NCBI RefSeq assembly: GCF_014203735.1
Contig: NZ_JACHJQ010000005.1
Location: 496,001-560,000, forward strand
Direction: 5' to 3'
Source: Actinophytocola algeriensis
GTDB lineage: Bacteria > Actinomycetota > Actinomycetes > Mycobacteriales > Pseudonocardiaceae
Length of the DNA: 64,000 bases
Both the position numbers and the translations under genes were made by a program. Shown in pieces: positions 1 to 64,000 of the stretch (position 1 is the first letter of the stretch; each line of letters begins with the position of its first letter). Below the pieces are notes generated by a model. That model had not been told where the DNA came from and ran no database searches. It was given only the letters and a program-made list of their open reading frames with translations.

Positions 1-90
1 CCGGCCAGAGCTTCGCGGTCCTGGAATTACGTCGGCCGGGGCCCGTGGGCGATATGCAGGTTGTTCGCCAAGTGCGCGACACCGCCCTTG

Positions 91-128
91 TGATGATACG
101 CGGCAACGTGTTAAGTATCAGGGTATCA
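91..128. promoter_or_regulatory. Putative LcpR operator upstream of lcp1
   Basis: A left arm TGATGATAC (91-99) is followed by 15 bases and a right arm GTATCAGGGTATCA (115-128). The same arms with the same 38-bp span recur at 4946-4983 and 10097-10134. The site ends 31 bases before the lcp1 start codon, where a repressor would block transcription. Assigning it to the TetR protein LcpR is inference from position and from the inverted TGATAC/GTATCA half-sites. Confidence 0.6.
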
Positions 129-159
129 CCGTGTTGGGGGCTCAAGGAGGAGTCAGGCG

Positions 160-1377
160 ATGGCGGAGCTGAGCAGGCGCAAGATGTTGTTGTCGGGCGG
201 TGCTCTTGGCGCGCTCGGCGTGATGGGCATGGCGGTCCCGGCGCAGGCGCGCACCGCGCCTTGGGCTTGGGCGCCCAGTGGTTCGATGGCGGGCACTGGC
301 GTGGGTGCCGATCCCCGATGGGTGTGGGACGAAGAGGCCGACCCCGTTGTCGCGGCGCTGTTCGAACGCGGTCAGGTGCCCGAGGTCAACCGCCTGCTGT
401 GGGACTGGAACCGCAACGATCAGCCCCTGCCTGATGGATTGCCCGCGGATCTGCGGGACTTCATCGAGCGGAACCGTCAGCTGCCGTCGTGGGCGGATCG
501 GCGCAAGCTGGAGACCGCCGCGGAGTTCAACAAGAGCAGGGGGTTGTACCTCAACCTCCTCAACGGTGTGGGCGGCGGCATGCTGAGCACCGCCATTCCC
601 AAGGAGGCACGCTCGGTCTACTACTCGGCCGGTGGGGCGGACATGGAGGACCGCGTCGCCAAGACGAGCATCCTGGGGTTCGCTGTCGGCGCGTTGAACG
701 CCTACCGGCCCGACGGCACCTGCATGGTCAACTCCGTGAAGACGCGGCTGGTGCACGCGGCGGTGCGGCACCTGCTGCCGCAGTCGCCGCACTGGTCGGG
801 TGACATCCCGATCAGCCAGGAGGACATCCTGGTCACCTGGCACACCCTGCCGACCTACGCCATGCGCAAGATGCTCGAGTGGAAGGTCCCGATGAGCGCC
901 GCCGACCGTGACGCGTACCTGCACGTGTGGCAGGTGACCGCGCACATGCTGGGCGTTCGGGACGAGTACATCCCCGCCACGTGGGCCGCGGCCAACGCCC
1001 AGTCCGACCAGGTGCTGCCGCCGAACATGGGGCCGACACCGGAAGGTGTCGAGCTGACCGACATCCTGCTCGGGCAACTCGCGGAGCAGACCAGCCCGGG
1101 CGGCATCAGCAGGCCGCTGGTCAACGCGCTCGCCCGGTTCCTGGTCGATGAACAGGTCGCCGAATGGGACCAGATCCCCCGCGAGCCGTTCTGGGAGGGG
1201 ACGATCAGGACCGTGTGGCCGATCCTGGTGAGGTTCCGGGAAGGGCTCATCCCGCTGCCCCTGGTGCCCGAGATCGCGTGGACCGTCGACGAGGCATTGC
1301 GCCAGTACATCCTGTTCTTCCTGACCAAGGGGCAGGAGACGAAGATCGTGATCCCCACCGGCAACCGACCGAACTGA
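160..1377 (+). CDS. lcp: Latex clearing protein (rubber oxygenase), first copy
   Basis: Secreted heme b oxygenase of the Lcp/DUF2236 (MpaB-like) family. It cleaves the double bonds of poly(cis-1,4-isoprene) to oligo-isoprenoids with aldehyde and keto ends. The 405-residue length fits Lcp. The N-terminus is a Tat signal (SRRKMLLSGG, hydrophobic stretch, AQA cleavage site near residue 30). Residues E149, R165, K168, T169, H199 and H204 are each one position beyond the functional residues I recall for Streptomyces K30 Lcp (E148, R164, K167, T168, H198, H203), so H199 is the likely proximal heme ligand. A strong AAGGAGG lies nine bases before the ATG. It leads an lcp-oxiB-oxiA operon and has a 38-bp operator-like site upstream. 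Confidence 0.93.
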   Translation: MAELSRRKMLLSGGALGALGVMGMAVPAQARTAPWAWAPSGSMAGTGVGADPRWVWDEEADPVVAALFERGQVPEVNRLLWDWNRNDQPLPDGLPADLRDFIERNRQLPSWADRRKLETAAEFNKSRGLYLNLLNGVGGGMLSTAIPKEARSVYYSAGGADMEDRVAKTSILGFAVGALNAYRPDGTCMVNSVKTRLVHAAVRHLLPQSPHWSGDIPISQEDILVTWHTLPTYAMRKMLEWKVPMSAADRDAYLHVWQVTAHMLGVRDEYIPATWAAANAQSDQVLPPNMGPTPEGVELTDILLGQLAEQTSPGGISRPLVNALARFLVDEQVAEWDQIPREPFWEGTIRTVWPILVRFREGLIPLPLVPEIAWTVDEALRQYILFFLTKGQETKIVIPTGNRPN

Positions 1378-1386
1378 GCCGGGCCG

Positions 1387-3693
1387 ATGACAGGAACGAA
1401 CGGGGAACGCGTCGGTCGGCGGCGATTCCTCGGATACGTGCTGGCCGCGCCGACCCTGGTGACCGCCGCGGAGTTCGGCCTGGCGCCCGTGGCCGCGTCG
1501 GCGCCGGCGCCGGCGTCCGGTGCTCAGTTGCCGTCGCCGGACATCACCGACGTGATCGACCTCAACGACATGATGACCCTGGCGGCGCTGCCGACCTCGG
1601 GGCTGATCTCGGTCGAGGTCAACCAGGACGGCACCGTGTCGTTCGCGCTGCCCAGGGCCGAGGTGGGGCAGGGCATCACCACCTCGACGGCCATGCTGAT
1701 CGCCGAGGAGCTGTCCGTGCCGCTGGACCGGGTGCGGGTCACGCTGGCCGACGCCCGGCTTGAACTGGTGTTCAACCAGCTCACCGGTGGGTCGAACACG
1801 ACCTTCGCGACCTACACCCCGATCCGGGTCGCCGCGGCCATCGCGCGGCGGCGGTTGCTGGACGCCGCCGCGACCGAACTGGGGTCGGCTGTCACTGACC
1901 TGACCCTCGACACCGGGGTGATCACCGACCGTTCCGGGCGGAGCGTCGACATCGGGGCCTTGGCCGAAAAGGCGGCGAGCACGCGGAACCAACAGGTGCC
2001 GGTGGAGCTGACAGCACGCGCGAACTTCACCGTGATCGGCAAGCCGCACAACCGGATCGACGCGCTGGCCGCGGTGACCGGGCGCAAGAAGTTCGCGATG
2101 GACCTCGACGTCCCGGACGCGAAACCGACGATGGTGTGCCGCGCACCGACCATCAACGGCACTGTCCGGTCGGTCGCGAACCTCGGTGAGGTCCGCGCGA
2201 TGCCGGGCGTCACCGACGTCGTCGTGATCTCCACCGGGGTGGCGGTGCGCGCCGAGACCTTCGGCCAGTGTGTCGACGGCGTCCGCGCACTGCGAGTTAC
2301 CTGGAAACCCGGTACCGCGGAAGGGAAATCCGACGACATCGTGCTCCGGGAGCTCGAGCGTGCCGAGCTGCCGCTCGGGCTCCCGTCACCAATGCCCACC
2401 GTGGAAGCCAAGTTCACGTTCTTCTTCCGCGGCAACAGCGCGCTGGAACCGAACTGTGCGGTCGCCGACGTCCGTGCCGACCGCGCCGAGATCTGGTCGT
2501 CGCTGAAGTCGCCGATCGTCGCCAAGCAGACGCTCGCTGCGAAGCTCGGTCTCCCGCCATCCCGTGTCACCGTGCACGTCGTCGAAGGGGGAGGGTCCTT
2601 CGGGCGCAAGCTGTTCTTCGACGCCGCACTCGAAGCCGCGGAGGTGTCCCAGAAGGTCGGTAGGCCGGTCAAGCTGATGTGGCACCGCGCCGACGACTCC
2701 CGCCAGGGCCGCACGCACCCCATGGCCACCTCACGGGTACGGGCCTCCTACCTCGGCGACACCGTGCTCGGCTACCACCAGCGGCACACCAGCGTCGCCA
2801 CCGACCTCGGCCACGGGCTCGGCGAGATCATCACCGCGACGGCCGCGCAGCTGCCGGTGGGCGACATCGGGTTCTCCGAAACGTTCTTCCAGCTCAGTCA
2901 GACGATGTCCTACAACTTCGGCATCAGCACCCGGCTGCTGTCCGAGACCGACAAGGGCTTCAACACCGGCAGCATGCGCAATGTGTACTCACCCGACGTC
3001 ACCTGCGCCCGCGAGCTGATCGTCGACCAGCTCGCCGCGAGAATGGGCAAGAACCCCTACCGGTTCCGGCGCGACTTCCTCCGCGACGAACGCTCCCGTG
3101 CGGTACTGGACAAGGTCGCGGAGGTCGGCCAGTGGGGGAGGGCGATGCCAGCGGGCACCGCGCAGGGCATCGCGTTCCACGCCGAGTACAAGGCCGTCAG
3201 CGCCGCGTTGATCGAGATCGACTGCCGGCCGGAGACTGTCAACCGTCCCATCCGCGACGGCGTGACGGGACCGCGTGTCACCAAGGTCGTGTTCGCCGTG
3301 GACGTCGGCCTCGCGGTCAACCCGCGCGGGCTCGAAGCGCAGATGATGGGCTGTATCTCCGACGGCATCGCGCTGGCGCTGACCTCCAGCCTGCACCTGC
3401 GCGACGGCTACTTCCTGGAAGCGAGCTGGGACAACTACTTCTACACCCGGCAGTGGAACACGCCACCCGACCTCCAGATCATCGTCATGCCCAGCACCTC
3501 GGAGAACCCGGGCGGGGCAGGGGAACTCGGTGTCGCCGCGTCGATGGCCGCGGTCGCCTGCGCCTATGGCCGTGCGACCGGAACGATGCCCACCAGCTTC
3601 CCGATCAACCATGGCACGCTCTCCTTCACCCCCAAACCGACCGTCCCGCCCATCCCCCCGTCACCGACCGACGGCCTGGAACACGCCCGCTGA
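1387..3693 (+). CDS. oxiB: Molybdopterin-binding aldehyde oxidoreductase large subunit (OxiB-like)
   Basis: Large subunit of a xanthine-dehydrogenase/isoquinoline 1-oxidoreductase type enzyme. The 768 residues begin with a Tat-type signal (GRRRFLGYVLAAP). The internal GGGSFGRK loop and the GGAGELG motif near the C-terminus, which carries the conserved glutamate, are typical molybdenum-cofactor-pocket motifs. It begins nine bases after lcp1 and is followed by its 2Fe-2S subunit. In Streptomyces K30, oxiB and oxiA next to lcp oxidise the aldehydes released from rubber, and this context gives the same role here. No third FAD subunit is present, as in IorAB-type enzymes. Confidence 0.88.
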   Translation: MTGTNGERVGRRRFLGYVLAAPTLVTAAEFGLAPVAASAPAPASGAQLPSPDITDVIDLNDMMTLAALPTSGLISVEVNQDGTVSFALPRAEVGQGITTSTAMLIAEELSVPLDRVRVTLADARLELVFNQLTGGSNTTFATYTPIRVAAAIARRRLLDAAATELGSAVTDLTLDTGVITDRSGRSVDIGALAEKAASTRNQQVPVELTARANFTVIGKPHNRIDALAAVTGRKKFAMDLDVPDAKPTMVCRAPTINGTVRSVANLGEVRAMPGVTDVVVISTGVAVRAETFGQCVDGVRALRVTWKPGTAEGKSDDIVLRELERAELPLGLPSPMPTVEAKFTFFFRGNSALEPNCAVADVRADRAEIWSSLKSPIVAKQTLAAKLGLPPSRVTVHVVEGGGSFGRKLFFDAALEAAEVSQKVGRPVKLMWHRADDSRQGRTHPMATSRVRASYLGDTVLGYHQRHTSVATDLGHGLGEIITATAAQLPVGDIGFSETFFQLSQTMSYNFGISTRLLSETDKGFNTGSMRNVYSPDVTCARELIVDQLAARMGKNPYRFRRDFLRDERSRAVLDKVAEVGQWGRAMPAGTAQGIAFHAEYKAVSAALIEIDCRPETVNRPIRDGVTGPRVTKVVFAVDVGLAVNPRGLEAQMMGCISDGIALALTSSLHLRDGYFLEASWDNYFYTRQWNTPPDLQIIVMPSTSENPGGAGELGVAASMAAVACAYGRATGTMPTSFPINHGTLSFTPKPTVPPIPPSPTDGLEHAR

Positions 3694-3704
3694 AAGGAGA
3701 TCCC

Positions 3705-4181
3705 GTGCCCGAGCACACGTTCCGCGTCAACGGTGAGCAGGTCACCGTCGACGTCGCCGACGACGTGCGCCTGTTGTGGGTGCTGCGCGACATCCTCGGC
3801 ATCACCGGACCGAAGTACGGCTGCGGCATCAACGTCTGCAAGGCCTGCACCAGCCATCTCAACAGCACGGCCGTCAACCCCTGCGCCATACCGGTGAGTG
3901 ATCTCGAGCCGACCGACGAGGTCACCACCATCGAAGGGCTTCCGGCCACGGTCGGCCAAGAGCTGCACCCCATGCAGCAGGCGTGGCTCGACCACGACGT
4001 GGCCCAGTGCGGCTACTGCCAGCCCGGCCAGATCATGGCCGCCGTGGCGCTCGTTCGCCGTATCGCGGCGGAAGGTCGCGCCATCACAGACGCCGACCTC
4101 GACGGCCTGCGCAACATCTGCCGCTGCGGCACCTACTTCCGCATCCGCGAGGCGATCAAGGCGGGTGCTCGGAACATGTGA
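3705..4181 (+). CDS. oxiA: (2Fe-2S)-binding oxidoreductase small subunit (OxiA-like)
   Basis: Small electron-transfer subunit partnering OxiB, 158 residues. An N-terminal ferredoxin-like domain carries CGINVCKAC with a later Cys at about 61. The C-terminal alpha-helical domain carries CGYCQPGQ and CRC, so it holds two 2Fe-2S clusters as in IorA/CoxS proteins. The GTG at 3705 follows AAGGAGA with a short spacer, 11 bases after oxiB. A longer open frame runs upstream antiparallel to oxiB sense but has no family similarity, so the GTG is preferred. It ends seven bases from the convergent lcpR gene. Confidence 0.9.
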   Translation: MPEHTFRVNGEQVTVDVADDVRLLWVLRDILGITGPKYGCGINVCKACTSHLNSTAVNPCAIPVSDLEPTDEVTTIEGLPATVGQELHPMQQAWLDHDVAQCGYCQPGQIMAAVALVRRIAAEGRAITDADLDGLRNICRCGTYFRIREAIKAGARNM

Positions 4182-4188
4182 GGAGGCG

Positions 4189-4857
4189 TCAGCCGCCGGG
4201 TTCCAGCATGGGCACAAGGAACCGCCTCGCCACGTTGGCGAGGTGCTCGTCGTCGTCGATGTCGACGACGTGGCTGGGGATCACGAGGAAGGAGGCGGAG
4301 ACCCGGACCATCAGTTCGGCCGCGAGGTCGATGTCCAGGTCGGGTGACACGGTACCGGCGTGTTGCTCCCTGCGGAGCTGGCCGGCGACGAACTGCCGCA
4401 CGGTGGCGAGGGTCTGCCCACCGTCGCCGATCATCGAGGCCACGAGCAGGTCCGGCTCGATGTCGATCAGGCCGCCGATCAGCGGGTTGCCCCGGATGGC
4501 CCGCAACGAGCTCACGAAGCCGAGCACCACGCGGTCGGCGACTGTCTCAGCCTGTTCGATCTCGACGAGGAACTGGTCGAAGTACCGGCGGAACTCCCGG
4601 CGCACCACGTGCTCGACGAGTACGTCCTTGCTGGCGAATCGCCGGTAGACGGTGATCCGGGAGACTCCGGCACGCCGGGCCACGTCCTCCATGGTGGACC
4701 GCTGGATGCCCATCCGGCAGAACTGGGCGTACGCCGCGTCGAGAATCCGCGCACGCGGCTCGTCGGTGTCGTCTACCCGTTCGATCGCGTCGGTGTACGC
4801 CTGTTCCAGCACCGACTCCGAGCCGGGTGACATGAGGGCCGACAACGCCGGTTCCAT
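4189..4857 (-). CDS. lcpR: TetR-family regulator of the rubber locus (LcpR-like)
   Basis: A 222-residue TetR regulator with the classic N-terminal helix-turn-helix (STMEDVARRAGVSRITVYRR, about residues 55-75), preceded by a roughly 35-residue extension and followed by a variable ligand-binding domain. The ATG at 4857 has AGGAGG five bases upstream and is preferred over an in-frame GTG two codons earlier that falls inside that ribosome-binding site. The gene lies between oxiA and lcp2, and a 38-bp palindromic site sits in its divergent promoter. An LcpR repressor is known beside lcp in other actinomycetes. The effector, probably an oligo-isoprenoid product, is inferred. Confidence 0.85.
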   Translation of the reverse strand: MEPALSALMSPGSESVLEQAYTDAIERVDDTDEPRARILDAAYAQFCRMGIQRSTMEDVARRAGVSRITVYRRFASKDVLVEHVVRREFRRYFDQFLVEIEQAETVADRVVLGFVSSLRAIRGNPLIGGLIDIEPDLLVASMIGDGGQTLATVRQFVAGQLRREQHAGTVSPDLDIDLAAELMVRVSASFLVIPSHVVDIDDDEHLANVARRFLVPMLEPGG

Positions 4858-4945
4858 GATCACCTCCTGTTCCTCATTCTGCCCTGACCGTCAATGTTTC
4901 GTCGTCACCATGGGTCTTGTGAAGACCTACTCGCCGTGGTCTCAT

Positions 4946-4983
4946 TGATGATACGTAGAACCTCATTCTGTTTCATCGTATCA
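4946..4983. promoter_or_regulatory. Putative LcpR operator in the lcpR/lcp2 divergent promoter
   Basis: TGATGATAC at 4946-4954, a 15-base spacer, then GTTTCATCGTATCA at 4970-4983. The inner arms TGATACG and CGTATCA form a 7-bp inverted repeat. It lies between divergent lcpR and lcp2, so one protein could control both and regulate itself. Arms and spacing match the sites at 91 and 10097. Confidence 0.65.
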
Positions 4984-5026
4984 GCATGTGTGGCCTTGAG
5001 CTGACTCAAAGTAGAGGAGCGACGGC

Positions 5027-6247
5027 ATGGACAAGCACAGCAGGCGCAATGTGTTGAAGGTGGGCGGGGCGTTGGGCGCACTGGGTGCGCTGAGCCTCGC
5101 GACGCCCGCGCAGGCGGTGCCCTGGACGTGGGCGGCGAGCGGTTCGGTGGCCGGTGCCGGGGCGGGCACCGACCCGCGGTGGGTGTGGGATCCCGAGGCC
5201 GACCCGCTGGTGGCCTCGTTGCTCGACCGGGGTGATGTGCCGAGGGTCAACGAGCTGTTGCGGACCTGGACGAAGAACGGTCAGCCGCTGCCCGCCGGGC
5301 TGCCCGCGGACCTGCGGGACTTCATGGAGGGCGCCCGTCAGCTGCCGTCGTGGGCCGACCAGGGCAAGCTCGCCACCGCGTTCGAGTTCAACGAGAAACG
5401 CGGGCTCTACCTCGGACTGTTGTACGGGCTGGCCAGCGGCATGATGAGCACGGTCATCCCCAAGGAGGCACGCGCGGTCTACTACTCCCAGGGCGGTGCG
5501 GACATGAAGGACCGCATCTCCAAGACCGCCAAGCTTGGCTACGACATCGGCACCCGCAACGCCTTCGCGCCCGACGGCGAGATGATCGTGACCTGTGTGA
5601 AGACCCGGCTGGTGCACGCCGCGGTGCGGCACCTGCTGCCGCAGTCCCCGCACTGGTCGGGCGTCGCCGACGAGGAGATCCCGATCAGTCAGCGGGACAT
5701 GATGGTCACGTGGCACAGCCTGCCCACGACCGTCATGCAGAAGCTGGTGGCGTGGAAGGTCCCGATCCCCGCCGCCGAGTCCGAGGCCTTCCTGCACTCC
5801 TGGCAGCTCGGCGCGCACATGCTCGGCATCATGGACGAGTACATCCCCGCGACATGGGCGGAGGCGAACTCCCAGGCCAAGCAGGTATTGGACCCGATCC
5901 TCGCGCCCACGCCCGAGGGCATCAAGCTGGCCGACATCCTGCTGAACCTGGGCTCGCCGGTCGACGGCGGCATCCTCAGCAAGCCCATCCTCGGTTCGTT
6001 CACTCGTTTCCTGCTCGGCGACCGGATCGCCGGCTGGCTGAACATCCCCCGCGAGCTGATCTGGGACCCGCTCCTGCGCACAGCGTGGGGCCCGTTCATC
6101 GCCGTCCGCGAAGGTCTGCTGCCCTTCCCGGGGGCGCCGGAGGCCTACTGGCTGTTCGACGAGTTCCTCCGCAAGGCGGCGCTGCTTTTCCTGTCCGAAG
6201 CACGTCCGATCAGCATCGAGATCCCCGATACCAACCGACCGTCCTGA
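5027..6247 (+). CDS. lcp: Latex clearing protein (rubber oxygenase), second copy
   Basis: Second Lcp paralogue, 406 residues, with a Tat signal (SRRNVLKVGG to AQA near residue 30) and closely similar to the first copy throughout. E147, R163, K166, T167, H197 and H202 keep the same mutual spacing as the heme-pocket residues of the first copy, each one position before the K30 numbering. It carries a short insertion (VADEEIP) after the PHWSG motif that the first copy lacks. GAGGAG lies seven bases before the ATG. It is a single-gene unit divergent from lcpR. Two Lcp enzymes may differ in product length or regulation. Confidence 0.93.
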   Translation: MDKHSRRNVLKVGGALGALGALSLATPAQAVPWTWAASGSVAGAGAGTDPRWVWDPEADPLVASLLDRGDVPRVNELLRTWTKNGQPLPAGLPADLRDFMEGARQLPSWADQGKLATAFEFNEKRGLYLGLLYGLASGMMSTVIPKEARAVYYSQGGADMKDRISKTAKLGYDIGTRNAFAPDGEMIVTCVKTRLVHAAVRHLLPQSPHWSGVADEEIPISQRDMMVTWHSLPTTVMQKLVAWKVPIPAAESEAFLHSWQLGAHMLGIMDEYIPATWAEANSQAKQVLDPILAPTPEGIKLADILLNLGSPVDGGILSKPILGSFTRFLLGDRIAGWLNIPRELIWDPLLRTAWGPFIAVREGLLPFPGAPEAYWLFDEFLRKAALLFLSEARPISIEIPDTNRPS

Positions 6248-6925
6248 TCGGGACCGTCCGAGCCAAGATCTACGGCCAACGCGCGACGGCCGACGATCCA
6301 CGACGATGCGATGAGTCCGGTGACCTGCTGCTCCTGAACCACCGGCAGGTCACCGGCACAGGTTGGCTCAACCGGCGCGGTTGCGCTCGCAGCTCAGGGC
6401 CGCCAGATTCGTTCGCCTGCGCGAGTGAGGGAGTTCCGCTTCGACCGTCATGTCGGTGTCCACGTAGCCAGGTGAGATGGCCGTGCCCGGAGGTTCACGG
6501 TGAAGGTGAGGTCGTAGGTCTTCACGGGTGTCCGGACGACTGGTCGACCTCGGCGCCGAGTTCGCGTAGCTCGGCGGCCGCATCGAGCAGCCCGGTTCTC
6601 GGGCCGACGAGGTTGCCGACCGGCGCGATCCGCGGCTCGCGAACATCATCGAAGCCATCGTCCTGCATGTCACCTACCGCACCCTGCTGGTGATGGTCGG
6701 CGCGGAATTCCGATACCTGTCCCGCACACCCGCAGGCGGTACGCCGCAAGGTGGTGGAGAACGTGCTGACCGAGGTGGCCTCTCGCTACGTCGACATCGC
6801 GTTGAGGACCGTCGGAGCTCGGACAACGCGACCGTGAGCCCCGGCTGCACGCTGATGGTGCTTCGATCGGAACTCGGCGGCGAGGTGCGGGCGCGTGTCC
6901 TCGCCGCCGAGAGTCGTGGGCGGTC
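6248..6925. other. Interval without an intact gene; short-chain dehydrogenase debris
   Basis: No complete gene was found. On the minus strand 6368-6490 encodes about 40 residues resembling the C-terminus of a short-chain dehydrogenase (AISPGYVDTDMT is the typical post-active-site motif) without its Rossmann fold or catalytic Tyr-Lys. On the plus strand around 6650-6830 are protein-like pieces (for example HVTYRTLLVMVGAEFRYLSR) that I cannot assign. The stretch looks like the decayed remains of one or two genes. Confidence 0.45.
6368..6490 (-). pseudogene. C-terminal fragment of a short-chain dehydrogenase/reductase
   Basis: About 40 codons ending in a stop at 6368 contain PGTAISPGYVDTDMTVEAEL, matching the conserved segment after the active site in SDR enzymes. 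The upstream frame shows no NAD-binding or YxxxK motifs, so only the 3' end survives. It lies between lcp2 and the acyl-CoA dehydrogenase and may once have belonged to the same catabolic cluster. Confidence 0.45.
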
Positions 6926-8074
6926 TCAGAGGCCGTAGGTCTTGCCGATGATGTCCCGCTGGATCTCACTGGTCCCGCCGTACACGGTGGACACGAGTGT
7001 GCTGCGTACGTGCCGCTGCATGTCGTACTCGGTGGCGTAGCCGTAGCCACCCATCATCTGCATGCCTTCCAGTGCGACGCGTTTCGCCGTCTCGGTGACC
7101 TTGAGCTTGGCCATCGACGCTTCCCTGGGCCGCAGCCGGTCCGGGTCCTCGTCGACGAGTTCCGCAACCCGGTACACCAGCAGCCGGCAGCACTCGATCT
7201 CCGTGGCCAGGTCGGCGATGCGGTGGCGGATGGTCTGGAACGTGCCGATCGGCCGGCCGAACTGCTGCCGTTCGCGGATATAGGCGAGCGTGTCGTCGAA
7301 CGCGCGTTGTGCGGTACCGAGCATGCCCGCGGCGAGGATCAGCCGCTCCAGGTTCAACCCGGCCATCAGCTGCCGCCAGCCTGCCCCGACCTGCCCGACC
7401 ACCGCGTCCTCGGGGAGCACGCAGTCGGTGAAGTACAGGTCGTTGACCTCACGGCCGCCCATGGTGTCGATACCGTTGATCCGTAGTCCGTCCGTGTCGG
7501 CGGGCACCTGGAACATCGTCAGACCGTCGTGCTTGTCCTTCCCGGATGAGGTGCGGGCGACGAGCAGGATGGTGTTCGCGATGTGTGCGTTGGAGCACCA
7601 CGTCTTCTGGCCGTTGACCACCCAGTGGTCGCCGTGCTGATCAGTGCGGCGCTCGGCCCGGCAGGACAACGCGGCCACGTCCGAGCCTGCCTCGGGTTCG
7701 GACATGGCGATCGCGGCGACCTCGCCGTCCGCGATGCCGCCGAGGACGAGTTTGCGCTGTTCTGGTGAGCCGAACCGCCGGTAGGCCTCGGCGACGATGA
7801 TCGATGTGGTGAACCCGCCGAGCGGCGCCATGCCGCGCGCGGTCTCCTCCAGGAAGACACAGATATCGACCATGCCGCCGTCGGCCCCGCCGAACTCGGT
7901 GGGCAGGCCGGCGCCGATCCAGCCCAGCTGAGCCATCGTGCGGTAAAGCCCGTCGTGGTGCGTCTCCCGGCCGCCGCCCGTCAGGGCGTCGCGTTGTTCA
8001 CGGGTGCCGCACTCGCGACGGCAGAACTCGGCCACTGACGCCGCGAAGTCCTGCTGCTCGGAGGTGAGCGTCAT
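6926..8074 (-). CDS. Acyl-CoA dehydrogenase
   Basis: FAD-dependent acyl-CoA dehydrogenase of 382 residues, catalysing the first oxidation of beta-oxidation. Domains run in the usual order: N-terminal helices (to about 120), beta-barrel with AMSEPEAGSD and a WCSNAH segment, then the C-terminal helical bundle with RQQFGRPIGTFQ and MMGGYGY. The ending YGGTSEIQRDIIGK is the family signature. The ATG at 8074 has AGGAG four bases upstream. The gene follows the acyl-CoA ligase by 26 bases in one operon, which carries an LcpR-type site at its head. Activated isoprenoid acids from rubber cleavage are therefore the likely substrates. Confidence 0.9.
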   Translation of the reverse strand: MTLTSEQQDFAASVAEFCRRECGTREQRDALTGGGRETHHDGLYRTMAQLGWIGAGLPTEFGGADGGMVDICVFLEETARGMAPLGGFTTSIIVAEAYRRFGSPEQRKLVLGGIADGEVAAIAMSEPEAGSDVAALSCRAERRTDQHGDHWVVNGQKTWCSNAHIANTILLVARTSSGKDKHDGLTMFQVPADTDGLRINGIDTMGGREVNDLYFTDCVLPEDAVVGQVGAGWRQLMAGLNLERLILAAGMLGTAQRAFDDTLAYIRERQQFGRPIGTFQTIRHRIADLATEIECCRLLVYRVAELVDEDPDRLRPREASMAKLKVTETAKRVALEGMQMMGGYGYATEYDMQRHVRSTLVSTVYGGTSEIQRDIIGKTYGL

Positions 8075-8100
8075 GGTTCTCCTGTCAGGTTGGTGGGGGA

Positions 8101-9954
8101 CTAGACGCTGTTCGCGGTTACCTCGGTGCGGTAGAGGTCGTCGATCAGATCTGCGCATCGCTCGGCGATCACTCGCCTGCGCAGTTTGAGCGTCGGGGTC
8201 AGTTCGCCGCTCTCGGGCGTCCACGGCTGTCCGAGCACGCGGTACTTCTTGACCTGTTCCGCCCTGGCGAGCCGCTCGTTGGCGGCCGTGACCACCTTGT
8301 GCAGTTCGGCCAGCACCGCCGGGTGTCCGGCGAGTGCGGCGAGGTCGTCGGTGCTGATGCCGCGGGCACGGGCCCAGGCCGGCGCAGCCTCCTCATCCAA
8401 GGCGATGAGTGCGGTGACGTACGGGCGCCGGTCGCCGATCGCGGCCGCGTGGCCGACGAGCGGATGCGTGCGGAGCATGCCTTCGATCCTCGCCGGGGAA
8501 ATGTTCTTCCCGCTGGAGGTGATGATCAGTTCTTTCTTCCGGTCGGTGATGGTGAGGAACCCGTCCGCGTCGAGGCTGCCCACGTCGCCGGTGGCGAGCA
8601 AGCCGTCGACGTCGACCTGGTCAGTCACCGTGCCGTCCGGCTGGAGGTAGCCGAGGCACACCAGGGGGCCGCCGACGAGGATCTCGCCATCGTCGGCCAG
8701 CTTCACCCGCATGCCGACGTGCGGCAGGCCGACCGTGCCGGGCCGGAACCGCCGCGGGGTGTTGATGGTGGCCGTGCCGGTGGTCTCGGTCATGCCCCAC
8801 ACCTCGAGCACCTCGATGCCCACCCCCGCGAGGTAGTACAAGGTGTCGACGGGAATGGGAGCCGCGCCGCTCCCCGGCCAGATCAACTCGTCCAGCCCCA
8901 ACATCGCGCGGACCGGCTGTAGCACCGACTGGTCCAGTTCAGCCACCTCGGCCGCCAGGCCCTCGTCGACCGGCAGACCTCGAGCCCGCGACCGATAGGC
9001 GTCCAGGGTGAGCGCGTGCGCCCGCTCGAACGCGACACGCTGGTCGTCGGGCAGGAGGGCGGTGATCGCCTGCAGCGCCGCGACCATTTTCTCCCACACC
9101 CGTGGCACCCCGAAGAACGACGCGGGCCGCACCCGGCACAGCGCAGCCACGAGCCGGCTGGCATCGGCGCAGATGTGCACATGCCCGGCCCGGAAGACCG
9201 GGACGTAGATGCCGAGCACCCGCTCGGCGATGTGCGCGAGCGGCAGGTACGACACGGAAGGCGCGTGTGCCGGGGTCGGCACCATCGCCTCGAGTGCGGC
9301 CGCCTGGTAGATCACGTTGCTGTGGCTGAGAAGCACGCCCTTCGGATCACCGGTCGTGCCCGAGGTGTAGAGAAGGGTGACCGGTTGCCCGGAGGACACC
9401 GCATGCCACAGGTCGGTGAATGCCTGCCGGCTCGTCTCGTACGCGGCTCGTCCGGCCGCCACGACGTCGGACAGCCGGTGGAACCGGGAGTCGCCGTCGG
9501 GAACCGTGTCCTCGTCGAGCACGAGCACCGTTCGGAGATCCGGTAGATCATCCAGGATCGGTCGCCAGCGGGCGAGTTCCTCCGCACCCTCCAGCACGAT
9601 CACCGGAGCCTTGCTGTGCCGGCCGAGGTAACGCAGCTGGTCCGGACTCAGCGTCTGGTAGGCGGTGCATGGCACGGCACCGAGGTGCACCGCGGCCAGA
9701 TCGACGATCCAATGCTCCGTCCGCGCCGACATCATGATCAGCATCCGGTCGCCGGGACGCAGGCCGAGCTTGTCGAGGCCGCAGGTGACCGCGGCGACCT
9801 CGGCGTGCAACTGCGCCCAGGTCAGGGTGACTGCCTCCGGTCCGTCCACTGTGGTCAGCGCGGGCAGTGTGCCGAACTCGGTCGCGTTGCGGTGCAAGAG
9901 CACCGGGATGGTCAAGCCGTCGACGGCCCGCGCGCAGTCTTCCTCGATAGTCAT
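8101..9954 (-). CDS. Long-chain acyl-CoA synthetase (AMP-forming)
   Basis: A 617-residue adenylate-forming ligase of the FadD15-type long-chain acyl-CoA synthetase family, making acyl-CoA from a free acid, ATP and CoA. The P-loop-like motif LLYTSGTTGDPKGV is near residue 190. WGMTETTG and the hinge TGDVGSLDADGFLTITDRKK are present, with a C-terminal LTPTLKLRR lysine motif. The ATG at 9954 has GAGG six bases upstream. The longer open frame to 10083 only reads through regulator debris. It is first in an operon with the acyl-CoA dehydrogenase and downstream of an LcpR-type operator, so it probably activates oligo-isoprenoid acids made by OxiAB. Confidence 0.9.
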   Translation of the reverse strand: MTIEEDCARAVDGLTIPVLLHRNATEFGTLPALTTVDGPEAVTLTWAQLHAEVAAVTCGLDKLGLRPGDRMLIMMSARTEHWIVDLAAVHLGAVPCTAYQTLSPDQLRYLGRHSKAPVIVLEGAEELARWRPILDDLPDLRTVLVLDEDTVPDGDSRFHRLSDVVAAGRAAYETSRQAFTDLWHAVSSGQPVTLLYTSGTTGDPKGVLLSHSNVIYQAAALEAMVPTPAHAPSVSYLPLAHIAERVLGIYVPVFRAGHVHICADASRLVAALCRVRPASFFGVPRVWEKMVAALQAITALLPDDQRVAFERAHALTLDAYRSRARGLPVDEGLAAEVAELDQSVLQPVRAMLGLDELIWPGSGAAPIPVDTLYYLAGVGIEVLEVWGMTETTGTATINTPRRFRPGTVGLPHVGMRVKLADDGEILVGGPLVCLGYLQPDGTVTDQVDVDGLLATGDVGSLDADGFLTITDRKKELIITSSGKNISPARIEGMLRTHPLVGHAAAIGDRRPYVTALIALDEEAAPAWARARGISTDDLAALAGHPAVLAELHKVVTAANERLARAEQVKKYRVLGQPWTPESGELTPTLKLRRRVIAERCADLIDDLYRTEVTANSV

Positions 9955-9989
9955 GGCGTACCTCGTTGGATGCCGTTCGGATGAAGGGG

Positions 9990-10075
9990 GGTGAACCGGC
10001 GGTAGGCCGTGATCCTGGAGACCCCACCCGCCGGGCCACGCCCTCCATCGTGGCCCGGCGGGTGCCGGTTTCCAC
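9990..10075 (-). pseudogene. TetR helix-turn-helix remnant
   Basis: The minus strand reads VETGTRRATMEGVARRVG and then, after a one-base loss, VSRITAYRRF. Together these match the DNA-binding helices of the nearby LcpR (STMEDVARRAGVSRITVYRRF). A good AGGAGG precedes a GTG at 10075. Nothing of the ligand-binding domain remains, and the acyl-CoA ligase starts about 40 bases later. It looks like a deletion that fused the promoter of an lcpR-like gene to the ligase operon. Confidence 0.6.
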
Positions 10076-10096
10076 GACCGCAACCGACCCTCCTAG

Positions 10097-10134
10097 TGAT
10101 GATACAAAGCGCCGCATCGCGTTTCATCGTATCA
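10097..10134. promoter_or_regulatory. Putative LcpR operator upstream of the acyl-CoA ligase operon
   Basis: TGATGATAC at 10097-10105, a 15-base spacer, then GTTTCATCGTATCA at 10121-10134. The right arm is identical to the lcpR/lcp2 site. It precedes the TetR remnant and the ligase/dehydrogenase operon on the minus strand, suggesting co-regulation of rubber cleavage and beta-oxidation entry. Confidence 0.6.
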
Positions 10135-10395
10135 ATATGCGTACAGCCTGTTCAAGAGGAACTCCTGGCCCACTGCGGAGACTCACGCCCTGAATCTGTT
10201 CCGGCGGCTGGACACCGGTGTGGGAAGCCGTCGCGCTCAACGGAACCGGCTGGTGTCACGCGCCTCGGCGAGGACGACGAAGCAGGACCTCGGGGAACGT
10301 ACGAAACCGCCGACACCCTGGAGGGGCCGGCCGCCCACTCACGGCGCTCGGCCGCCACGACTTCGCCCGGTCGACGAGCGGTGCCGGGCCACGCG

Positions 10396-11504
10396 CTACG
10401 GCGCGGCGGTCACGTAGCGGACGTGGGTGTCGATGTCGGCGCGTTCGCCGTCGGTCTCGACGTAGAGGGTGCCGGGCGCATCACCCTCGATCGTCGCCGT
10501 GCCGGCACTCAGCTGCCGTACCTCGCCTGCCGGGCCGGTGCCTGCCGCTACCCAGCGGCCGCCTTCGAGCCGGCGCTGGCCCTTCTCGGCCGTGGTGTTC
10601 GCGTCGTCGACCTCGAAGGTCGTGTTCAAGGTGCCGTCCCGGTCCCACCAGAGGCTTTCGATGTACACGTCGTGGCCGTCGCAGGTGGTGCCCGGCTCGG
10701 CGTTGACCGGGGCCGTCTCGCCCTTGCCCGATGCGACATCGGTGACGGTCACCGTGGCGCAGGTGGATTCCTGGTTGCCGGTCAGCGCCACCTGAGTGCC
10801 GTCGGGGCTGAAGACCGCCTCGTCGATGGAGTCGGGTCGATCCGGGGCCAGCCTGCGTGGCTTGCCGTCGATCGTGACCAGGTACGGCGGCAGCAGGTCG
10901 TCGCCCGGCAGGACGCCTGGATACGAGGCGAGCGCGGCGCCGTCAGTGCCTGCGATCAGGTTCGGCACCAGCTTCTCGTCCAGGAAGCCGTCCTCGGTGG
11001 GAAGTGTGATGTCGGTTCGCCGCGGTGCCGGAGATTCAGCGGCGAGGTCCGTGCGCACCAGGTGGTTGTCGGGGCCTGCCAGCCAGGCGATCTGGCTGCC
11101 GCCGATGGGCACGACGATCTGGCAGTGGCAGGCGCTCTGGCGGTCGCCGCACCCCTCGCACGGCACGGACGTGGTCTCACCGCTGTCCACGGAGACCACG
11201 ATGATCTCGTCGAGAAAAGACGGGATGGTGAACGCGTACCGGCCGTCGGTGGTGAACACCGGACGGTCGGCGAGGAGGAGGGGGCCGCTGCGGCCGATCT
11301 CCTCCGTGCCGTCCATGACGAGCATTTCGCTCTCCGTGTCCACCGCTGGCGCCGAACTCGACCGTCAGGTACGCGTAAACACCCGCCGAAGGGGGGGGAC
11401 TCGCCCGCGTCCTCGGCCGGCACGGGGCCTTCGCCCGCACACCCGGCCGACGTGCCGGTGATCGCCGCCGCGACCATGCCAAGTACGAACCTGCGTAGCG
11501 ACAT
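10396..11504 (-). pseudogene. Secreted lipoprotein with beta-propeller-like repeats, frameshifted
   Basis: The gene opens at an ATG at 11504 with GGAGG eight bases upstream and encodes a lipoprotein signal (MSLRRFVLGMVAAAITGTSAGC). The frame is lost at a run of eight C residues (11392-11399), continues as SAGVYAYLTVEFGASG in a second frame, and moves again near 11345 into a third frame that is open for 315 codons to 10396. That long part has propeller-like blades (AVFSPDGTQVALTG, LLADRPVFTTDGRYAFT), as in TolB/WD40-type proteins. Two indels are needed to restore one reading frame, and one sits in a homopolymer. It is either a pseudogene or an assembly error. Function unknown. Confidence 0.65.
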
Positions 11505-11719
11505 CGCAACCACCTCCGGAGTAGACCGCGCCAAGCTACTGGCCTGGCCGCGGGACCCCTCCGGACCACGACGACGTGAGATGGGCCTGCACCTGTCCAC
11601 GACCAGGAGGTCCCCTCCGCCACGTGCTCGGTGCGTACCTGGCTGACGACGTCGAGTTTCGGCGCCGGTTCGATCGCGATGCTGCTCGACGGACTCGCCA
11701 AACATGGTCGACCTTCTCG

Positions 11720-13438
11720 TCACCGGTGCCGTCCGGAGGCGTTGACGTCGCTGATCATCGCCTGTAGCGCGGCGCGCAGCTCGGGCAGTGGCGCCGTGAC
11801 GGATACCGCCGTGGCTGCGGCTGCGCGGACCGGGCCGGGTACCGGGTGGACCTCGGTCTCGCTGGGCAGCGGGACGCCCGGGCAGGTCACGTTCCCCGGC
11901 CGGGAGTTCCGCAGCAGGAACACGTTCACCATGCCGTCCACGCACGGGTTGCCCTCGAAGGCGTACTGGCCGTGGAAGGGGCTGTCGTCCACCGACACCA
12001 TGCTCACCCCGGGCGCGGCCCGCACCGCCGCGCGGGCCTGCTCGTACCCGGTCTGCGGGTCGAGCTCGCCCTGCACCACCAGTACCCGGCCGGTCACCTC
12101 CGCCGGCAGTTCGGGCAGCTCCTGGCGCGGCTTGTCGGACCAGAACGCGCACGGTTCGCTCAACCCGTACAGCCAGCCGTACATCGGGTACGCGGGCCCC
12201 TGCCGGTCCGACAGCCGCCGGTACCAGGCCACCGAGCGGGTCGGCTGGTCGCCGCACGCCACGGCGTACCGGGTCGCGGGGACGAGCTGGTAGTCCGCCG
12301 GGTCGTCGGCGAGCGCCCGTACGGCCGCGGACGGGGTCAGCCCGGCCAGCGGCACCCCGAACCGTGCGCGGGATCGCTCGTCCAGCAGGGCGGCGAGGTC
12401 CGGGTCGGCCGGTACCTGCGCGGACGTCTCGCCGTCCGCGCCTGCCACACCCACCAGGAACACCAGCGCTCCCAGCGCCCACCGCAGCGGCGAGCCCATG
12501 CCGGTGAAGATCGTGTCGTAGTCGTCCGGGCTCGTACCCGCGGTGGCGAAGAACCGGCGGCCGCGTTCCCAGTTCGCGGCGGCCTCCTCGACGGTGGTGC
12601 TGACCTCGGCGGGGAACTGCCGTGTCATCCACGGCAGGAACGTCTCCTCGAACAGCCGCTGGTTGATCGGCGGCCAGGCCTCGAACGCGGCCTGCAGCCT
12701 GCCCTGGAAGTCGGTGCTGGAGTCCAGCACCAGCTTCCCCGCACTCTCCGGGAACAGCGATGCGTACTTCGCGCCCAGCCAGGTGCCGTAGGAGTAACCC
12801 AGGTAGTCCAATGTGGACTCGCCGAGCAGGATCCGGATCAGCTCCATGTCGTGCGCGGTCTGCCAGGTGGTGAGGAACGGTGCGAGTGCCTCGCTCTGGC
12901 ACGCCTCCGCGACCGCTCGCGGCTGCCTGAGGTGCTCGGTGATGCTGTCGGCAGATCGATCACGCGCGTCGAGGTCGGTGCGTGGGGAGAGGCGGTCGAC
13001 CGGCACCTCGCACGTCTCGGGCGCGGTGCCGCCTTCCTGGCCGGTGCCGCGCGGGTCCATGCCGATCAGCGCGTACCGCTCGTGGAGTGCGGGCTGGACG
13101 GCGGCCAGCGCCCCGGGCAGGGACGTGCCCTGCCCGCCAGGACCACCAGGGTTGATCAGCAGCGAGCCGAGGTGCTCGCCGGACGCGGCGACCCGGCTGA
13201 CCGAGACGACCAGGTCCCGGCCCGCGTCGGGCGCGGCCCAGTCCCGGGGCACGGTCACCAGCGCGCACTCCGCCGGCAGCGCGCCCGGTTGCGGGGTGAA
13301 CGCGCACGGCCCCCAGGTCAGTTCCTGCTCGGCATAGCGGGAGAACGGATCGATCGTGGCGTTCACCGGCACGGTCGTCCCGGTGAACACGAGCGCCGTG
13401 GTGACAGTGAGCACCACGCCCGCGGTCGGTCTGCGCAC
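11720..13438 (-). CDS. Secreted alpha/beta hydrolase, tripeptidyl aminopeptidase (SlpD/Tap) type
   Basis: A 572-residue exported serine peptidase of the Streptomyces Tap/SlpD/SlpE family (peptidase S33), expected to remove tripeptides from N-termini outside the cell. A signal peptide occupies residues 1-28. The oxyanion loop NPGGPGGQG, the nucleophile elbow GYSYGTW, the acid region QGELDPQTGYEQA and the catalytic His in SPFHGQYAFEGNPCVD follow the family order, and the last segment belongs to the C-terminal TAP-like domain. It stands alone, divergent from the membrane protein gene at 13582. Confidence 0.88.
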   Translation of the reverse strand: MRRPTAGVVLTVTTALVFTGTTVPVNATIDPFSRYAEQELTWGPCAFTPQPGALPAECALVTVPRDWAAPDAGRDLVVSVSRVAASGEHLGSLLINPGGPGGQGTSLPGALAAVQPALHERYALIGMDPRGTGQEGGTAPETCEVPVDRLSPRTDLDARDRSADSITEHLRQPRAVAEACQSEALAPFLTTWQTAHDMELIRILLGESTLDYLGYSYGTWLGAKYASLFPESAGKLVLDSSTDFQGRLQAAFEAWPPINQRLFEETFLPWMTRQFPAEVSTTVEEAAANWERGRRFFATAGTSPDDYDTIFTGMGSPLRWALGALVFLVGVAGADGETSAQVPADPDLAALLDERSRARFGVPLAGLTPSAAVRALADDPADYQLVPATRYAVACGDQPTRSVAWYRRLSDRQGPAYPMYGWLYGLSEPCAFWSDKPRQELPELPAEVTGRVLVVQGELDPQTGYEQARAAVRAAPGVSMVSVDDSPFHGQYAFEGNPCVDGMVNVFLLRNSRPGNVTCPGVPLPSETEVHPVPGPVRAAAATAVSVTAPLPELRAALQAMISDVNASGRHR

Positions 13439-13581
13439 GGCAGTCCTTTCGTGGCAGGGATTCTGACACCGCCCATCCCAGCAGGACCGCCGCCGCGGCG
13501 TCCACGACGCGGTAGTACTTTCGGCCGATGCCGGTTCTCGTTGTCGCGCAGCCGGTTCCGTGCGGCCATACGCTCTCGTCC

Positions 13582-14034
13582 ATGGCTACCTCGACGCGGC
13601 GGACCAGTCCGCCTGGCACGATCATCCTGTCGTTCCTCGGTTTCCTCGCGGCCACCGTGACCACGATCGCGGGCGCGGTGTTCCTCGCGACGTCCGGGCC
13701 GGAGCTCGAAGAAGAACTGCGCAAGAGGGACACCTCCCTCAGCGACTCGGAGGTCGACGCGGCGGTGACCCTCACGCAGGGCGCCGGGATCGCGGTCGCG
13801 GCGGTGATCGTCCTCGGTTACCTGTGGCTGGCGTTCAAGCTGAAGGCGGGCCGCAACTGGGCGCGGGTCGCGCTGACGGTGCTCACCCTGGTCCAGGTCG
13901 GCTTCCTGTTCGTCGGCGGCACGGCGGACGTGCTGAGCTACGTCAGCTGCGCGGTCGCCGTGTTCGCCGTGGTGCTGAGCTACCTGCCCGCCTCCAACGC
14001 CTACGTCGACGAGGTCAAGCACGCCCGAGGATGA
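13582..14034 (+). CDS. Small membrane protein preceding a two-component system
   Basis: A 150-residue integral membrane protein with about four hydrophobic helices (ILSFLGFLAATVTTIAGAVF, GIAVAAVIVLGYLWLAFKL, ALTVLTLVQVGFLFVGG, VAVFAVVLSYLP) and a charged loop after the first. I do not recognise a named family. The start is uncertain: ATG 13582 gives a short cytoplasmic N-terminus, an upstream ATG at 13528 would add 18 residues, and neither has a clear ribosome-binding site. The stop overlaps the start of the downstream kinase (ATGA), so the products may work together in signalling. Confidence 0.7.
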   Translation: MATSTRRTSPPGTIILSFLGFLAATVTTIAGAVFLATSGPELEEELRKRDTSLSDSEVDAAVTLTQGAGIAVAAVIVLGYLWLAFKLKAGRNWARVALTVLTLVQVGFLFVGGTADVLSYVSCAVAVFAVVLSYLPASNAYVDEVKHARG

Positions 14035-15236
14035 GCATGTCCACAGCAGGCCCGCCCGCCCGGCGCGGCGTCTTCGTCGCCGAGGTCGCCGTGCTGGTCG
14101 CCGCCTCGGTGCTGGACGCGGTGCTCGCACTGCGCACGGAACGGACCGGTGGGTTCGCCGGCCCCCTGCTCTCCGCCGTGCTGCCCTACCTGGGGACCGC
14201 GTTCGCCGTGCTGGCGGTGCTCCGACGCAGGCTGCCCGACCGGATCGGGCGGCTGGCGGCGGTTGTGGTCGGGTTGTCCCTGGTGGGCACCGCCGCGCGC
14301 GCGGCGGCGAACTGGGCCGGGCTGCCGCCGGGCGACCTGTCGGTGGTCACCGAGGTGCTTGCCGTCGTCGTGCTCGTGGGGGCGGGCTGTCGGCGGCTGC
14401 CGGTGGCGAACGCGGTCGTGCTGACCGCGGCGGGCGGTGCGGCGGTGGTGCTGGCACCCGTGGTGCGCTACGGGATCGGTTCGACCGCCGCCTTGCTGGC
14501 CGCACCGGCGGCACTGCTGTGGGGTGTGGCACTGGCGGTCGGTCTGGTGTTGCGCGACGCCGACACCCGCCACACCAGGGTGTTGCGCGAGGCCCGCATG
14601 CACGACCGGCTGCGGATGGCGCGCGAGCTGCACGACCTGGTCGCGCACTACCTCAGCGGGATCGTGGTGCGTGCCCAGGCAGCGCGCTCGCTGGCGGGAA
14701 ACCCCGCGGTGCCACCGCAGGACCCCGTCGAGGTCTACCGCGAGATCGAGGAGACCGGGGCCGAGGGCCTCGCCGCGATGCGCAAACTCGTCGGCATGTT
14801 GCGCGACGACGAGCACCAGATGCCGTTGCCCGGCACCGACCTGGGCGCGGTGGTCCGTTCCGTAGTGGACGGTCGCGGCGCGGTCCGCGTCGCCCTGCCC
14901 GGTGACCTCGACGACCTGCCGGTCTCCCCGGAGGTGGCCGCGGTGCTGCACCGCGTGCTCCTGGAGTCGCTGACCAACGTCCGCAGGCACGCCCGGCGGG
15001 CCACGGACGTGCGGGTCACGCTCCGGGTGGCCGGCGGGGACCTGGAACTGGACGTCGGCAACGACCTCCCCGAGGGAGCCGTCGCCGACGGGGAGCCGGG
15101 CTACGGCATCATCGGCATGACCGAGCGGGTGGCCGCCCTGGGCGGGACGCTGACGGCGGGACCGCGGGACGGTCGCTGGCACACCACGGCCCGGCTGCCC
15201 CTGGCACGGGTGAACGAACCGACGAGGGGAGTCTGA
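14031..15236 (+). CDS. NarL-family sensor histidine kinase
   Basis: A 401-residue membrane kinase. The N-terminal half has about six hydrophobic helices and no large extracellular loop, so it probably senses the membrane or an intramembrane signal. The HisKA_3 dimerisation domain carries the phospho-acceptor motif RMARELHDLVAHYLSGIVV, and the ATPase domain has the N-box ESLTNVRRHA and the G-box GYGIIGMTERV. The ATG at 14031 overlaps the preceding stop. The stop overlaps the start of the response regulator, so all three genes are translationally coupled. Confidence 0.9.
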   Translation: MSMSTAGPPARRGVFVAEVAVLVAASVLDAVLALRTERTGGFAGPLLSAVLPYLGTAFAVLAVLRRRLPDRIGRLAAVVVGLSLVGTAARAAANWAGLPPGDLSVVTEVLAVVVLVGAGCRRLPVANAVVLTAAGGAAVVLAPVVRYGIGSTAALLAAPAALLWGVALAVGLVLRDADTRHTRVLREARMHDRLRMARELHDLVAHYLSGIVVRAQAARSLAGNPAVPPQDPVEVYREIEETGAEGLAAMRKLVGMLRDDEHQMPLPGTDLGAVVRSVVDGRGAVRVALPGDLDDLPVSPEVAAVLHRVLLESLTNVRRHARRATDVRVTLRVAGGDLELDVGNDLPEGAVADGEPGYGIIGMTERVAALGGTLTAGPRDGRWHTTARLPLARVNEPTRGV

Positions 15237-15880
15237 TGCCGATCCGGGTGCTGGTGGCCGACGACCAGGTGCTGGTCCGGACCGGTTTCCGGCTCGTGCT
15301 CGACGCCGAACCCGACATCGAGGTCATCAGCGAGGCCGCTGACGGGCAGACCGCGGTCCGGCTGGCGCGCAGCCTGCGCCCGGACGTCACGCTCATGGAC
15401 ATCCGGATGCCCCGGATGGACGGACTGCGTGCGACCGAGCTGCTGGCGGGCCCCGGGGTCGCCGACCCGCTGCGCGTGGTCGTGGTCACCACCTACGACG
15501 TCGATGAGAACGTCTACGCGGCGCTGCTCGCCGGCGCCTGCGGGTTCCTGCTCAAGGACGCGGGCCCGCGCTGGCTAGCCGAGGCCGTGCGGGCGGCCGC
15601 CAAGGGCGAGGCGATGGTCTCGCCCTCGGTCACGGTGCGCCTGCTGCGTCACTTCACCCGTGACACGGCTAAGCCCACGGCGGAGGTACCGCTCACCACC
15701 CGGGAGCTGGACGTGGTGCTCGCCGTGGCACGGGGCCGCACGAACGCGGAGATCGCTACGGACCTGACCCTCTCCCTGTCCACCGTGAAGTCGCACCTGG
15801 CGAGCGTGCAGGCGAAGCTGAACGCCAGGAACCGCACCGAGATCGCGATCTGGGCGTGGCAGCGCGGCCTGCTCAGCTGA
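15236..15880 (+). CDS. NarL/LuxR-family response regulator
   Basis: A 214-residue DNA-binding response regulator paired with the kinase upstream (TGATG overlap). The receiver domain has the acidic pair in VADDQ, the phospho-accepting Asp in TLMDIRMPRMDG, and the Lys in GFLLKDAG. The C-terminal LuxR helix-turn-helix reads TTRELDVVLAVARGRTNAEI and STVKSHLASVQAKL. Its last eight bases overlap the convergent RDD gene. Confidence 0.92.
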   Translation: MPIRVLVADDQVLVRTGFRLVLDAEPDIEVISEAADGQTAVRLARSLRPDVTLMDIRMPRMDGLRATELLAGPGVADPLRVVVVTTYDVDENVYAALLAGACGFLLKDAGPRWLAEAVRAAAKGEAMVSPSVTVRLLRHFTRDTAKPTAEVPLTTRELDVVLAVARGRTNAEIATDLTLSLSTVKSHLASVQAKLNARNRTEIAIWAWQRGLLS

Positions 15881-16373
15881 CGCGCACGACCACCGTCCGC
15901 GCGAGCAGGTCACCGACGCGCTGGCGCCGTCCGGTCACCGCGATGCTGACCACGGCCACCAGCCCCAGCAGCAGACCGTCCACTGTGAACAGGAACCAGC
16001 GGACCAAGTAGTCACGGACCCCGGGGGCACCGCCCCGGGTGGTCTCGATCCGCAACCCCACCACCAGCATCCCCGGCGTGACACCGCCGCGGCGCAGCGG
16101 TACCCACACGTGGATCAGCAGGTCGCACCCGACCATGACCACGCAGAAGGTGATGAACGGCGCCCAGAGGATCGTCATCGGCGGCACCGTTCCCCACCGC
16201 ACCAACGGAGTGGCGACGAGCCCGGCCAGCAACCCGGTCACACACCCGGCCCCGATGGCCAGCGACGCGTCCAGGAGGTGCTGCAGACCGCGGTGGGCGA
16301 CCATCTCCCACCGGCCGGGCAGGACCGCCTCGGCGGGGAGCGGTACGGCTTCGGCTGACGCGGTCATCGCCAC
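15873..16373 (-). CDS. RDD-family membrane protein
   Basis: A 166-residue membrane protein with the RDD domain: an Arg-containing first helix (ASLAIGAGCVTGLLAGLVAT), a GGVTPGMLVVGLRI loop after the second, and a C-terminal QRVGDLLARTVVV signature. The family is common in actinomycetes and its role, sometimes in ion homeostasis, is poorly defined. It starts at GTG 16373 or the in-frame ATG 16367, neither with a strong ribosome-binding site. Its 3' end overlaps the response regulator gene on the other strand. Confidence 0.8.
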   Translation of the reverse strand: MAMTASAEAVPLPAEAVLPGRWEMVAHRGLQHLLDASLAIGAGCVTGLLAGLVATPLVRWGTVPPMTILWAPFITFCVVMVGCDLLIHVWVPLRRGGVTPGMLVVGLRIETTRGGAPGVRDYLVRWFLFTVDGLLLGLVAVVSIAVTGRRQRVGDLLARTVVVRVS

Positions 16374-16458
16374 GCCAGGGCGGGTACGTCGGTTCTCATG
16401 GCCCCTCCCGAGATCACGACGGACGGACCGACGCTATCGCACCGGGGCGGTGTCCCGC

Positions 16459-16707
16459 TCAGCGGCGCTGCGCCGCCGGTGGCTCGTCGGTGAGCGCGTC
16501 GAATTCGGCGCGGAAGGCCTCGACCGAGTTGGGTGGCAGGCTGGCCAGGGCGCGCTGTTCCAGGTCAGCCATGGCCTTCCGGATGCGCTTGGCGACCCGC
16601 CTGCCCTCGGCGGTGGTCGTGGTCACGGTGGCCCGCCGGTCGGCGGGCCTCGACGTGCGGGTGACGAGTCCCGGCTCTCCACGCACGATCAGATCGGCCG
16701 CGGCCAT
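16459..16707 (-). pseudogene. C-terminal fragment of a MarR-family regulator
   Basis: The 82-codon frame contains the MarR wing and following helix (GLVTRTSRPADRRATVTTTT, then AEGRRVAKRIRKAMADLEQRAL). The N-terminal dimerisation helices and the recognition helix are missing, since intact MarR proteins are about 140-160 residues. The sequence upstream of 16707 has no MarR similarity in any frame, so the gene is truncated at its 5' end. Confidence 0.7.
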
Positions 16708-16792
16708 TCGTCACACTTCCACACAACCCGCACTGGCGAATGCCGCTTCCCGGTTGCCATGCTCGTCGGGCGTCCCTGCTCACGTCCGGGGC

Positions 16793-17245
16793 CTACACAC
16801 TCTCACTCGCGTGGACCAGCGAACCGGGGGCCCCGATGGCCAATGTTTCGAGGGCAACGGCCAGCGTCGGGTACAACGACAAGCGCTGTGAAAGACCGGC
16901 GTCGTCGATAGCCCGGTGAGCTGGCTCCCCCAGAGCGGCCACCGTCACCAGCCGCGCTTCGCACAAAGCTGCTCGGTGCGCAATGACGAGCAGAGCATCC
17001 AAGACCGAGGAATGGACAGCCGTGACGTCCGAGAGCTTGAGCAGCACCGTCATCGGCCGCCATCGCAGCGCGTTGTCGAAGGCGTGAGAAATCACAGGTA
17101 TCGACGGTTCGTCCAGCACTCCTGCCAACGTCACGAAGACGGGAGCGGACAACCTGGCCAGCGCGTTCGGGACGTGCCAGTCCACCGCGGTCATACATCG
17201 TGGTTCGCCCACCACGGCCGGATACGCACCAGGCAACCTGGTCAA
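16793..17245 (-). CDS. STAS-domain protein (anti-sigma-factor antagonist-like)
   Basis: A 150-residue protein whose residues about 30-135 fit a STAS fold: APVFVTLAGVLDEPSIPVIS, a helix, MTVLLKLSDVTAVHSSVLDALL, a helix, ARLVTVAALGEPAHRAIDDAG. The serine pair in AVHSSVLDALL sits where SpoIIAA-type antagonists are phosphorylated. No kinase or sigma factor gene is adjacent, so the partner is unknown. An alternative start is the Met at residue 18, which would give a more standard STAS length. Confidence 0.7.
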   Translation of the reverse strand: MTRLPGAYPAVVGEPRCMTAVDWHVPNALARLSAPVFVTLAGVLDEPSIPVISHAFDNALRWRPMTVLLKLSDVTAVHSSVLDALLVIAHRAALCEARLVTVAALGEPAHRAIDDAGLSQRLSLYPTLAVALETLAIGAPGSLVHASESV

Positions 17246-17356
17246 GAGTAATCGCCTTCCCCCGTCGGGTCCATCACGCTTGCTGACGGTCTGGCGCCAT
17301 CTCGCGGGAGTGCTGGGTCGCGGGTGTGCCGGCTACCCCTGACATGATCCGGAACC

Positions 17357-18517
17357 TCAGCACATGCCGTTCACCGGGCCGGGGACGCCGGTGTAGGTGT
17401 AGGCGTCGCTGACCCAGGTGCTGTCGGTGAGCCGGTTCCACAGGCTCGTGGTGCCCCACCGGCCGGTGTGCGTGGTGCCGTTGGCGGAGCAGGCGATGGT
17501 GACGGTGGCACCGTCGGCCACCGTGCCCGCGACCGCGTAGCCGGTGCCGGGGCCGGAGCGACGGTTCAGCGTGGTGGCGCCGTCGGCGTCGATGATGCCC
17601 TGGGTGTAACCCAGCGCGCCGTAGTTGTACAGCTGGCCGCCGACCGGGACCGACCTGCTGCCGTGCAGCGCGGAGCCGCCGTACTGCGCCGATCCGTTGC
17701 GGAACAACCACTTGCCGATGATGTGGTTCGCGATGCCGACGAAGTTTCCGTTGTACATCAAGGAGAAGTGCACGTGCCGCGCCCTGGCGGCACCACCGCA
17801 GCCCGTTTCGGTTCCGGTGTCGCCCAGATACGTACCCGCCGACACCCGCAGCCCGTCGGCCCACAGGTGGTTCCACAGGTGGTAGTAGCGGCTGGCGTAG
17901 CCGTCGGGGTGCAGGACCCTGATCATGCCGACGCACGGGGTGTAGGCGAGCCCGTCCCGCACCGCCAGCACCCGTTGGTCGCCGCCCGCCAGGTCGACCG
18001 AGCTCCACGGACCGCTGCCCGCGTCGTGGGCGTGTGGACCGCCGAGCACGGTCCACGACTGGCCGACCGCCCACGGCAGGCGCATGCCGGTCCGGAAATC
18101 GCCGTTCACCGCCGCACCCGCCTGGCCGCCGTGCGCGGCGAACACGGTGCGCTCCCGCGCCGAGAGCACACCGGACCGCGTGGCAAGGTCGGCGAACGCG
18201 GGCTGCCCGTCGAGGGCGACCAGCCAGTCCGCCCTGCGTTCGGCCACGAACAGCCAGTCCCTCGGCAGTGCGTCGGCGCCGCGCGGCGCGACCAGCACCA
18301 CCGTGCCGAACGCCCACCGGCCTTCCGATCGCAGCACGCGCACCTCGGCGTCGGGCCAGCGGCTCGCCGCATCCCCCGCCACGCGGTCCCGTGCCGCCTG
18401 CGTCACCCGTTCGGCCAGGCCCGGCACCGGACCGGCCGAAACCGTTGCGGGGGCGACCAATGCGGATCCCACGACAAGGGCCGCGAGCGCGGCCACCCAG
18501 CGGGCCGTCCTGCCCAT
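17357..18517 (-). CDS. Secreted M23-type peptidase with C-terminal SH3-like domain
   Basis: A 386-residue exported protein with signal peptide (about 1-27). The middle part resembles the beta-lytic/LasA-like M23 peptidases: GGPHAHDAG followed by WSSVDLAGGD supplies the His and Asp metal ligands, YYHLW and HVHFSLM supply the other histidines. Such enzymes cut glycine-rich or peptidoglycan cross-bridges. The last 90 residues (RSGPGTGYAVAGTVADGATV and CSANGTTHTGRWG) look like a bacterial SH3 cell-wall-binding domain. The ATG at 18517 has GGAGG seven bases upstream. A close paralogue lies at 20427, beyond the divergent regulator. Confidence 0.82.
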   Translation of the reverse strand: MGRTARWVAALAALVVGSALVAPATVSAGPVPGLAERVTQAARDRVAGDAASRWPDAEVRVLRSEGRWAFGTVVLVAPRGADALPRDWLFVAERRADWLVALDGQPAFADLATRSGVLSARERTVFAAHGGQAGAAVNGDFRTGMRLPWAVGQSWTVLGGPHAHDAGSGPWSSVDLAGGDQRVLAVRDGLAYTPCVGMIRVLHPDGYASRYYHLWNHLWADGLRVSAGTYLGDTGTETGCGGAARARHVHFSLMYNGNFVGIANHIIGKWLFRNGSAQYGGSALHGSRSVPVGGQLYNYGALGYTQGIIDADGATTLNRRSGPGTGYAVAGTVADGATVTIACSANGTTHTGRWGTTSLWNRLTDSTWVSDAYTYTGVPGPVNGMC

Positions 18518-18650
18518 GACGACACCTCCGTCCACCCGACCGCCTCGACGCTACGGTCCGCGCCAGGGCACGGTGGCGTTGTTGCGGGGCGACAACGGGG
18601 TATGCAACAAAGCCCCCGGGCAGTGGCTTGTGCTGGCTCGGGCGACCGCT

Positions 18651-18656
18651 GATACT
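18651..18656 (+). promoter_or_regulatory. Possible -10 box for a leaderless regulator mRNA
   Basis: GATACT lies seven bases before the GTG at 18664, the spacing expected if transcription starts at the start codon. No ribosome-binding site precedes that codon. Leaderless messages are common in actinomycetes. No clear -35 element was identified. Confidence 0.35.
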
Positions 18657-18663
18657 ACGCAGC

Positions 18664-20262
18664 GTGTCGACGTCGACCGCTCGTGTGACCACGGGGCGCC
18701 CCAACAAGATCGCCGACGACGCCGACGGCCGCTTCGTCAGCCGCACCCGCATCGCGTGGCTGCTGCGGATGAGCAGGCTGTACGGGCAGGACCCCGAGCT
18801 GGCCGTGGCGAGACGGTGCGCGACCGCCTTCCCCGCTCATCAGAGACCGGTCACGCCCAGCCAGATCTCCCGCTGGGAGAACGGGACGCTGCCGGTGCCC
18901 TACCGCGTGATCCGCGCCTACGAGGACCTGCTCGGCCTGCCCGCCGGCCATCTCACCGCCGCGGTCGACACCGTGCACCAGGTCCGGTCGGTCCGGCCGG
19001 GCCCGCCCCGCCTGGACCGCCGGTTCACCCCGGACGCGCGGCTCGCCGGGGAGCTCGACGACCTGCTCGACCGGTGCGTGGGCAGCGCGCCGGTGCGCGG
19101 CGTGGACTGGGACGCGATGAGCGCCCGCGTGCTCGCGATACCGCACGTCTACCTGCCGAGGCCGGTGTGGAGCACGCTCGTCAACCGTCTGCTCGCCGAG
19201 ATGTCGGTCTCACGCGGGCGCGCCTACCTGCACCGCTGGGAGGCGCTGCGCAGACTGCAGGGCCATCCCGTGGCGCGTCAGGTGATCGCTGCGGCCGTGG
19301 CCGAGATGGTCGCCGACCCGGCCAGCCAGATCATCGTCGACCCGCTCATGCTGCTGGTGCACGACCGGCAGTCCATCCAGCTGCTGGTGGACGAGGTCGC
19401 CGCGCCGACGAGCGAACGGACGCTGCACGCCGCGCTGGAAGTCTGCGAGCTGGCCGCCGAGGCGGGCCGGTTCGGTGGCGAGGACGCCACGACCCTCGAC
19501 GTGCTCGCCCGCGCCCACCTCGCGGACAACGGCCTGCCGCCCCATCTGCGGCGGGCGGCCGCGGACTTGATGTCCAGGCTCACACCACCCGGCGGCCGGG
19601 CACCGACCGGAACACGCGGCGGCGACCAGGACCACACCCCGGGGCGCGCGGCGGCCGTCGCCGCGCTGACCACCTCGGCGGAGGCGGCACTCGACGTGGC
19701 CACCAGGGGGACGTCGGCGGGCGAGAACCGCATGCTGACCCGGCTGGTTGACGAACTGCTGTTCAGCCAGCAGGTCGACGTGCGGCTGGGCGCCGCGGCG
19801 GTGCTGGCGGCGAGCCCGTTCGGCACGCCGCTGGCCGACGCGCTGGCCGGCCACCTCGCCGCGGCCCTGTCGGCGGGCGACCGGTCGCCGACAGGCGAGT
19901 GGGCGTCCGCGCTCGGCACGATCGGCGGCGCCGGGCACCGGCCCGCGCTGGAGGCGCTGCTCGCCGGCCCCGTGCCGCCCGCGATGGCCGTGCAGGCGGC
20001 GTTCGGCCTGGGCAACCTGCCCGGCCGAACCGACCCCGCGGTGCTCACGCACGCCGTGCGTCGCCACGCCCGCGCATGGCAGCGAACCCGGCGCGACGGC
20101 GCCGAGGAGGTGTTGCGCGCGCTGGTCTACGCGGCCGGGATGCAGCACGCGACGTCGTTGCTGTCCGACGTCCGGAGCAGGCCGGAACTGCCCGACGGGG
20201 TCCGTGCGGCGGCCCGCTGGTGGCTGGTGCGGCCCGTGTCGGCAGCCGCCGCCGAGGGGTAA
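18664..20262 (+). CDS. XRE-family regulator with a large HEAT-like C-terminal region
   Basis: A 532-residue protein. The N-terminal 100 residues contain an XRE helix-turn-helix (RIAWLLRMSRLYG then VTPSQISRWENGTLPVPYRVIRAYEDLLG). The remaining 400 residues are alanine/leucine-rich helical repeats resembling HEAT/ARM repeats (GHRPALEALLAGPVPPAMAV, AAVLAASPFGTPLADALAG). I know no function for this architecture. The GTG at 18664 is chosen because a -10-like GATACT seven bases upstream suggests a leaderless message; an in-frame GTG lies at 18628. It sits between two paralogous M23 peptidase genes, divergent from one and upstream of the other, and may regulate both. Confidence 0.75.
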   Translation: MSTSTARVTTGRPNKIADDADGRFVSRTRIAWLLRMSRLYGQDPELAVARRCATAFPAHQRPVTPSQISRWENGTLPVPYRVIRAYEDLLGLPAGHLTAAVDTVHQVRSVRPGPPRLDRRFTPDARLAGELDDLLDRCVGSAPVRGVDWDAMSARVLAIPHVYLPRPVWSTLVNRLLAEMSVSRGRAYLHRWEALRRLQGHPVARQVIAAAVAEMVADPASQIIVDPLMLLVHDRQSIQLLVDEVAAPTSERTLHAALEVCELAAEAGRFGGEDATTLDVLARAHLADNGLPPHLRRAAADLMSRLTPPGGRAPTGTRGGDQDHTPGRAAAVAALTTSAEAALDVATRGTSAGENRMLTRLVDELLFSQQVDVRLGAAAVLAASPFGTPLADALAGHLAAALSAGDRSPTGEWASALGTIGGAGHRPALEALLAGPVPPAMAVQAAFGLGNLPGRTDPAVLTHAVRRHARAWQRTRRDGAEEVLRALVYAAGMQHATSLLSDVRSRPELPDGVRAAARWWLVRPVSAAAAEG

Positions 20263-20426
20263 TTGCGATCACCGGCGGCTCCGGCAACAACGCCCTGCCG
20301 CCCGCCGATGTCCTGGTGGAATCGACTCGCGTACTCGGCCGGCTGCCCTGCCTTCCGCTTGCTCAGCACGCTTCGGATGAGTCGTCCCCTTGTCCGGCCG
20401 TCACGCCCGGATAGTGGAGGTACGAC

Positions 20427-21584
20427 ATGAGATCACGAACCCTGACCGGCCTGGTGGCCGCCGGCCTGCTCGTCACGCAGGTGGTGGCGAGCACGGCGGC
20501 CGCCGAGCCGACGGCCGGCCTCGTCTCGGAGGTGACCGCACGGATGCACGCCGAGGCGGCGGGCGCCACGGCCGCGGTGGCGACGCCGCGGGTCGACGTC
20601 AGCAGGCAGGACGGCACATGGGCGTTCGGCACCGCGGTTCTGGCGACCGCGCCGGACTCGGAGGCCATGCCGGAGGGCTGGCTGTTCGTCGCTCACCGCG
20701 CGGGAAGCGACTGGACGGTCGCCCTGGAGGGTGAGCCTGCGTTCGCCGAACTGGCGGCCGAGGCACCGGTGGTCACCGAGGCAGAGCGCCCCCTGTTGTC
20801 CACACAGGACGTTGCGCAGCCGGGGGCGCTCGCCAACGGCGACGGGCGCACCGGGATGGCGCTGCCCTACGCGGTGGGCCAGACGTGGGGGATGCCCGGC
20901 GGCCCGCACGGCTGGGGCGGTGCGGCACCGCCGTGGAGCTCCCTCGACCTGGCGGGCGGTGACCAGGTGGTGCGTGCCGCGCGCGGGGGCACCGCGTACA
21001 CGATGTGCAAGGGCTGGGTCCGGGTCATCCACGACCGCGGCTACGCCACCGACTACTACCACCTGTGGGAGAACGTCAACGTCAACGGCGCGGCGGTGAG
21101 CCAGGGCAGCTACCTCGGCTACACCGGCACGGACGTCACCTGCGGCGGGTCGGCGCACGGACGGCACGTGCACTTCGCGCTGCGGCAGAACAGCGCCTAC
21201 GTCGGCATCGCCGACCACAACGTGGGCAAGTGGGTGCCCCAGAACGGCGGCGCGGCCTACCAGGGTTCCGCGCTGCACGGCAGCACCCGGGTCTACGCGG
21301 GCGGCTCGCTGTACAACTACGGCGCGCTCGGTTTCACGCAGGGTGTCATGGACACCAACGGCGGCGGCGTGGTGAACAAGCGGACCGGACCGGGCACCGG
21401 CTACGCGACAGCAGGCACGGTCGCAGACGGTGCGACCGTGACCGTCTCCTGCTCGGCCAACGGCACTAGCCACACGGGCCGGTGGGGAGCCTCCAGCCTG
21501 TGGAACCGGCTCACCGACGGCACCTGGGTGAGCGACGCGTTCATGTGGACTGGAATCTCCGGGCCCGTCAACGGCTACTGCTGA
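20427..21584 (+). CDS. Secreted M23-type peptidase with C-terminal SH3-like domain, paralogue
   Basis: A 385-residue exported paralogue of the protein at 17357, alike over its whole length. A signal peptide ends near AAAEP. Metal-site motifs are kept (GGPHGWGG with WSSLDLAGGD, YYHLW, HVHFALR), and the SH3-like tail (TGPGTGYATAGTVADGATVT, CSANGTSHTGRWG) matches its partner, ending VNGYC versus VNGMC. GGAGG lies six bases before the ATG. A hairpin terminator follows at 21603. The pair arose by duplication around the XRE regulator. Confidence 0.82.
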   Translation: MRSRTLTGLVAAGLLVTQVVASTAAAEPTAGLVSEVTARMHAEAAGATAAVATPRVDVSRQDGTWAFGTAVLATAPDSEAMPEGWLFVAHRAGSDWTVALEGEPAFAELAAEAPVVTEAERPLLSTQDVAQPGALANGDGRTGMALPYAVGQTWGMPGGPHGWGGAAPPWSSLDLAGGDQVVRAARGGTAYTMCKGWVRVIHDRGYATDYYHLWENVNVNGAAVSQGSYLGYTGTDVTCGGSAHGRHVHFALRQNSAYVGIADHNVGKWVPQNGGAAYQGSALHGSTRVYAGGSLYNYGALGFTQGVMDTNGGGVVNKRTGPGTGYATAGTVADGATVTVSCSANGTSHTGRWGASSLWNRLTDGTWVSDAFMWTGISGPVNGYC

Positions 21585-21602
21585 CTGTGTACGCGCGCGG
21601 CA

Positions 21603-21631
21603 CGGGTCGGGTGAGCACCTCACCCGGCCCG
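21603..21631 (+). terminator. Hairpin terminator after the second M23 gene
   Basis: CGGGTCGGGTGAG (21603-21615) pairs with CTCACCCGGCCCG (21619-21631) around a 3-base loop, with one G-U pair and no mismatch. It begins 19 bases after the stop at 21584. There is no T-run, as usual in high-GC actinomycetes. Confidence 0.65.
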
Positions 21632-21874
21632 CGCCGTGACTCGCGGCAGCAGACTGTTCGTTCGGGACTGCCCACGGTTGGTTGACACCGTGCTGGTGGT
21701 GCTGAACCGCAGTACGCCTCCCGTGCCCGCGTCAGGTCGACCGACCATCCGGGTGTACGCGGTACGCCGTGCCCGCCCAACGCGCAGCGGTGCCCTACTG
21801 CGCGACTTGGGAACGATCATGGCGCATCTGGATGATCCGCGCGTGGCCCGGACATCGCTGGGGGTCTGGCCGGG

Positions 21875-22375
21875 ATGTTCCTCATCATCATGATCAGTCT
21901 GGTCGACGTGATGGTGCAGAACCCGATCATCGCCCCGTCCACCCGCTCCGACGCGGTCAGCCTGCTGCCCACGTACGGGGCCATGCAGAACGCCGTCGGC
22001 TCCGCATTCACCGGTGACCTGTCGGCCGGCTACATGCTCCTCGGACTCCTCTGGCTGGTAGGCGCGTCAGTGATCGGCCTCATGGTGTTCCACCGTCGCA
22101 CCCGGGACCACATCGCCAGGATCGACCCGGCAACGCCACGCCCCCAACAAGACCACTCCGCGACGGTCGTGGTGAGCCTGACCCCCGAGGGAACCCTCCG
22201 GATCCACTCGACGTCCGGGCCGGTGGCGGTCTACGGGTGCACTGACGACCATGTGCTGCTGTCCACCCCGCCCTCCACGACACGCACCGTCCCGGCAAGT
22301 CTGCTGGCCTTGGAGTTCATGGAGCCGGTCAACCCGGCCAGACAGGCAACCTCCGCAGCGGTCGACCGCACGTGA
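21875..22375 (+). pseudogene. C-terminal piece of an ABC-2-type permease
   Basis: The frame opens after a stop near 21833 and reads IAGGLAGMFLIIMISLVDV, PIIAPSTRSDAVSLLPTYGAMQ and GYMLLGLLWLVGASVIGLMVF. These match the last two membrane helices and the extracellular loop of ABC-2/YhgE-like permeases. The remaining roughly 80 residues are soluble, with no known domain. The N-terminal half of such a permease (over 250 residues) is absent. It may be a remnant or a short independent membrane protein. No ribosome-binding site precedes ATG 21875. Confidence 0.45.
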
Positions 22376-22947
22376 GGTGACCGCGGCAGGCGCACGGTGT
22401 GATCGTCTCCACGGAGGCCCGCTGTCGAACGGTGATGCGCGCATGTGAGTCCACTCCCTTGGGCTTGCTTCGTCGGGCATCCCACCAACGGCGGGGCCCC
22501 AGCCCTGGCCTATCCAGTACGCCTCCCCTTGATCCACCTGCACGGCCCACTCACTCGATCGGGTCGGCGGTCGGTTCGGGCCAGCCTTGAGGAGGGTTAC
22601 CGGATAACAATCAATCGGGCAGCCTTATCCACAACGAGGATCGGCGAGCAGCGTGGACGTGACGCCGCACGTTGCGCCACCCGAGCCGGGAACCATCACC
22701 GAAAGCAGCCACTTCACCGTCGAACCTCGGAGTCCCGAACCATCAGCCCACAATTGGTAGTCGGACAAAAGGCGAAGGCCGTGGTGTCCACGAAAAGGCG
22801 CACGCAGACGACGCACCGAGGCGACAGCCCCGCTGGAAGTGGGTCCGTGACCGCGGCACCATCGTCCGTGTGTCGCCCGCAAGTCGGCGGTCGACGACCG
22901 GCGGGTTCGCTCGATCGGGGTGGTGCGGCTGTCTGTACGGTGCCCGC
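22376..22947. other. Gene-free interval
   Basis: No frame here shows protein-like sequence, an acceptable start or family similarity. A single TTATCCACA (22625-22633) resembles a DnaA box but is isolated. The interval presumably holds the promoter of the gene at 22948. Confidence 0.4.
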
Positions 22948-23994
22948 ATGTCACAGCCACTGATCGGAGTGGTCCTCGCCGCGACCGGACGGCTGGCACC
23001 GCTCGGCGTGCCGTTGGACTTCGTCGCACGCGCCCTGCCCTGGCCCGTCGGTGTGCTCGTGCGTGACAGCGGGTCGACCGCTGGCGGGGCACGGGTCGCC
23101 GCGCTGTCTCTTGTGGAGGCCGGTGTACGGGTCGTGGTGACATTGGGTGGGACCGAGACTTTGCCCGCGGTGGCGGGTGTCTGCACCGAGCGCGAGGTGC
23201 CGTGCGTGTCCACGACGCTGCCGTGGCAGGTGTTCGCCGCCGGCCACCAACCGGGGTGGGCGTTCCATTTCGGTTGGGGGCTGGACGACATCGCGGTGGT
23301 GTTCGCCGACCTGTGGGAGTACGTGGGCCAGGCCCGTGTGGTCGGGTGCCTGTGGAACGACGGCACCCAGGGCGAGGCGTTGCGGCGGTGGTTCCGGCCG
23401 GTCGCAGCGGCGCGGGGGCACGAGCTGGTTGACCTGCCGTACCGGGAGTCCGGCGGCGAACTGCCTGATGTGGCGGGTGTGGAGGTGGTGACCGGGGCCG
23501 CGACCGCCACCGACCTCGCGACGGCGCTGCGCCACCGCCGACCTCGGCTGGTGACCTGCTCGCGTTGGTTGACCTACCCGTTCAGTGTGGCCCAGCACGG
23601 TCTGGACCGGGTCGCCACGATCGTGTCGTGGACGCCGGAGCATGCCCACCGGGCTGCTGTCCGCACACCTCGTGACCTCGCTGCCGCTTACGAGGCGGCG
23701 ACCGGGTCGGGGTGGCTGCAGCCGCTCGGGTTGGCACACGCCCTGATGGAGGTGGCGTGCCACGCGGTGGCCAGTGCGGACTCCCGAGAGGGCTTGGCGG
23801 CGGTGCTGGCGCGTACTCGCCTGGCGACCCTGGCCGGTGTACTCGACTGGACGGCCGGGCCGGTGCCCGGCGTGGCGACGATTCCGTTGGCAGGTGGGCA
23901 GTGGCGCGCCAGGCCACAGCCGGAACTGGTTGTCGTGGACAACCGTCGCGCGCCGGTCGTGCCTGTCGGTGGCGAGCTGCTGGTTGGGCCGTGA
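22948..23994 (+). CDS. Cytosolic protein with a type I periplasmic-binding fold
   Basis: A 348-residue protein resembling amino-acid ABC-transporter binding proteins (Peripla_BP_6-like). An N-terminal PLIGVVLAATGRLAPLGVPL is followed by the typical VRDSGSTAGGARVAALSLVE and VVVTLGGTETLPAVAGVCTE segments that line the ligand cleft, then CVSTTLPWQVFAAG. There is no signal peptide or lipobox, so unlike true transport proteins it should stay in the cytoplasm, perhaps as a sensor. No transporter gene adjoins. The ATG at 22948 lacks a clear ribosome-binding site. It ends seven bases from the convergent gene at 24002. Confidence 0.65.
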   Translation: MSQPLIGVVLAATGRLAPLGVPLDFVARALPWPVGVLVRDSGSTAGGARVAALSLVEAGVRVVVTLGGTETLPAVAGVCTEREVPCVSTTLPWQVFAAGHQPGWAFHFGWGLDDIAVVFADLWEYVGQARVVGCLWNDGTQGEALRRWFRPVAAARGHELVDLPYRESGGELPDVAGVEVVTGAATATDLATALRHRRPRLVTCSRWLTYPFSVAQHGLDRVATIVSWTPEHAHRAAVRTPRDLAAAYEAATGSGWLQPLGLAHALMEVACHAVASADSREGLAAVLARTRLATLAGVLDWTAGPVPGVATIPLAGGQWRARPQPELVVVDNRRAPVVPVGGELLVGP

Positions 23995-24001
23995 CCCGCG
24001 T

Positions 24002-24511
24002 TCAGTCCGTGGCCAATGTGAAGGTGAACCGGTAGGCCACCTCCGCCGCGCGCCCCGACGTGCGTGTCACCTTGCCCTCGCCCCGGGTGTTGGCGTATGC
24101 GCCGGTGCCGCCGACGACCGCCAGGGTCGTGTCTTCGAAACCCGTCGCGAGCGTCTTGTAGGTGCGCAGTCCGGACAGGTGCAGCTCGCCGTCCTTCAGC
24201 CGGAACACCGATGTGCAGTGCGCCGTCACCGCCGGCGGCACGGTCACCGATATGGACACCACGCCGCAGTGGGAGTATCCCTCGCCGACCTTGGCACGCC
24301 CCTGCTCATCGAGCAGGTCGCCACCAGCGACGAAGCCGCTGCCTACAGCAGGGTTTACGGGCGCGGACATCAGCGACCGTTTGGCCATCACCTCCACTGT
24401 GTCCGCCTTGGGGTCGACTGCGGTGCTGACGCCCGCGGCACCGGCGCTGACAGCACCAGCGCTCAGGAGCGCCCCGGCGAGCACGAGCACGTGCCACGGC
24501 TTGATCCGCAC
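24002..24511 (-). CDS. Secreted allene-oxide-cyclase/dirigent-like barrel protein
   Basis: A 169-residue exported protein with signal peptide (MRIKPWHVLVLAGALLSAGA, cleaved near residue 26). The mature part fits the AOC/dirigent-like beta-barrel: GSGFVAGGDLLDEQGRAKVG, then CTSVFRLKDGELHLSGL and the signature AVVGGTGAYANTRGEGKV, where GGTGxY is diagnostic. In plants this barrel guides cyclisation or coupling reactions. Bacterial secreted versions have no settled role. Two cysteines could form a disulphide. It is a single gene convergent with 22948. Confidence 0.75.
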   Translation of the reverse strand: MRIKPWHVLVLAGALLSAGAVSAGAAGVSTAVDPKADTVEVMAKRSLMSAPVNPAVGSGFVAGGDLLDEQGRAKVGEGYSHCGVVSISVTVPPAVTAHCTSVFRLKDGELHLSGLRTYKTLATGFEDTTLAVVGGTGAYANTRGEGKVTRTSGRAAEVAYRFTFTLATD

Positions 24512-24957
24512 CCCACACCTCCATGTCCAGAACCGATGTTGTCTTCGACGCTAGTTCTGTTGCGGGGTAACGGACATCGCTAGATAGCGTGGCCACGAAC
24601 GGTGGACCGACCGGCTACTCGGCACGGTCGGTATACCGGGTGCGCGGCACAGAACGCACCCATGTTGGGACGATGGTTCATACCGACGTCGACCACGTCT
24701 GGTCACGCCGACGACGTTCCTCGCGGTGACAACCCGAGAAGCGGTTCGTCCAGATCGCCATCGCGATGCTGGCGAACCGGAAGCCTCGGTTGGACACGAT
24801 CCGCGGGCGCGGCCGGCGGTGGTCCACGTGCGGCGGGTTACGGCTCGAGCTGGATCTTCGGACAACCTGCAGGCGGTGCGTCGGCGGAGATACACGTGCA
24901 CGTAACAGGATCGTCGGCCCGCGGTGAAGGCGGTGGGTGCGAGCGAAAGGAGTTGTC

Positions 24958-25172
24958 GTGCGTAGCATCACATTGACCGCAGCTGCTGCGGTGGTCACCC
25001 TGGGGAGTTTGCTGGGGCGGCGGGAACCGCTTCGGCAGAACCCGACGTCACCATCGAACAGTGCCTCGACAGCGGCGGGATTCCGCACCTGGGAATCGAT
25101 ACGTCGAATGAGGAACGATCCGGCTGGTGCGAAGGCGGATGGTACGACGGGCACATGCTGCGCTTCCGCTGA
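24958..25172 (+). pseudogene. Small secreted cysteine-containing protein, frameshifted
   Basis: An excellent AAAGGAG lies five bases before the GTG at 24958, which starts a signal peptide (MRSITLTAAAAVVTLGSLLG). After a run of four G residues near 25015 the frame must shift by one base to continue as AAGTASAEPDVTIEQCLDSG and GWCEGGWYDGHMLRFR, stopping at 25172. One extra G would restore a protein of about 70 residues with a standard AxA cleavage site and two cysteines. It is either a recent pseudogene or a homopolymer sequencing error. A strong terminator follows. Confidence 0.65.
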
Positions 25173-25186
25173 CGGCCTTGACCTAC

Positions 25187-25232
25187 GGGACCAGGGGGCT
25201 GACGACGCGGTCGCCGTCAGCCCCCTGGTCCC
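25187..25232 (+). terminator. Strong hairpin terminator
   Basis: GGGACCAGGGGGCTGACG (25187-25204) is perfectly complementary to CGTCAGCCCCCTGGTCCC (25215-25232), giving an 18-bp stem with a 10-base loop. It begins 15 bases after the stop of the small secreted protein gene and insulates the downstream RNase J gene. There is no T-tract. Confidence 0.8.
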
Positions 25233-25330
25233 GCCACCCACCAGCTCGTACTCCGGACCGAACCGTCAGCGGAGTGGGCTCGCAGGAGCTGACGACAGCG
25301 AATCCGAGACTGTGCCAGTAACGTGAGGGT

Positions 25331-27028
25331 GTGAGTTCTGTTGCCCGCACCGCCGCCCCTGTCGCCGCCGTGCCTTCTCCGCCACCACCGGGCGCTCTTC
25401 GGGTCGTCGCGCTGGGTGGTCTCGGGGAGATCGGCCGAAACATGACCGTGTTCGAGCACGACGGCAAGCTGTTGGTGGTGGACTGCGGGGTGCTGTTTCC
25501 CGAGGAGCACCAGCCCGGAGTGGACGTGATCCTGCCGGACTGGTCGGTGATCCGGGACCGGCTGTCCGATGTGGTGGCCGTGGTGCTGACCCACGGTCAC
25601 GAGGACCACATCGGCGGCGTGCCCTACCTGCTGCGCGAGCGTCCCGACATCCCGCTCATCGGCTCCCGTCTCACGCTGAGCTTCATCGGCGCCAAACTGG
25701 CCGAGCACCGCATCCAGCCGGTGACGATCGAGGTCCGCGAAGGCGGCCGGCTCACCAGGGGTCCGTTCGACCTGGAGTTCCTCGCTGTCAACCACTCCAT
25801 CCCGGACGGGCTCGCGGTCGCGATCCGCACCGGCGCCGGTCTGGTGCTGCACACCGGGGACTTCAAGATGGACCAGTTCCCGCTGGACGACCGGCTCACC
25901 GACCTGCGGGGTTTCGCCCGGCTCGGCGAGGAGGGCGTCGACCTGTTCCTCGTCGACTCCACCAACGCCGACGTGCCCGGCTTCACCACCGCGGAACGCG
26001 ACCTCACCCCCGCCATCGAGCAGGTGTTCCGCACCACGCCCGGACGGGTGATCGTCTCCAGCTTCGCCAGCCACGTGCACCGCATCCAGCAGGTCCTCGA
26101 CGCCGCCCACGCCAACGGCCGCAAGGTAGCCCTCGTCGGCCGCTCCATGCTCCGCAACATGGGCCTGGCCATCGACCTGGGCTACCTCACCGTTCCCGCC
26201 GGTCTCATCGTGGACCAGAACACCATCGAAGGGCTCCCCGCCCACCAGGTCGCCCTGGTGTGCACCGGATCCCAGGGCGAACCCATGGCGGTACTGGCCC
26301 GCATGGCCGCCGGCACCCACCCCATCAGCGTCGGCGAGGGCGACACCGTCCTGCTGGCCAGCTCGCTCATCCCCGGCAACGAGAACGCCATCTACCGCGT
26401 CATCAACGGGCTCACCGCACTGGGCGCGAACGTGGTGCACAAAGGCAACGCCAAGGTGCACGTCTCCGGGCACGCCAGCGCGGGCGAACTCGTCTACTGC
26501 TACAACATCGTGCAACCGTCCACAGTGCTGCCCGTCCACGGCGAACACCGCCACCTGCGGGCCAACGCCGAACTGGCCGTGCGGACCGGAGTGAAGCGAG
26601 ACCGGGTGCTCGTCGCCCGCAACGGAGACCTCATCGACCTCCACAACGGACGCGCCACGATCACCGGCACCGTCGAGGTCCACAACATCTATGTCGACGG
26701 CCAGACCGTCGGCAGCGCCACCGAAGCCACCCTCGCCCAACGACGCGCGCTCGGCACCGAAGGCGTCCTCACCGTCGTCGCGATCGTCGACCCCGACACC
26801 AGCAGGCTCACCGAGGAACCCGACATCATCGTCCGCGGCTTCGAACACGGCCCCGACGACTTCGGCCCCCTCACCTCCGCACTGGAGAAAGCCCTCACCA
26901 GAGCGGCCGAACGCGGCGCCACCACCCTGGACGACCTCGAGGACACCATCGCCCGCGAAACCGTGAAGTGGGTACGCAAAACCTTCGGCCGCCAACCCGT
27001 GGTCATCCCCGTCGTCATCGACGCCTGA
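25331..27028 (+). CDS. rnj: Ribonuclease J
   Basis: A 565-residue metallo-beta-lactamase/beta-CASP RNase, acting on mRNA turnover and rRNA maturation by 5'-3' exo- and endonucleolytic cleavage. The zinc motif LTHGHEDHIGG is near residue 83, HTGDFKMD and a later HVSGHASAGEL follow, and the C-terminal domain is complete. It begins at GTG 25331. A proline-rich stretch (PSPPPPG) near residue 15 precedes the catalytic domain. In most actinomycetes rnj lies beside dapA. Here it is flanked by accessory genes, so this may be a second copy or a relocated gene. Confidence 0.92.
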   Translation: MSSVARTAAPVAAVPSPPPPGALRVVALGGLGEIGRNMTVFEHDGKLLVVDCGVLFPEEHQPGVDVILPDWSVIRDRLSDVVAVVLTHGHEDHIGGVPYLLRERPDIPLIGSRLTLSFIGAKLAEHRIQPVTIEVREGGRLTRGPFDLEFLAVNHSIPDGLAVAIRTGAGLVLHTGDFKMDQFPLDDRLTDLRGFARLGEEGVDLFLVDSTNADVPGFTTAERDLTPAIEQVFRTTPGRVIVSSFASHVHRIQQVLDAAHANGRKVALVGRSMLRNMGLAIDLGYLTVPAGLIVDQNTIEGLPAHQVALVCTGSQGEPMAVLARMAAGTHPISVGEGDTVLLASSLIPGNENAIYRVINGLTALGANVVHKGNAKVHVSGHASAGELVYCYNIVQPSTVLPVHGEHRHLRANAELAVRTGVKRDRVLVARNGDLIDLHNGRATITGTVEVHNIYVDGQTVGSATEATLAQRRALGTEGVLTVVAIVDPDTSRLTEEPDIIVRGFEHGPDDFGPLTSALEKALTRAAERGATTLDDLEDTIARETVKWVRKTFGRQPVVIPVVIDA

Positions 27029-27294
27029 CACTCCGAACCGCTCCCGGCCGTGTCATGACACGCGACGCATGGGAGCCGGTCTTCGCCGCAGCAGTCCAGA
27101 TGGGACCGTCCGGCCACGTGTACCGCTTCCGTGAGAGTTGGACACGCCGAGAACGCCGTCCGGTAGTTCGTCGGCTTTGGCCGCAGTCATCCACGCGTCA
27201 GTTGCACGCCGTCCGGACCTCGTGCGCGGCCTCGTGATGGCAGGCAGCCCGGTACTCGACGCCGATCCGAAAGTGGCGCGGGTAGCCCGTTTCC
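27029..27294. other. Intergenic region with a short hydrolase-like fragment
   Basis: CGTGTCATGACACG (27049-27062) is a perfect 14-bp palindrome just after rnj. Around 27160-27300 the plus strand reads AAVIHASVARRPDLVRGLVM and AGSPVLDADPKVARVARFL, resembling the helix after the nucleophile elbow of an alpha/beta hydrolase, but the nucleophile region itself is missing. No complete gene. Confidence 0.3.
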
Positions 27295-28809
27295 TCACCC
27301 AGCTGTCCAGTTCTGGATTGTCAGCCTGCTGCTGGTGAACGCGGCCAGGATGCGCTGGTGGGTCTGCCGCGGGAGTTGTCGGCCACCGGGTTCTCCGAAG
27401 GGGGTGCCGGGTCTTGCGGGTGCCTCACGGAGGAGGTCGGGTAGGCCGGGGCGGGTGAGCATGAGCAGGCCGTGGGTCGCGCGGGTGCAGGTCACGGCCA
27501 GTCTGCCGAACGAGGAGTTGAACTCGTCGAGTCGGGTGGCGCCGGACAGGGGGTGGATGGCTACCGTGATGCCGTTGGTCTGGCCCTGCCAAGAGTCCAC
27601 TGTGGACGCGACGATGTCCGTGGCGGCCAGGGAGTGCTTGGTGCGCAGGCGGTCGACCATGTCTGTCGCGTCGTCCACTGCCTGGTTGCGGGTGGCGAGG
27701 ACGGTGATCAGGGGGTCGCCGCCGTCGCCGGGGCGGGTGGTGAGTCGACGGCCGGTCGGGGTTCCCGTGGTGTCGTATTCCGCTCGGGTCAGGGCGAAGT
27801 CGGCGGCGAGCAGGGCATCCAGCAGTGCCTCGATCTGTCCCAGGAGTGGCTGGTCCACGTCGGCGGCTTCCGGGGTCGGCAGGCCCGCTATTTCCAGCAG
27901 TGTGGGCACTCCCGTTCCGACTGTGTGCCAGATGTCGGCCGCTGCGCCGGTCAGGCCGTCGGCGACCAGTGCGCGGTCGCCCGGGGCGGCGACGCAGTTG
28001 AGTTCCCGCCATTCCGGGTAGAACGCCCGCCAGAGGTGGAGGTGGCCGGCGGCGGGCCGCCACACGGCGGGCAGCTCGATGGCGACGGTGTGGTCGTCGT
28101 CGTCGAAGTCGGTGGGCCAGGCGCGGTACGGGTTGAAGCCGGGGTCGCCTCGCCACGGGTTCGCGCCGATCTCCAGGGGCGGCAGCTGGCCCACGTCCCC
28201 GACGCCCACGGTGATCGGGGCGGCCTTCGCGACCTTGTCGAACAGGTGGTGCGGTAGCTGCCACGCCTCGTCGACGAACAGCACGTCGAACACCGGCGGC
28301 GGTTCCTCAGGGAGGTCCCCGTCGGTGAAGTGCGCTGCCAGGCGGAAGAGTTCGCCCCGGGCGCCCAGCTTGTGGGACGTCGCGACGACCACCTTGCTCT
28401 CGACCGGGATGCCTGCCGTGCTGGTGACCACCGTGGCGTGCGCGTGGGTCTCCTCCGGCACGTCGTCGTAGCGTTTCTTGCTCGCGAACAGGCACACGCT
28501 GTCGCGGCCCAGTGCCTTCCCGAGCGCGGTCGCCAACGGGTAGACCTGCTTGTTGGTGAAGGCGATGATCGCCACGCGCGTGCAGCCGGGGTGCGCGACG
28601 GCCTCGGTGACGAGCTTCTTCAGCACGTGGGACTTCCCGGCGCCCGCGGCCGCCTTCAGCAGGATGCGCTCCACGGCCACCGTGCCCGCCAGCGCCGCGC
28701 GCAGCACGTCGACCGCCTCGTCGGCCACGGCCGTGTTCCCCGCGGCCGCGCCCGCGTGGTGGACCGCCTCCATACTCGCCCCGGGGGGCGGGGTGAATGC
28801 GAGGGTCAC
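27295..28809 (-). CDS. SF1-like AAA helicase/ATPase, partner of the upstream nuclease
   Basis: A 504-residue P-loop ATPase of the UvrD/DUF2075-like superfamily 1 type. Walker A is AAAGAGKSHV (about 53-62), Walker B VLFVDEAWQLP (about 176-186), motif III VGVGDVGQLPP (about 201-211), and a C-terminal VTCTRATHGLLML corresponds to motif VI with its Arg. STVDSWQGQT is the motif V-like glutamine segment. It starts at GTG 28809, four bases after the nuclease stop, with GGAG seven bases upstream. Its likely role is a DNA or RNA translocase driving the nuclease. No substrate can be read from the sequence. Confidence 0.82.
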   Translation of the reverse strand: MTLAFTPPPGASMEAVHHAGAAAGNTAVADEAVDVLRAALAGTVAVERILLKAAAGAGKSHVLKKLVTEAVAHPGCTRVAIIAFTNKQVYPLATALGKALGRDSVCLFASKKRYDDVPEETHAHATVVTSTAGIPVESKVVVATSHKLGARGELFRLAAHFTDGDLPEEPPPVFDVLFVDEAWQLPHHLFDKVAKAAPITVGVGDVGQLPPLEIGANPWRGDPGFNPYRAWPTDFDDDDHTVAIELPAVWRPAAGHLHLWRAFYPEWRELNCVAAPGDRALVADGLTGAAADIWHTVGTGVPTLLEIAGLPTPEAADVDQPLLGQIEALLDALLAADFALTRAEYDTTGTPTGRRLTTRPGDGGDPLITVLATRNQAVDDATDMVDRLRTKHSLAATDIVASTVDSWQGQTNGITVAIHPLSGATRLDEFNSSFGRLAVTCTRATHGLLMLTRPGLPDLLREAPARPGTPFGEPGGRQLPRQTHQRILAAFTSSRLTIQNWTAG

Positions 28810-28813
28810 GGCG

Positions 28814-31507
28814 TCACTCCAGGTCGTCCAGGGTCAGGTCGTCCGGTGCCTCGGTGTGCGCCACCGCCACCAGTTCGGCGACGAGCGCACCCGCCGGGGT
28901 CACCTCGAACGCGTCCTCGTCGAACACCGGCGGCCACGCCTGCGGGTTCAGCTCCCCGTTGTCGCGGCGCTCGGCGAGCCGGTCGGCCCAGTCCGCCTCC
29001 GCGTTCTCGTGGGGGCGGCAGCAGTACTGGTGCTCGTCGGGGGAGTCGTCGTACGAGTACGGCCCGCAGTCCTGTTTCGGCGCGGACGTGTCGTCCGCCG
29101 CCGGTCTCGCGACGCTGAGCGCCTTGTTGCCCTTGAGGTCGCAGTACCAGCTGAAGTCCGCGACGACGAGCCGGTCGCCGGGCGCCACGTCCGGCGTGGT
29201 GTCCGGGGTCCACGCGAACCGGCGCGGCTCCTCTCCCACCGCCGCCAGCGGGCCGATCGCCATGCCTGCGAACTTGACGCTGCCCTTCAACGGGGTCATG
29301 GCCGTCCCCGGCCGTTCCACGCAGGCCTCGCCGTTGACGTGCAGCAGCACGATCCGCACGCCCGCGCCGATCCGCCGCGACTCGACGTCCAGCACGAGCG
29401 GTGCCGTGCTGACCACGGTCGCGGGCACGACCTCCCGGACCCCGGCGTCGGCGGCCATGTCCGCCGCGGCCTGCGGGTTGCCCAGCGCGGCGAGCTGGTG
29501 GCGGCATCGGCCGTCGCTCTCGATGACCGGCACGAGCGAGTTGCGCCAGTGCCGGTAGGTGCGGCCGAACCGGACCAGGTCGGAGGCGTGCAGGTCCAGC
29601 CTGCGCCGCCACACCGCCTGGGCGTCCGCCTCGATCGCGTGGTGGACGTCGCGGAGGGCGGAGTCACGCACGGCCCGCAACGCGGCGAGGGCCCGGTCGA
29701 GCACGTCGCACTTGTACGCGAGCTCCTCGGTGACGAGCGCGGTGTACCGCTGCGGGTTGGGTTCCCCGCCGCGCCCGCCGGTCAGTGCGCGGTGCACGGC
29801 GTCCGAGCGCCTGCCCGTCAGCCGGGCACCCGGTGTGTGCTGGGAGCGTTCGACGTCGTCCTCGAGTTCGCGCGGTTTGACCGGGCCCCGGGTGAGCGTC
29901 TCCGCCCACGCCACCAGGTAGTCGAGGCGCAGCGACGACGACGCGGGTCCGCCGGCCACCACGTGCTGCGCGAGGACCGCGCGCAGGTCGAGGACGGGGG
30001 AGCGAAGCGACAGGGCGCGGGCGCGGTCGTCCTCGAGGAGGAACGACACCGCGGTCCGCTCGGCCGTGTGCAGCGCGGCGGGCACGCGCGCGGGTTCGCC
30101 GCCGAACGTCAGCGGCTCGCGGCCCACCGCGCGGTCCCGTTCCCAGCGCAGCCTGCTGAGCTCGACCCCGGCGAGGTTGTCGGCGATGGAGGCGAGGACG
30201 TCCGCCGTCACGGCGTCGGGCACCACGACGTGCACCGCGTATGCGCCGTGGCGGGCGTTCTCGGCCATCGCGGCGGTGATCTCGTGACCGAGCAGCCGCA
30301 TCACCCGGCGCCGGGTCTCGACCGACTGCGGCTCGTCGAACACGGTGACGGACCAGTCCCCGGGACCCGCGTCGGTGTGGCGCCGCAGCGCGATCCCGTG
30401 CACACCGAGCGCGGCGGCGTCCGCCTTGGCGAGCACCACGTCGACGGTGCCGGGGCGGCCCGCGCCGTCGACCCGCAACTGCCCGGTCCGCCTGCCGACC
30501 CCGTCCAGCGTTGCGCGCACCTGCGCGACCACCGACGCAGGTGCGCGCGCGGCCGCCTCGCCACCGGTCACCAGACAGGCGACCTGGGCACGCAGCTCAG
30601 GCGGGACACCGATCTCCACCAGCAGGTCGGCCGGGTCGGGCGAGGTCCGCACCTCGTAGCGGCAGTAGGAGAACAGGGGACAGGTGGTGCAGGTGGCCGG
30701 GTCGTACGTGGCCCGCAGGTGCGCGACGAACGGCGCGACGTCGGTGCCCGGCAGATACCGCGACTCCGCCGCCTCGCGCCGGCGTTCGGCCACCCGCATC
30801 CGTACCTCGGCGCGGTGGTCGTGCAGTGCCTCGACGAGCGCCTCGGGCTGCAGGAACGAGTTCCTCGGCACCGCCAGCACACCGTGGGAGTGCACGGCCA
30901 TGCCCCGCGGCAGCCGCGACCACTCCGCCGCCGACTCCGCGCCGAGCGCCACCTGGAGGAAACCCTTGAGCAGCCGGGCGTCGTCGATCCGCGAGCGCAC
31001 CCGCTCGTAGTCCTTGGCGTCGCCGACGATCAGCCACGACTCGCCGGCCGCTCCTGCGGCGACCACCGCGAAGTCCGGCTTGACCTCGGTGGCCGCGCCG
31101 TCCTCGAACCCGGCGAACGGCACCGCGAGACCGTGTACCAGGGTGGCGGCGCCTTCGGCGACGGCACGGTCGTGCGCGGCGGCCAGCAGGCCGGCGGTCT
31201 CGTCGGCGTGCACGTGGGCGTTGACGGTCACGACCTTCGTCGGCCGCTCCAGCCCGACCCGTCCGACCGTGGTGGTCGCGACCTCGCCCGCGAACTGGGC
31301 GTCGCGCACCAGGTGCTCGAACGTCATGGCCCGCGTCCACCGGGCCGCGGGAATGTAGCCGGAGTCGTCGGGGAACCCGAGTTCCAGTGCCAGCTGCCTG
31401 CGCGTCCGGCCGACGACGAGCGGATCCGTGCCTCGGAACCGCGCGCATGCCGCGTGCGTCGACGCCGCGACCGCGCCGGAACCGCCGCCAAGTGACTTGC
31501 CCGGCAT
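28814..31507 (-). CDS. RecB-like PD-(D/E)XK nuclease with Fe-S cysteine signature, large
   Basis: An 897-residue protein. The N-terminal 290 residues form a RecB/AddB/Cas4-like nuclease: Cys21, E141, the PD of EVKPDFAVV (144-145), GDAKDYE with D163 and K165, then C273-x2-C276-x5-C282. That cysteine layout (one distant N-terminal Cys plus CX2CX5C) is the 4Fe-4S signature of AddB and Cas4 nucleases. The remaining 600 residues have no domain I recognise. The C-terminal 250 look beta-rich, with a cysteine/histidine cluster (CGPYSYDD and QYCCRPHE). It is the first gene of a two-gene operon with an SF1-like helicase. TM0106-type proteins fuse similar parts in one chain. Phage or plasmid defence is a hypothesis. 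Confidence 0.72.
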   Translation of the reverse strand: MPGKSLGGGSGAVAASTHAACARFRGTDPLVVGRTRRQLALELGFPDDSGYIPAARWTRAMTFEHLVRDAQFAGEVATTTVGRVGLERPTKVVTVNAHVHADETAGLLAAAHDRAVAEGAATLVHGLAVPFAGFEDGAATEVKPDFAVVAAGAAGESWLIVGDAKDYERVRSRIDDARLLKGFLQVALGAESAAEWSRLPRGMAVHSHGVLAVPRNSFLQPEALVEALHDHRAEVRMRVAERRREAAESRYLPGTDVAPFVAHLRATYDPATCTTCPLFSYCRYEVRTSPDPADLLVEIGVPPELRAQVACLVTGGEAAARAPASVVAQVRATLDGVGRRTGQLRVDGAGRPGTVDVVLAKADAAALGVHGIALRRHTDAGPGDWSVTVFDEPQSVETRRRVMRLLGHEITAAMAENARHGAYAVHVVVPDAVTADVLASIADNLAGVELSRLRWERDRAVGREPLTFGGEPARVPAALHTAERTAVSFLLEDDRARALSLRSPVLDLRAVLAQHVVAGGPASSSLRLDYLVAWAETLTRGPVKPRELEDDVERSQHTPGARLTGRRSDAVHRALTGGRGGEPNPQRYTALVTEELAYKCDVLDRALAALRAVRDSALRDVHHAIEADAQAVWRRRLDLHASDLVRFGRTYRHWRNSLVPVIESDGRCRHQLAALGNPQAAADMAADAGVREVVPATVVSTAPLVLDVESRRIGAGVRIVLLHVNGEACVERPGTAMTPLKGSVKFAGMAIGPLAAVGEEPRRFAWTPDTTPDVAPGDRLVVADFSWYCDLKGNKALSVARPAADDTSAPKQDCGPYSYDDSPDEHQYCCRPHENAEADWADRLAERRDNGELNPQAWPPVFDEDAFEVTPAGALVAELVAVAHTEAPDDLTLDDLE

Positions 31508-31635
31508 CCCGGTACCCCACCCCTCATACAGCGAACGGCCACCAGGACCTGTCGGCAGAGATCAACTGCCGGGCCCGTGAGCTTACTGACCGAGGTGCGG
31601 ATGCGGCCGGAGGCCGGGACGGCGCGCCGCCGATG

Positions 31636-31962
31636 TCACCCCGGACCTGAAGCTCGCGGCGGCGTACCGGCCATCGGCTGGGACCTGGAGTGCGTTTGGG
31701 CGTTTCTGAGTGCTTGCTCGGTCAGTGGACCGAATTGGCGATCATCCGCGATGTTCTGGCCGTAACAACTGCGCAGTGATACCTGCAGGACACGGACGGC
31801 GTCGCCGACGTTTCCCCGTCCCTCCCCCGCGATGTAGGTGGAGGTCGTGCACTGCGGAGTCGCGGCAGCGGCCGGCGTAGACGTGACGAGCAGCGCGGCG
31901 AACACAACGACTACCGCCAGCAACCATACTGTCGACCGTCTGCCTGGCTTCAGATGTGGCAT
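31636..31962 (-). CDS. Secreted peptidoglycan-binding-domain protein, possibly truncated
   Basis: A 108-residue exported protein with signal peptide (LLAVVVVFAALLVTS, ending AAAA near residue 34). The mature part has one PG_binding_1-like repeat (NVGDAVRVLQVSLRSCYGQN then DRQFGPLTEQALRNAQ). Two cysteines may pair. The last 18 residues look out of frame: reading from about 31675 in another frame gives QVPADGRYAAASFR, close to what this family has next (DGxYGPxTxxxLR). A small indel may therefore have altered the C-terminus. It probably binds the cell wall. Confidence 0.6.
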   Translation of the reverse strand: MPHLKPGRRSTVWLLAVVVVFAALLVTSTPAAAATPQCTTSTYIAGEGRGNVGDAVRVLQVSLRSCYGQNIADDRQFGPLTEQALRNAQTHSRSQPMAGTPPRASGPG

Positions 31963-32509
31963 CCTGCGTCATCGCACCATGGCGTCGAGTTGTCCAGTAG
32001 CGGTGTCCGGCGTTGAACAATCACGCGAAATACGAGGTCAGGACAGAAGGCGGATCAACTGCCGTGGCAAGGACGGGAAGGCCAGTCGAGTCGCGCCGGT
32101 GTGGTGAGAACGGCGTCGTGGCAGTAGAAAGCGCCATCGATCGCGGTGAGGTCACCCTGCACCCCGATGCTCGGGGGAGGTGAATGTCGAGCCGGAGATT
32201 CTCACGTCGCCGGTTCGTGCTCCGTACAGCGATATGGTGATCACCTCGGCGCGGGTACGACGGTCCGCGCTCCACTGCTCCCCCCTCGTGTGGGGCCGTC
32301 GTCGGCGCCGGTTCGGAAGTCGACCGCCATCCTCCGGCGGCGTTCGCGACCAGGTACTGCTCGGAGTGGGACAGGTCGTCGGGCATGTCGTGTCCGATCG
32401 AGGGCGCGTCCCACTTCGACCAGTGCAGATCCGCGAGATTGGGCCGGTCGTCGAGGCTGTCGTGCACGTGACCAGCGCGGCCGCCGTGTTTCGACAAGAA
32501 TGGGCGAAC
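31963..32509. other. Gene-free interval
   Basis: No frame on either strand has protein-like composition with a usable start. Open frames over 32140-32500 are long only because of GC content. It presumably carries the divergent promoters of the genes at 31962 and 32510. Confidence 0.35.
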
Positions 32510-32854
32510 ATGGACGAGTTCTGGTCGACACTGAGTGTGATCGGGATCGTGGCGGTCGGCCTCGTGGCCCTCATCGCGGCGGTGCTGGTCTACCGGTTGG
32601 TGCGCAAGTACCGGCAGGTCCACCGGCCGGGGGTGCCGGTCTCGGCCAAGGTGGCGTTCTGGGCCCCGCTGGTCTACACCGTCTTCCCGGTGGACGCCCT
32701 CCCGGACCCGATCTACCTGGACGACATCGCCGTACTGATAGGCGGTCTGGTGTTCGTGACCGCGAAACTGCGCCACCGCGACGACACCAAACACCTGGAC
32801 GCCGCTGAACGGGGCCGCTGGCCGGAACCAGGGGCCCACTCCTCACAACCCTGA
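32510..32854 (+). CDS. DUF1232 (YkvA-like) membrane protein
   Basis: A 114-residue protein. An N-terminal hydrophobic helix (TLSVIGIVAVGLVALIAAVL) is followed by a basic stretch and the DUF1232 core WAPLVYTVFPVDALPDPIY then LDDIAVLIGGLVF, where the P-x-D-x-x-P-D-x-I motif is diagnostic. The function of the family is unknown. The ATG at 32510 is preferred since the upstream in-frame sequence lacks protein character; no clear ribosome-binding site is present. Confidence 0.75.
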   Translation: MDEFWSTLSVIGIVAVGLVALIAAVLVYRLVRKYRQVHRPGVPVSAKVAFWAPLVYTVFPVDALPDPIYLDDIAVLIGGLVFVTAKLRHRDDTKHLDAAERGRWPEPGAHSSQP

Positions 32855-33052
32855 ACCGCGGCGGGCGAACCAGATTCTGAAGTCCGCGGCGAGTTTCTTC
32901 GCAGCGGAGTTGTGCGCCACGAGGCGCTGGGTGATCGAGAGGTGGTGAGAGACCGTCTCCCTTGGGTCGTCGCAGCGGCCTGAGTGAAGCTGGGGGCAGC
33001 CTGATCCGGGGAACGCCGGTGAGGGTGGCAAGCGGCCCCGACGAAGGCGGGC

Positions 33053-33787
33053 ATGCCGCTGTCGGAGTACGTGCGCCGGCGCCGCATGACCGTCGCCGCT
33101 GCCGACCTCATCCGGGGTGAGGACGATCTGCTGAGCATCGCAGTCCGGCACGGATACGGGTCGACCGAGGCGTTCGGGCGCGCGTTCTGGGCCGTCCACG
33201 GTGTCGGCCCTCGTGACGTTCGTCGCGACGGAGGCCCCCTTCGCACACAACCGCAGCTCAGGTTCCGCCTGACCGTCGAAGGGAACATCCCCATGGACAC
33301 CCGTATCGTCGATCGCCCCGCGTTCCGGCTCGTCGGGCACGCCGCCCGGGTTCCGCTCATCCACCAGGGCATCAACCCCCACATCCAGCAGCACATCACC
33401 GCACTGGCGCAGGAGGAGCACGCCCGGCTCAAGGCCCTCAGCGACGCCGAGCCGGCAGGCCTGCTGCAGGTCTGCGACGACCTCGACCCCGATAGCACCG
33501 AGGGCAGCGAACTGACCTACCTGCACGGCGTCGCGGTCTCCCGGGACACGCCGGTCCCCGATGACCTCGACGCCATCGAGGTACCGGCCGGCAGGTGGGC
33601 GATCTTCCGCACCACCGGACCCCATCCGCAGGGCCTGCAGAACACCTGGGCAGCGACAGCGACCGAGTGGTTCCCCTCCAACCCGTGGCGGCTGCGACCA
33701 GGTCCCTCTATCGTCACCGTCCTCGAACGCGCGGACGACTTCAGCACCGCGACCTGCGAGCTGTGGCTACCCGTCGAACCCACCTGA
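33053..33787 (+). CDS. AraC-type regulator with GyrI-like effector domain, N-terminally shortened
   Basis: A 244-residue protein. Residues 1-55 match only the second half of an AraC helix-turn-helix pair (MPLSEYVRRRRMTVAAADLI, HGYGSTEAFGRAFWAVHGVG). Residues 85-244 form a GyrI-like/AraC effector-binding domain (VDRPAFRLVGHAARVPLI, IEVPAGRWAIFRTTGP). Intact relatives have about 45 more N-terminal residues with the first helix-turn-helix, and the sequence before ATG 33053 does not encode them. The gene is therefore probably truncated at the 5' end and may not bind DNA normally, though the effector domain is complete. Confidence 0.7.
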   Translation: MPLSEYVRRRRMTVAAADLIRGEDDLLSIAVRHGYGSTEAFGRAFWAVHGVGPRDVRRDGGPLRTQPQLRFRLTVEGNIPMDTRIVDRPAFRLVGHAARVPLIHQGINPHIQQHITALAQEEHARLKALSDAEPAGLLQVCDDLDPDSTEGSELTYLHGVAVSRDTPVPDDLDAIEVPAGRWAIFRTTGPHPQGLQNTWAATATEWFPSNPWRLRPGPSIVTVLERADDFSTATCELWLPVEPT

Positions 33788-34224
33788 CAACCCCCGACAA
33801 GAACCCAGGAACCGGCTCGCCAACCCCGTTGCCTGACGGGGAAGGCGGGCCAGTTTCGCGAAGCGAACACTCGCTCGTCGGCAGAAGAGTGCGTTCTTGA
33901 GAGTTGAGGTTTCTGCCGAGCAGGTGCCGGGAGCGGCACCGACGTCGGCAATGGGAGGGGGAGGACTGCCACCGCCGGCCAGATCGACCCTGGTAGCTGC
34001 GGCCAGGGAATCGCGACGCCGTCGAGTCGGCCAGTGGGTCGAACACGCGCACATGTTCAACCCTCCGATCTGCCCGTGTGGTTCGACCTCGCGATGGCGC
34101 GTCAGCGCACGTCAGATCATGCCAACGAGGTGGTCGGCAAGTAGTACCGCGGTACCGCCTCTCTCCCGCGGATGACTACCGCAGTACGACGAAACAGGAC
34201 GGAATCAGGCCTAGCGTTAAGGCT
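33788..34224. other. Gene-free interval before the copper monooxygenase gene
   Basis: No protein-like frame. Close to the next start the sequence CCTAGCGTTAAGGCT precedes ATG 34225, and TAGCGT could act as a -10 for a leaderless or near-leaderless message. Nothing else recognised. Confidence 0.35.
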
Positions 34225-35433
34225 ATGACGAAACCTGACAGTCCACTGTGGAGGTTCGGGGTGGCCACCATGGCGCTGGCGACGGCGTTCGCTGTCGTCG
34301 CCGCCTGCGGGTCGGACGCCGGCAACAGCGCGGCGCCCGCCGCGACCGGATCGCACGGCGCGCACGCGGGCGGGTCGTCGGCTCCACCGCAGCCGCTGCG
34401 TGCCGGCGAGCGGTTCGTCGACCTGAAGATGGTCGAGGCATACACGCCCGCGCCGCCGGAGGGCGGCACGGACGAGTACCGGTGCCAGATGATCGATCCG
34501 GGCCTGACCAAGGCGGCGTTCCTGACCGGGACCGAGTTCACGCCGGAGAACGTCGCCATCGCCCACCACGCCATCGTGTACGCGGTGCCGCCGGGCGGCG
34601 CTGCCGCCGTGCGCGAGCAGGACGCGGAGACCCCCGGCCTCGGCTGGCAGTGTTTCGGCGGGACCGGCGTGGCCGGCGCCGAGGTGGAAGAGGGGGACGC
34701 GGCGTGGGTGGACACCTGGGCGCCGGGCGCCACGGAGACGCTGCTCGACCAGGACGCCGGCTACAAGCTGGAGCCGGGCAGCCTGCTCGTCCTCCAGCTC
34801 CACTACAACCTGCTCGCGACCGACGGCAAGCCGGCCGGGTCGGACCGCTCGGCGGTGCGGCTGCGGCTGACGGACGGCACGCCGCAGACCCGGGAACTCG
34901 AGACGTGGTCGCTCGACGCGCCGACCGACCTGCCCTGCGCCGCCGACGAGTCGGGTCCGCTCTGTGACCGGGCGGCCTCGATCGCGGACGTGACGAAGCG
35001 GTTCGGGCCAGATGTCGGCGAGATGGCGGACCGTCAGGTGGAGGAGTGCAACCAGGGCGGCGCGCCGAAGCCTGGTGACACCCAGACCTGCGACCACAAG
35101 GTGGAGGCGCCGATGACGCTGTTCGCCGGTTTCGGCCACATGCACATGCTCGGGCGGGCCATCAAGGTCGAACTCAACCCGGGCACGCCGAAGGCCAGGG
35201 TCGTGCTGGACGTGCCGCAGTTCGACTTCGACAACCAGCGGCTGGTGAAGCTGCCGGCGCCGGTGGAGATCGGTCCGGGGGACACGCTGCGGGTGACGTG
35301 TACGCACGACGCGGGGCTGCGCAAACGGCTGCCGCAGCTGAGCAAGCTGCCGCCCCGCTACGTGGTGTGGGGCGACGGCACCAGCGACGAGATGTGCATT
35401 GGCATCATGACGGTTTCCCCCCGCGAGCCCTGA
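34225..35433 (+). CDS. Lipoprotein copper type II monooxygenase (PHM/DBH-like)
   Basis: A 402-residue lipoprotein (lipobox VVAACGSD, Cys near residue 28) related to copper type II ascorbate-dependent monooxygenases. Two jelly-roll domains carry the copper ligands: IAHHAIVYAV in the first, LQLHYNLL between, and FGHMHMLGRAI in the second, followed by DEMCIGIMTV. It would hydroxylate an unknown substrate outside the membrane. A 3' duplicate of the gene follows immediately, and a DoxX-Rieske fusion gene lies downstream and could supply electrons. The ATG at 34225 has no ribosome-binding site. Confidence 0.8.
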   Translation: MTKPDSPLWRFGVATMALATAFAVVAACGSDAGNSAAPAATGSHGAHAGGSSAPPQPLRAGERFVDLKMVEAYTPAPPEGGTDEYRCQMIDPGLTKAAFLTGTEFTPENVAIAHHAIVYAVPPGGAAAVREQDAETPGLGWQCFGGTGVAGAEVEEGDAAWVDTWAPGATETLLDQDAGYKLEPGSLLVLQLHYNLLATDGKPAGSDRSAVRLRLTDGTPQTRELETWSLDAPTDLPCAADESGPLCDRAASIADVTKRFGPDVGEMADRQVEECNQGGAPKPGDTQTCDHKVEAPMTLFAGFGHMHMLGRAIKVELNPGTPKARVVLDVPQFDFDNQRLVKLPAPVEIGPGDTLRVTCTHDAGLRKRLPQLSKLPPRYVVWGDGTSDEMCIGIMTVSPREP

Positions 35434-35467
35434 CGAAGGGGTCGAACGTGTGTGAATTCACTGAGGT
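35401..35467 (+). repeat. Direct repeat, copy 1 (about 67 bp)
   Basis: GGCATCATGACGGTTTC, a C-rich patch, CCTGACGAAGGGGTCGAA and CGTGTGTGAATTCACTGAGG occur in the same order as at 37036-37104 with a few substitutions and indels. This copy covers the last codons of the copper monooxygenase gene and the start of its duplicated fragment. Confidence 0.65.
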
Positions 35468-35654
35468 ATCGCAGCTGTCCACTCCTGTCGACTTCAAGCG
35501 GGGAGACACGCTGCGGGTCACCTGTACCCATGACGCCACCCCTGCGGCAGAAGCTGCCGTATTGAGCAAGTTCCCACCGCGCTATGTGGTCTGGGGCGAC
35601 GGTTCCAGCGACGAGATGTGTGCAGGCCAGATGATGGCCTCGGCCACGACATGA
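35449..35654 (+). pseudogene. Duplicated 3' fragment of the copper monooxygenase gene
   Basis: In frame to a stop at 35654 it encodes RGDTLRVTCTHDA, then LSKFPPRYVVWGDGSSDEMC and AGQMMAS. These are nearly the same as the end of the preceding gene (GDTLRVTCTHDAG, LSKLPPRYVVWGDGTSDEMC, IGIMTVS). The segment between differs by compensating small changes. No start or signal exists, so it is a partial tandem duplication. Its stop overlaps the ATG of the next gene. Confidence 0.75.
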
Positions 35655-36604
35655 CCCGGTTGCGTTTGGATTCCCCGAGGCGGTCGCCGGTCTGGGTACT
35701 GCTGCCGCTGCGTGCTTTTCTCGGTGGCACCTTCTCCTACGCCGGTCTCTCCAAGCTCCTCGACACGCACTACTTGGACGACACCTCGCCACTCGGTGTC
35801 CACGCGCAGATGGTGAACGCCGCCCCGACCTCCCCGATCGGCCCGCTGGTCTCGCTGGCCGCCGACCACGCGACCGTCGCCGGGCTGGCGATCGCTTTCG
35901 GGGAGATCGCGGTCGGGCTCGCCACCCTGCTCGGGCTGTTCACCCGGCTCGCCGCACTCGGCGGTGTCCTCCTCTCACTCAGCTTCTTCCTGACGGTGAG
36001 CTGGACGACTCGGCCGTACTACGTCGGGGCCGACATCCTGTTCGCCGTCGCCTGGACCCCGTTGCTGATCGCGGGCGACGCCGGGGTGTTGTCACTGAGT
36101 GCCCGGCTGCGTGCGAAGGTGCGGCACAGGCTCGGCCTGCCGGTGCACCCCACGCCGGAGGAAGGCGGGACAGTACAGGACGACGTCGAGCGGCGTACCG
36201 TGCTGCGGGGCGGTCTGGTCGCGGCGGCGGCGACCGCTGCCGGAGTCACCGCGGGCAGCGCGCTGGCGCTCGCCCGGCGCCCTGCTGGCTCGCCAGCGGA
36301 CTCGGTAAGCCACGGTCCGGTGATCGCTGCCGTCGACGACATCGTCGTCGGCTCGTCGAAGAGCTTCACCATGCCGAAGGGGACGCCCGCCTATCTCCTG
36401 CGCCCGGCGCCGGACACCTTCCTGGCGTTCAACGCCACCTGCCGTCATCAGGGCTGCCCGGTCTCCTACGTCGGCCCTGGCTTCCGGTGCCCTTGCCACG
36501 GCGCCACCTACGACGAGAACGGACAGGTGACCGGAGGGCCGGCACCCGCACCGCTGATCAAAATCCCGGTCAAGGTCGTTGCGGGCCAGGTCATGCTTGC
36601 CTGA
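35651..36604 (+). CDS. DoxX-type membrane domain fused to a Rieske 2Fe-2S domain
   Basis: A 317-residue fusion. Residues 10-155 are a four-helix DoxX/DoxD (TQO-like) membrane domain (RAFLGGTFSYAGLSKLLD, GLAIAFGEIAVGLATLLGLF). Residues 185-215 hold a twin-arginine-like segment (ERRTVLRGGLVAAAATAAG), and residues 230-317 a Rieske domain with CRHQGCPV and CPCHGATYD binding the 2Fe-2S cluster. DoxD proteins take part in quinone-linked oxidations. It may pass electrons between quinones and an extracellular partner, such as the neighbouring copper monooxygenase (inference). The ATG overlaps the stop of the duplicated fragment and has no ribosome-binding site. Confidence 0.82.
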   Translation: MTRLRLDSPRRSPVWVLLPLRAFLGGTFSYAGLSKLLDTHYLDDTSPLGVHAQMVNAAPTSPIGPLVSLAADHATVAGLAIAFGEIAVGLATLLGLFTRLAALGGVLLSLSFFLTVSWTTRPYYVGADILFAVAWTPLLIAGDAGVLSLSARLRAKVRHRLGLPVHPTPEEGGTVQDDVERRTVLRGGLVAAAATAAGVTAGSALALARRPAGSPADSVSHGPVIAAVDDIVVGSSKSFTMPKGTPAYLLRPAPDTFLAFNATCRHQGCPVSYVGPGFRCPCHGATYDENGQVTGGPAPAPLIKIPVKVVAGQVMLA

Positions 36605-36630
36605 TCTTCGGGGCTCCGGCGGATCAGTCT

Positions 36631-37043
36631 GGCGTTCGCGTTCGGTGAGCACCGCGAGTCGGTTGTCCGCGGCCTGGGTGGCTGTGCGGTGTGCGGTGAA
36701 CTGGCTGATGAGGCGTCGGGTGGTCCGCGGCGCGAGTAGCGCGTCGCCGGCGTCTTTGAGCAGGAAGCCGCTGGCGCCGGCCTGTAGTGCCTCGAAGACG
36801 TTGTCGTCGGTGTCGTAGGTGGTGAGGATGAGGACGCGGACCTGCCCCAGCCCGCGTGTCCCGGCGATCTGGGTGGTGGCCTGGATCCCGTCCAACGTGG
36901 GCATGCGGATGTCCATGAGGACGCCGTCGGTGCGGGTGGCGCGGGCCCGCTCGACGGAGGTCCAGCAGGACCTTGAACCCGGATCGCACGAGACCCTCGT
37001 CGTCGGCGAGCAGGACCTTGATCGGGGCGTTCACGGGCATCAT
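36631..37043 (-). pseudogene. NarL-type response regulator, frameshifted and truncated
   Basis: It begins with a good receiver start (NAPIKVLLADDEGLVRSGFK) and then loses frame. Another frame continues with MDIRMPTLDGIQATTQIAG, VLILTTYDTDDNVFEALQAG and GFLLKDAGD to LAVLTERER, the first residues of the LuxR domain, and stops matching there. About 30 residues in the middle of the receiver and nearly all of the DNA-binding domain are missing. The 3' end abuts the convergent Rieske gene. Confidence 0.75.
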
Positions 37044-37104
37044 GACGGTCTCAACCCCCCGGAAGTCCTGACGAAGCGTCGAACGTGTGTGAGCTCACTG
37101 AGGT
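37036..37104 (+). repeat. Direct repeat, copy 2 (about 68 bp)
   Basis: GGCATCATGACGGTCTC, a C-rich patch, CCTGACGAAGCGTCGAA and CGTGTGTGAGCTCACTGAGG match the copy at 35401-35467, 1.6 kb away. This copy covers the start of the broken response regulator gene and the left arm of the inverted repeat at 37083. Confidence 0.65.
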
Positions 37105-37138
37105 CAACAAGCCGAAACAGCTCTGAGCTCACACACGT
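37083..37138. repeat. 15-bp perfect inverted repeat
   Basis: ACGTGTGTGAGCTCA (37083-37097) and TGAGCTCACACACGT (37124-37138) are exact reverse complements separated by 26 bases. A related half-site (ACGTGTGTGAATTCA) is at 35446 and a weaker one (TGAACTCACACCCGT) follows near 37145. It could be a response-regulator operator, an intergenic repeat family or a hairpin. Confidence 0.7.
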
Positions 37139-37293
37139 CCGCACTGAACTCACACCCGTGCGGCGTCGTGGCGGTCGGACGGGCGGTGACGTGGGCGGCT
37201 GCACGCGGACCCCGGCAGCGGAGCGGTCGATCACGCGGAGCGGTGCGGCTGGGAACCACGGTCGCGCCCCCGACGGACGCGCGAGATGAAGCG

Positions 37294-37959
37294 CTAAATC
37301 GGCCGGGTGAGTCTCAGGTCGTAGGCGAGGATGACGGCCTGGATCCGGTCCCGTGCGCCGATCTTGGCGAGGACCCGCCCGACGTGGGTCTTCACCGTCG
37401 ACTCCGACAGCGTGAACCGTTGCGCGATCTCGCCGTTGGTGAGGCCGTGGCCGATGGCGACGAGGATCTCGCGCTCGCGGCCGGTCAGGGAGTCCAGTCG
37501 GGGATCTTCCCGCACGGGTCCGCAGAGGTCATCGTCGAGCCGGTCGGCGCACGCGTCGAGCAGCCGCCGAGTCAGTGCCGGCGCGATCACCGCGTCCCCG
37601 GCGGCCACGGCCCGGATGCCGGCGAGCAGCTCCTCCGGGCGGGTGTCCTTGAGCAGGAAACCGCTTGCTCCGGCCCGCAGCACGGCGAGCGCGTACCGGT
37701 CCACGTCGAACGTCGTCAGCACCAGGATCCGCGAACGCCGACCGGCGGCGACGATGCGCCGGATGGCCTCGATCCCCTCGACGCCCGGCATGCGGATGTC
37801 CATCAGCACTACGTCGGGATGCAGCTCGGTGGTCCATCGAACGGCCTCGGCGCCGTTCTCGGCCTCGCCGACGATCTCGGTGTCGGGGGTGTTCTCCAGC
37901 AGCATGCGAAACCCGAAGCGCTGCAGCGGCTGGGCGTCCACCACGAGTACAGAGATCAT
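37294..37959 (-). CDS. NarL/LuxR-family response regulator
   Basis: A 221-residue response regulator. The receiver has VDAQP at the acidic pocket (the second acidic residue replaced by Ala-Gln), the phospho-acceptor Asp in VVLMDIRMPGVEG, and GFLLKDTRPEE. The LuxR domain reads LTGREREILVAIGHGLTNGE and STVKTHVGRVLAKIG. The expected kinase gene upstream is reduced to a short chimeric remnant (37980-38255), so this regulator may be an orphan that now relies on another kinase. Confidence 0.88.
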   Translation of the reverse strand: MISVLVVDAQPLQRFGFRMLLENTPDTEIVGEAENGAEAVRWTTELHPDVVLMDIRMPGVEGIEAIRRIVAAGRRSRILVLTTFDVDRYALAVLRAGASGFLLKDTRPEELLAGIRAVAAGDAVIAPALTRRLLDACADRLDDDLCGPVREDPRLDSLTGREREILVAIGHGLTNGEIAQRFTLSESTVKTHVGRVLAKIGARDRIQAVILAYDLRLTRPI

Positions 37960-37979
37960 GAATGGCTGCCTTTCAGGTT

Positions 37980-38255
37980 CTACCGAGCGGACCTGAGACG
38001 ACTGTTGAAACGGCGCTCAGGCCGGTTGGCCGCCGGCGCGGGTTCGTCGTCGGGCGGGCCGCTGTCGTGCACGACGATGTGGACCCGGCAGGCGTCGGCC
38101 ATCAGGCTCAGGTCGACGGTGGTGCGCGGGCCGGCGTGCTTGAGGACGTCGCTGCTCCAAGCCACGCACCCGGCGTTCGCTCGGAACTCGGCGATGAGCC
38201 GTTCGTTCCAGCTGCCAGGGAACATGGTTTCATTCGTGTTGGCCGGGGTGGACAA
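37980..38255 (-). pseudogene. Chimeric remnant: nitroreductase start joined to a kinase ATPase end
   Basis: The 91-codon frame begins like a deazaflavin-dependent nitroreductase (WNERLIAEFRANAGCVAW, cf. NEQIIEEFRANGG). It then switches to the N-box region and first strand of a NarL-type histidine kinase (DVLKHAGPRTTVDLSLMADA, CRVHIVVHDSGP). Neither part is complete: the kinase G-box and the nitroreductase core are both absent. It probably arose from a deletion joining two genes. The kinase piece lies where the partner of the regulator at 37294 would be. Confidence 0.55.
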
Positions 38256-38288
38256 GGTATTCCCTTCACTGTTCGGAGCACTTGCGGC

Positions 38289-40304
38289 TCACCGCTGGCG
38301 GGCGGCGACCATCGGGCGTGCGGTGATGTCGAGGTAGACCCTTTCGAACTGGTCCAATGTGGACCCCAGGTCGTGGGCCGCGATCAGGTCCAGGCTCGCC
38401 TTTCCCATCGCCGTCCTGGTGTGCTCGTCTGCCAGGACCGCGGCGAGCGGCCTGGCCAGCTCGGTCACGTCGCCGGGTGGGTAGAGCCAGCCGTTGTGTC
38501 CTGGACGCACCAGGTGGGGGAGCGCCATCGCGTCTGCGGCGACGACCGGCTTGCCCGCCGCCATCGCCTCCATGGTCACGAGGCTTTGCAGCTCGGCGGT
38601 TCCTGGCATGCAGAACACGGCGCAGCGCCGGTAGGCCCGCACCAGTTCCTCGTCCGGGACGAAACCGTGGAACCGCACTCGGTCCGCGATGCCCAGCCGC
38701 GCGGCCAACGCGGCCAGCCGGTGGCGTTCGCTGCCGTCGCCGACGAGTTCGACGTGCACGTCCGGCAGCAGGGCGGCGGCCTCGAGTAGTTCGTGGACGT
38801 TCTTCTCCACGTCCAGCCTGCCCACGAACAACACGGCCGGCGCACTGGTGGGCTCCGGCGGGCCCGCGTAGTGCGCGCGGTCGATCCCGCAGGAGATCGC
38901 CACCACGGCCCGGTTCAGGCCGTTGCGCTCCAGCAGCTCGGCCGCACGGGGAGTCGGCGTCGTGCACACCGTCGCGCGGCCGAAGACCCGGGCCAGGTCG
39001 CGCCACGCCAGCCGGGCGAGGGGACGGTGGGTGAAGCGGGGCAGCGGACCGTAGCCGAGCAGGTTCTCGGGCATGAAGTGGTTGGTGGCGACCACCGGGA
39101 CGCCCGCCGCCGTGGCGGTGCGGACCGCGCTGCGGCCGATGAGGAAGTGGGCCTGGGTGTGCACGACATCGGGCTCGATCTGGGCCAGCAACTCCGGTAC
39201 GGCTTTCGACGCCCGCCACGGCGGGCAGAACCGGAACGTCGGGTGGAACGGCGTGCGCAGCGAACCGATCCGGTGCACCGTCACCCCGTCGGCTGTCTCG
39301 GTGAACGTCCGGCCGCCGGTCGACGGGCAGATGACGTGTACCTCGTGCCCTCGGCCGGCCAGTCCGGACGCCAGCCGGTACGCGAAGTTCGCCGCACCGT
39401 TGACATGCGGCGGGTAGGTGTCCGCGGTGATCGCGATGCGCGGTGGGCCCTCCCGGCGTTTCCGGCGGGCGGGCGCGGCGGGCTTGGTGGTCGCGGGTAC
39501 CTCGCGGGCGAGGAGCACGAGCCCGGCCACGGCGACGGCGCCGGGCACGACCATGCCGGCGAGCTGGCCGAGCGTCATCTCGCCGTAGGCGAGGACGCCG
39601 ATGAGGACCGCGCTGAGCGGGTCGACGATCGTGGTCGCGCCGACCACGACGGCGGCGGGTCCGCTGGCGTAGGCCTTGTGCAGCAGCCACACCCCAGCGG
39701 GGACCGCCGCCAGAGCCTCGGCGACCACGAGGACGGCCATGCCGCTGGACAGCGGTGCCATCGCCGCCGCCCGCACGAGTGCTGAGGTGAACCCGAACAG
39801 CACGGCGGTCGCGAGCGCGAGGAACAGGCATCGGGCCCGGTCCCTGGTGTACCGGGCCGCCACGGCCAGCGCGGCCGCGCCGAGCACGGCCCACTGTGCC
39901 GAAGCGAGGTCGGGTGCCGGCAGGGCGGCGTTCGTGGTCATGGCGGACAGCACGACGAAACCGGCCACGCCGGTCACGCTCATCACCAGCGCGGTGAGCA
40001 CGGCACGGGTGAGCACGGTCCGCGCGAGCAGCACCGTGAGCACGAGGGTGAGCACGCCGATCGGCTGCACCACGGCGAGTGGTGCCATGGTGAGCGCGAG
40101 GACGTGCAGTACGGCACCCAGCCCGGCGAGCCCGATCCCGGCGTACCAGCCGGGGGTGCGCAGGATCGTCTGGACCGCGGACAGCCCCAGTGCCCGACCC
40201 TCCCGACCGGCGCTCGCCTGGTGGACGGCGCGGTGTTGCAGGTGGACGGTGCCGGCGAAACAACACGCACCGGCGGCGGCGAGGCCGATGGCCAGTGTCA
40301 GCAT
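38289..40304 (-). CDS. DMT-type transporter fused to a GT4 glycosyltransferase
   Basis: A 671-residue fusion. Residues 1-285 hold about nine membrane helices resembling the EamA/DMT (NIPA-like) superfamily (AIGLAAAGACCFAGTVHLQH, VLALTMAPLAVVQPIGVLTL, AVLIGVLAYGEMTLGQLAGM). A basic linker follows. Residues 300-671 are a GT-B glycosyltransferase of family 4: ITADTYPPHVNGAANFAYRL, VLFVGRLDVEKNVHELLEAA, and the donor site region FCMPGTAELQSLVTMEAMAA. GGAGAG lies six bases before ATG 40304. The start overlaps the stop of the (frameshifted) upstream gene. One chain could make a glycolipid and move it or its precursor across the membrane. The substrate is unknown. Confidence 0.82.
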   Translation of the reverse strand: MLTLAIGLAAAGACCFAGTVHLQHRAVHQASAGREGRALGLSAVQTILRTPGWYAGIGLAGLGAVLHVLALTMAPLAVVQPIGVLTLVLTVLLARTVLTRAVLTALVMSVTGVAGFVVLSAMTTNAALPAPDLASAQWAVLGAAALAVAARYTRDRARCLFLALATAVLFGFTSALVRAAAMAPLSSGMAVLVVAEALAAVPAGVWLLHKAYASGPAAVVVGATTIVDPLSAVLIGVLAYGEMTLGQLAGMVVPGAVAVAGLVLLAREVPATTKPAAPARRKRREGPPRIAITADTYPPHVNGAANFAYRLASGLAGRGHEVHVICPSTGGRTFTETADGVTVHRIGSLRTPFHPTFRFCPPWRASKAVPELLAQIEPDVVHTQAHFLIGRSAVRTATAAGVPVVATNHFMPENLLGYGPLPRFTHRPLARLAWRDLARVFGRATVCTTPTPRAAELLERNGLNRAVVAISCGIDRAHYAGPPEPTSAPAVLFVGRLDVEKNVHELLEAAALLPDVHVELVGDGSERHRLAALAARLGIADRVRFHGFVPDEELVRAYRRCAVFCMPGTAELQSLVTMEAMAAGKPVVAADAMALPHLVRPGHNGWLYPPGDVTELARPLAAVLADEHTRTAMGKASLDLIAAHDLGSTLDQFERVYLDITARPMVAARQR

Positions 40305-40962
40305 GGTTTTCTCTCCGTTCGCAGTACGGCGAGTGCCAGCTCGCCGAGCAGGACGAGGTAGACGACGAACAGGAGCCGCTCGGTGAGGCCGTGGAACAGC
40401 GGGCCGTCGTAGGACGACGGGAGGAACACCGGCACGTGGCTCAGCAGGAACACCGCGAGGCACCCCATGCCCAGCGGGTCTGCCGCCGCAGCCGTTCGGC
40501 GAGACCGCGGTGCGCCAGCTGGTGCTCGGCGTGCCGGGCGATGAGCCCGGCCGCGGCCGGCAGGCTGACGAACAACATCAGGCCCGCGTAGCGGTGGATC
40601 TCAGCGGAGAACGTCCACGGCGCGCCGGTAGGAGTGGTGGGGAAGAACGCGCACAGCGCCAGCCCCACACACCAGCAGCACGCCAGGACCACGACCGGCC
40701 GGGTTACGGGCAGCCCCGCCCTGGCCATACCGAACAGCAGATAGCCGGTGCCAGCGGCCAACATCAGCACACAGAAGGCGAAGCTGGCCGCGCCGTACAG
40801 GCCGTAGTCGCTGACCACCTGACGTACCGGGTCGACCTCGGCGCCCAGCACGACATGTAGGACGAGTGCGGTGAACACGGACAAGCCGAAGCAGGCGAGT
40901 GCGGCGGTCGCCCACACGTCCGCGTTGTCCCGCCGGGGACGAATCAGTTCGACGGAGTACAC
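40298..40962 (-). pseudogene. DUF998-like membrane protein, frameshifted near the 3' end
   Basis: It begins at 40962 and encodes five membrane helices typical of DUF998 (GLSVFTALVLHVVLGAEVDP, QVVSDYGLYGAASFAFCVLM, IHRYAGLMLFVSLPAAAGLI). The frame breaks near 40475 within a CAGACCCGC stretch and stops at 40441. One inserted base would let it continue as DPLGMGCLAVFLLSHVPVFL, then LTERLLFVVYLVLLGELALA, ending at a TGA (40298-40300) that overlaps the next start (ATGCTGA). The restored protein would have about 220 residues and six helices, so a single-base loss or a sequence error is likely. Confidence 0.65.
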
Positions 40963-41028
40963 GATTCGACTGTCATGTCCCCGAATGAAAGAACACTAAG
41001 AGTGGCCGCCGAGCAGGTTAAGAAGTGC

Positions 41029-42504
41029 TCAGCGGGTCAACGGCAGCCGCACCCGCAGCTCCGCGCCGCCGCCCGGCGCCTCCCCGGCCACCACACTGCC
41101 CGCGTGTGCCTCGACGATCTGCGCCACGATCGCCAGCCCGAGCCCGGAACCAGGCATGGACCGAGCGGCGGTGGCCCGGTAGAAGCGTTCGAAGGCTTTC
41201 GGCCGGTCCTGCTCGTCGATCCCCGGTCCCTCGTCGCCGACGGCCAGCTCCACCTGTTCGTCTACCGGGGATAGTCGCACGTAGACGGTGCCGCCCGGTG
41301 GGCTCCACTTCGCGGCGTTGTCCAACAGGTTCAGCACCACACGCGACAACCCGCCCGGCTGGCCGGTCAGGTCCGCCGGCACGGTCGAGACGGCGAAGAC
41401 GACTCGCGGCCACCGGGCGCGGGCGCGGATGACGGCGCCGCCGACCACGTCGGCCAGGTCCAGGGGCTCGAACGGCTCCGGGTCGGTGTTCTCCGCGGCC
41501 AGCTCGACCAGCTCGGTCGTGAGGGTGGTCAGCTCCGCTGCCTGCACCCCGAGATCCCGCAGCAGCCGGGCACGGTCCTCCTGCGAGAGCACCTTGCCCG
41601 AGTTGAGCTGCTCGTCAGCGTAGGAGAGCAGCTCGACGTTGTTGCGCAGGCTCGTCAACGGGGTCCGCAGCTCGTGGCCGGCGTCCTGCACGAGCTGCTG
41701 CTGGGCGGCCTTCGACGCGCCGAGAGCGACCAGCATGCGGTTGAACGCCGTGGCGAGCCGGGCGATCTCGTCCCGCCCGTCCACGGGGATCGCGCTGTCC
41801 AGGTCCTGGGTCCTGGCCACCTTCTCCACGGCACCCGTGAGCCGGTGGACCGGCCGCAGGCCTGCCCGTGCGACACCCCAGCCGACCAGGCCCGCGAGGC
41901 CGGCGCCGGAGAGCCCGATCATGGTGAGGAGGAACTGGAGATCGTCGAGGGTTCCCTCGATGCCGGTGACCCGCCGTGCGACCTGGACCGCGCCATCGTC
42001 TCGGGGGACTGTGCTCACGCGGTAGAACGTGTCAGGGCCGGCGTCGGCGAGATCCTGGCCACTGCCGCTCGCCGCGACGTGGGCAGCCTGGGCGGCCACC
42101 GGCCCCAACCACATCGACCCCGCGCTGCTCGACACCGGCTTCCCGTCGGCATCGAGGAACCGGACGACGACGGGTGGCGGTGTGCCGGCCACCTCGAGCA
42201 TCCGCCTGGCCTCCGGTGGCAGTTCCTCGATGTCCTCCCGCCAGTCGCTCGGCAGCTCATCGAGCGCGTGCATGGCCCGCAGCGCCTCGTCGGGCGTAGC
42301 CGCCCGCGCTGCCGTGTCCGTGTCGGCGCGCAGCTGGACGGCCAGGTTCCCGTACATCCGGATGTGCATCAGCCACCAGCCCGCGAGGGACACGACGACC
42401 ACCGCGAGCGCGACCCCGAACGCGGAGAGCACCGCGACCCGCGCACGCAGGCTGAGCTTGTGCCGTCCCCACCTGCCCAGGCGGGTGCCCACGCGGAGCC
42501 TCAC
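41029..42504 (-). CDS. HAMP-containing sensor histidine kinase (MprB-like)
   Basis: A 491-residue membrane kinase. The first membrane helix is at about 23-47 ([20 protein letters not shown]), an extracytoplasmic sensor of about 125 residues follows, then a second helix, a HAMP domain ([20 protein letters not shown]) and the HisKA box [20 protein letters not shown]. The ATPase domain has the N-box [18 protein letters not shown] and [12 protein letters not shown]. It overlaps the response regulator stop by four bases (ATGA). The layout matches MprB-type envelope-stress kinases of actinobacteria; the actual signal is unknown. Confidence 0.9.
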
Positions 42505-43193
42505 AGCGGTTCCTCGCGCAGGACGTAGCCGACGCCGCGGACGGTGTGCAGGAGCCTGCTGTTGCCGTCGGACTCCAGCTTCCGGCGCAGGTAGCCGAGG
42601 TAGACGTCGAGGCTGTTGGAGCTGCTGCCGAAGTCGAAGCCCCAGACCTGTTCGAAGAGGACGGTCCTGGTGAGCACCTGCCGAGGGTGGCGCAGGAACA
42701 GTTCGAGGATCGCGAACTCGGTCCTGGTGAGCCGGAGCTGTCGGCCCGCGCGCACCACCTCCCGGGTTGCTGGGTTCAGCGTGAGATCGTCGAACCGCAG
42801 GTCCGAGGAGGGCGTGGCCGTGTCCACCTCGTACCGCGCGCGCCGCAGCAGTGCTCGCACCCGCGCGAGCAGCTCCTGGAGGGCGAACGGTTTGGCGAGG
42901 TAGTCGTCCGCGCCGGCGTCCAGGCCCGCGACGCGCGCGGTGACGTCCCGCCGGGCGGTGAGCATCAGCACCGGCACGAGGTTCCCCTCCGCCCGCAGCC
43001 GACGACAGGTTTCCAGCCCGTCGAGCACGGGCATCGTGACGTCGAGGATGACCCCGTCCGGACGGCGCTCCCGGATGACATCGAGCGCCTCCTTCCCGTC
43101 CTTGGCGATCGTCACGTCGTAACCCTCGAACCGGAGGGTGCGCGACAAGGAGTCACACACCGCGTCCTCGTCGTCCGCGATCACGATCAGCAC
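42501..43193 (-). CDS. OmpR-family response regulator (MprA-like)
   Basis: A 230-residue regulator. The receiver has IADDEDAV, the Asp in [19 protein letters not shown] and the Lys in [20 protein letters not shown]. The winged-helix domain carries [20 protein letters not shown] and [12 protein letters not shown], ending in the typical [10 protein letters not shown]. The GTG at 43193 has GGAGG seven bases upstream. It is the first gene of the operon with the kinase. Confidence 0.92.
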
Positions 43194-44182
43194 CCCACCA
43201 CCTCCGCTGCCGATTGTTCGGGATCAGGGGCGTGATGGCCCGATGGGGCACTAAGAATCGATTAAGAACGCGGTGCGTGCCGGCCGGTCATCAGCTCCGC
43301 ACGTCAGCAGCACTGCTCGCCGCGACGGCCGGACGCGCGAATCTGCGAAAGCGCCCCAGCGCCTACCGTTCGAGTGATCATTCCGTTCTGCCTGGTTCGG
43401 GTTCTCCACGCCGCCGTCCGGTCACCAGACGAGGACGGCGGGCTCGCGGGCGCGAGGGCTGGAGTTGATGACGCGGCTGGGTTTCGATCGTTTCGCCGTG
43501 CAGCACGGTGACATTGATGCGGGCAACGCGCCGGAGGTCGCGCGGCGCGTTCGGCGGGTACGTCTTCAAGCTGCCCGACGACATGCTCCCGACCTGCTAG
43601 AGCAGGACCGCGTGCGCAGGGTCGCTGAGTTCGTGGGCGACGAGTTCGGCTAACTGCCCCGGCCGGATCTGCTTGGCGCGATGGCCGCCGACGTCCGGTC
43701 ACACAGCTGCCCTCCGGTTATGGGCAGCTCAAGGCGTGGACCCCGCCCGGCCGACGTGCTGCCGGCGGACGTTGTCAGCGCTGGGGTTCCGCGACAAGCC
43801 CACCCCGGCACAACTGCTCACAGTGTTCGCGTACGTGTTGCCGCCATATGCCGGGCTTCTGACCGTACGTGGCCGCCGGGACGCGGTGCTTCGTGAGACT
43901 CGAGCAGTTCATCTGTGATGAAGGAAAAGGAGAAAATCGGGAGAGTTCACTATGCCGTTGATGAGGTAAACTACGATCAACGGACCTGAGCTGCTCTGCT
44001 TTGCGCAGGGGATTCTTTATTTCCGCAGGTCAGGGAATTGCGATAATGACGTTGCAAGTCAAGGAATCGTGGTAACGGCGCTGACGGCCAAGTCCACTTG
44101 TCGTTTGGTAAAGGGGTCGCCTCTTCGGGTGTGTGTCTGCGCGGAGCGTCGAGATCCTACATCGTATCGCGTCATCGGCTCA
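43194..44182. other. Long interval without an intact gene, partly AT-rich
   Basis: Contains the promoter of the OmpR-type operon, an epoxide-hydrolase-like fragment (about 43465-43650) and unassigned open frames (a 246-base frame from 43673 is not recognised). From about 43910 to 44110 the GC content falls well below the neighbourhood. In this part ATG 43918 opens a 23-codon lysine-rich frame to 43989. It marks the left edge of the NACHT region and suggests transfer. Confidence 0.45.
43465..43650 (+). pseudogene. Fragment of an epoxide-hydrolase-like alpha/beta hydrolase
   Basis: MTRLGFDRFAVQHGDIDAG matches the segment around the nucleophile of epoxide hydrolases (typically LGYxRYxAQGGDWGA), with the active-site Gly-Asp-Trp reduced to GDI. 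Further out-of-frame pieces (AFGGYVFKLPDDMLPTC, VRRVAEFVGDEF) follow. The flanking domains are absent. Confidence 0.4.
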
Positions 44183-44620
44183 TCAAATGACTGCTGTCGG
44201 TGAGAGGGTGTCCTCGAGGTCGTCGGCCGACCGGTCGGCCTTTGGCGGGATCAGCAGGACGATGGCGGCGACGAGCGCCGCGGCGGCAACGGCCAGCCCG
44301 GCCTGTACCCCAGCGCGGCGGCCCGCGCTCTGCCGGACACGGCGTCCAGGGGCGATGAGACCGCCACATGGTCCGGCCCCGGCCGGCGGGCGTATCCGAC
44401 GACCCCGGTGCGGTGTCGGTGCTGGCGCTGCCGTTGCGGCGGCGTTCGCGGTCGCTGGCCTCGGCCAGCTGGTGCCGGGCGGCGTAAGCTGATCGAGCTC
44501 CTCCTCGGACGCGCCGAGCTTCACAAGGAGAGCGTGGAACGTGGTCACGTCACTCAGCAGGGCACTCTTCCAACCGTGCTCCATTGGTGCTTTCGGGTCT
44601 TTCTGACGAAGATTCAGCAT
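44183..44620 (-). CDS. Small protein with C-terminal membrane helix, divergent to the NACHT gene
   Basis: About 145 residues from ATG 44620 (an internal ATG at 44584 is an alternative; neither has a strong ribosome-binding site). The N-terminus is helical and acidic (TTFHALLVKLGASEEELDQL), a Pro/Ala-rich linker follows, then a basic patch and one membrane helix (AGLAVAAAALVAAIVLLIPP) with a short tail. I do not recognise the family. It begins 31 bases from the start of the divergent NACHT gene, so the two share a promoter region and may be functionally linked. It might also be a chance frame, since the region is GC-rich. Confidence 0.5.
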   Translation of the reverse strand: MLNLRQKDPKAPMEHGWKSALLSDVTTFHALLVKLGASEEELDQLTPPGTSWPRPATANAAATAAPAPTPHRGRRIRPPAGAGPCGGLIAPGRRVRQSAGRRAGVQAGLAVAAAALVAAIVLLIPPKADRSADDLEDTLSPTAVI

Positions 44621-44651
44621 CCGGTGCTGCCCGAAGGGCTTCGATGGGCAG

Positions 44652-47321
44652 ATGTCCGTGGAAGCCGGGTTGATCGTCCTGGGCACAGCCGCTGTTCGAG
44701 CGGCCACGAAGCTGTGGCTCGGTGACCATGCGATCGCGGCGGAGGTCGGTGGTGCCGCGGTCGACCACCTGGTCGGCCAGCTGACGAAAGAACGGGATAG
44801 GCGTAAGTTCAAGCGGCTCATGGAGGACTTCGCGGAAGCGGTGGTTGACCGGATCGAACCCATCCTCGACACCGAGTTCCGCACCTTGCCGGAGCACGAA
44901 CAGCTCGCGGCGATCGACGCGGTGCGTGACACCTTCGACAAGGCCTCCCTGGCCGATGACGACCTGTTCGCGGCCGACCTCGACGCCGGGCACCTGGACC
45001 GCCTGGTCCGGCGCCGCGCCCCGCGCCAGAGCGCGCTGCTGTCAGCCGACGGCACGGCCCTCTACGACCTCCTGCTGCGGGAGTGCTGCGGCTACGTCAT
45101 CGAGATCTCGCGCGGGCTGCCCGCGTTCTCGGCGAACGCGCTCACCGAGCTGCTGCGCCGGGACCGGGAGATGCTCGACGGCATCCGGGAGGTGCTGGCC
45201 CGCCTGCCACAACGAGACCGCAGCGCGGGCTTTGACTACGACTACCGCCAGCTCGTCGCACGCAAGCTCGACCACGTCGAGATGTTCGGCGTGACGCTGG
45301 CGGACGCGAGCCGCCGGTACCCGCTGTCGGTGGCCTACATCAGCCTGACCGCATCCACGGACGGGCTCGGGCCGGTGCACCGCGTCGAGGACCTGCTCGC
45401 AGGCACGCAGCGGATCTTCATCCGCGGTGAGGCCGGGCTCGGGAAGACGACCTTGCTGCAGTGGATCGCGGTACGCAGCGCGCTCAGCGACTTCCCCGCA
45501 CAGCTCACGGACTGGAACGGGACGGTGCCGTTCTTCATCCCACTGCGCCGGTACGCGAGCCGGGATCTGCCCGCACCCGAGCACTTCCTCGACGAGGTCG
45601 GCAGGTACATCGCGGACGAGATGCCGGCCGGCTGGGTCCAGGCCAAGCTCCGGGACGGCAGCGCAGTGCTGTTGATCGACGGGGTGGACGAGCTCGCCGC
45701 CGGCCGCCGGGAGGAGACGCGGGCCTGGTTGCGCGACCTGGTCGGCGTGTTCCCGAAGATCAGGGTGATCGTCACCTCCCGGCCGGCCGGGGCGCCGCCG
45801 CAGTGGCTGCGCGATGCCGGGTTCTCGGTGATGGACCTGCAACAGATGAGCCGCGGGGACGTGCGGCTGTTCGTGGCGCGGTGGCACAGCGCCATCCGGT
45901 TGGGGTGCGTAGACGACGAGTCGCGACAGGCCCTCCACAGCTACGAGACAGCCTTGCTCGGGCTGCTGGAAAGCCGTGGTCATCTGCGGAAGCTCGCCGG
46001 GTACCCCTTGCTGTGCGCGTTGTTGTGCGCGCTGCACCAGGACCGCCGGGCGACATTGCCCTCCAACCGGATGGAGCTGTACGAGGTTGCTTTGCAGATG
46101 TTGCTGGAGCGGCGGGATGTCGAACGCAAGATCGGGACGATCGAGGGCCTGGGCCGGACCGAGAAGCTGTTGCTGCTGGCCGACCTCGCGTACTGGCTCA
46201 TCCGCAACGGGTACACGGATGTCGACGTGCCCAGGGCGACGTACCGGATCTCCCAGCGGCTGCACCTCATGCCTCAGGTCAAGGCGAGCATCCAGGACGT
46301 CTACCGGCACCTGCTCGAACGGTCCGGTCTGTTGCGCGAGCCGGTCGAGGGCCGGATCGACTTCGTGCACCGAACGTTCCAGGAGTACCTGGCCGCGCTG
46401 GACGCCATGAACACCGACGACGTCGGCACTGTCGTCCAGAACGGTCACCTCGACCAGTGGCACGAAGTCGTGGTGATGGCGGTCGGCCACGCGTCCAAGA
46501 AACAACGCGAGGAGTTGCTGGGCCGGCTGCTGGAACGAGGCGACCTGCACCTGCTCGTGCTCGCGTCCCTGGAGACCGCTCCCGAGCTGGACGCCGACCT
46601 GCGCCGCGAGATCCAGGCGAAGACCTCGCGTCTCCTGCCGCCTGCCTCGATGCCCAAGGCGAAGGCGATCGCGGCTGCGGGCGAGTACGTACTCGACCTG
46701 CTGGCGTCCTGCCAGCCGCAAACCATCGACGAGCTGACCGCGACGATCCGTGCGCTGGCCGAGACGCGCCTCGAGGAGGCACTGCCGGTGATCGCACGAT
46801 TCGCATCAGACCCACGCAGGCGTGTGTTCGAGGAGATCCTTCATTGCGTGTCCCTTTTCGACGAACAGGAGTACGGTGAAACGGTTCTCGCGAAGTCGAC
46901 CCTGACACAGCTCGCGGTGCACGAGGATTACACGCTCATGGCGGCACGCTACATGTCCACTCTGAGACAGCTCGAACTGCACCACTTCGACCACGCACCG
47001 GAATCCGCGCACAACTACTCGCGGCTCCAGCCGGTGTCGACCCTGCGGCTCTTCGGATGGCCGGAGCAGGATCTCGCCGTGATCGGCACGAGGTTTCGCC
47101 TGGCCTCCCTCGGGATCTACCACATGGAGCTCGACGATCTGACCGCGCTGGACTTCGTGGAGTCGGTGGCCGAGATACGGTTCGAAGGTGGCACGTTGTC
47201 CTCGTTCGCCGGGGTGGAGCGGTGGCGGGAGTCCCTGCAGAAGGTTGTCGTCGTCGGTTCTCGGGCCACTCATATGGCGCTGGCGGACCTCAGGCGCCGC
47301 ATGCCCCACCTGAAGGTCTGA
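44652..47321 (+). CDS. NACHT-domain STAND NTPase (bNACHT-like, putative phage defence)
   Basis: An 889-residue signal-transducing NTPase. Residues 1-230 form a helical N-terminal domain of the type often found before actinobacterial NACHT modules. The NACHT core has Walker A RGEAGLGKTTLLQ (about 258-270), Walker B AVLLIDGVDELAAG (about 338-351), sensor VIVTSRP, and the winged-helix/superhelical section (RIDFVHRTFQEYLAALDAM). The C-terminal 250 residues are helical repeats ending in a short leucine-repeat-like sensor (LRLFGWPEQDLAVI, LDDLTALDFVESVAEIRFEG). Bacterial NACHT proteins are known antiphage sensors. No separate effector domain is evident, so the N-terminal domain is the likely effector. 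Confidence 0.88.
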   Translation: MSVEAGLIVLGTAAVRAATKLWLGDHAIAAEVGGAAVDHLVGQLTKERDRRKFKRLMEDFAEAVVDRIEPILDTEFRTLPEHEQLAAIDAVRDTFDKASLADDDLFAADLDAGHLDRLVRRRAPRQSALLSADGTALYDLLLRECCGYVIEISRGLPAFSANALTELLRRDREMLDGIREVLARLPQRDRSAGFDYDYRQLVARKLDHVEMFGVTLADASRRYPLSVAYISLTASTDGLGPVHRVEDLLAGTQRIFIRGEAGLGKTTLLQWIAVRSALSDFPAQLTDWNGTVPFFIPLRRYASRDLPAPEHFLDEVGRYIADEMPAGWVQAKLRDGSAVLLIDGVDELAAGRREETRAWLRDLVGVFPKIRVIVTSRPAGAPPQWLRDAGFSVMDLQQMSRGDVRLFVARWHSAIRLGCVDDESRQALHSYETALLGLLESRGHLRKLAGYPLLCALLCALHQDRRATLPSNRMELYEVALQMLLERRDVERKIGTIEGLGRTEKLLLLADLAYWLIRNGYTDVDVPRATYRISQRLHLMPQVKASIQDVYRHLLERSGLLREPVEGRIDFVHRTFQEYLAALDAMNTDDVGTVVQNGHLDQWHEVVVMAVGHASKKQREELLGRLLERGDLHLLVLASLETAPELDADLRREIQAKTSRLLPPASMPKAKAIAAAGEYVLDLLASCQPQTIDELTATIRALAETRLEEALPVIARFASDPRRRVFEEILHCVSLFDEQEYGETVLAKSTLTQLAVHEDYTLMAARYMSTLRQLELHHFDHAPESAHNYSRLQPVSTLRLFGWPEQDLAVIGTRFRLASLGIYHMELDDLTALDFVESVAEIRFEGGTLSSFAGVERWRESLQKVVVVGSRATHMALADLRRRMPHLKV

Positions 47322-47499
47322 CGTGGACGTCCGGCGCGGCAGTCGACGGCGATCCAGTTCTCTCCCAGGTGGTGCCGCCGTACATCGACGTGGTGAGCAG
47401 TCCGTCGCGGGGGTTGACGAACGTCAGGCTCCAACGGCGCGCCTGGAGCTCGTAGGCCGTATGTTGCGGCCCTTGATCCGGCCTCGTCGAGTTTTGTGG

Positions 47500-47725
47500 C
47501 CAGGCGACGAAGGTCGTCTATGAGAACGACAGCGAAACCGAGTTGCCTACGACGCCCTCGGTCGCTCGGCTGAGGTGTGGCTGCTCAACCGGCCAGGTCG
47601 GGCCACGCCAACGGCAACTACAAGTACTGCTACCCGATCCGCAACAACGGTCCAATCGTGGTCAGCACGAAGAAGCTCGCCCCAGCGGCATCTCTGCAGG
47701 TCATCCGCCGCGCCGGTCACGCAGT
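47500..47725 (+). pseudogene. RHS/YD-repeat protein fragment
   Basis: Three short frames follow one another: KVVYENDSET, then RVAYDALGRSAEVWLLNR, then GHANGNYKYCYPIRNNGPIV and VSTKKLAP. Together they read like one or two YD repeats of an actinobacterial RHS protein, with frameshifts between. Neither the core shell nor a toxin domain is present. On the opposite strand around 47330-47460 is another protein-like stretch (AYELQARRWSLTFVNPRDGL) that I cannot place. Confidence 0.5.
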
Positions 47726-47902
47726 CGCGAGTTCGCATCTGACGCGATCGGCGATCCTCTACCGGCGCTGTCCCGGATTCAACTGTCCCGAGTTCTCGAC
47801 CATGATCGCGCGTCACGTAGGCGACGTGCCTCTCTGGGCTGGCGACACCTGTAAGGCGGCACGCGAGGCGGCTATGAAGCTGCCGAGGATCGGTGGCCGG
47901 GA

Positions 47903-48843
47903 TCAGCCTGTGCCGTTCCGGGGCGTCAGTGCTTGGTGCAGGTCGGCGATGAGGTCGTCGGCGTCTTCGAGTCCGGTGGAGAGGCGGACCATGCTGTCGG
48001 CGATGCCGCGGCGGGCTCGGTCGGTGGGGTCGAGGCCGTGGTGAGTGGTGGTAATGGGTTGCGTGACAAGGCTTTCCGCGCCGCCGAGGCTGGCGGCGAT
48101 GCTGAACACACGGAGTCGGTCGACCACGGCCGCGGCCGCGGTGGCGATGGCGTCACCGTCGACGAGGAAGCTGAGCATGCCACCGTGGCCGCGCATCTGG
48201 GTTTTGACGATGGCGGCTTGGTCGCCGCTGGCCAGGCCGGGGGTAGTTGACCTGGGTGACACGGGGATGCTCGGCCAGGTATTCAGCGACGGCGGTGGCG
48301 GCGACGTTCTGTGCTCGGACGCGGACGACGAGGGTGCGGATGCTGCGGGCGAGCAGTGATGCGATTTCGGGGGCGATGACCTGGCCGAGGTTCTTGCGCC
48401 AGCCGGCGATCGGGGTGAGCAGTTCGGCGGGGCCGGCGACGGCTCCGGCGGTGAGGTCGCTGTGGCCGCCGAGGTATTTGGTGGCGGAGTGGATGACCAA
48501 GTCGGCGCCGTGGTGCAGCGGGTTCTGGTTGACCGGGGTGGCGAAAGTGTTGTCCACCAAGACCAGGGCCCCGGCTTTGTGGGTGTGGGCGGTGATCGCG
48601 GCGATGTCGAAGATGTCGAGGTCGGGGTTGGACGGGGTTTCGAAGAACACGATCCGGGTGCGGTCGGTGAGCACGTCCGGTAGCTGGTCGGTTTCGCCGG
48701 CGGTGAGGAAGGTGGTCTCGATTCCGAGCCGGGGCAGGTTCTCGCCGAGTAGTTCGAAGGTGCCGCCGTAGACGTCGCCCAGGCACACGATGTGTTCGCC
48801 GGTTTTGATGTGGGACAGGAAGGTCGCGGCTTCGGCGGCCGCT
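47903..48843 (-). pseudogene. Cys/Met-metabolism PLP lyase/synthase, 5'-truncated and frameshifted
   Basis: Matches cystathionine gamma-synthase/methionine gamma-lyase enzymes from about residue 80 to the C-terminus: AATFLSHIKTGEHIVCLGDV, YGGTFELLGENLPRLG, the PLP-lysine motif [16 protein letters not shown], and SLGGAESLVTQP near the end. The first 80 residues, which help build the active site of the neighbouring subunit, are missing. A run of five C residues near 48245 (four expected) shifts the frame between RVTQVNYP and GLASGDQAAIVKTQ. A second, separately damaged copy lies at 57931. Confidence 0.8.
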
Positions 48844-49009
48844 CACCGTCACCGGAGTGCTCGCCGCGTTGATGCCGGCGCCCTTCGTGTGGTGGGCCGG
48901 ACGCGACCCCCAACCTCTCCATGCGTCGCCCGTTCACCACATCCACCATCTCGACGGCCTTGACGAGGCACCGCACGTCGAGCCGGCCGCGCCGGTTCGT
49001 CGTGGGTCC

Positions 49010-49215
49010 GGTGCCGCGCGTGAGCCGCAGCACTTCCAGGCGCGCCCGGCGGAGGTGGACCAGCTGCTGCGGCTCGCCGATTCGGGCGAGGTCGCCGTGA
49101 TCGGCGCGGTCACCGGGCAGCGCGGGGTGGGCAAGACCCAGGTAGCCGGGGTGTATGCGCGGCGACGGATCGCCGCGGGATGGTCGGTCGCGTGGATTCC
49201 AGGGACGCCAGTCCT
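49010..49215 (+). pseudogene. NB-ARC/STAND ATPase fragment
   Basis: About 65 codons read PQHFQARPAEVDQLLRLAD then VTGQRGVGKTQVAGVYARR and VAWIPG. This matches the start of an NB-ARC module including its Walker A, as found before tetratricopeptide repeats in actinobacterial regulators. Walker B and everything after are missing; the following sequence is the promoter of the formate dehydrogenase operon. Confidence 0.6.
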
Positions 49216-49284
49216 CACTGGTGCCCTCCACGTTGCCATCAGAGCGGAGTGCGGCCACCGGGTCTGTCCGCAGACGTCCGAGTG

Positions 49285-49359
49285 TCATAGACGTGGCTTA
49301 TCAGCTGATCGTAAAGTTTGCTTTGATCTGTAGCAGCACAGAATGACACAGTCGACGTC
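49285..49359 (+). promoter_or_regulatory. Promoter region of the formate dehydrogenase operon
   Basis: This short stretch before ATG 49360 is clearly richer in A/T than its surroundings (TAAAGTTTGCTTTGATCTG) and contains the perfect 10-bp palindrome ATCAGCTGAT at 49300-49309. No other upstream promoter for the five-gene operon is likely. Exact -35/-10 boxes cannot be fixed by eye. Confidence 0.4.
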
Positions 49360-49845
49360 ATGACGACCGACGTCTCTGGCCTAACGAGGGTGCGAGCTGA
49401 CCGCGTACGCGGGATCGCCGTGGGGTTGCGGCACCTGCGGGGCCCGCTGCTCCCGATCTTGCATGCCGTCCAGCGGGATCTTGGTTACATCGATGCCGTG
49501 GATGTGCCCGTGATCGCGGATGTGCTGAACCTGTCGGTGGCTGAGGTGCACGGGGTCGTGACGTTCTACCACGACTTCCGCCGCGGCCCCGGTGGTCGGG
49601 TCATGGTGCGGGTGTGCCGTGCGGAGGCTTGCCAGGCGGTGGGTGCGGAGGCGCTCGCCGAGCACGCCACGCGGCGTCTGGGGGTCGGGTTCGGGGGGAC
49701 GACCGCGGATGCCGCCGTCACGCTCGAAGAGACCTTCTGCCTCGGCAACTGCGCGCTCGGGCCGTCCGTGCAGGTGGACGAACGGGTGCACGGCCGGGTG
49801 AGCCCGGCACGGTTGGACGCGCTGCTCGCCGAGGCCGGCCGGTGA
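49360..49845 (+). CDS. fdsG: Formate dehydrogenase gamma subunit (NuoE-like)
   Basis: A 161-residue thioredoxin-fold 2Fe-2S subunit of an NAD-dependent formate dehydrogenase. LHAVQRDLGYIDAVDVPVIA and the VHGVVTFYHDFR segment are typical of NuoE/FdsG. The cluster cysteines are in RVCRAEAC and ETFCLGNCALGPSV. It transfers electrons near the FMN subunit. The stop overlaps the GTG of fdsB (GTGA). It is the first gene of five with overlapping or nearly overlapping reading frames. Confidence 0.92.
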   Translation: MTTDVSGLTRVRADRVRGIAVGLRHLRGPLLPILHAVQRDLGYIDAVDVPVIADVLNLSVAEVHGVVTFYHDFRRGPGGRVMVRVCRAEACQAVGAEALAEHATRRLGVGFGGTTADAAVTLEETFCLGNCALGPSVQVDERVHGRVSPARLDALLAEAGR

Positions 49846-51371
49846 CGGGGCCGGTGCGGGTGTTCGTGCCCCGTGACTCCGCGGCCCGTTCGGTGGGTGC
49901 CGATGCGGTGGCCGAACGCATCCGGGCGGTGGCAGGGCGGGAGGTCGAGGTCGTCCGGACCGGTTCGCGGGGGATGTTGTGGCTGGAGCCGTTGGTCGAG
50001 GTGGCGACCCCGGCGGGTCGGGTGGGGTACGGGCCAGTCGCGCCGGAGGACGTCGACGGGCTGGTCGCGGCGGGGCTGCTCGACGGGCGGGGCGAGAGCC
50101 TCGGGTTGGTCGAGGACCTGGCGTGGATGCGCCGCCAACAGCGGGTGACGTTCGCCCGGGTGGGGGTGGTCGACCCGCGTTCCGCTGCGGATTTCGAGGC
50201 GCATGGCGGTTGTGCCGGGCTGCGGGCCGCGCTGGCGAAGTCACCCGCTGAGGTGGTCGAGGAGGTCGTGGAGTCGGGTCTGCGTGGCCGTGGCGGGGCC
50301 GGTTTCCCGACGGGTGTCAAGTGGCGCACCGTGCTCGGCGCGGCGGCGGACGTCAAGTTCGTGTGCTGCAACGCCGATGAGGGCGATTCCGGGACGTTCG
50401 CCGACCGGATGTTGATCGAAGGTGACCCGTTCACGCTCATCGAGGGCATGACGATCGCCGCCTACGCGGTCGGTGCCCGCGAGGGCTACGTCTACGTGCG
50501 GTCGGAGTATCCGGACGCCGTCGTAGCACTCGAGGCGGCCATCGCCTTGGCGCGGGAACGCGGCTGGCTCGGCGAGCGCGTCCTGGGCTCCGACCTCGCG
50601 TTCGACCTGCACGTGCGGGTCGGTGCGGGCGCGTACATCTGCGGCGAGGAGACCGCGATGCTGGAGAGCCTGGAGGGCAAGCGCGGGATGGTCCGCGCCA
50701 AGCCGCCGATCCCCGCGCTGGCGGGCTTGTTCGGGCGCCCGACCGTGGTCAACAACGTGCTCTCGCTCGCCTCGGTACCCGCGATCCTCGCCGACGGTGC
50801 TGCCGCCTACGCCGCGCTCGGGACCGGCCGCTCCCGGGGCACCAGCGTGTTCCAGCTCGGTGGCAACGTTGCCCGCGGCGGGATCGTCGAGACCCCGTTC
50901 GGCATCACGCTCGGCGAGCTCGTCAACGACCTCGGCGGCGGCACGGCATCCGGCCGCCCCGTGCGGGCCATGCAGGTGGGTGGCCCGCTCGGCGCGTACG
51001 TACCGGTGTCCCAGTTCGACCTGCCGATGGACTACGAGGCGTTCGCCGAGGCGGGCGCCATGCTCGGCCACGGCGGTGTGGTCGTGTTCGACGACACCGT
51101 GGACATGGCCGCGATGGCACGGTTCGCCTTCTCGTTCTGCGCCAAGGAGTCGTGCGGCAAGTGCACGCCCTGCCGGGTCGGCTCCGTGCGCGGCGTCGAA
51201 ACGATCGACCGCATCCGCGCCGGCGTCGACCGGGAGAAGAACCTCGTGCTGCTCGACGAGCTGTGCGAGCTGATGACCGACGGGTCGCTGTGCGCGATGG
51301 GCGGGCTCACCCCCATGCCCGTGCGCAGCGCTGTCCGCTACTTCGACGAGGATTTCGAGGGCGCATCATGA
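49842..51371 (+). CDS. fdsB: Formate dehydrogenase beta subunit (NuoF-like, FMN/NAD-binding)
   Basis: A 509-residue diaphorase subunit that passes electrons from formate to NAD+. An N-terminal thioredoxin-like part is followed by the NADH/FMN site (GLRGRGGAGFPTGVKW, CCNADEGDSGTFADR, GAGAYICGEETAMLESLEG) and the 4Fe-4S site (KESCGKCTPCRVG, then a distant Cys in GSLCAMGG). GTG 49842 overlaps the fdsG stop. The longer upstream open frame is only the shifted frame of fdsG. Confidence 0.93.
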   Translation: MTGPVRVFVPRDSAARSVGADAVAERIRAVAGREVEVVRTGSRGMLWLEPLVEVATPAGRVGYGPVAPEDVDGLVAAGLLDGRGESLGLVEDLAWMRRQQRVTFARVGVVDPRSAADFEAHGGCAGLRAALAKSPAEVVEEVVESGLRGRGGAGFPTGVKWRTVLGAAADVKFVCCNADEGDSGTFADRMLIEGDPFTLIEGMTIAAYAVGAREGYVYVRSEYPDAVVALEAAIALARERGWLGERVLGSDLAFDLHVRVGAGAYICGEETAMLESLEGKRGMVRAKPPIPALAGLFGRPTVVNNVLSLASVPAILADGAAAYAALGTGRSRGTSVFQLGGNVARGGIVETPFGITLGELVNDLGGGTASGRPVRAMQVGGPLGAYVPVSQFDLPMDYEAFAEAGAMLGHGGVVVFDDTVDMAAMARFAFSFCAKESCGKCTPCRVGSVRGVETIDRIRAGVDREKNLVLLDELCELMTDGSLCAMGGLTPMPVRSAVRYFDEDFEGAS

Positions 51372-54202
51372 GCCTGCTCAAGGAACCCGACTACGGCACG
51401 CCCGCCCGCGAGGGCGCGGCCACCGTCGAGCTGACGATCGACGGGATGGCGGTCACCGTGCCACCGGGTACGTCGGTGATGCGCGCGGCCGCGCAGGCCG
51501 GGGCGGCGGTGCCGAAACTGTGCGCCACCGACAGCCTCGAGGCGTTCGGGTCGTGCCGGCTGTGCGTTGTCGAGATCGACGGGGCCAGGGGCACGCCCGC
51601 CTCGTGCACGACGCCGGTCGCGCCCGGGATGGTCGTGCGCACGCAGACCGAGCGGGTGGGCAGGCTGCGCCGCGGGATCATGGAGCTCTACATCTCCGAC
51701 CACCCGCTCGACTGCCTGACCTGTTCGGCCAACGGCGACTGCGAACTGCAGGACATGGCCGGCGTCACCGGGCTGCGCGAGGTGCGCTACGGCTCCGGCG
51801 TGGACGCCGGCGCCAACCACCTGGACGCGCCGAAGGACACTTCGAACCCCTACTTCGACTTCGACGCGTCCAAGTGCATCGTGTGCTCGCGCTGCGTACG
51901 TGCCTGCGACGAGGTGCAGGGCACCCTCGCGCTGACGATCGACGGCCGCGGGTTCGACTCGACGGTCGCCGCGGGCGCCGGGGTGCCGTTCATGGAGTCG
52001 GACTGCGTGTCCTGCGGCGCGTGTGTGCAGGCCTGCCCGACCGCGACCCTGCAGGAGAAATCGGTCGTGGAGCTCGGGATGCCGACCCGCAGCGTGCTGA
52101 CCACCTGCGCGTACTGCGGTGTCGGCTGCTCGTTCAAGGCGGAGCTGCGCGGGGACGAGCTGGTCCGGATGGTCCCGTACAAGGACGGGGGCGCGAACGA
52201 GGGACACTCGTGCGTCAAGGGCCGGTTCGCGTTCGGCTACGCCAGCCACCCCGACCGCGTGCTCGCCCCGATGGTCCGGGACTCGATCGCCGACGAGTGG
52301 CGCGAGGTCTCCTGGGAGGACGCGATCGGGTTCACCGCACGCCGGCTGCGCGAGATCCAGGCTGAGCACGGAACGGGCTCGATCGGCGCCATCACCTCGT
52401 CACGCACGACGAACGAAGAGGTCTACGTCGTCCAGAAGATGGTGCGCGCCGTCTTCGGCAACAACAACGTCGACACCTGCGCCCGCGTCTGCCACTCGCC
52501 GACCGGCTACGGGCTCAAGCAGACGTTCGGCACCTCGGCCGGCACGCAGGACTTCAAGTCGGTGGCGAACGCCGACGTGATCCTGGTGATCGGCGCGAAC
52601 CCGACCGACGGGCACCCGGTGTTCGCCTCGCGGATGAAGCGCAGGCTGCGCCAGGGCGCGAAGCTGATCGTGGTCGACCCACGGCGCATCGACCTCGTGC
52701 GGTCCCCGCACATCGAGGCCGCCCACCACCTCCAGCTCGCCCCCGGCACGAACGTCGCCGTGGTCAACGCGTTCGCGCACGTGGTCGTCACCGAAGAGCT
52801 GGTCGACCGCGAGTTCGTCGCGGACCGCTGCGAGGGCTTCGCGGAGTGGACCGAGTTCATCGCCCGCCCCGAGCACAGCCCCGAGGCCGTCGAGGAGATC
52901 ACCGGCGTCCCGGCCGGGGAACTGCGTGCGGCGGCCAGGCTCTACGCGACCGGGGGCAATGCCGCCATCTACTACGGCCTCGGCGTCACCGAGCACAGCC
53001 AGGGCTCCACGATGGTCATGGGCATGGCCAACCTCGCGATGGCCACCGGCAACATCGGCCGCGACGGCGTCGGTGTGAACCCGCTGCGCGGGCAGAACAA
53101 CGTGCAGGGTTCCTGCGACATGGGTTCCTTCCCGCACGAGCTGCCCGGCTACCGGCACGTCGCCGACGACGACGTGCGGGGGATCTACGAGCACCTGTGG
53201 GGCGTCGACCTGCGGGACGAGCCGGGGCTGCGCATCCCGAACATGTTCGACGCCGCGGTCGACGGCTCGTTCCGGGCGCTGTTCGTGCACGGCGAGGACA
53301 TCGCCCAGTCCGACCCGAACACCCAGCACGTGCACGCCGCGCTCGCCGCGCTCGACCTGCTCGTCGTCCAGGACCTGTTCGTCAACGAGACCGCGAAGTT
53401 CGCCCACGTGCTGCTGCCCGGAACCTCGTTCCTGGAGAAGGACGGCACGTTCACCAACGCCGAGCGGCGGATCAACCGCGTCCGCCCGGTCATGGCGCCG
53501 AGCACCGGCAAGCACGAATGGCAGATCATCTGCGAGATCTCCCAGGCGATGGGCTACCCGATGCACTACGAGTCCGCCGCCCAGATCATGGACGAGATCG
53601 CGCTCACCACCCCAACCTTCGCCGGCGTCTCCTTCGCACACCTCGACAAGGTCGGCAGCGTGCAGTGGCCGTGCAACGAGGCCGCCCCCGACGGCACACC
53701 GATCATGCACAAGGACGGGTTCGTGCGTGGCAAGGGCCGGTTCGTCGAGACCGTGTACGTGCCGACCCGTGAACGCAGCACCCGGAAGTTCCCGCTGATC
53801 CTCACCACCGGCCGCATCCTGACCCAGTACAACGTGGGCGCCCAGACCCGCCGCACAGCCAACGTCGCCTGGCACCCGGAAGACCTGCTCGAACTGCACC
53901 CGCACGACGCCGAGGTGCGCGGCATCCGCGACGGCGACATGGTGGTGTTGTCCAGCCGTGTCGGGCGCACCACGCTCCGGGCGGTCCTGTCCGACCGCAT
54001 GCCGGTCGGTGTCTGCTACACGACGTTCCACCACCCGGTGACCGGAGCCAACGTGATCACCACCGAGAACTCGGACTGGGCCACCAACTGCCCGGAGTAC
54101 AAGGTCACCGCCGTGCAGGTGGCACTCACACCGGAACAGGCTTCGATACACGAAAAGCCGGCCGAACGCCCCGTCACGGCGACCGAACGGGCGCGGACAT
54201 GA
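51368..54202 (+). CDS. fdsA: NAD-dependent formate dehydrogenase alpha subunit (molybdopterin)
   Basis: A 944-residue catalytic subunit oxidising formate to CO2. The N-terminus has a 2Fe-2S ferredoxin domain ([15 protein letters not shown]) and the His/Cys cluster [18 protein letters not shown]. Two 4Fe-4S groups follow ([11 protein letters not shown] and [12 protein letters not shown]), then the CAYCGVGC cluster. The molybdenum ligand is the Cys of [14 protein letters not shown], with its neighbouring His. It uses cysteine rather than selenocysteine. The C-terminal molydopterin-binding domain ([15 protein letters not shown]) is complete. The ATG overlaps the fdsB stop. Confidence 0.95.
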
Positions 54203-54417
54203 GCACGACGACAGTGCCCCCGCACGTGCGGCTGGCCAACGACATCGCCGTCCAGTTCCACCACCACACCCCGAACCGGGCTGCTACCGAGATCGCCGAA
54301 CACATCCGCTCGTACTGGGAGAAGCGCATGAAAGAGGCGCTTCTGGCGCACATCGACGCGGGCGGCGCGGGCCTGGACGAACTTGCCGTCCGAGCGGCGA
54401 AGCTGCTGCGACCATGA
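54199..54417 (+). CDS. fdsD: Formate dehydrogenase delta subunit
   Basis: A 72-residue helical protein matching the FdsD family ([35 protein letters not shown]). In soluble NAD-dependent formate dehydrogenases FdsD helps assemble or stabilise the complex. The ATG overlaps the fdsA stop, and its own stop overlaps fdhD. Confidence 0.9.
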
Positions 54418-55310
54418 CAGGCCGGCTGATCGCCAGGAAACCGGTACTGCGGCTGACCCCGGACGGAGCCCGCCGCAGGCCGGACGCCCTCGCCGTCGAG
54501 GAACCACTCGAACTCCGGGTCGCCGGGCGCGCCCTGGCCGTGACAATGCGAACACCCGGCCACGACGTCGAGCTCGCGCACGGGTTCCTGCTCACCGAAG
54601 GCGTGATCGCCCACGCCGCCCACGTCCGCGACGCGCGCTACTGCAACTCCCGCGACGACAACGGCCGCAACACCTACAACGTGCTCGACATCGGACTCGC
54701 CGCAGGCATGCCCGCTCCCGATGTCGGGGTCGAACGCAACTTCTACACGACCTCCTCCTGTGGAGTGTGCGGCAAGGCATCCCTCGACGCCGTACGACAG
54801 CGGACCCGGCACTCACCCCGCGCAGACCCGCTCCGCGTCGCGTTCGACGTCCTCGCCGCCCTGCCCGAACTCCTGCGCGAGCACCAACGGGTCTTCGACC
54901 GCACCGGCGGGTTGCACGCCGCCGGCCTGTTCACCGCGTCCGGCGAGGCGCTCGTGGTCCGGGAGGACGTCGGCCGGCACAACGCCGTGGACAAGGTGCT
55001 CGGCTGGGCCCTGCTGCAAGGACGGGTACCAGCCACCGGCAGCGTCCTCGTCGTCTCCGGACGGGCCTCCTTCGAACTCGTCCAGAAGGCGGTGATGGCA
55101 GGCGTCCCCATGCTCGCCGCCGTGTCAGCGCCGTCATCGCTGGCGGTTGAACTCGCCGAAGACACCGGACTCACCCTGGCCGGCTTCGTCCGCGACCGCT
55201 CCATGAACGCCTACACCCACACCGACCGCATCGTCACCACCGCCACCACGCTGCAGGCGTCAACGCCCAGCCCGCCCAGCTGCATCAACAACGCCACCGC
55301 GCCCACGTAG
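54414..55310 (+). CDS. fdhD: FdhD sulfurtransferase for formate dehydrogenase maturation
   Basis: A 298-residue protein needed to activate formate dehydrogenase by adding the sulfido ligand to the molybdenum/tungsten cofactor. The CGVCGK motif (about 120) carries the catalytic cysteines, and [18 protein letters not shown] and [20 protein letters not shown] are family signatures. Its ATG overlaps the fdsD stop, so it is translated with its target. It is the last gene of the operon. The C-terminal tail after DRIVTTATT is unremarkable. Confidence 0.95.
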
Positions 55311-55392
55311 AACACAACCCGCGCCGTCTGGTCTTGATGGTCAGAAGACGCGTGCCGCCCTCCATGCATGAACAGATACCGCGCGGCCAGCA

Positions 55393-55680
55393 CAACAAAT
55401 TCACGGCGAACCGTCGGAGCTGAGGGCCGTCGGCGCGATGGCGGCCACCGAGGCGACCTGGCGGCACGTCGCCGGAACGCCGTCCCTGTCCGGTGTTCGC
55501 GCCACCGTCGTCGGCCTTGGCCAGTTCGGCGGGCGGCTCGGTGGCGGACGAGTTGGCCGCCGGCGGCATCCTGTGGGCGCCCGACTTCCTGGTCAACGCG
55601 GGTGGTGTCATCCGCGGCGCGGTCATGGACTTCCACGGCGGCACCATGGCGGACACCGCTGTCGTGGCCGTATCCGCCCC
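55393..55680 (+). pseudogene. Leucine/phenylalanine dehydrogenase fragment with internal deletion
   Basis: The frame first reads AMAATEATWRHVAGTPSL then SGVRATVVGLGQFG, corresponding to the start of the NAD-binding domain. After a shift it reads VADELAAGGILWAPDFLVNA then GGVIRGAVMDFHGGTMAD, corresponding to the loop after the Rossmann fold. About 60 residues between these parts and the whole substrate domain are missing. Confidence 0.65.
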
Positions 55681-55802
55681 GGCTCACCGATATCTACCAA
55701 GGCCGACACCGCCGGGACCCACCCCCCGCACGCGGTCGCCGTCGCAGGCCCGTCGGCGCATCGCCCGCACGGAACGCCGTCGCGCCGCGTCCTGACGCAC
55801 AG

Positions 55803-55925
55803 CTCAGCGGACGACGCCGTGGAGGTGTGCGTAGGCGACGGCGTGCACGCGGTCGCGCAGACCGAGCTTGGCCGGGCTGCGTGAGACGTGGGTCTTCACC
55901 GTCTCATCGCCGACGTGCAAAAGCA
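55803..55925 (-). pseudogene. LuxR DNA-binding domain fragment of a response regulator
   Basis: The minus strand reads HVGDETVKTHVSRSPAKLGL then RDRVHAVAYAHLHGVV and a stop. This is the C-terminal half of a LuxR helix-turn-helix (cf. STVKTHVSRILAKLGLRDR). No receiver domain is found upstream. Confidence 0.65.
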
Positions 55926-56596
55926 TGGCGATCACACAGCGACACGCGACGGCCGGTTCACCGCGCTACACACCGCCAGCGTGGAGCGACCGTTCACCCC
56001 GTGCTCGACGCTCGAACTCGTCGGACGGGCATCGACCGCGGCCTCCCACTCGCCGCGACCGGCCCCGCGAACCTCTGCGACCCCCTGTCAGCCAGACCTT
56101 CACCGCCGCGATCTGGCTCCTACAGGCCGTCTGGTGGGCGTTGGTCACCTTCATGATCGCCGACTACACCAACCTCGTCCGCAAGACCGCATTACACCCG
56201 CTCCGGCCAGGCCAGAGCTGTACCGGGTTGGTTCACTGAGCGCGGTCGACCGCGCTTGCGAGCAGTAGCAGTACGGTGCGTCACCGGCGAGCGATGATCA
56301 TCCGAGGGGCTCTGCGGCGGGGAGCAGGGCGTCCGGCGGATATGCCACTGCGCCTGTCGCCAGTGCGAGTGATCTCCCCTTCGCTCATAAGATCTGCGGT
56401 ATCACGGCGGGTAGACGATTTCGTGCAACATCCAATCTCTTTCGTGAGGGGGAGTAAACGCTTCTGGATGATTGTCGAGGGTTGTGTTGATGTGGAAGGA
56501 TCAATTGGGGTTTCGGAGATGAATCACCCCCGCTCAAGAAATCTGAATTTCTCGAATGTCGCGAGAAATGTTCTTATTATCAAGAGAGGTGTTCAG
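55926..56596. other. Debris and an AT-rich leader
   Basis: Near 56090-56190 the plus strand has a membrane-helix-like piece (FTAAIWLLQAVWWALVTFMI) with no assignable gene. From about 56390 to 56596 the sequence becomes clearly AT-rich compared with its surroundings and forms the promoter/leader of the crystallin-like gene. No complete gene. Confidence 0.4.
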
Positions 56597-56953
56597 GTGT
56601 CCCTTTTCAGGAAAGTTATCGGTGCACTCTTCATCACCGGGCTCGCCGTCGCGGGCACAGCATGGTCCGCGGCAGCCGAGACGGAAGGCATTCCGGTCGA
56701 GCGAGTGTACTGTGACGAAGACACTGTCTGCTTCTTTACGGAGCCGAACTTCCAGGGTCATCAGTCCAACTGGAGTTCACCGCGCAATCCCGACTGTGAC
56801 GCGATCCCCAACGCGCCCGCCCGGTCGATCATCAACAACACGGACTATCCGTGGGCCATCTACGAGAGGTGGGAGTGCGACGGAGATCCCCATTGGATCG
56901 CTCCGCGCAGCGGGGAAAGGTACGTCTACAGCTCCTATTCCTGGAGCGGCTGA
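56597..56953 (+). CDS. Secreted beta/gamma-crystallin-like protein (peptidase inhibitor I36-like)
   Basis: A 118-residue exported protein. The GTG at 56597 has GAGAGG seven bases upstream and starts a signal peptide (KVIGALFITGLAVAGTAWSA, cleavage near AAA-ET). The mature part has the crystallin-type motif CFFTEPNFQGHQSNW followed by ARSIINNTDYPWAIYE, and four cysteines that could form two disulphides. The family includes Streptomyces metalloproteinase inhibitor-like proteins. The coding region and leader are lower in GC than neighbours, hinting at transfer. Confidence 0.75.
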   Translation: MSLFRKVIGALFITGLAVAGTAWSAAAETEGIPVERVYCDEDTVCFFTEPNFQGHQSNWSSPRNPDCDAIPNAPARSIINNTDYPWAIYERWECDGDPHWIAPRSGERYVYSSYSWSG

Positions 56954-57029
56954 GTGTGATTGACCTCGGGGGTGCTTGGCGTCGGGTAGAGTCAAGCGCT
57001 CCCGAGGTCAGTTGGCGTCGACTGAGAGG

Positions 57030-57272
57030 AGTCCCGTCGGTGACCTGGCGGCACTGCTCGCCGACCTCCCTGCTGCGCCACCCGGGCACACCTACCGGGC
57101 CTGGCGCGTGGACACCTAGACCACGTCCGCGGCGATCCTCGCCGGGCACGGGTGCGCCGCCGAGATCACGGGCCTCGACGACGCAGACAGGATCGCTATC
57201 ACGATCGAACCGGATGGCGGTTCGCGCCAACCCGCCACGAGCCCGGTCGTCACCCTCGCCGTCCCGTGACAC
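57030..57272 (+). pseudogene. Anti-sigma-K factor (RskA-like) C-terminal fragment
   Basis: The frame reads DLAALLADLPAAPPGHTYRA then WRVDT and an in-frame TAG. It continues AAILAGHGCAAEITGLDDAD, RIAITIEPDGGSRQPATSPV and VTLAVP before the stop. This matches the extracytoplasmic RskA domain (LPxPPxGxxYQxW...GLxxADxVAVTxEPxGGSxxP). The zinc-finger and membrane parts are missing. Confidence 0.65.
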
Positions 57273-57332
57273 GACCAATCCGCGCCGAGCCCGCACCGAA
57301 CCCAGCAGCGAGGCCGACGACAAAAGTGATGT

Positions 57333-57500
57333 GTGAACAAGGGTGACGTGGCTGCCGACTTCGAGCCACTGGACGAGACCGGTGAGCCGAGGACACTGTC
57401 TGGCCTGCTCGAGAACGGACCCGTGGTCCTGTTCTTCTAGCCTGCAGCCATGACCGGCGGCTGCACCGCGGAGAGCTGACATTCCGCGAACCTCGCCGCC
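57333..57500 (+). pseudogene. Peroxiredoxin fragment with nonsense mutations
   Basis: From GTG 57333 it reads GDVAADFEPLDETGEPRTLS then GLLENGPVVLFF, a TAG where Tyr is expected, then PAAMTGGCTAES, a TGA where Cys is expected (TGC to TGA), and then diverges. Intact relatives read LFFYPAAMTxGCTAESCHFRDL. The peroxidatic Cys (in GGCTAES) is still encoded. Two base substitutions and a missing 3' half indicate genuine decay. Confidence 0.7.
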
Positions 57501-57930
57501 GGGCAGCGTTCGAGTGCCAGGGTGCCCTATCGGTGGGTTGTGCATCCCACGGAGTGTTTGTGGAAGCTGCCTGATCCGCGGGTGGATGCAGGTTTCGCTC
57601 ATTGACGGGCTGGCTGCGCCGGGGCTCGCGATTAAGCCTCCGTCGGACGGAGCGGGGGGTGGACCCTCGCACCCTGTGGGCAATCCGCACAGGGAGAAAC
57701 CAATTGGAGGCAGTGGCAACACGTTCACAGATGGGAATGGCCGAACCGTGAGGATCGTCGGAATCGTTGCCGCCGAGATGGGCGCCACGTCGACACGCTA
57801 AGCAACCAGCCGACGGCCTACACAGCACACACCGCCGGAGTGATCGATGAAGCGGGTGCCGAGCATCTGATGTGGTCAGAAACTGGCTGCGTGCCCTTCG
57901 TTGTGACGCGGTTGCTTGTCGTTCTGCCGG
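57501..57930. other. No supported gene
   Basis: A 288-base frame (57514-57801) has low-complexity composition, no ribosome-binding site and no recognisable motif. Nothing else stands out. Confidence 0.3.
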
Positions 57931-58550
57931 TCAGAGGATGTCGAGTGCCTGCGTGAGGTCGGCGATGAGGTCGTCGGTGTCTTCGAGGCCGACGGACAGG
58001 CGGATCATGCTGTCGGCGATACCTCGTTTGGCCCGTTCGGCGGGGTTCAGGCCGTGGTGGGTGGTGGTGATCGGTTGGGTGACGAGACTTTCGACGCCGC
58101 CGAGGCTGGGTGCGATGGAGAACCAGCGGAGCCGGTCCACGACGGCGGCGGTCTGGTCGCCCGTGGCGTCGAGTACGGCGCTGAGCATGCCGCCGCCTCC
58201 GCGCATCTGGGTGTCGGCGATGCGCTTTGCCTCTCCGGTGGCCAGCCCGGGGTAGTTGACGCGGGTGACTTTGGGATGGGTCGACAGGAACGCGGCGACG
58301 GCGGCCGCGGTGTCGTTCTGTGCGCGGACGCGCACGGGCAGGGACCGGATGGAACGGGCGAGCAGGAACGCGGTTTCTGGTGCGATGACCTGTCCGAGTT
58401 CTTGCGCCACATGGCGACCGGCGCGAGTAGTTCGGCAGGCCCGATGAGCGCGCCGGCGGTGAGGTCGGAATGGCCGCCGAGGTATTTGGTGGCTGAGTGG
58501 ATCAAGAGGTCGGCGCCGTGGCGCAGCGGGTTCTGGTTGACGGGGGTCGG
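57931..58550 (-). pseudogene. Second Cys/Met-metabolism PLP enzyme remnant
   Basis: It corresponds to the last 210 residues of a cystathionine gamma-synthase/methionine gamma-lyase: [40 protein letters not shown], then after a frameshift near 58405 [20 protein letters not shown] and [20 protein letters not shown]. Everything before the PLP-lysine region is lost at the junction with the rhodanese fragment. It is a close paralogue of the remnant at 47903 but is broken at different places. Confidence 0.78.
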
Positions 58551-58565
58551 CCAGCGCTACCGGCC

Positions 58566-58985
58566 ATGACCGCCGACCAGGTCCGGGCACTGCTGGTGGA
58601 CGGCGGGTGCGTGGTCGACGTGCGTCCCGCTGCCGACTTCGCGGCCGGACACATCCCCGGCGCGATCTCCATCCCGCTGCGCGACCAGTTCGCCAGCTGG
58701 CTGGGCTGGCTGCTGCCCGACGATCTGCCGCTCGCGTTCATCGCGGCTGAGGGCCAGGACCTCGACGATATCCTGTGGCAGGCGTACAAGATCGGCTACG
58801 AACGGCTCGCCGGTCACCTCGCGGGCGGCATGGCCGCCTGGCTCGCGGCGGGCGGTGGGCAGCGGCACACCGCCTTCGTGACGGCTGAGCACGCGCCCGC
58901 TGGTCCATACCTGGATGTCCGCCAGCGCAGTGAATATGCGGCGGGGCATGTCGCCGGCTCGGTCCACATCGAACTCGGCGACCTC
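58566..58985 (+). pseudogene. Rhodanese-domain fragment
   Basis: Contains one rhodanese domain (ALLVDGGCVVDVRPAADFAA, GHIPGAISIPLRDQFASWLG) without the usual active-site Cys loop and the first part of a second (AGPYLDVRQRSEYAAGHVAG, SVHIELGDL). This is the layout of the tail of actinobacterial metallo-beta-lactamase/rhodanese fusion proteins. The N-terminal hydrolase is absent and the C-terminus runs into an ABC ATPase fragment at about 58988. Confidence 0.65.
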
Positions 58986-58992
58986 ACCGCAC

Positions 58993-59226
58993 ACAGTCGG
59001 GGTTACGACCCTGGCCGTGCTGCACGACCTCGACCTCGCCGCCCGCAGCTGTGACCGGCTGGTCGTGCTCGACGGCGGCCGGGTCGTCGCAGTGGGGCCG
59101 GTGCTCGAGGCGCTGTCGCCCGCGGTGCTGTCGGAGGTGTTCGGGGTGACCGCGGCGACGGAGCGTCACGATGACGGCATTGCCCGGGTCACCTACGGTG
59201 CACGACCGCTCGCGAAGGCGAGCTAG
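58993..59226 (+). pseudogene. 3' fragment of an iron-siderophore-type ABC ATPase
   Basis: Reads GVTTLAVLHDLDLAARSCDR then LVVLDGGRVVAVGPVLEALS and VLSEVFGVTA. This is the H-loop (LHDLDLA) and C-terminal end of a FecE/FepC-like ATP-binding subunit. The Walker A, signature and Walker B parts are missing. It ends at a TAG that overlaps the left TA target of the IS630-like element. Confidence 0.7.
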
Positions 59227-60418
59227 TGGCTCGTCTCAGTAGGTTGACCCGGTAATTGATCTTGGTGGTGGTGAGTCAGGCTGTCTCCTGCAGATCGAGT
59301 GCGGGAGGTGGTTGTGGCTCGTCGACCCGAGGTGTTCGTCCGGGCACTGTCGATGGAGGAAGGCCGCAAGCTGCAGCGTGTGACCAGAACCAGCAAGGAT
59401 CCGGTCCGGTTGCGGCGGGCGATCGTCGTCATGATGTCTGGCCAGGGGCAGACGGTTCGGGACATCACCTCGTTGCTGCAGGTCAGCGCCGAGTATGTGC
59501 GGGATGTGATCCATGCGTTCAACGAGCGGGGGTTCGACGCGCTGGACCCAAAATGGAGCGGGGGACGCCCGAAGGTGATCGGTGAGCGGATCCGGGAACG
59601 GATCTGTCTGATCGCCAGGACGTCCCCCGTCGACTGGGGCATCACCGCGTTCTCCACGTGGTCGCTGGCCAAGCTGCGTGAGCATCTGATCGGCCGGGGC
59701 ACTGTCGCGGCGATCAGCCGGGAGACGCTGCGGCGGATCCTGCGCGCTGGTGGTGTTTCGTGGCAGACCACCACGACCTGGAAGGCCTCCACGGATCCGG
59801 ACTTCATCGCGAAGATGCACCGTGTCCTCGATCTCTACGACCACCCACCCGCGGACGGGCGTGTGGTTTGTGTGGACGAGTTCGGGCCGTTGAACCTCCA
59901 GCCCCGCAAAGGGAAAGCCTGGCGCCCGGTCACCAAGCCGGCGCGCCAGCGGGCGACCTACAACCGCCACGGCGGAGTTATGCACATGCTCGCCGCGCTG
60001 GACCTGGCGACCGGGAAGATCTTCTACCGAATCCGGGACCGCAAACGACACCGCGAGTTCCTCGACCTGCTCAAGACACTCCGCACCCGCTGGCCCGACG
60101 AGAAGCTCTATGTAGTGGTCGACAACTTCTCCCCGCACCGCCACCCCAAGGTCCGCACCTGGTGCGCCGCCCATGACGTCGAGTTGGTGTTCCTGCCCAC
60201 CTACGGATCCTGGCTGAACTGATCGAGGCCGAGTTCGCCGCCCTGCGCTACTTCGCGCTCAACGGCACCGATCACCGCAGTCACGAGGAACAGAACGCCG
60301 CGATCGAGGGCTACATCCGCTGGCGCAACGCCCGCGCCCAACCCAAGACCGCGTTCGCCACCGACTCACCCATCCGAACCTGGACCCATTACCCGACCAA
60401 GGTTGCCTGACGCACCAC
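59226..60418 (+). mobile_element. IS630-family insertion sequence
   Basis: The element is bounded by TA dinucleotides (59224-59225 and 60419-60420), the target duplication typical of IS630/Tc1. The outer ends form imperfect inverted repeats: GTGGCTCGTC at the left and, reverse-complemented, GTGGTGCGTC at the right. It contains one transposase gene with a one-base lesion. It inserted at the very end of the ABC ATPase fragment. Confidence 0.75.
59314..60410 (+). pseudogene. IS630-family transposase, frameshifted before the third catalytic acid
   Basis: The GTG at 59314 has GGGAGG five bases upstream. The first part has the helix-turn-helix (GQTVRDITSLLQVSAEYVRD) and the DDE residues VCVDEFGPLN and VVVDNFSPHRHP, and ends LPTYGSWLN with a TGA at 60222. 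Family members read SWLNWIEAEF. One missing G gives the stop, and the next frame continues IEAEFAALRYFALNGTDHRS to THYPTKVA. The catalytic Glu therefore lies beyond the lesion and the enzyme should be inactive, unless ribosomal slippage or a sequence error is involved. Confidence 0.82.
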
Positions 60419-60546
60419 TAGGCCGACCGGTGACCAGTCCATGAGCCCGGCGTCTGCCGGGTTCAACCGATCGGGTGTTTCTTGTCTGGTTTGCTGGTAA
60501 CACGCTCGCACCAGACATGACCCCGTTGGTAGACCTTGACTGCCGC

Positions 60547-60563
60547 ATACCCCCTCCCAGTAT
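60547..60563. promoter_or_regulatory. CsoR-like metal-regulator site
   Basis: ATACCCCCTCCCAGTAT is a pseudo-palindrome (ATAC...GTAT around a C-rich centre) resembling copper-responsive CsoR operators (consensus close to ATACCCCCNNGGGGTAT), though its right half is imperfect. It lies 128 bases before the membrane protein gene at 60691, which neighbours a gene with a heavy-metal-binding domain. Assignment is tentative. Confidence 0.35.
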
Positions 60564-60690
60564 ATTGAGGCAGCGCTGATACCCCATGGCGGTATTGCTG
60601 GCGCTGGGGCCACGGTGGCCGGTGGCGGTTGAGATCGATCGCCAGTTGCATGGATGTTCGTTGCCAGAAAGAGAACCGGAGGTAGCCGCC

Positions 60691-61161
60691 GTGAAGATCG
60701 TGGTGAAGGGTCCGGCCTGGAACTTCGTTCAGCATCTGCTCGAGATGACGATCGCGATGTTCGTCGGCATGTTCGCGCTCGGTATGCCCGCGGAGATGTT
60801 GTTCGAGTCGCTCGGCTGGACGGCGGTGACCGAGGATCTCGTGCCGAGGACGCTGCTGATGGCGACCTACATGAGCATCGGCATGGCCGCGTGGATGCGG
60901 ATCCGGGGCTGTGGCTGGCCTGCCATCGTCGAGATGAGCCTCGCGATGTACGCGCCCTTCCTGATCATGTATCCGTTCTACTTCGCCGGCGCGGCCTCGA
61001 CAACCGCCGTGATGGTCGTCGGGCACGTGCTCATGACGCCCGCGATGGTCGTCGCGATGCTGTTCCGTCTGGACGAGTACGCCGGTGCGCACAAGCGCCA
61101 CAAGAAGGAGACGGTGCAGGTGGGGGAGAACCGGGAACTGGTCGCTCAGGCCGAAGGATGA
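60691..61161 (+). CDS. Four-helix membrane protein of unknown function
   Basis: A 156-residue integral membrane protein. GGAGG lies eight bases before GTG 60691, so the longer upstream frame is not needed. Helices: LLEMTIAMFVGMFALGMPAE, TLLMATYMSIGMAAWMRIRG, IVEMSLAMYAPFLIMYPFYF and STTAVMVVGHVLMTPAMVVA. It is unusually rich in methionine, with Met residues repeated within each helix (EMTIAMFVGMFALGM), which in other proteins can bind copper. The C-terminus is charged and cytoplasmic. I recognise no family name. The neighbouring HMA-domain gene and the CsoR-like site support a metal-related role (inference). Confidence 0.7.
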   Translation: MKIVVKGPAWNFVQHLLEMTIAMFVGMFALGMPAEMLFESLGWTAVTEDLVPRTLLMATYMSIGMAAWMRIRGCGWPAIVEMSLAMYAPFLIMYPFYFAGAASTTAVMVVGHVLMTPAMVVAMLFRLDEYAGAHKRHKKETVQVGENRELVAQAEG

Positions 61162-61167
61162 CCTGAA

Positions 61168-61204
61168 CACCTGGGCGGGTTCCTGCTGAGGATCCGCCCA
61201 GGTG
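61168..61204. terminator. Bidirectional hairpin terminator
   Basis: CACCTGGGCGG (61168-61178) and CCGCCCAGGTG (61194-61204) form a perfect 11-bp stem with a 15-base loop. It sits between two convergent genes, seven bases after one stop and six bases from the other, so it can end transcription in both directions. Confidence 0.75.
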
Positions 61205-61210
61205 CTCATG

Positions 61211-61735
61211 TCAGTCGCGGGCGCACTTGACCCACGCGAGTTCGTCGGCGAAAGCACTGTGCTGGGCGGCTTCGGTGACCTTCGTCCACGTGCCGTCCGA
61301 GCGCCAGCGCGCCAGGCGTGCGTAGAGCGTCTGCCACGGTCCGTACGATGTCGGCACCTCGCGCCACGGCAAGCAGTGCCGATGTTTGTAGGCGATGCCT
61401 TCGAACAGATGCCGACCACGCGGTGTTGCGTCACCCAGCAAAGGTGCCAGCAGTTGCCACGTCGAGTCCGATATCTGCGGTTCGATGGGCTTGGCTGACC
61501 GGGTCTTCGGTGCGGTGGGCGGTTTTATCTGGAAGCCCAGGTCCGTGATCGCCGCTGTCATGGATTCGGGGCTCGTACGCCGAGGATCCAGCTCGACCCG
61601 GACTTCGCGTGTCTCATATGTGGCACGTGCGTTGTGGACGCCGGGGAGCGCGCGCAGCGTGTCGTCGATGAGGGTGGCGCAGTCGTCGCAGTGCATGTTC
61701 TTGATGTGGAAGATGTGGGTCGCCGTCTCCACCAT
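61211..61735 (-). CDS. HMA metal-binding domain fused to a DUF4096 (IS5-transposase N-terminal) domain
   Basis: A 174-residue fusion. Residues 1-68 are a CopZ-like heavy-metal-associated domain with the metal site NMHCDDCATLID (C-x2-C, one residue shifted from the usual GMTCxxC). A Pro/Lys linker (KPPTAPKTRSAKPIEP) follows. Residues 82-155 match DUF4096, the N-terminal domain of IS5-type transposases (ISDSTWQLLAPLLG, CLPWREVPTSYGPWQTLYAR, WRSDGTWTKV). The DDE catalytic domain is absent. GGAGG lies five bases before ATG 61735. It may be a domesticated transposase part used as a metal-responsive DNA-binding protein, or an accidental fusion. Confidence 0.72.
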   Translation of the reverse strand: MVETATHIFHIKNMHCDDCATLIDDTLRALPGVHNARATYETREVRVELDPRRTSPESMTAAITDLGFQIKPPTAPKTRSAKPIEPQISDSTWQLLAPLLGDATPRGRHLFEGIAYKHRHCLPWREVPTSYGPWQTLYARLARWRSDGTWTKVTEAAQHSAFADELAWVKCARD

Positions 61736-61806
61736 GCACTCCTCCAACCCTGGTACGCAGTGCGCATCTACTAACGCGCACCGTAGGTTGGAGGCTACCG
61801 GCCCAG

Positions 61807-61823
61807 CCTAGTTTGCTACTAGG
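61807..61823. promoter_or_regulatory. Palindromic site between blaI-like and HMA-DUF4096 genes
   Basis: CCTAG (61807-61811) and CTAGG (61819-61823) flank TTTGCTA. The palindrome lies in the 127-base gap upstream of the HMA-DUF4096 start, next to a gene for a BlaI-type repressor, whose operators typically contain TACTA-like elements (CTACTA occurs here and at 61767). It is a candidate BlaI-type operator. Confidence 0.35.
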
Positions 61824-61862
61824 TTCCCTCGTAGATTTTTCGGTACCAGGGTAGGGTATGGG

Positions 61863-62222
61863 TCAGCGGCGGCGCTTCTTGCGCAACGCGCCTCGCAGGA
61901 TGTCGGTTTCCTCGTCGGACACCGAGGCCACGAAGTGCATCAGCACGCCGTGCGGGTCTCCGGACGTGTCGAGGATGTCGCGCAGCGCGCGTGCCGCGGC
62001 CTCTTCGCGAGTCATCACCGTCTCGTACACGTAGGCCTTGCCGTGCCGTTCGCGTTCGACCCACTGTTTGCGGTGCAGGTTGTCCAGCACGGTCATCACC
62101 GTCGTGTAGGCGAGCTGTCGTCCGGTGTCGAGCCGCTCGAGCACGTCTCGCACCTTGAGCGGAGTGGCTTCCCGCCACAGCACGTCCATCACCGCGGCTT
62201 CCAGTTCGCCGAGACCGTGCAT
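61863..62222 (-). CDS. BlaI/MecI/CopY-family transcriptional repressor
   Basis: A 119-residue winged-helix repressor (Penicillinase_R family): MHGLGELEAAVMDVLW, KVRDVLERLDTGRQLAYTTV, MTVLDNLHRKQWVERERHG, followed by a C-terminal dimerisation part with a basic tail (RKKRRR). GGGAGG lies four bases before ATG 62222. Members are usually controlled by an M56 (BlaR1-like) membrane protease, and such a gene lies 1.1 kb upstream, separated by a NuoN fragment and a DUF2218 gene. The actinobacterial pair regulates varied targets, including metal and respiration genes. Confidence 0.9.
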   Translation of the reverse strand: MHGLGELEAAVMDVLWREATPLKVRDVLERLDTGRQLAYTTVMTVLDNLHRKQWVERERHGKAYVYETVMTREEAAARALRDILDTSGDPHGVLMHFVASVSDEETDILRGALRKKRRR

Positions 62223-62262
62223 GCCACCTCCCTGTTCGGCGTCATCGTAGGGGTTCGGCGCG

Positions 62263-62813
62263 TCATGGGCGGAGAAGACCGCCGTCGACGGCGGCGAGGA
62301 CGGGGCCTGCCGCCAGTCCGACCACGATGGACACCGCGGTCGCGACGTAGGCGGTGGCGGTGCCTGCGCGGCCTGGCTGGGGGAGATCATTACCGGGGCG
62401 CGTCGCGGGGACGAGCCACCGCAGGTAGTAGAAGACGCTGGCGACGGTGTTGATCGCCGCGATGACGAGCAGCCACCAGAGACCTGCGTCGGCGGTGGCC
62501 GTGAAGACGGTGAGCTTTCCGGCGAACACGCCCGTGGGCGGGGTGCCGACGAGCCCGAGCAGGCACACCGCCAGGCTGATCGCGAGCCAGGGACGGCGTT
62601 GGCGCAGCCCGCGGAAGTCGTCGAGGGTGCGGGCGTCGGGGAGGGCACACACGACGGCGAACGCTCCGAGGTTCGTGATCGAGTAGGCCGCGACGTAGAG
62701 CAGCAGGCTGGGCAGGGCGAGGTCGGCTCGGTCCGCGACGGCGATGGCCATGAGGAGGTAGCCGACCTGGCTGATCGTGGAGTAGGCGAGCAGGATTGGC
62801 CCAGGCAGCACGT
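62263..62813 (-). pseudogene. nuoN: C-terminal fragment of NADH-quinone oxidoreductase subunit N
   Basis: About 183 codons match the last third of NuoN: ILLAYSTISQVGYLLMAIAV, YSITNLGAFAVVCAL, LLGLVGTPPTGVFAGKLTVF, LVIAAINTVASVFYYLRWLV. Five or six membrane helices remain. The upstream sequence has no NuoN similarity and no start. It is therefore a 5'-truncated remnant inserted between the blaI-like gene and its M56 partner. Confidence 0.75.
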
Positions 62814-63006
62814 CGATTACCGGTCCGTGACGCTGATCGTGGCGGTGAAGGTTGCGATCATCGTCGCGATCCTCGTGCTCCCGTCCTGGTTCGCGATCTC
62901 GCTTGGCGCGGCACACGGCGTGGCGTTGGTGCTGGTCGCGGTGGCCGCCGCGGTCATTCTGATCGTGGGGGCGTTCCGGCGCCGGAAGCGCGCGGGAGAA
63001 ATGACC

Positions 63007-63444
63007 ATGCTGACCACCGAGACCCGCATCGAGACCACGAACGCGAGCCCGTACCTGGTTCACCTGTGCCGGCACGCCACCAAGATCGGCAAACACTTGC
63101 GGCGCGGCCACATGCGCGGCGGGCACGCGCGCCCCGAGGTGCTAGGTGTCGAGTTCTCCGACACGCACGGGACGCTCGACCTGAGTTGGGGTCGGTGCGT
63201 CCTGGACGCCGATCCGGAAGCCCTGACCGTGCGGATCGAAGCCGCCACCGAGGAGCACCTGCGCGGGATCCAGAACATCATCTCGGCGGACCTCGAACGG
63301 TTCGGCCACCGCGACAACCTGACTGTGTCCTGGCAACACGCGTCAACCGGCCAGCGGGCAGGTGACGACGGCGATGCCGAGCAGGATGCCGAGGGCGGTG
63401 AGGAACGGCAGTACCGTCACGGTCGTCCCGGCCAGTCCACATAA
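63007..63444 (+). CDS. DUF2218-domain protein
   Basis: About 145 residues. ATG 63007 has GGGAG eight bases upstream (ATG 63001 is less well spaced). Residues 1-105 match DUF2218: VHLCRHATKIGKHLRRGHMR, VLGVEFSDTHGTLDLSWGRC, HLRGIQNIISADLERFG. Family members often lie near iron or siderophore genes; function unknown. The same frame is open upstream from GTG 62827 and encodes two membrane helices (VALVLVAVAAAVILIVGAF), either an N-terminal extension or another fragment. The 3' end overlaps the M56 gene by 102 bases on the other strand, beyond the usual domain end. Confidence 0.65.
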   Translation: MLTTETRIETTNASPYLVHLCRHATKIGKHLRRGHMRGGHARPEVLGVEFSDTHGTLDLSWGRCVLDADPEALTVRIEAATEEHLRGIQNIISADLERFGHRDNLTVSWQHASTGQRAGDDGDAEQDAEGGEERQYRHGRPGQST

Positions 63445-64000
63445 GACAGTCTGGCGCAGTCTGCCAGGCGGCACGGTGCCGTGCCGAATGCGAGCGAGGC
63501 GTAACTCCACGGCATCCTGTGCCATCGCGAGTGCCGTGCCGGGCAAGTCGTGCCGGGTCACTTTCAGCAGTGCTGAATGAACGGCGGCCGGACCGCAGAT
63601 CCGGACGGCCGCCATGTCGGCGGCCAGTTCCACGAGTTCGCGAATTGCTCGTGGTGCCGCGCGGAACAGCGGCACGAACGGCAGGACGGTGTGCAGGGCG
63701 TCGGCCGCCGCGACCAGGAGGTGGTGACGGCCGGAGAGGTGTGCGCGCTCGTGAGCCACGACCGCGGCGACCGCCTCGGGGGCGAGGTGCCGGGTGAGCC
63801 CTTCCGTCGCTACCACCACGCCGGGCCGTCCGGACATGCTGAACGCCAGCGGCCGTTCGTGTGCCAGCCACAGGATGTCAGCGGTATCGGAGGTCGGCCG
63901 CGCGACCATGCGCAGTACCGAGAGGTTCGCCTGCCACCTGCGGGCCCGCCGCCGGAGGCCGCGTACCGACACCACCAGCAGCCGGCAGGTGAATGCGGCC
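63343..64000 (-). CDS. M56-family (BlaR1-like) membrane metallopeptidase, 5' end beyond the window
   Basis: The frame is open from the right edge to the stop at 63343, about 219 residues. The zinc motif VVAHERAHLSGRHH (HExxH) is preceded by FSMSGRPGVVVATEGLTRHL and followed by ELAADMAAVRICGPAAVHSA, where the third ligand is expected, and by a final membrane helix (TVTVLPFLTALGILLGIAVV). M56 proteases sense a signal and inactivate a BlaI-type repressor, and such a gene is at 61863. The N-terminal membrane helices lie outside the window. Confidence 0.85.
   Translation of the reverse strand, partial: AAFTCRLLVVSVRGLRRRARRWQANLSVLRMVARPTSDTADILWLAHERPLAFSMSGRPGVVVATEGLTRHLAPEAVAAVVAHERAHLSGRHHLLVAAADALHTVLPFVPLFRAAPRAIRELVELAADMAAVRICGPAAVHSALLKVTRHDLPGTALAMAQDAVELRLARIRHGTVPPGRLRQTVLCGLAGTTVTVLPFLTALGILLGIAVVTCPLAG

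Follow-up and report, generated by a model that had tools for sequence, protein, structure and literature searches.

The window, i.e. the 64,000 nucleotides of the Actinophytocola algeriensis genome analysed here, carries two adjacent genes that raise the question of whether a nuclease and a helicase encoded side by side act as one machine, and on what DNA. The original prediction, made from the sequence alone, described an 897-residue protein followed four bases on by a P-loop ATPase with SF1-like motifs, and our ORF calls agree with this pair (c0 and c1; Table 1).

Table 1. Positions in the window of the two genes and of the features within them
Feature	Position	Strand	Evidence
c0, Fe-S nuclease protein, 897 aa	28814-31507	(-)	ORF, ATG start; 54 homologues aligned; AlphaFold
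c1, SF1B (Upf1/Dna2-like) helicase, 504 aa	27295-28809	(-)	ORF, GTG start; Pfam; Foldseek
Intergenic gap c0/c1, 4 bases	28810-28813	(-)	
c0 residues 1-300, RecB/Cas4-type nuclease domain	30608-31507	(-)	Conservation and Foldseek
c0 residues 301-897, stretch without recognised domain	28817-30607	(-)	Pfam, NCBIfam and PADLOC blank
c0 residues 814-833, Cys/His cluster, putative second metal site	29009-29068	(-)	Conservation
c1 Walker A, residues 53-60	28630-28653	(-)	Alignment of 45 rows
c1 DEAW box, residues 180-183	28261-28272	(-)	Alignment of 45 rows

The GC content at third codon positions is 0.94 in c0 and 0.90 in c1, i.e. of the coding type. Because relatives of c0 are 49-86% identical to it across its whole length, a chance ORF is ruled out; the closest relative found, at 86% identity, is from Actinophytocola oryzae. 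The window's genome of 9.7 Mb contains one copy each of c0 and c1, and in other loci the two genes frequently overlap by 4 bases.

P144, D145, D163, K165, C21, C273, C276 and C282 of c0 lie at the residue positions given by the original prediction, which had tied its reading to the conservation of the four cysteines, D163 and K165. In the alignment of c0 homologues, the cysteines and K165 are present in 54/54 sequences, as anticipated, and D163 is present in 50/54 and is thus not universal. D145 is present in 53/54, and P144 and Q185 in 50/54 each; the conservation of Q185, like that of K181, is biased, because the patterns of the genome scan spanned c0 residues 178-186 and about 442-450. The c0 set A3, from the 54 rows, leaves out L014, L015, L034, L044, L071 and L074. 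We also observed a second group of conserved Cys and His residues, which had gone unmentioned in the original prediction: C814 is present in 53/54 homologues, and H826, C829, C830 and H833 in 52/54 each, the exceptions being L071 and L074, the two rows with a disrupted frame. As judged from this conservation, residues 814-833 are a possible second metal site.

Pfam gave nothing convincing for c0 (best E 0.87), and PADLOC-DB 2.0.0 gave no profile match at E up to 1. A likeness to TM0106-type proteins had been suggested; the NCBIfam library, which presumably holds a TM0106-type model, assigned c0 to no family, E values up to 1 being considered, and this likeness is therefore unsupported by profiles. 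The same three libraries are blank for residues 301-897, in agreement with the about 600 residues originally described as free of recognisable domains. The AlphaFold2 model of c0 has a mean pLDDT of 88.5, and residues 301-897 are modelled with good confidence along most of their length. In Foldseek, the type I-C Cas4 structure 8d3l (E 0.022) and MGME1 (E 0.033) ranked at the top as matches to the N-terminus with a probability of 0.99, and no PDB match to c0 reached E 0.001. Altogether, the model weakly points to a Cas4/MGME1-like nuclease of the RecB family, which would carry an Fe-S cluster at the iron-staple cysteines. In a viral structure library, two uncharacterised giant-virus proteins of Yasminevirus and Faunusvirus (892 and 846 residues) match the c0 model nearly over its full length (774 and 720 columns; E 1.7e-6 and 1.4e-4; TM 0.30-0.36), suggesting that the overall build of c0 may occur outside bacteria.

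For c1, Pfam detected AAA_19 (E 2.5e-7) and a UvrD match below the Pfam cut-off (E 6.8e-4), and PADLOC-DB 2.0.0 gave weak P-loop matches only (best E 0.0025). The SF1-like helicase of the original prediction is borne out by the predicted fold: the AlphaFold2 model (mean pLDDT 86) matched Ighmbp2 (E 1.2e-15), Dna2 (5eaw; E 1.9e-15) and Upf1 (E 3.0e-14) best in Foldseek, i.e. the SF1B group. G56-K59, DEAW and GDVGQLPP are invariant in the 45 aligned rows and S60 is nearly so; the c1 set A4 holds these 45 of 51 rows and leaves out L014, L015, L029, L064, L067 and L071. On the basis of its modelled fold, c1 is probably an SF1B helicase of the Upf1/Dna2 kind.

A search of the order detected c0 in 12/298 genomes at E 0.001; we accepted 10/298, and one genus group accounts for seven of these. 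The hit in G273 (E 2.2e-4) was rejected as false, since with E values up to 10 allowed the c0 profile did not detect the ORF, which looks like an NTPase/LuxR-type regulator; similarly, G234 was set aside from the 10/298 as it belongs to a distant four-gene family. The pair was found in 2/396 genomes in the search of the phylum, in 2/6 Actinophytocola genomes, and in two plasmid records, both from Rhodococcus, one of them pDF02, and each with a four-gene operon. The phage search gave no c0 match, and the pattern-limited scan of viral contigs confirmed no copy. A pattern-limited scan of genome contigs yielded 53 loci, each titled as actinobacterial, which together with the window and the two plasmids make up the 56 loci examined; the pairs L018/L034, L019/L046, L020/L032, L021/L041, L022/L068, L023/L066 and L024/L074 are from the same genomes and were counted once.

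The original prediction depended on the two genes occurring together. c1, or a remnant of it, follows c0 in 55/55 loci in which the contig runs past c0; L061 ends inside c0 and was excluded. These include L077, in which the contig has just the first 63 residues of c1, and L080, a deletion remnant with parts of both genes; c1 in L030 and L043, and the Mod gene in L054, were located by tblastn. The genes flanking the pair differ between the two Actinophytocola genomes that have it. Between these genomes, dS is 0.35 for c0 and 0.53 for c1, close to the 0.35 of RNase J, and thus vertical inheritance fits as well as mobility.

The original prediction had proposed a survey of homologue neighbourhoods. 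In this survey, which counts the 56 loci minus L061 and L080, an ATP-dependent restriction system is encoded next to the pair in 33/54 loci; these restriction genes, present beside the pair in most relatives, had not been part of the original prediction. For each cluster of neighbours, representatives were scanned with Pfam and PADLOC, and the remaining proteins were placed in the cluster by BLAST similarity. A type III system of one lineage (lineage a) is present in 19/54 loci, which are 17 complete loci, L079, in which the contig ends just inside Mod, and L048, in which a deletion scar (14250-14631) joins the first 76 codons of Mod to the last 56 codons of Res and is followed by a GmrSD-like gene. 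The order c0-c1-Mod-Res is found in 17/17 complete loci, Mod and Res overlap by 4 bases in the 16 loci called by ORF, and the lineage-a representative matched MTase_III of PADLOC (E 3.4e-255) and ResIII of Pfam (E 2.1e-10). A type ISP enzyme adjoins the pair in 12/54 loci, divergently in 10, and a type III system of a second lineage (lineage b) in 2/54. The remaining 21/54 loci, including the window, have none of the three restriction kinds in the stretch examined. A UvrD-PDDEXK protein, c5, is encoded near the pair in 12/56 loci (nine lineage a, two lineage b and one type ISP); the 21 solo loci are all without it. Other neighbours are GmrSD-like proteins in six loci and Schlafen-helicase-like proteins in five, one member of each having been checked by Pfam.

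On the c0 tree, which leaves out L044, L071 and L074, the four partner labels require 11 changes (minimum 3, shuffled mean 24.4), as counted with the labels predating the reassignment of L048 and L079; thus, partners have been gained and lost repeatedly. The solo copies largely cluster together on this tree. We also considered whether lone pairs are served by an unlinked partner and found that in general they are not: among the 22 genomes with an apparently unlinked pair, which include L048 and L079, later recognised as linked, type ISP is present in 2/22, and a lineage-a Mod was detected at E 0.001 in 3/22, namely one full-length gene (1/22), the scar in L048 and one partial match. Because type ISP is this rare in genomes with unlinked pairs, its position as the next gene in 12/54 loci is not due to chance.

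The window copy is itself solo. We scanned 10 ORFs of the window, from 20.4 to 40.5 kb, and none is a known defence gene; this neighbourhood is not a defence island. A reading of the window copy as part of a type III or type ISP system was rejected, as the methyltransferase and the SF2 helicase were not found nearby. Moreover, the window's genome gave no type ISP C-terminal domain (PF18135) and no lineage-a type III Mod (PDLC03645), implying that the DNA ends come from elsewhere or that the pair acts alone. Among its neighbours, positions 25331-27028(+) encode an additional RNase J, which shares 59% identity with the other copy in the same genome; the other five Actinophytocola genomes searched have one full-length RNase J each. 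At 34078-36604(+), a gene for a copper type II monooxygenase-like protein is followed by one for a DoxD/DoxX-Rieske fusion protein.

Departures from the nuclease motif of c0 are all in Actinopolyspora. D163 is replaced by A in L032, L034 and L046, by V in L041, and by G in L017, which is from the same genus group; in L074, D145 is absent and the reading frame is broken. Thus, catalytic residues are lost and the cysteines kept in six copies, with an unbroken frame in five of the six; the motif is intact in a further Actinopolyspora copy, L030. Between Actinopolyspora copies, dN/dS is 0.28-0.37 for c0 and 0.31-0.43 for residues 1-300, for which two intact pairs gave 0.15-0.16; in the four copies with catalytic losses on which it was measured, it is well below 1. 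From these ratios, selection on the Actinopolyspora c0 looks relaxed, not neutral. As these copies seem to be selected despite the loss of the catalytic Asp, cutting is probably not the whole function of c0.

Helicase-nucleases beside type III systems are already known from two published descriptions. The closest characterised relative of the pair, as compared by its published description, is Bad of Geobacillus stearothermophilus, an ssDNA endonuclease that translocates and unwinds 5'-3' and prefers 5' overhangs or flaps (PMC7430649). In Geobacilli, bad adjoins a type III methyltransferase gene, as the pair does in 19/54 loci, and its authors proposed that Bad contributes to a novel type of restriction enzyme (PMC7430649). 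According to that description, Bad and the pair both begin with an Fe-S iron-staple nuclease and end with an SF1B helicase, and in both a long central stretch with no assigned function lies in between. The features in common with Dna2 and Bad that we found are the four iron-staple cysteines spanning the nuclease (54/54), the RecB motif residues (50-54/54) and the SF1B helicase. However, Bad is one chain, and nuclease and helicase are encoded separately in all 55 loci that could be assessed here; for this reason we state that the pair would work like Bad and do not class it as Bad. The pair also differs in that some copies are solo and others lie beside type ISP enzymes or type III systems of lineage b. 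The description mentions a second class in Mycobacteria and Rhodococcus (PMC7430649), which may include the pair studied here. Eukaryotic Dna2 resembles the pair in its helicase fold (5eaw) and in a RecB-type Fe-S nuclease ahead of the helicase; however, it is fused and, in eukaryotes, essential, and it is described as devoid of the 600-residue central region (PMC7430649).

A described UvrD-Cas4 fusion beside type III Mod/Res (PMC5704561) similarly ties an Fe-S-type nuclease and an SF1 helicase to type III systems, but it is one chain with a UvrD-type (SF1A) helicase and a PDDEXK_1 profile match; c5, encoded near the pair in 12/56 loci, is a protein of this type. The pair was rejected as a form of this fusion since c0 has no PDDEXK_1 match and the UvrD match of c1 is below the Pfam cut-off. 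UPF1-like helicases are also described in other restriction systems, the CoCoNuTs (PMC11090510). The main text of DefensePredictor (PMC13092281) has no match for the terms searched, and searches of the open-access literature gave no account of a two-gene form or of linkage to type ISP. A match to the 'PLuB' helicase is weak (E 0.0094), with nothing relevant on 'PLuB' among the literature matches listed. As in the original prediction, no named anti-phage system could be assigned to the pair with PADLOC-DB 2.0.0, NCBIfam or Pfam profiles.

The distant four-gene family (L026, L115-L132) encodes a protein of about 281 aa, a Cas4-like nuclease, a protein of about 490 aa and a Upf1-like helicase; it is commoner than the pair (42/298 genomes of the order) and lies beside SbcCD in 7/19 loci and Wadjet-type genes in 2/19. 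In one HMM-HMM comparison each, its helicase is homologous to c1 (99.8%, E 1.2e-29) and its nuclease to the c0 N-terminus (81%, E 1.2e-5); unlike in c0, the nuclease is encoded apart from the middle part, which has no homology to c0 (0.9%). On the mycobacterial plasmids L133 (4577-7134) and L134 (4604-7131), a protein of roughly 400 aa without a match to c0 precedes a Upf1-like helicase that the c1 profile identifies as a relative of c1 (E 6.8e-23 and 3.8e-20, respectively).

The split RecB/Dna2-like machine of the original prediction is thus supported by the folds, by the co-occurrence of the two genes and by the linkage to restriction systems, and its candidate role in defence is one that we infer. 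Our preferred reading, in which we have about even confidence, is that the pair is a two-chain Dna2-like (Bad-like) helicase-nuclease that provides a transferable second step in the restriction of foreign DNA. By analogy, c1 would be a 5'-to-3' SF1B motor and the N-terminus of c0 an iron-sulphur nuclease of the RecB/Cas4 type, and the remaining about 600 residues of c0 would probably bind the motor and/or DNA. The two proteins would form a complex that engages DNA at free ends or flaps and there unwinds and cuts it; this would usually be foreign DNA, often broken beforehand by an adjacent translocating or sliding type III or type ISP enzyme. More tentatively, the pair could be an exchangeable end-processing effector for two type III lineages and type ISP that turns single cuts into full degradation of the invader, with distant four-gene kin beside SbcCD and Wadjet, and with a nuclease site that is dead in one genus, the rest being kept, pointing to a role as motor or sensor.

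The idea raised for Bad by Wilkinson et al. (PMC7430649) would make the pair a subunit of a restriction enzyme, i.e. of a holoenzyme with a methyltransferase and an SF2 helicase in which cutting is the task of c0-c1. Such an enzyme is favoured by the constant gene order of 17 loci, by the Mod/Res overlap in 16 of them and by the absence of the usual Lys of the PD-(D/E)XK motif from the Res partners, which have DPHG (16/17) or DPHR (1/17) in lineage a (L014:21308-23905 and 16 relatives) and EVSG (2/2; L062, L066) in lineage b. However, Res relatives without the pair equally lack this Lys (7/7 fetched for lineage a and 3/4 for lineage b); the Lys-less motif is therefore no evidence of a handover to the pair, and we rejected the notion that the Res nuclease was lost because the pair replaces it. 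Moreover, the type ISP partners retain their own nuclease motif in 12/12 loci, and 21/54 loci have no partner; we consider a subunit role unlikely. A downstream role at ends made by restriction is preferred because the partners are exchangeable and the type ISP enzymes would have a nuclease of their own.

We are similarly doubtful that the pair is a host machine for DNA repair or end resection, found near restriction genes because it repairs self-inflicted breaks or because both share mobile regions. Dna2 is described as a repair enzyme in eukaryotes (PMC7430649), solo copies sit among ordinary genes, the four-gene family lies beside SbcCD in 7/19 loci, and within Actinophytocola the pair has a dS like that of RNase J; however, the pair is linked to three different restriction types, is also on plasmids, and has a distribution (10/298, 2/396, 2/6) that is too sparse for core repair. 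That the pair is a self-sufficient defence system that merely co-clusters with restriction systems in defence islands would account for the solo copies, which largely group together on the tree, and for the GmrSD-like (6) or Schlafen-helicase-like (5) neighbours in some loci; this we regard as improbable, as loose clustering would explain neither why the gene order is constant in 17 loci nor why a type ISP gene is the direct neighbour in 12. Two observations are not well explained by the preferred reading of a role downstream of restriction, namely the solo copies and the nuclease-dead copies of Actinopolyspora.

RecBCD or AddAB is generally held responsible for what becomes of phage DNA once a restriction enzyme has cut it. 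If the preferred reading is true, type III and type ISP enzymes would be accompanied by a Dna2-like machine dedicated to a second stage of restriction. To the clue provided by Bad, as far as it has been described, our analysis adds a two-gene form, a spread over many actinobacterial genera, and linkage to two type III lineages as well as to type ISP; the loci described here, including the two Rhodococcus plasmid operons, open the proposal that Bad takes part in restriction to testing.
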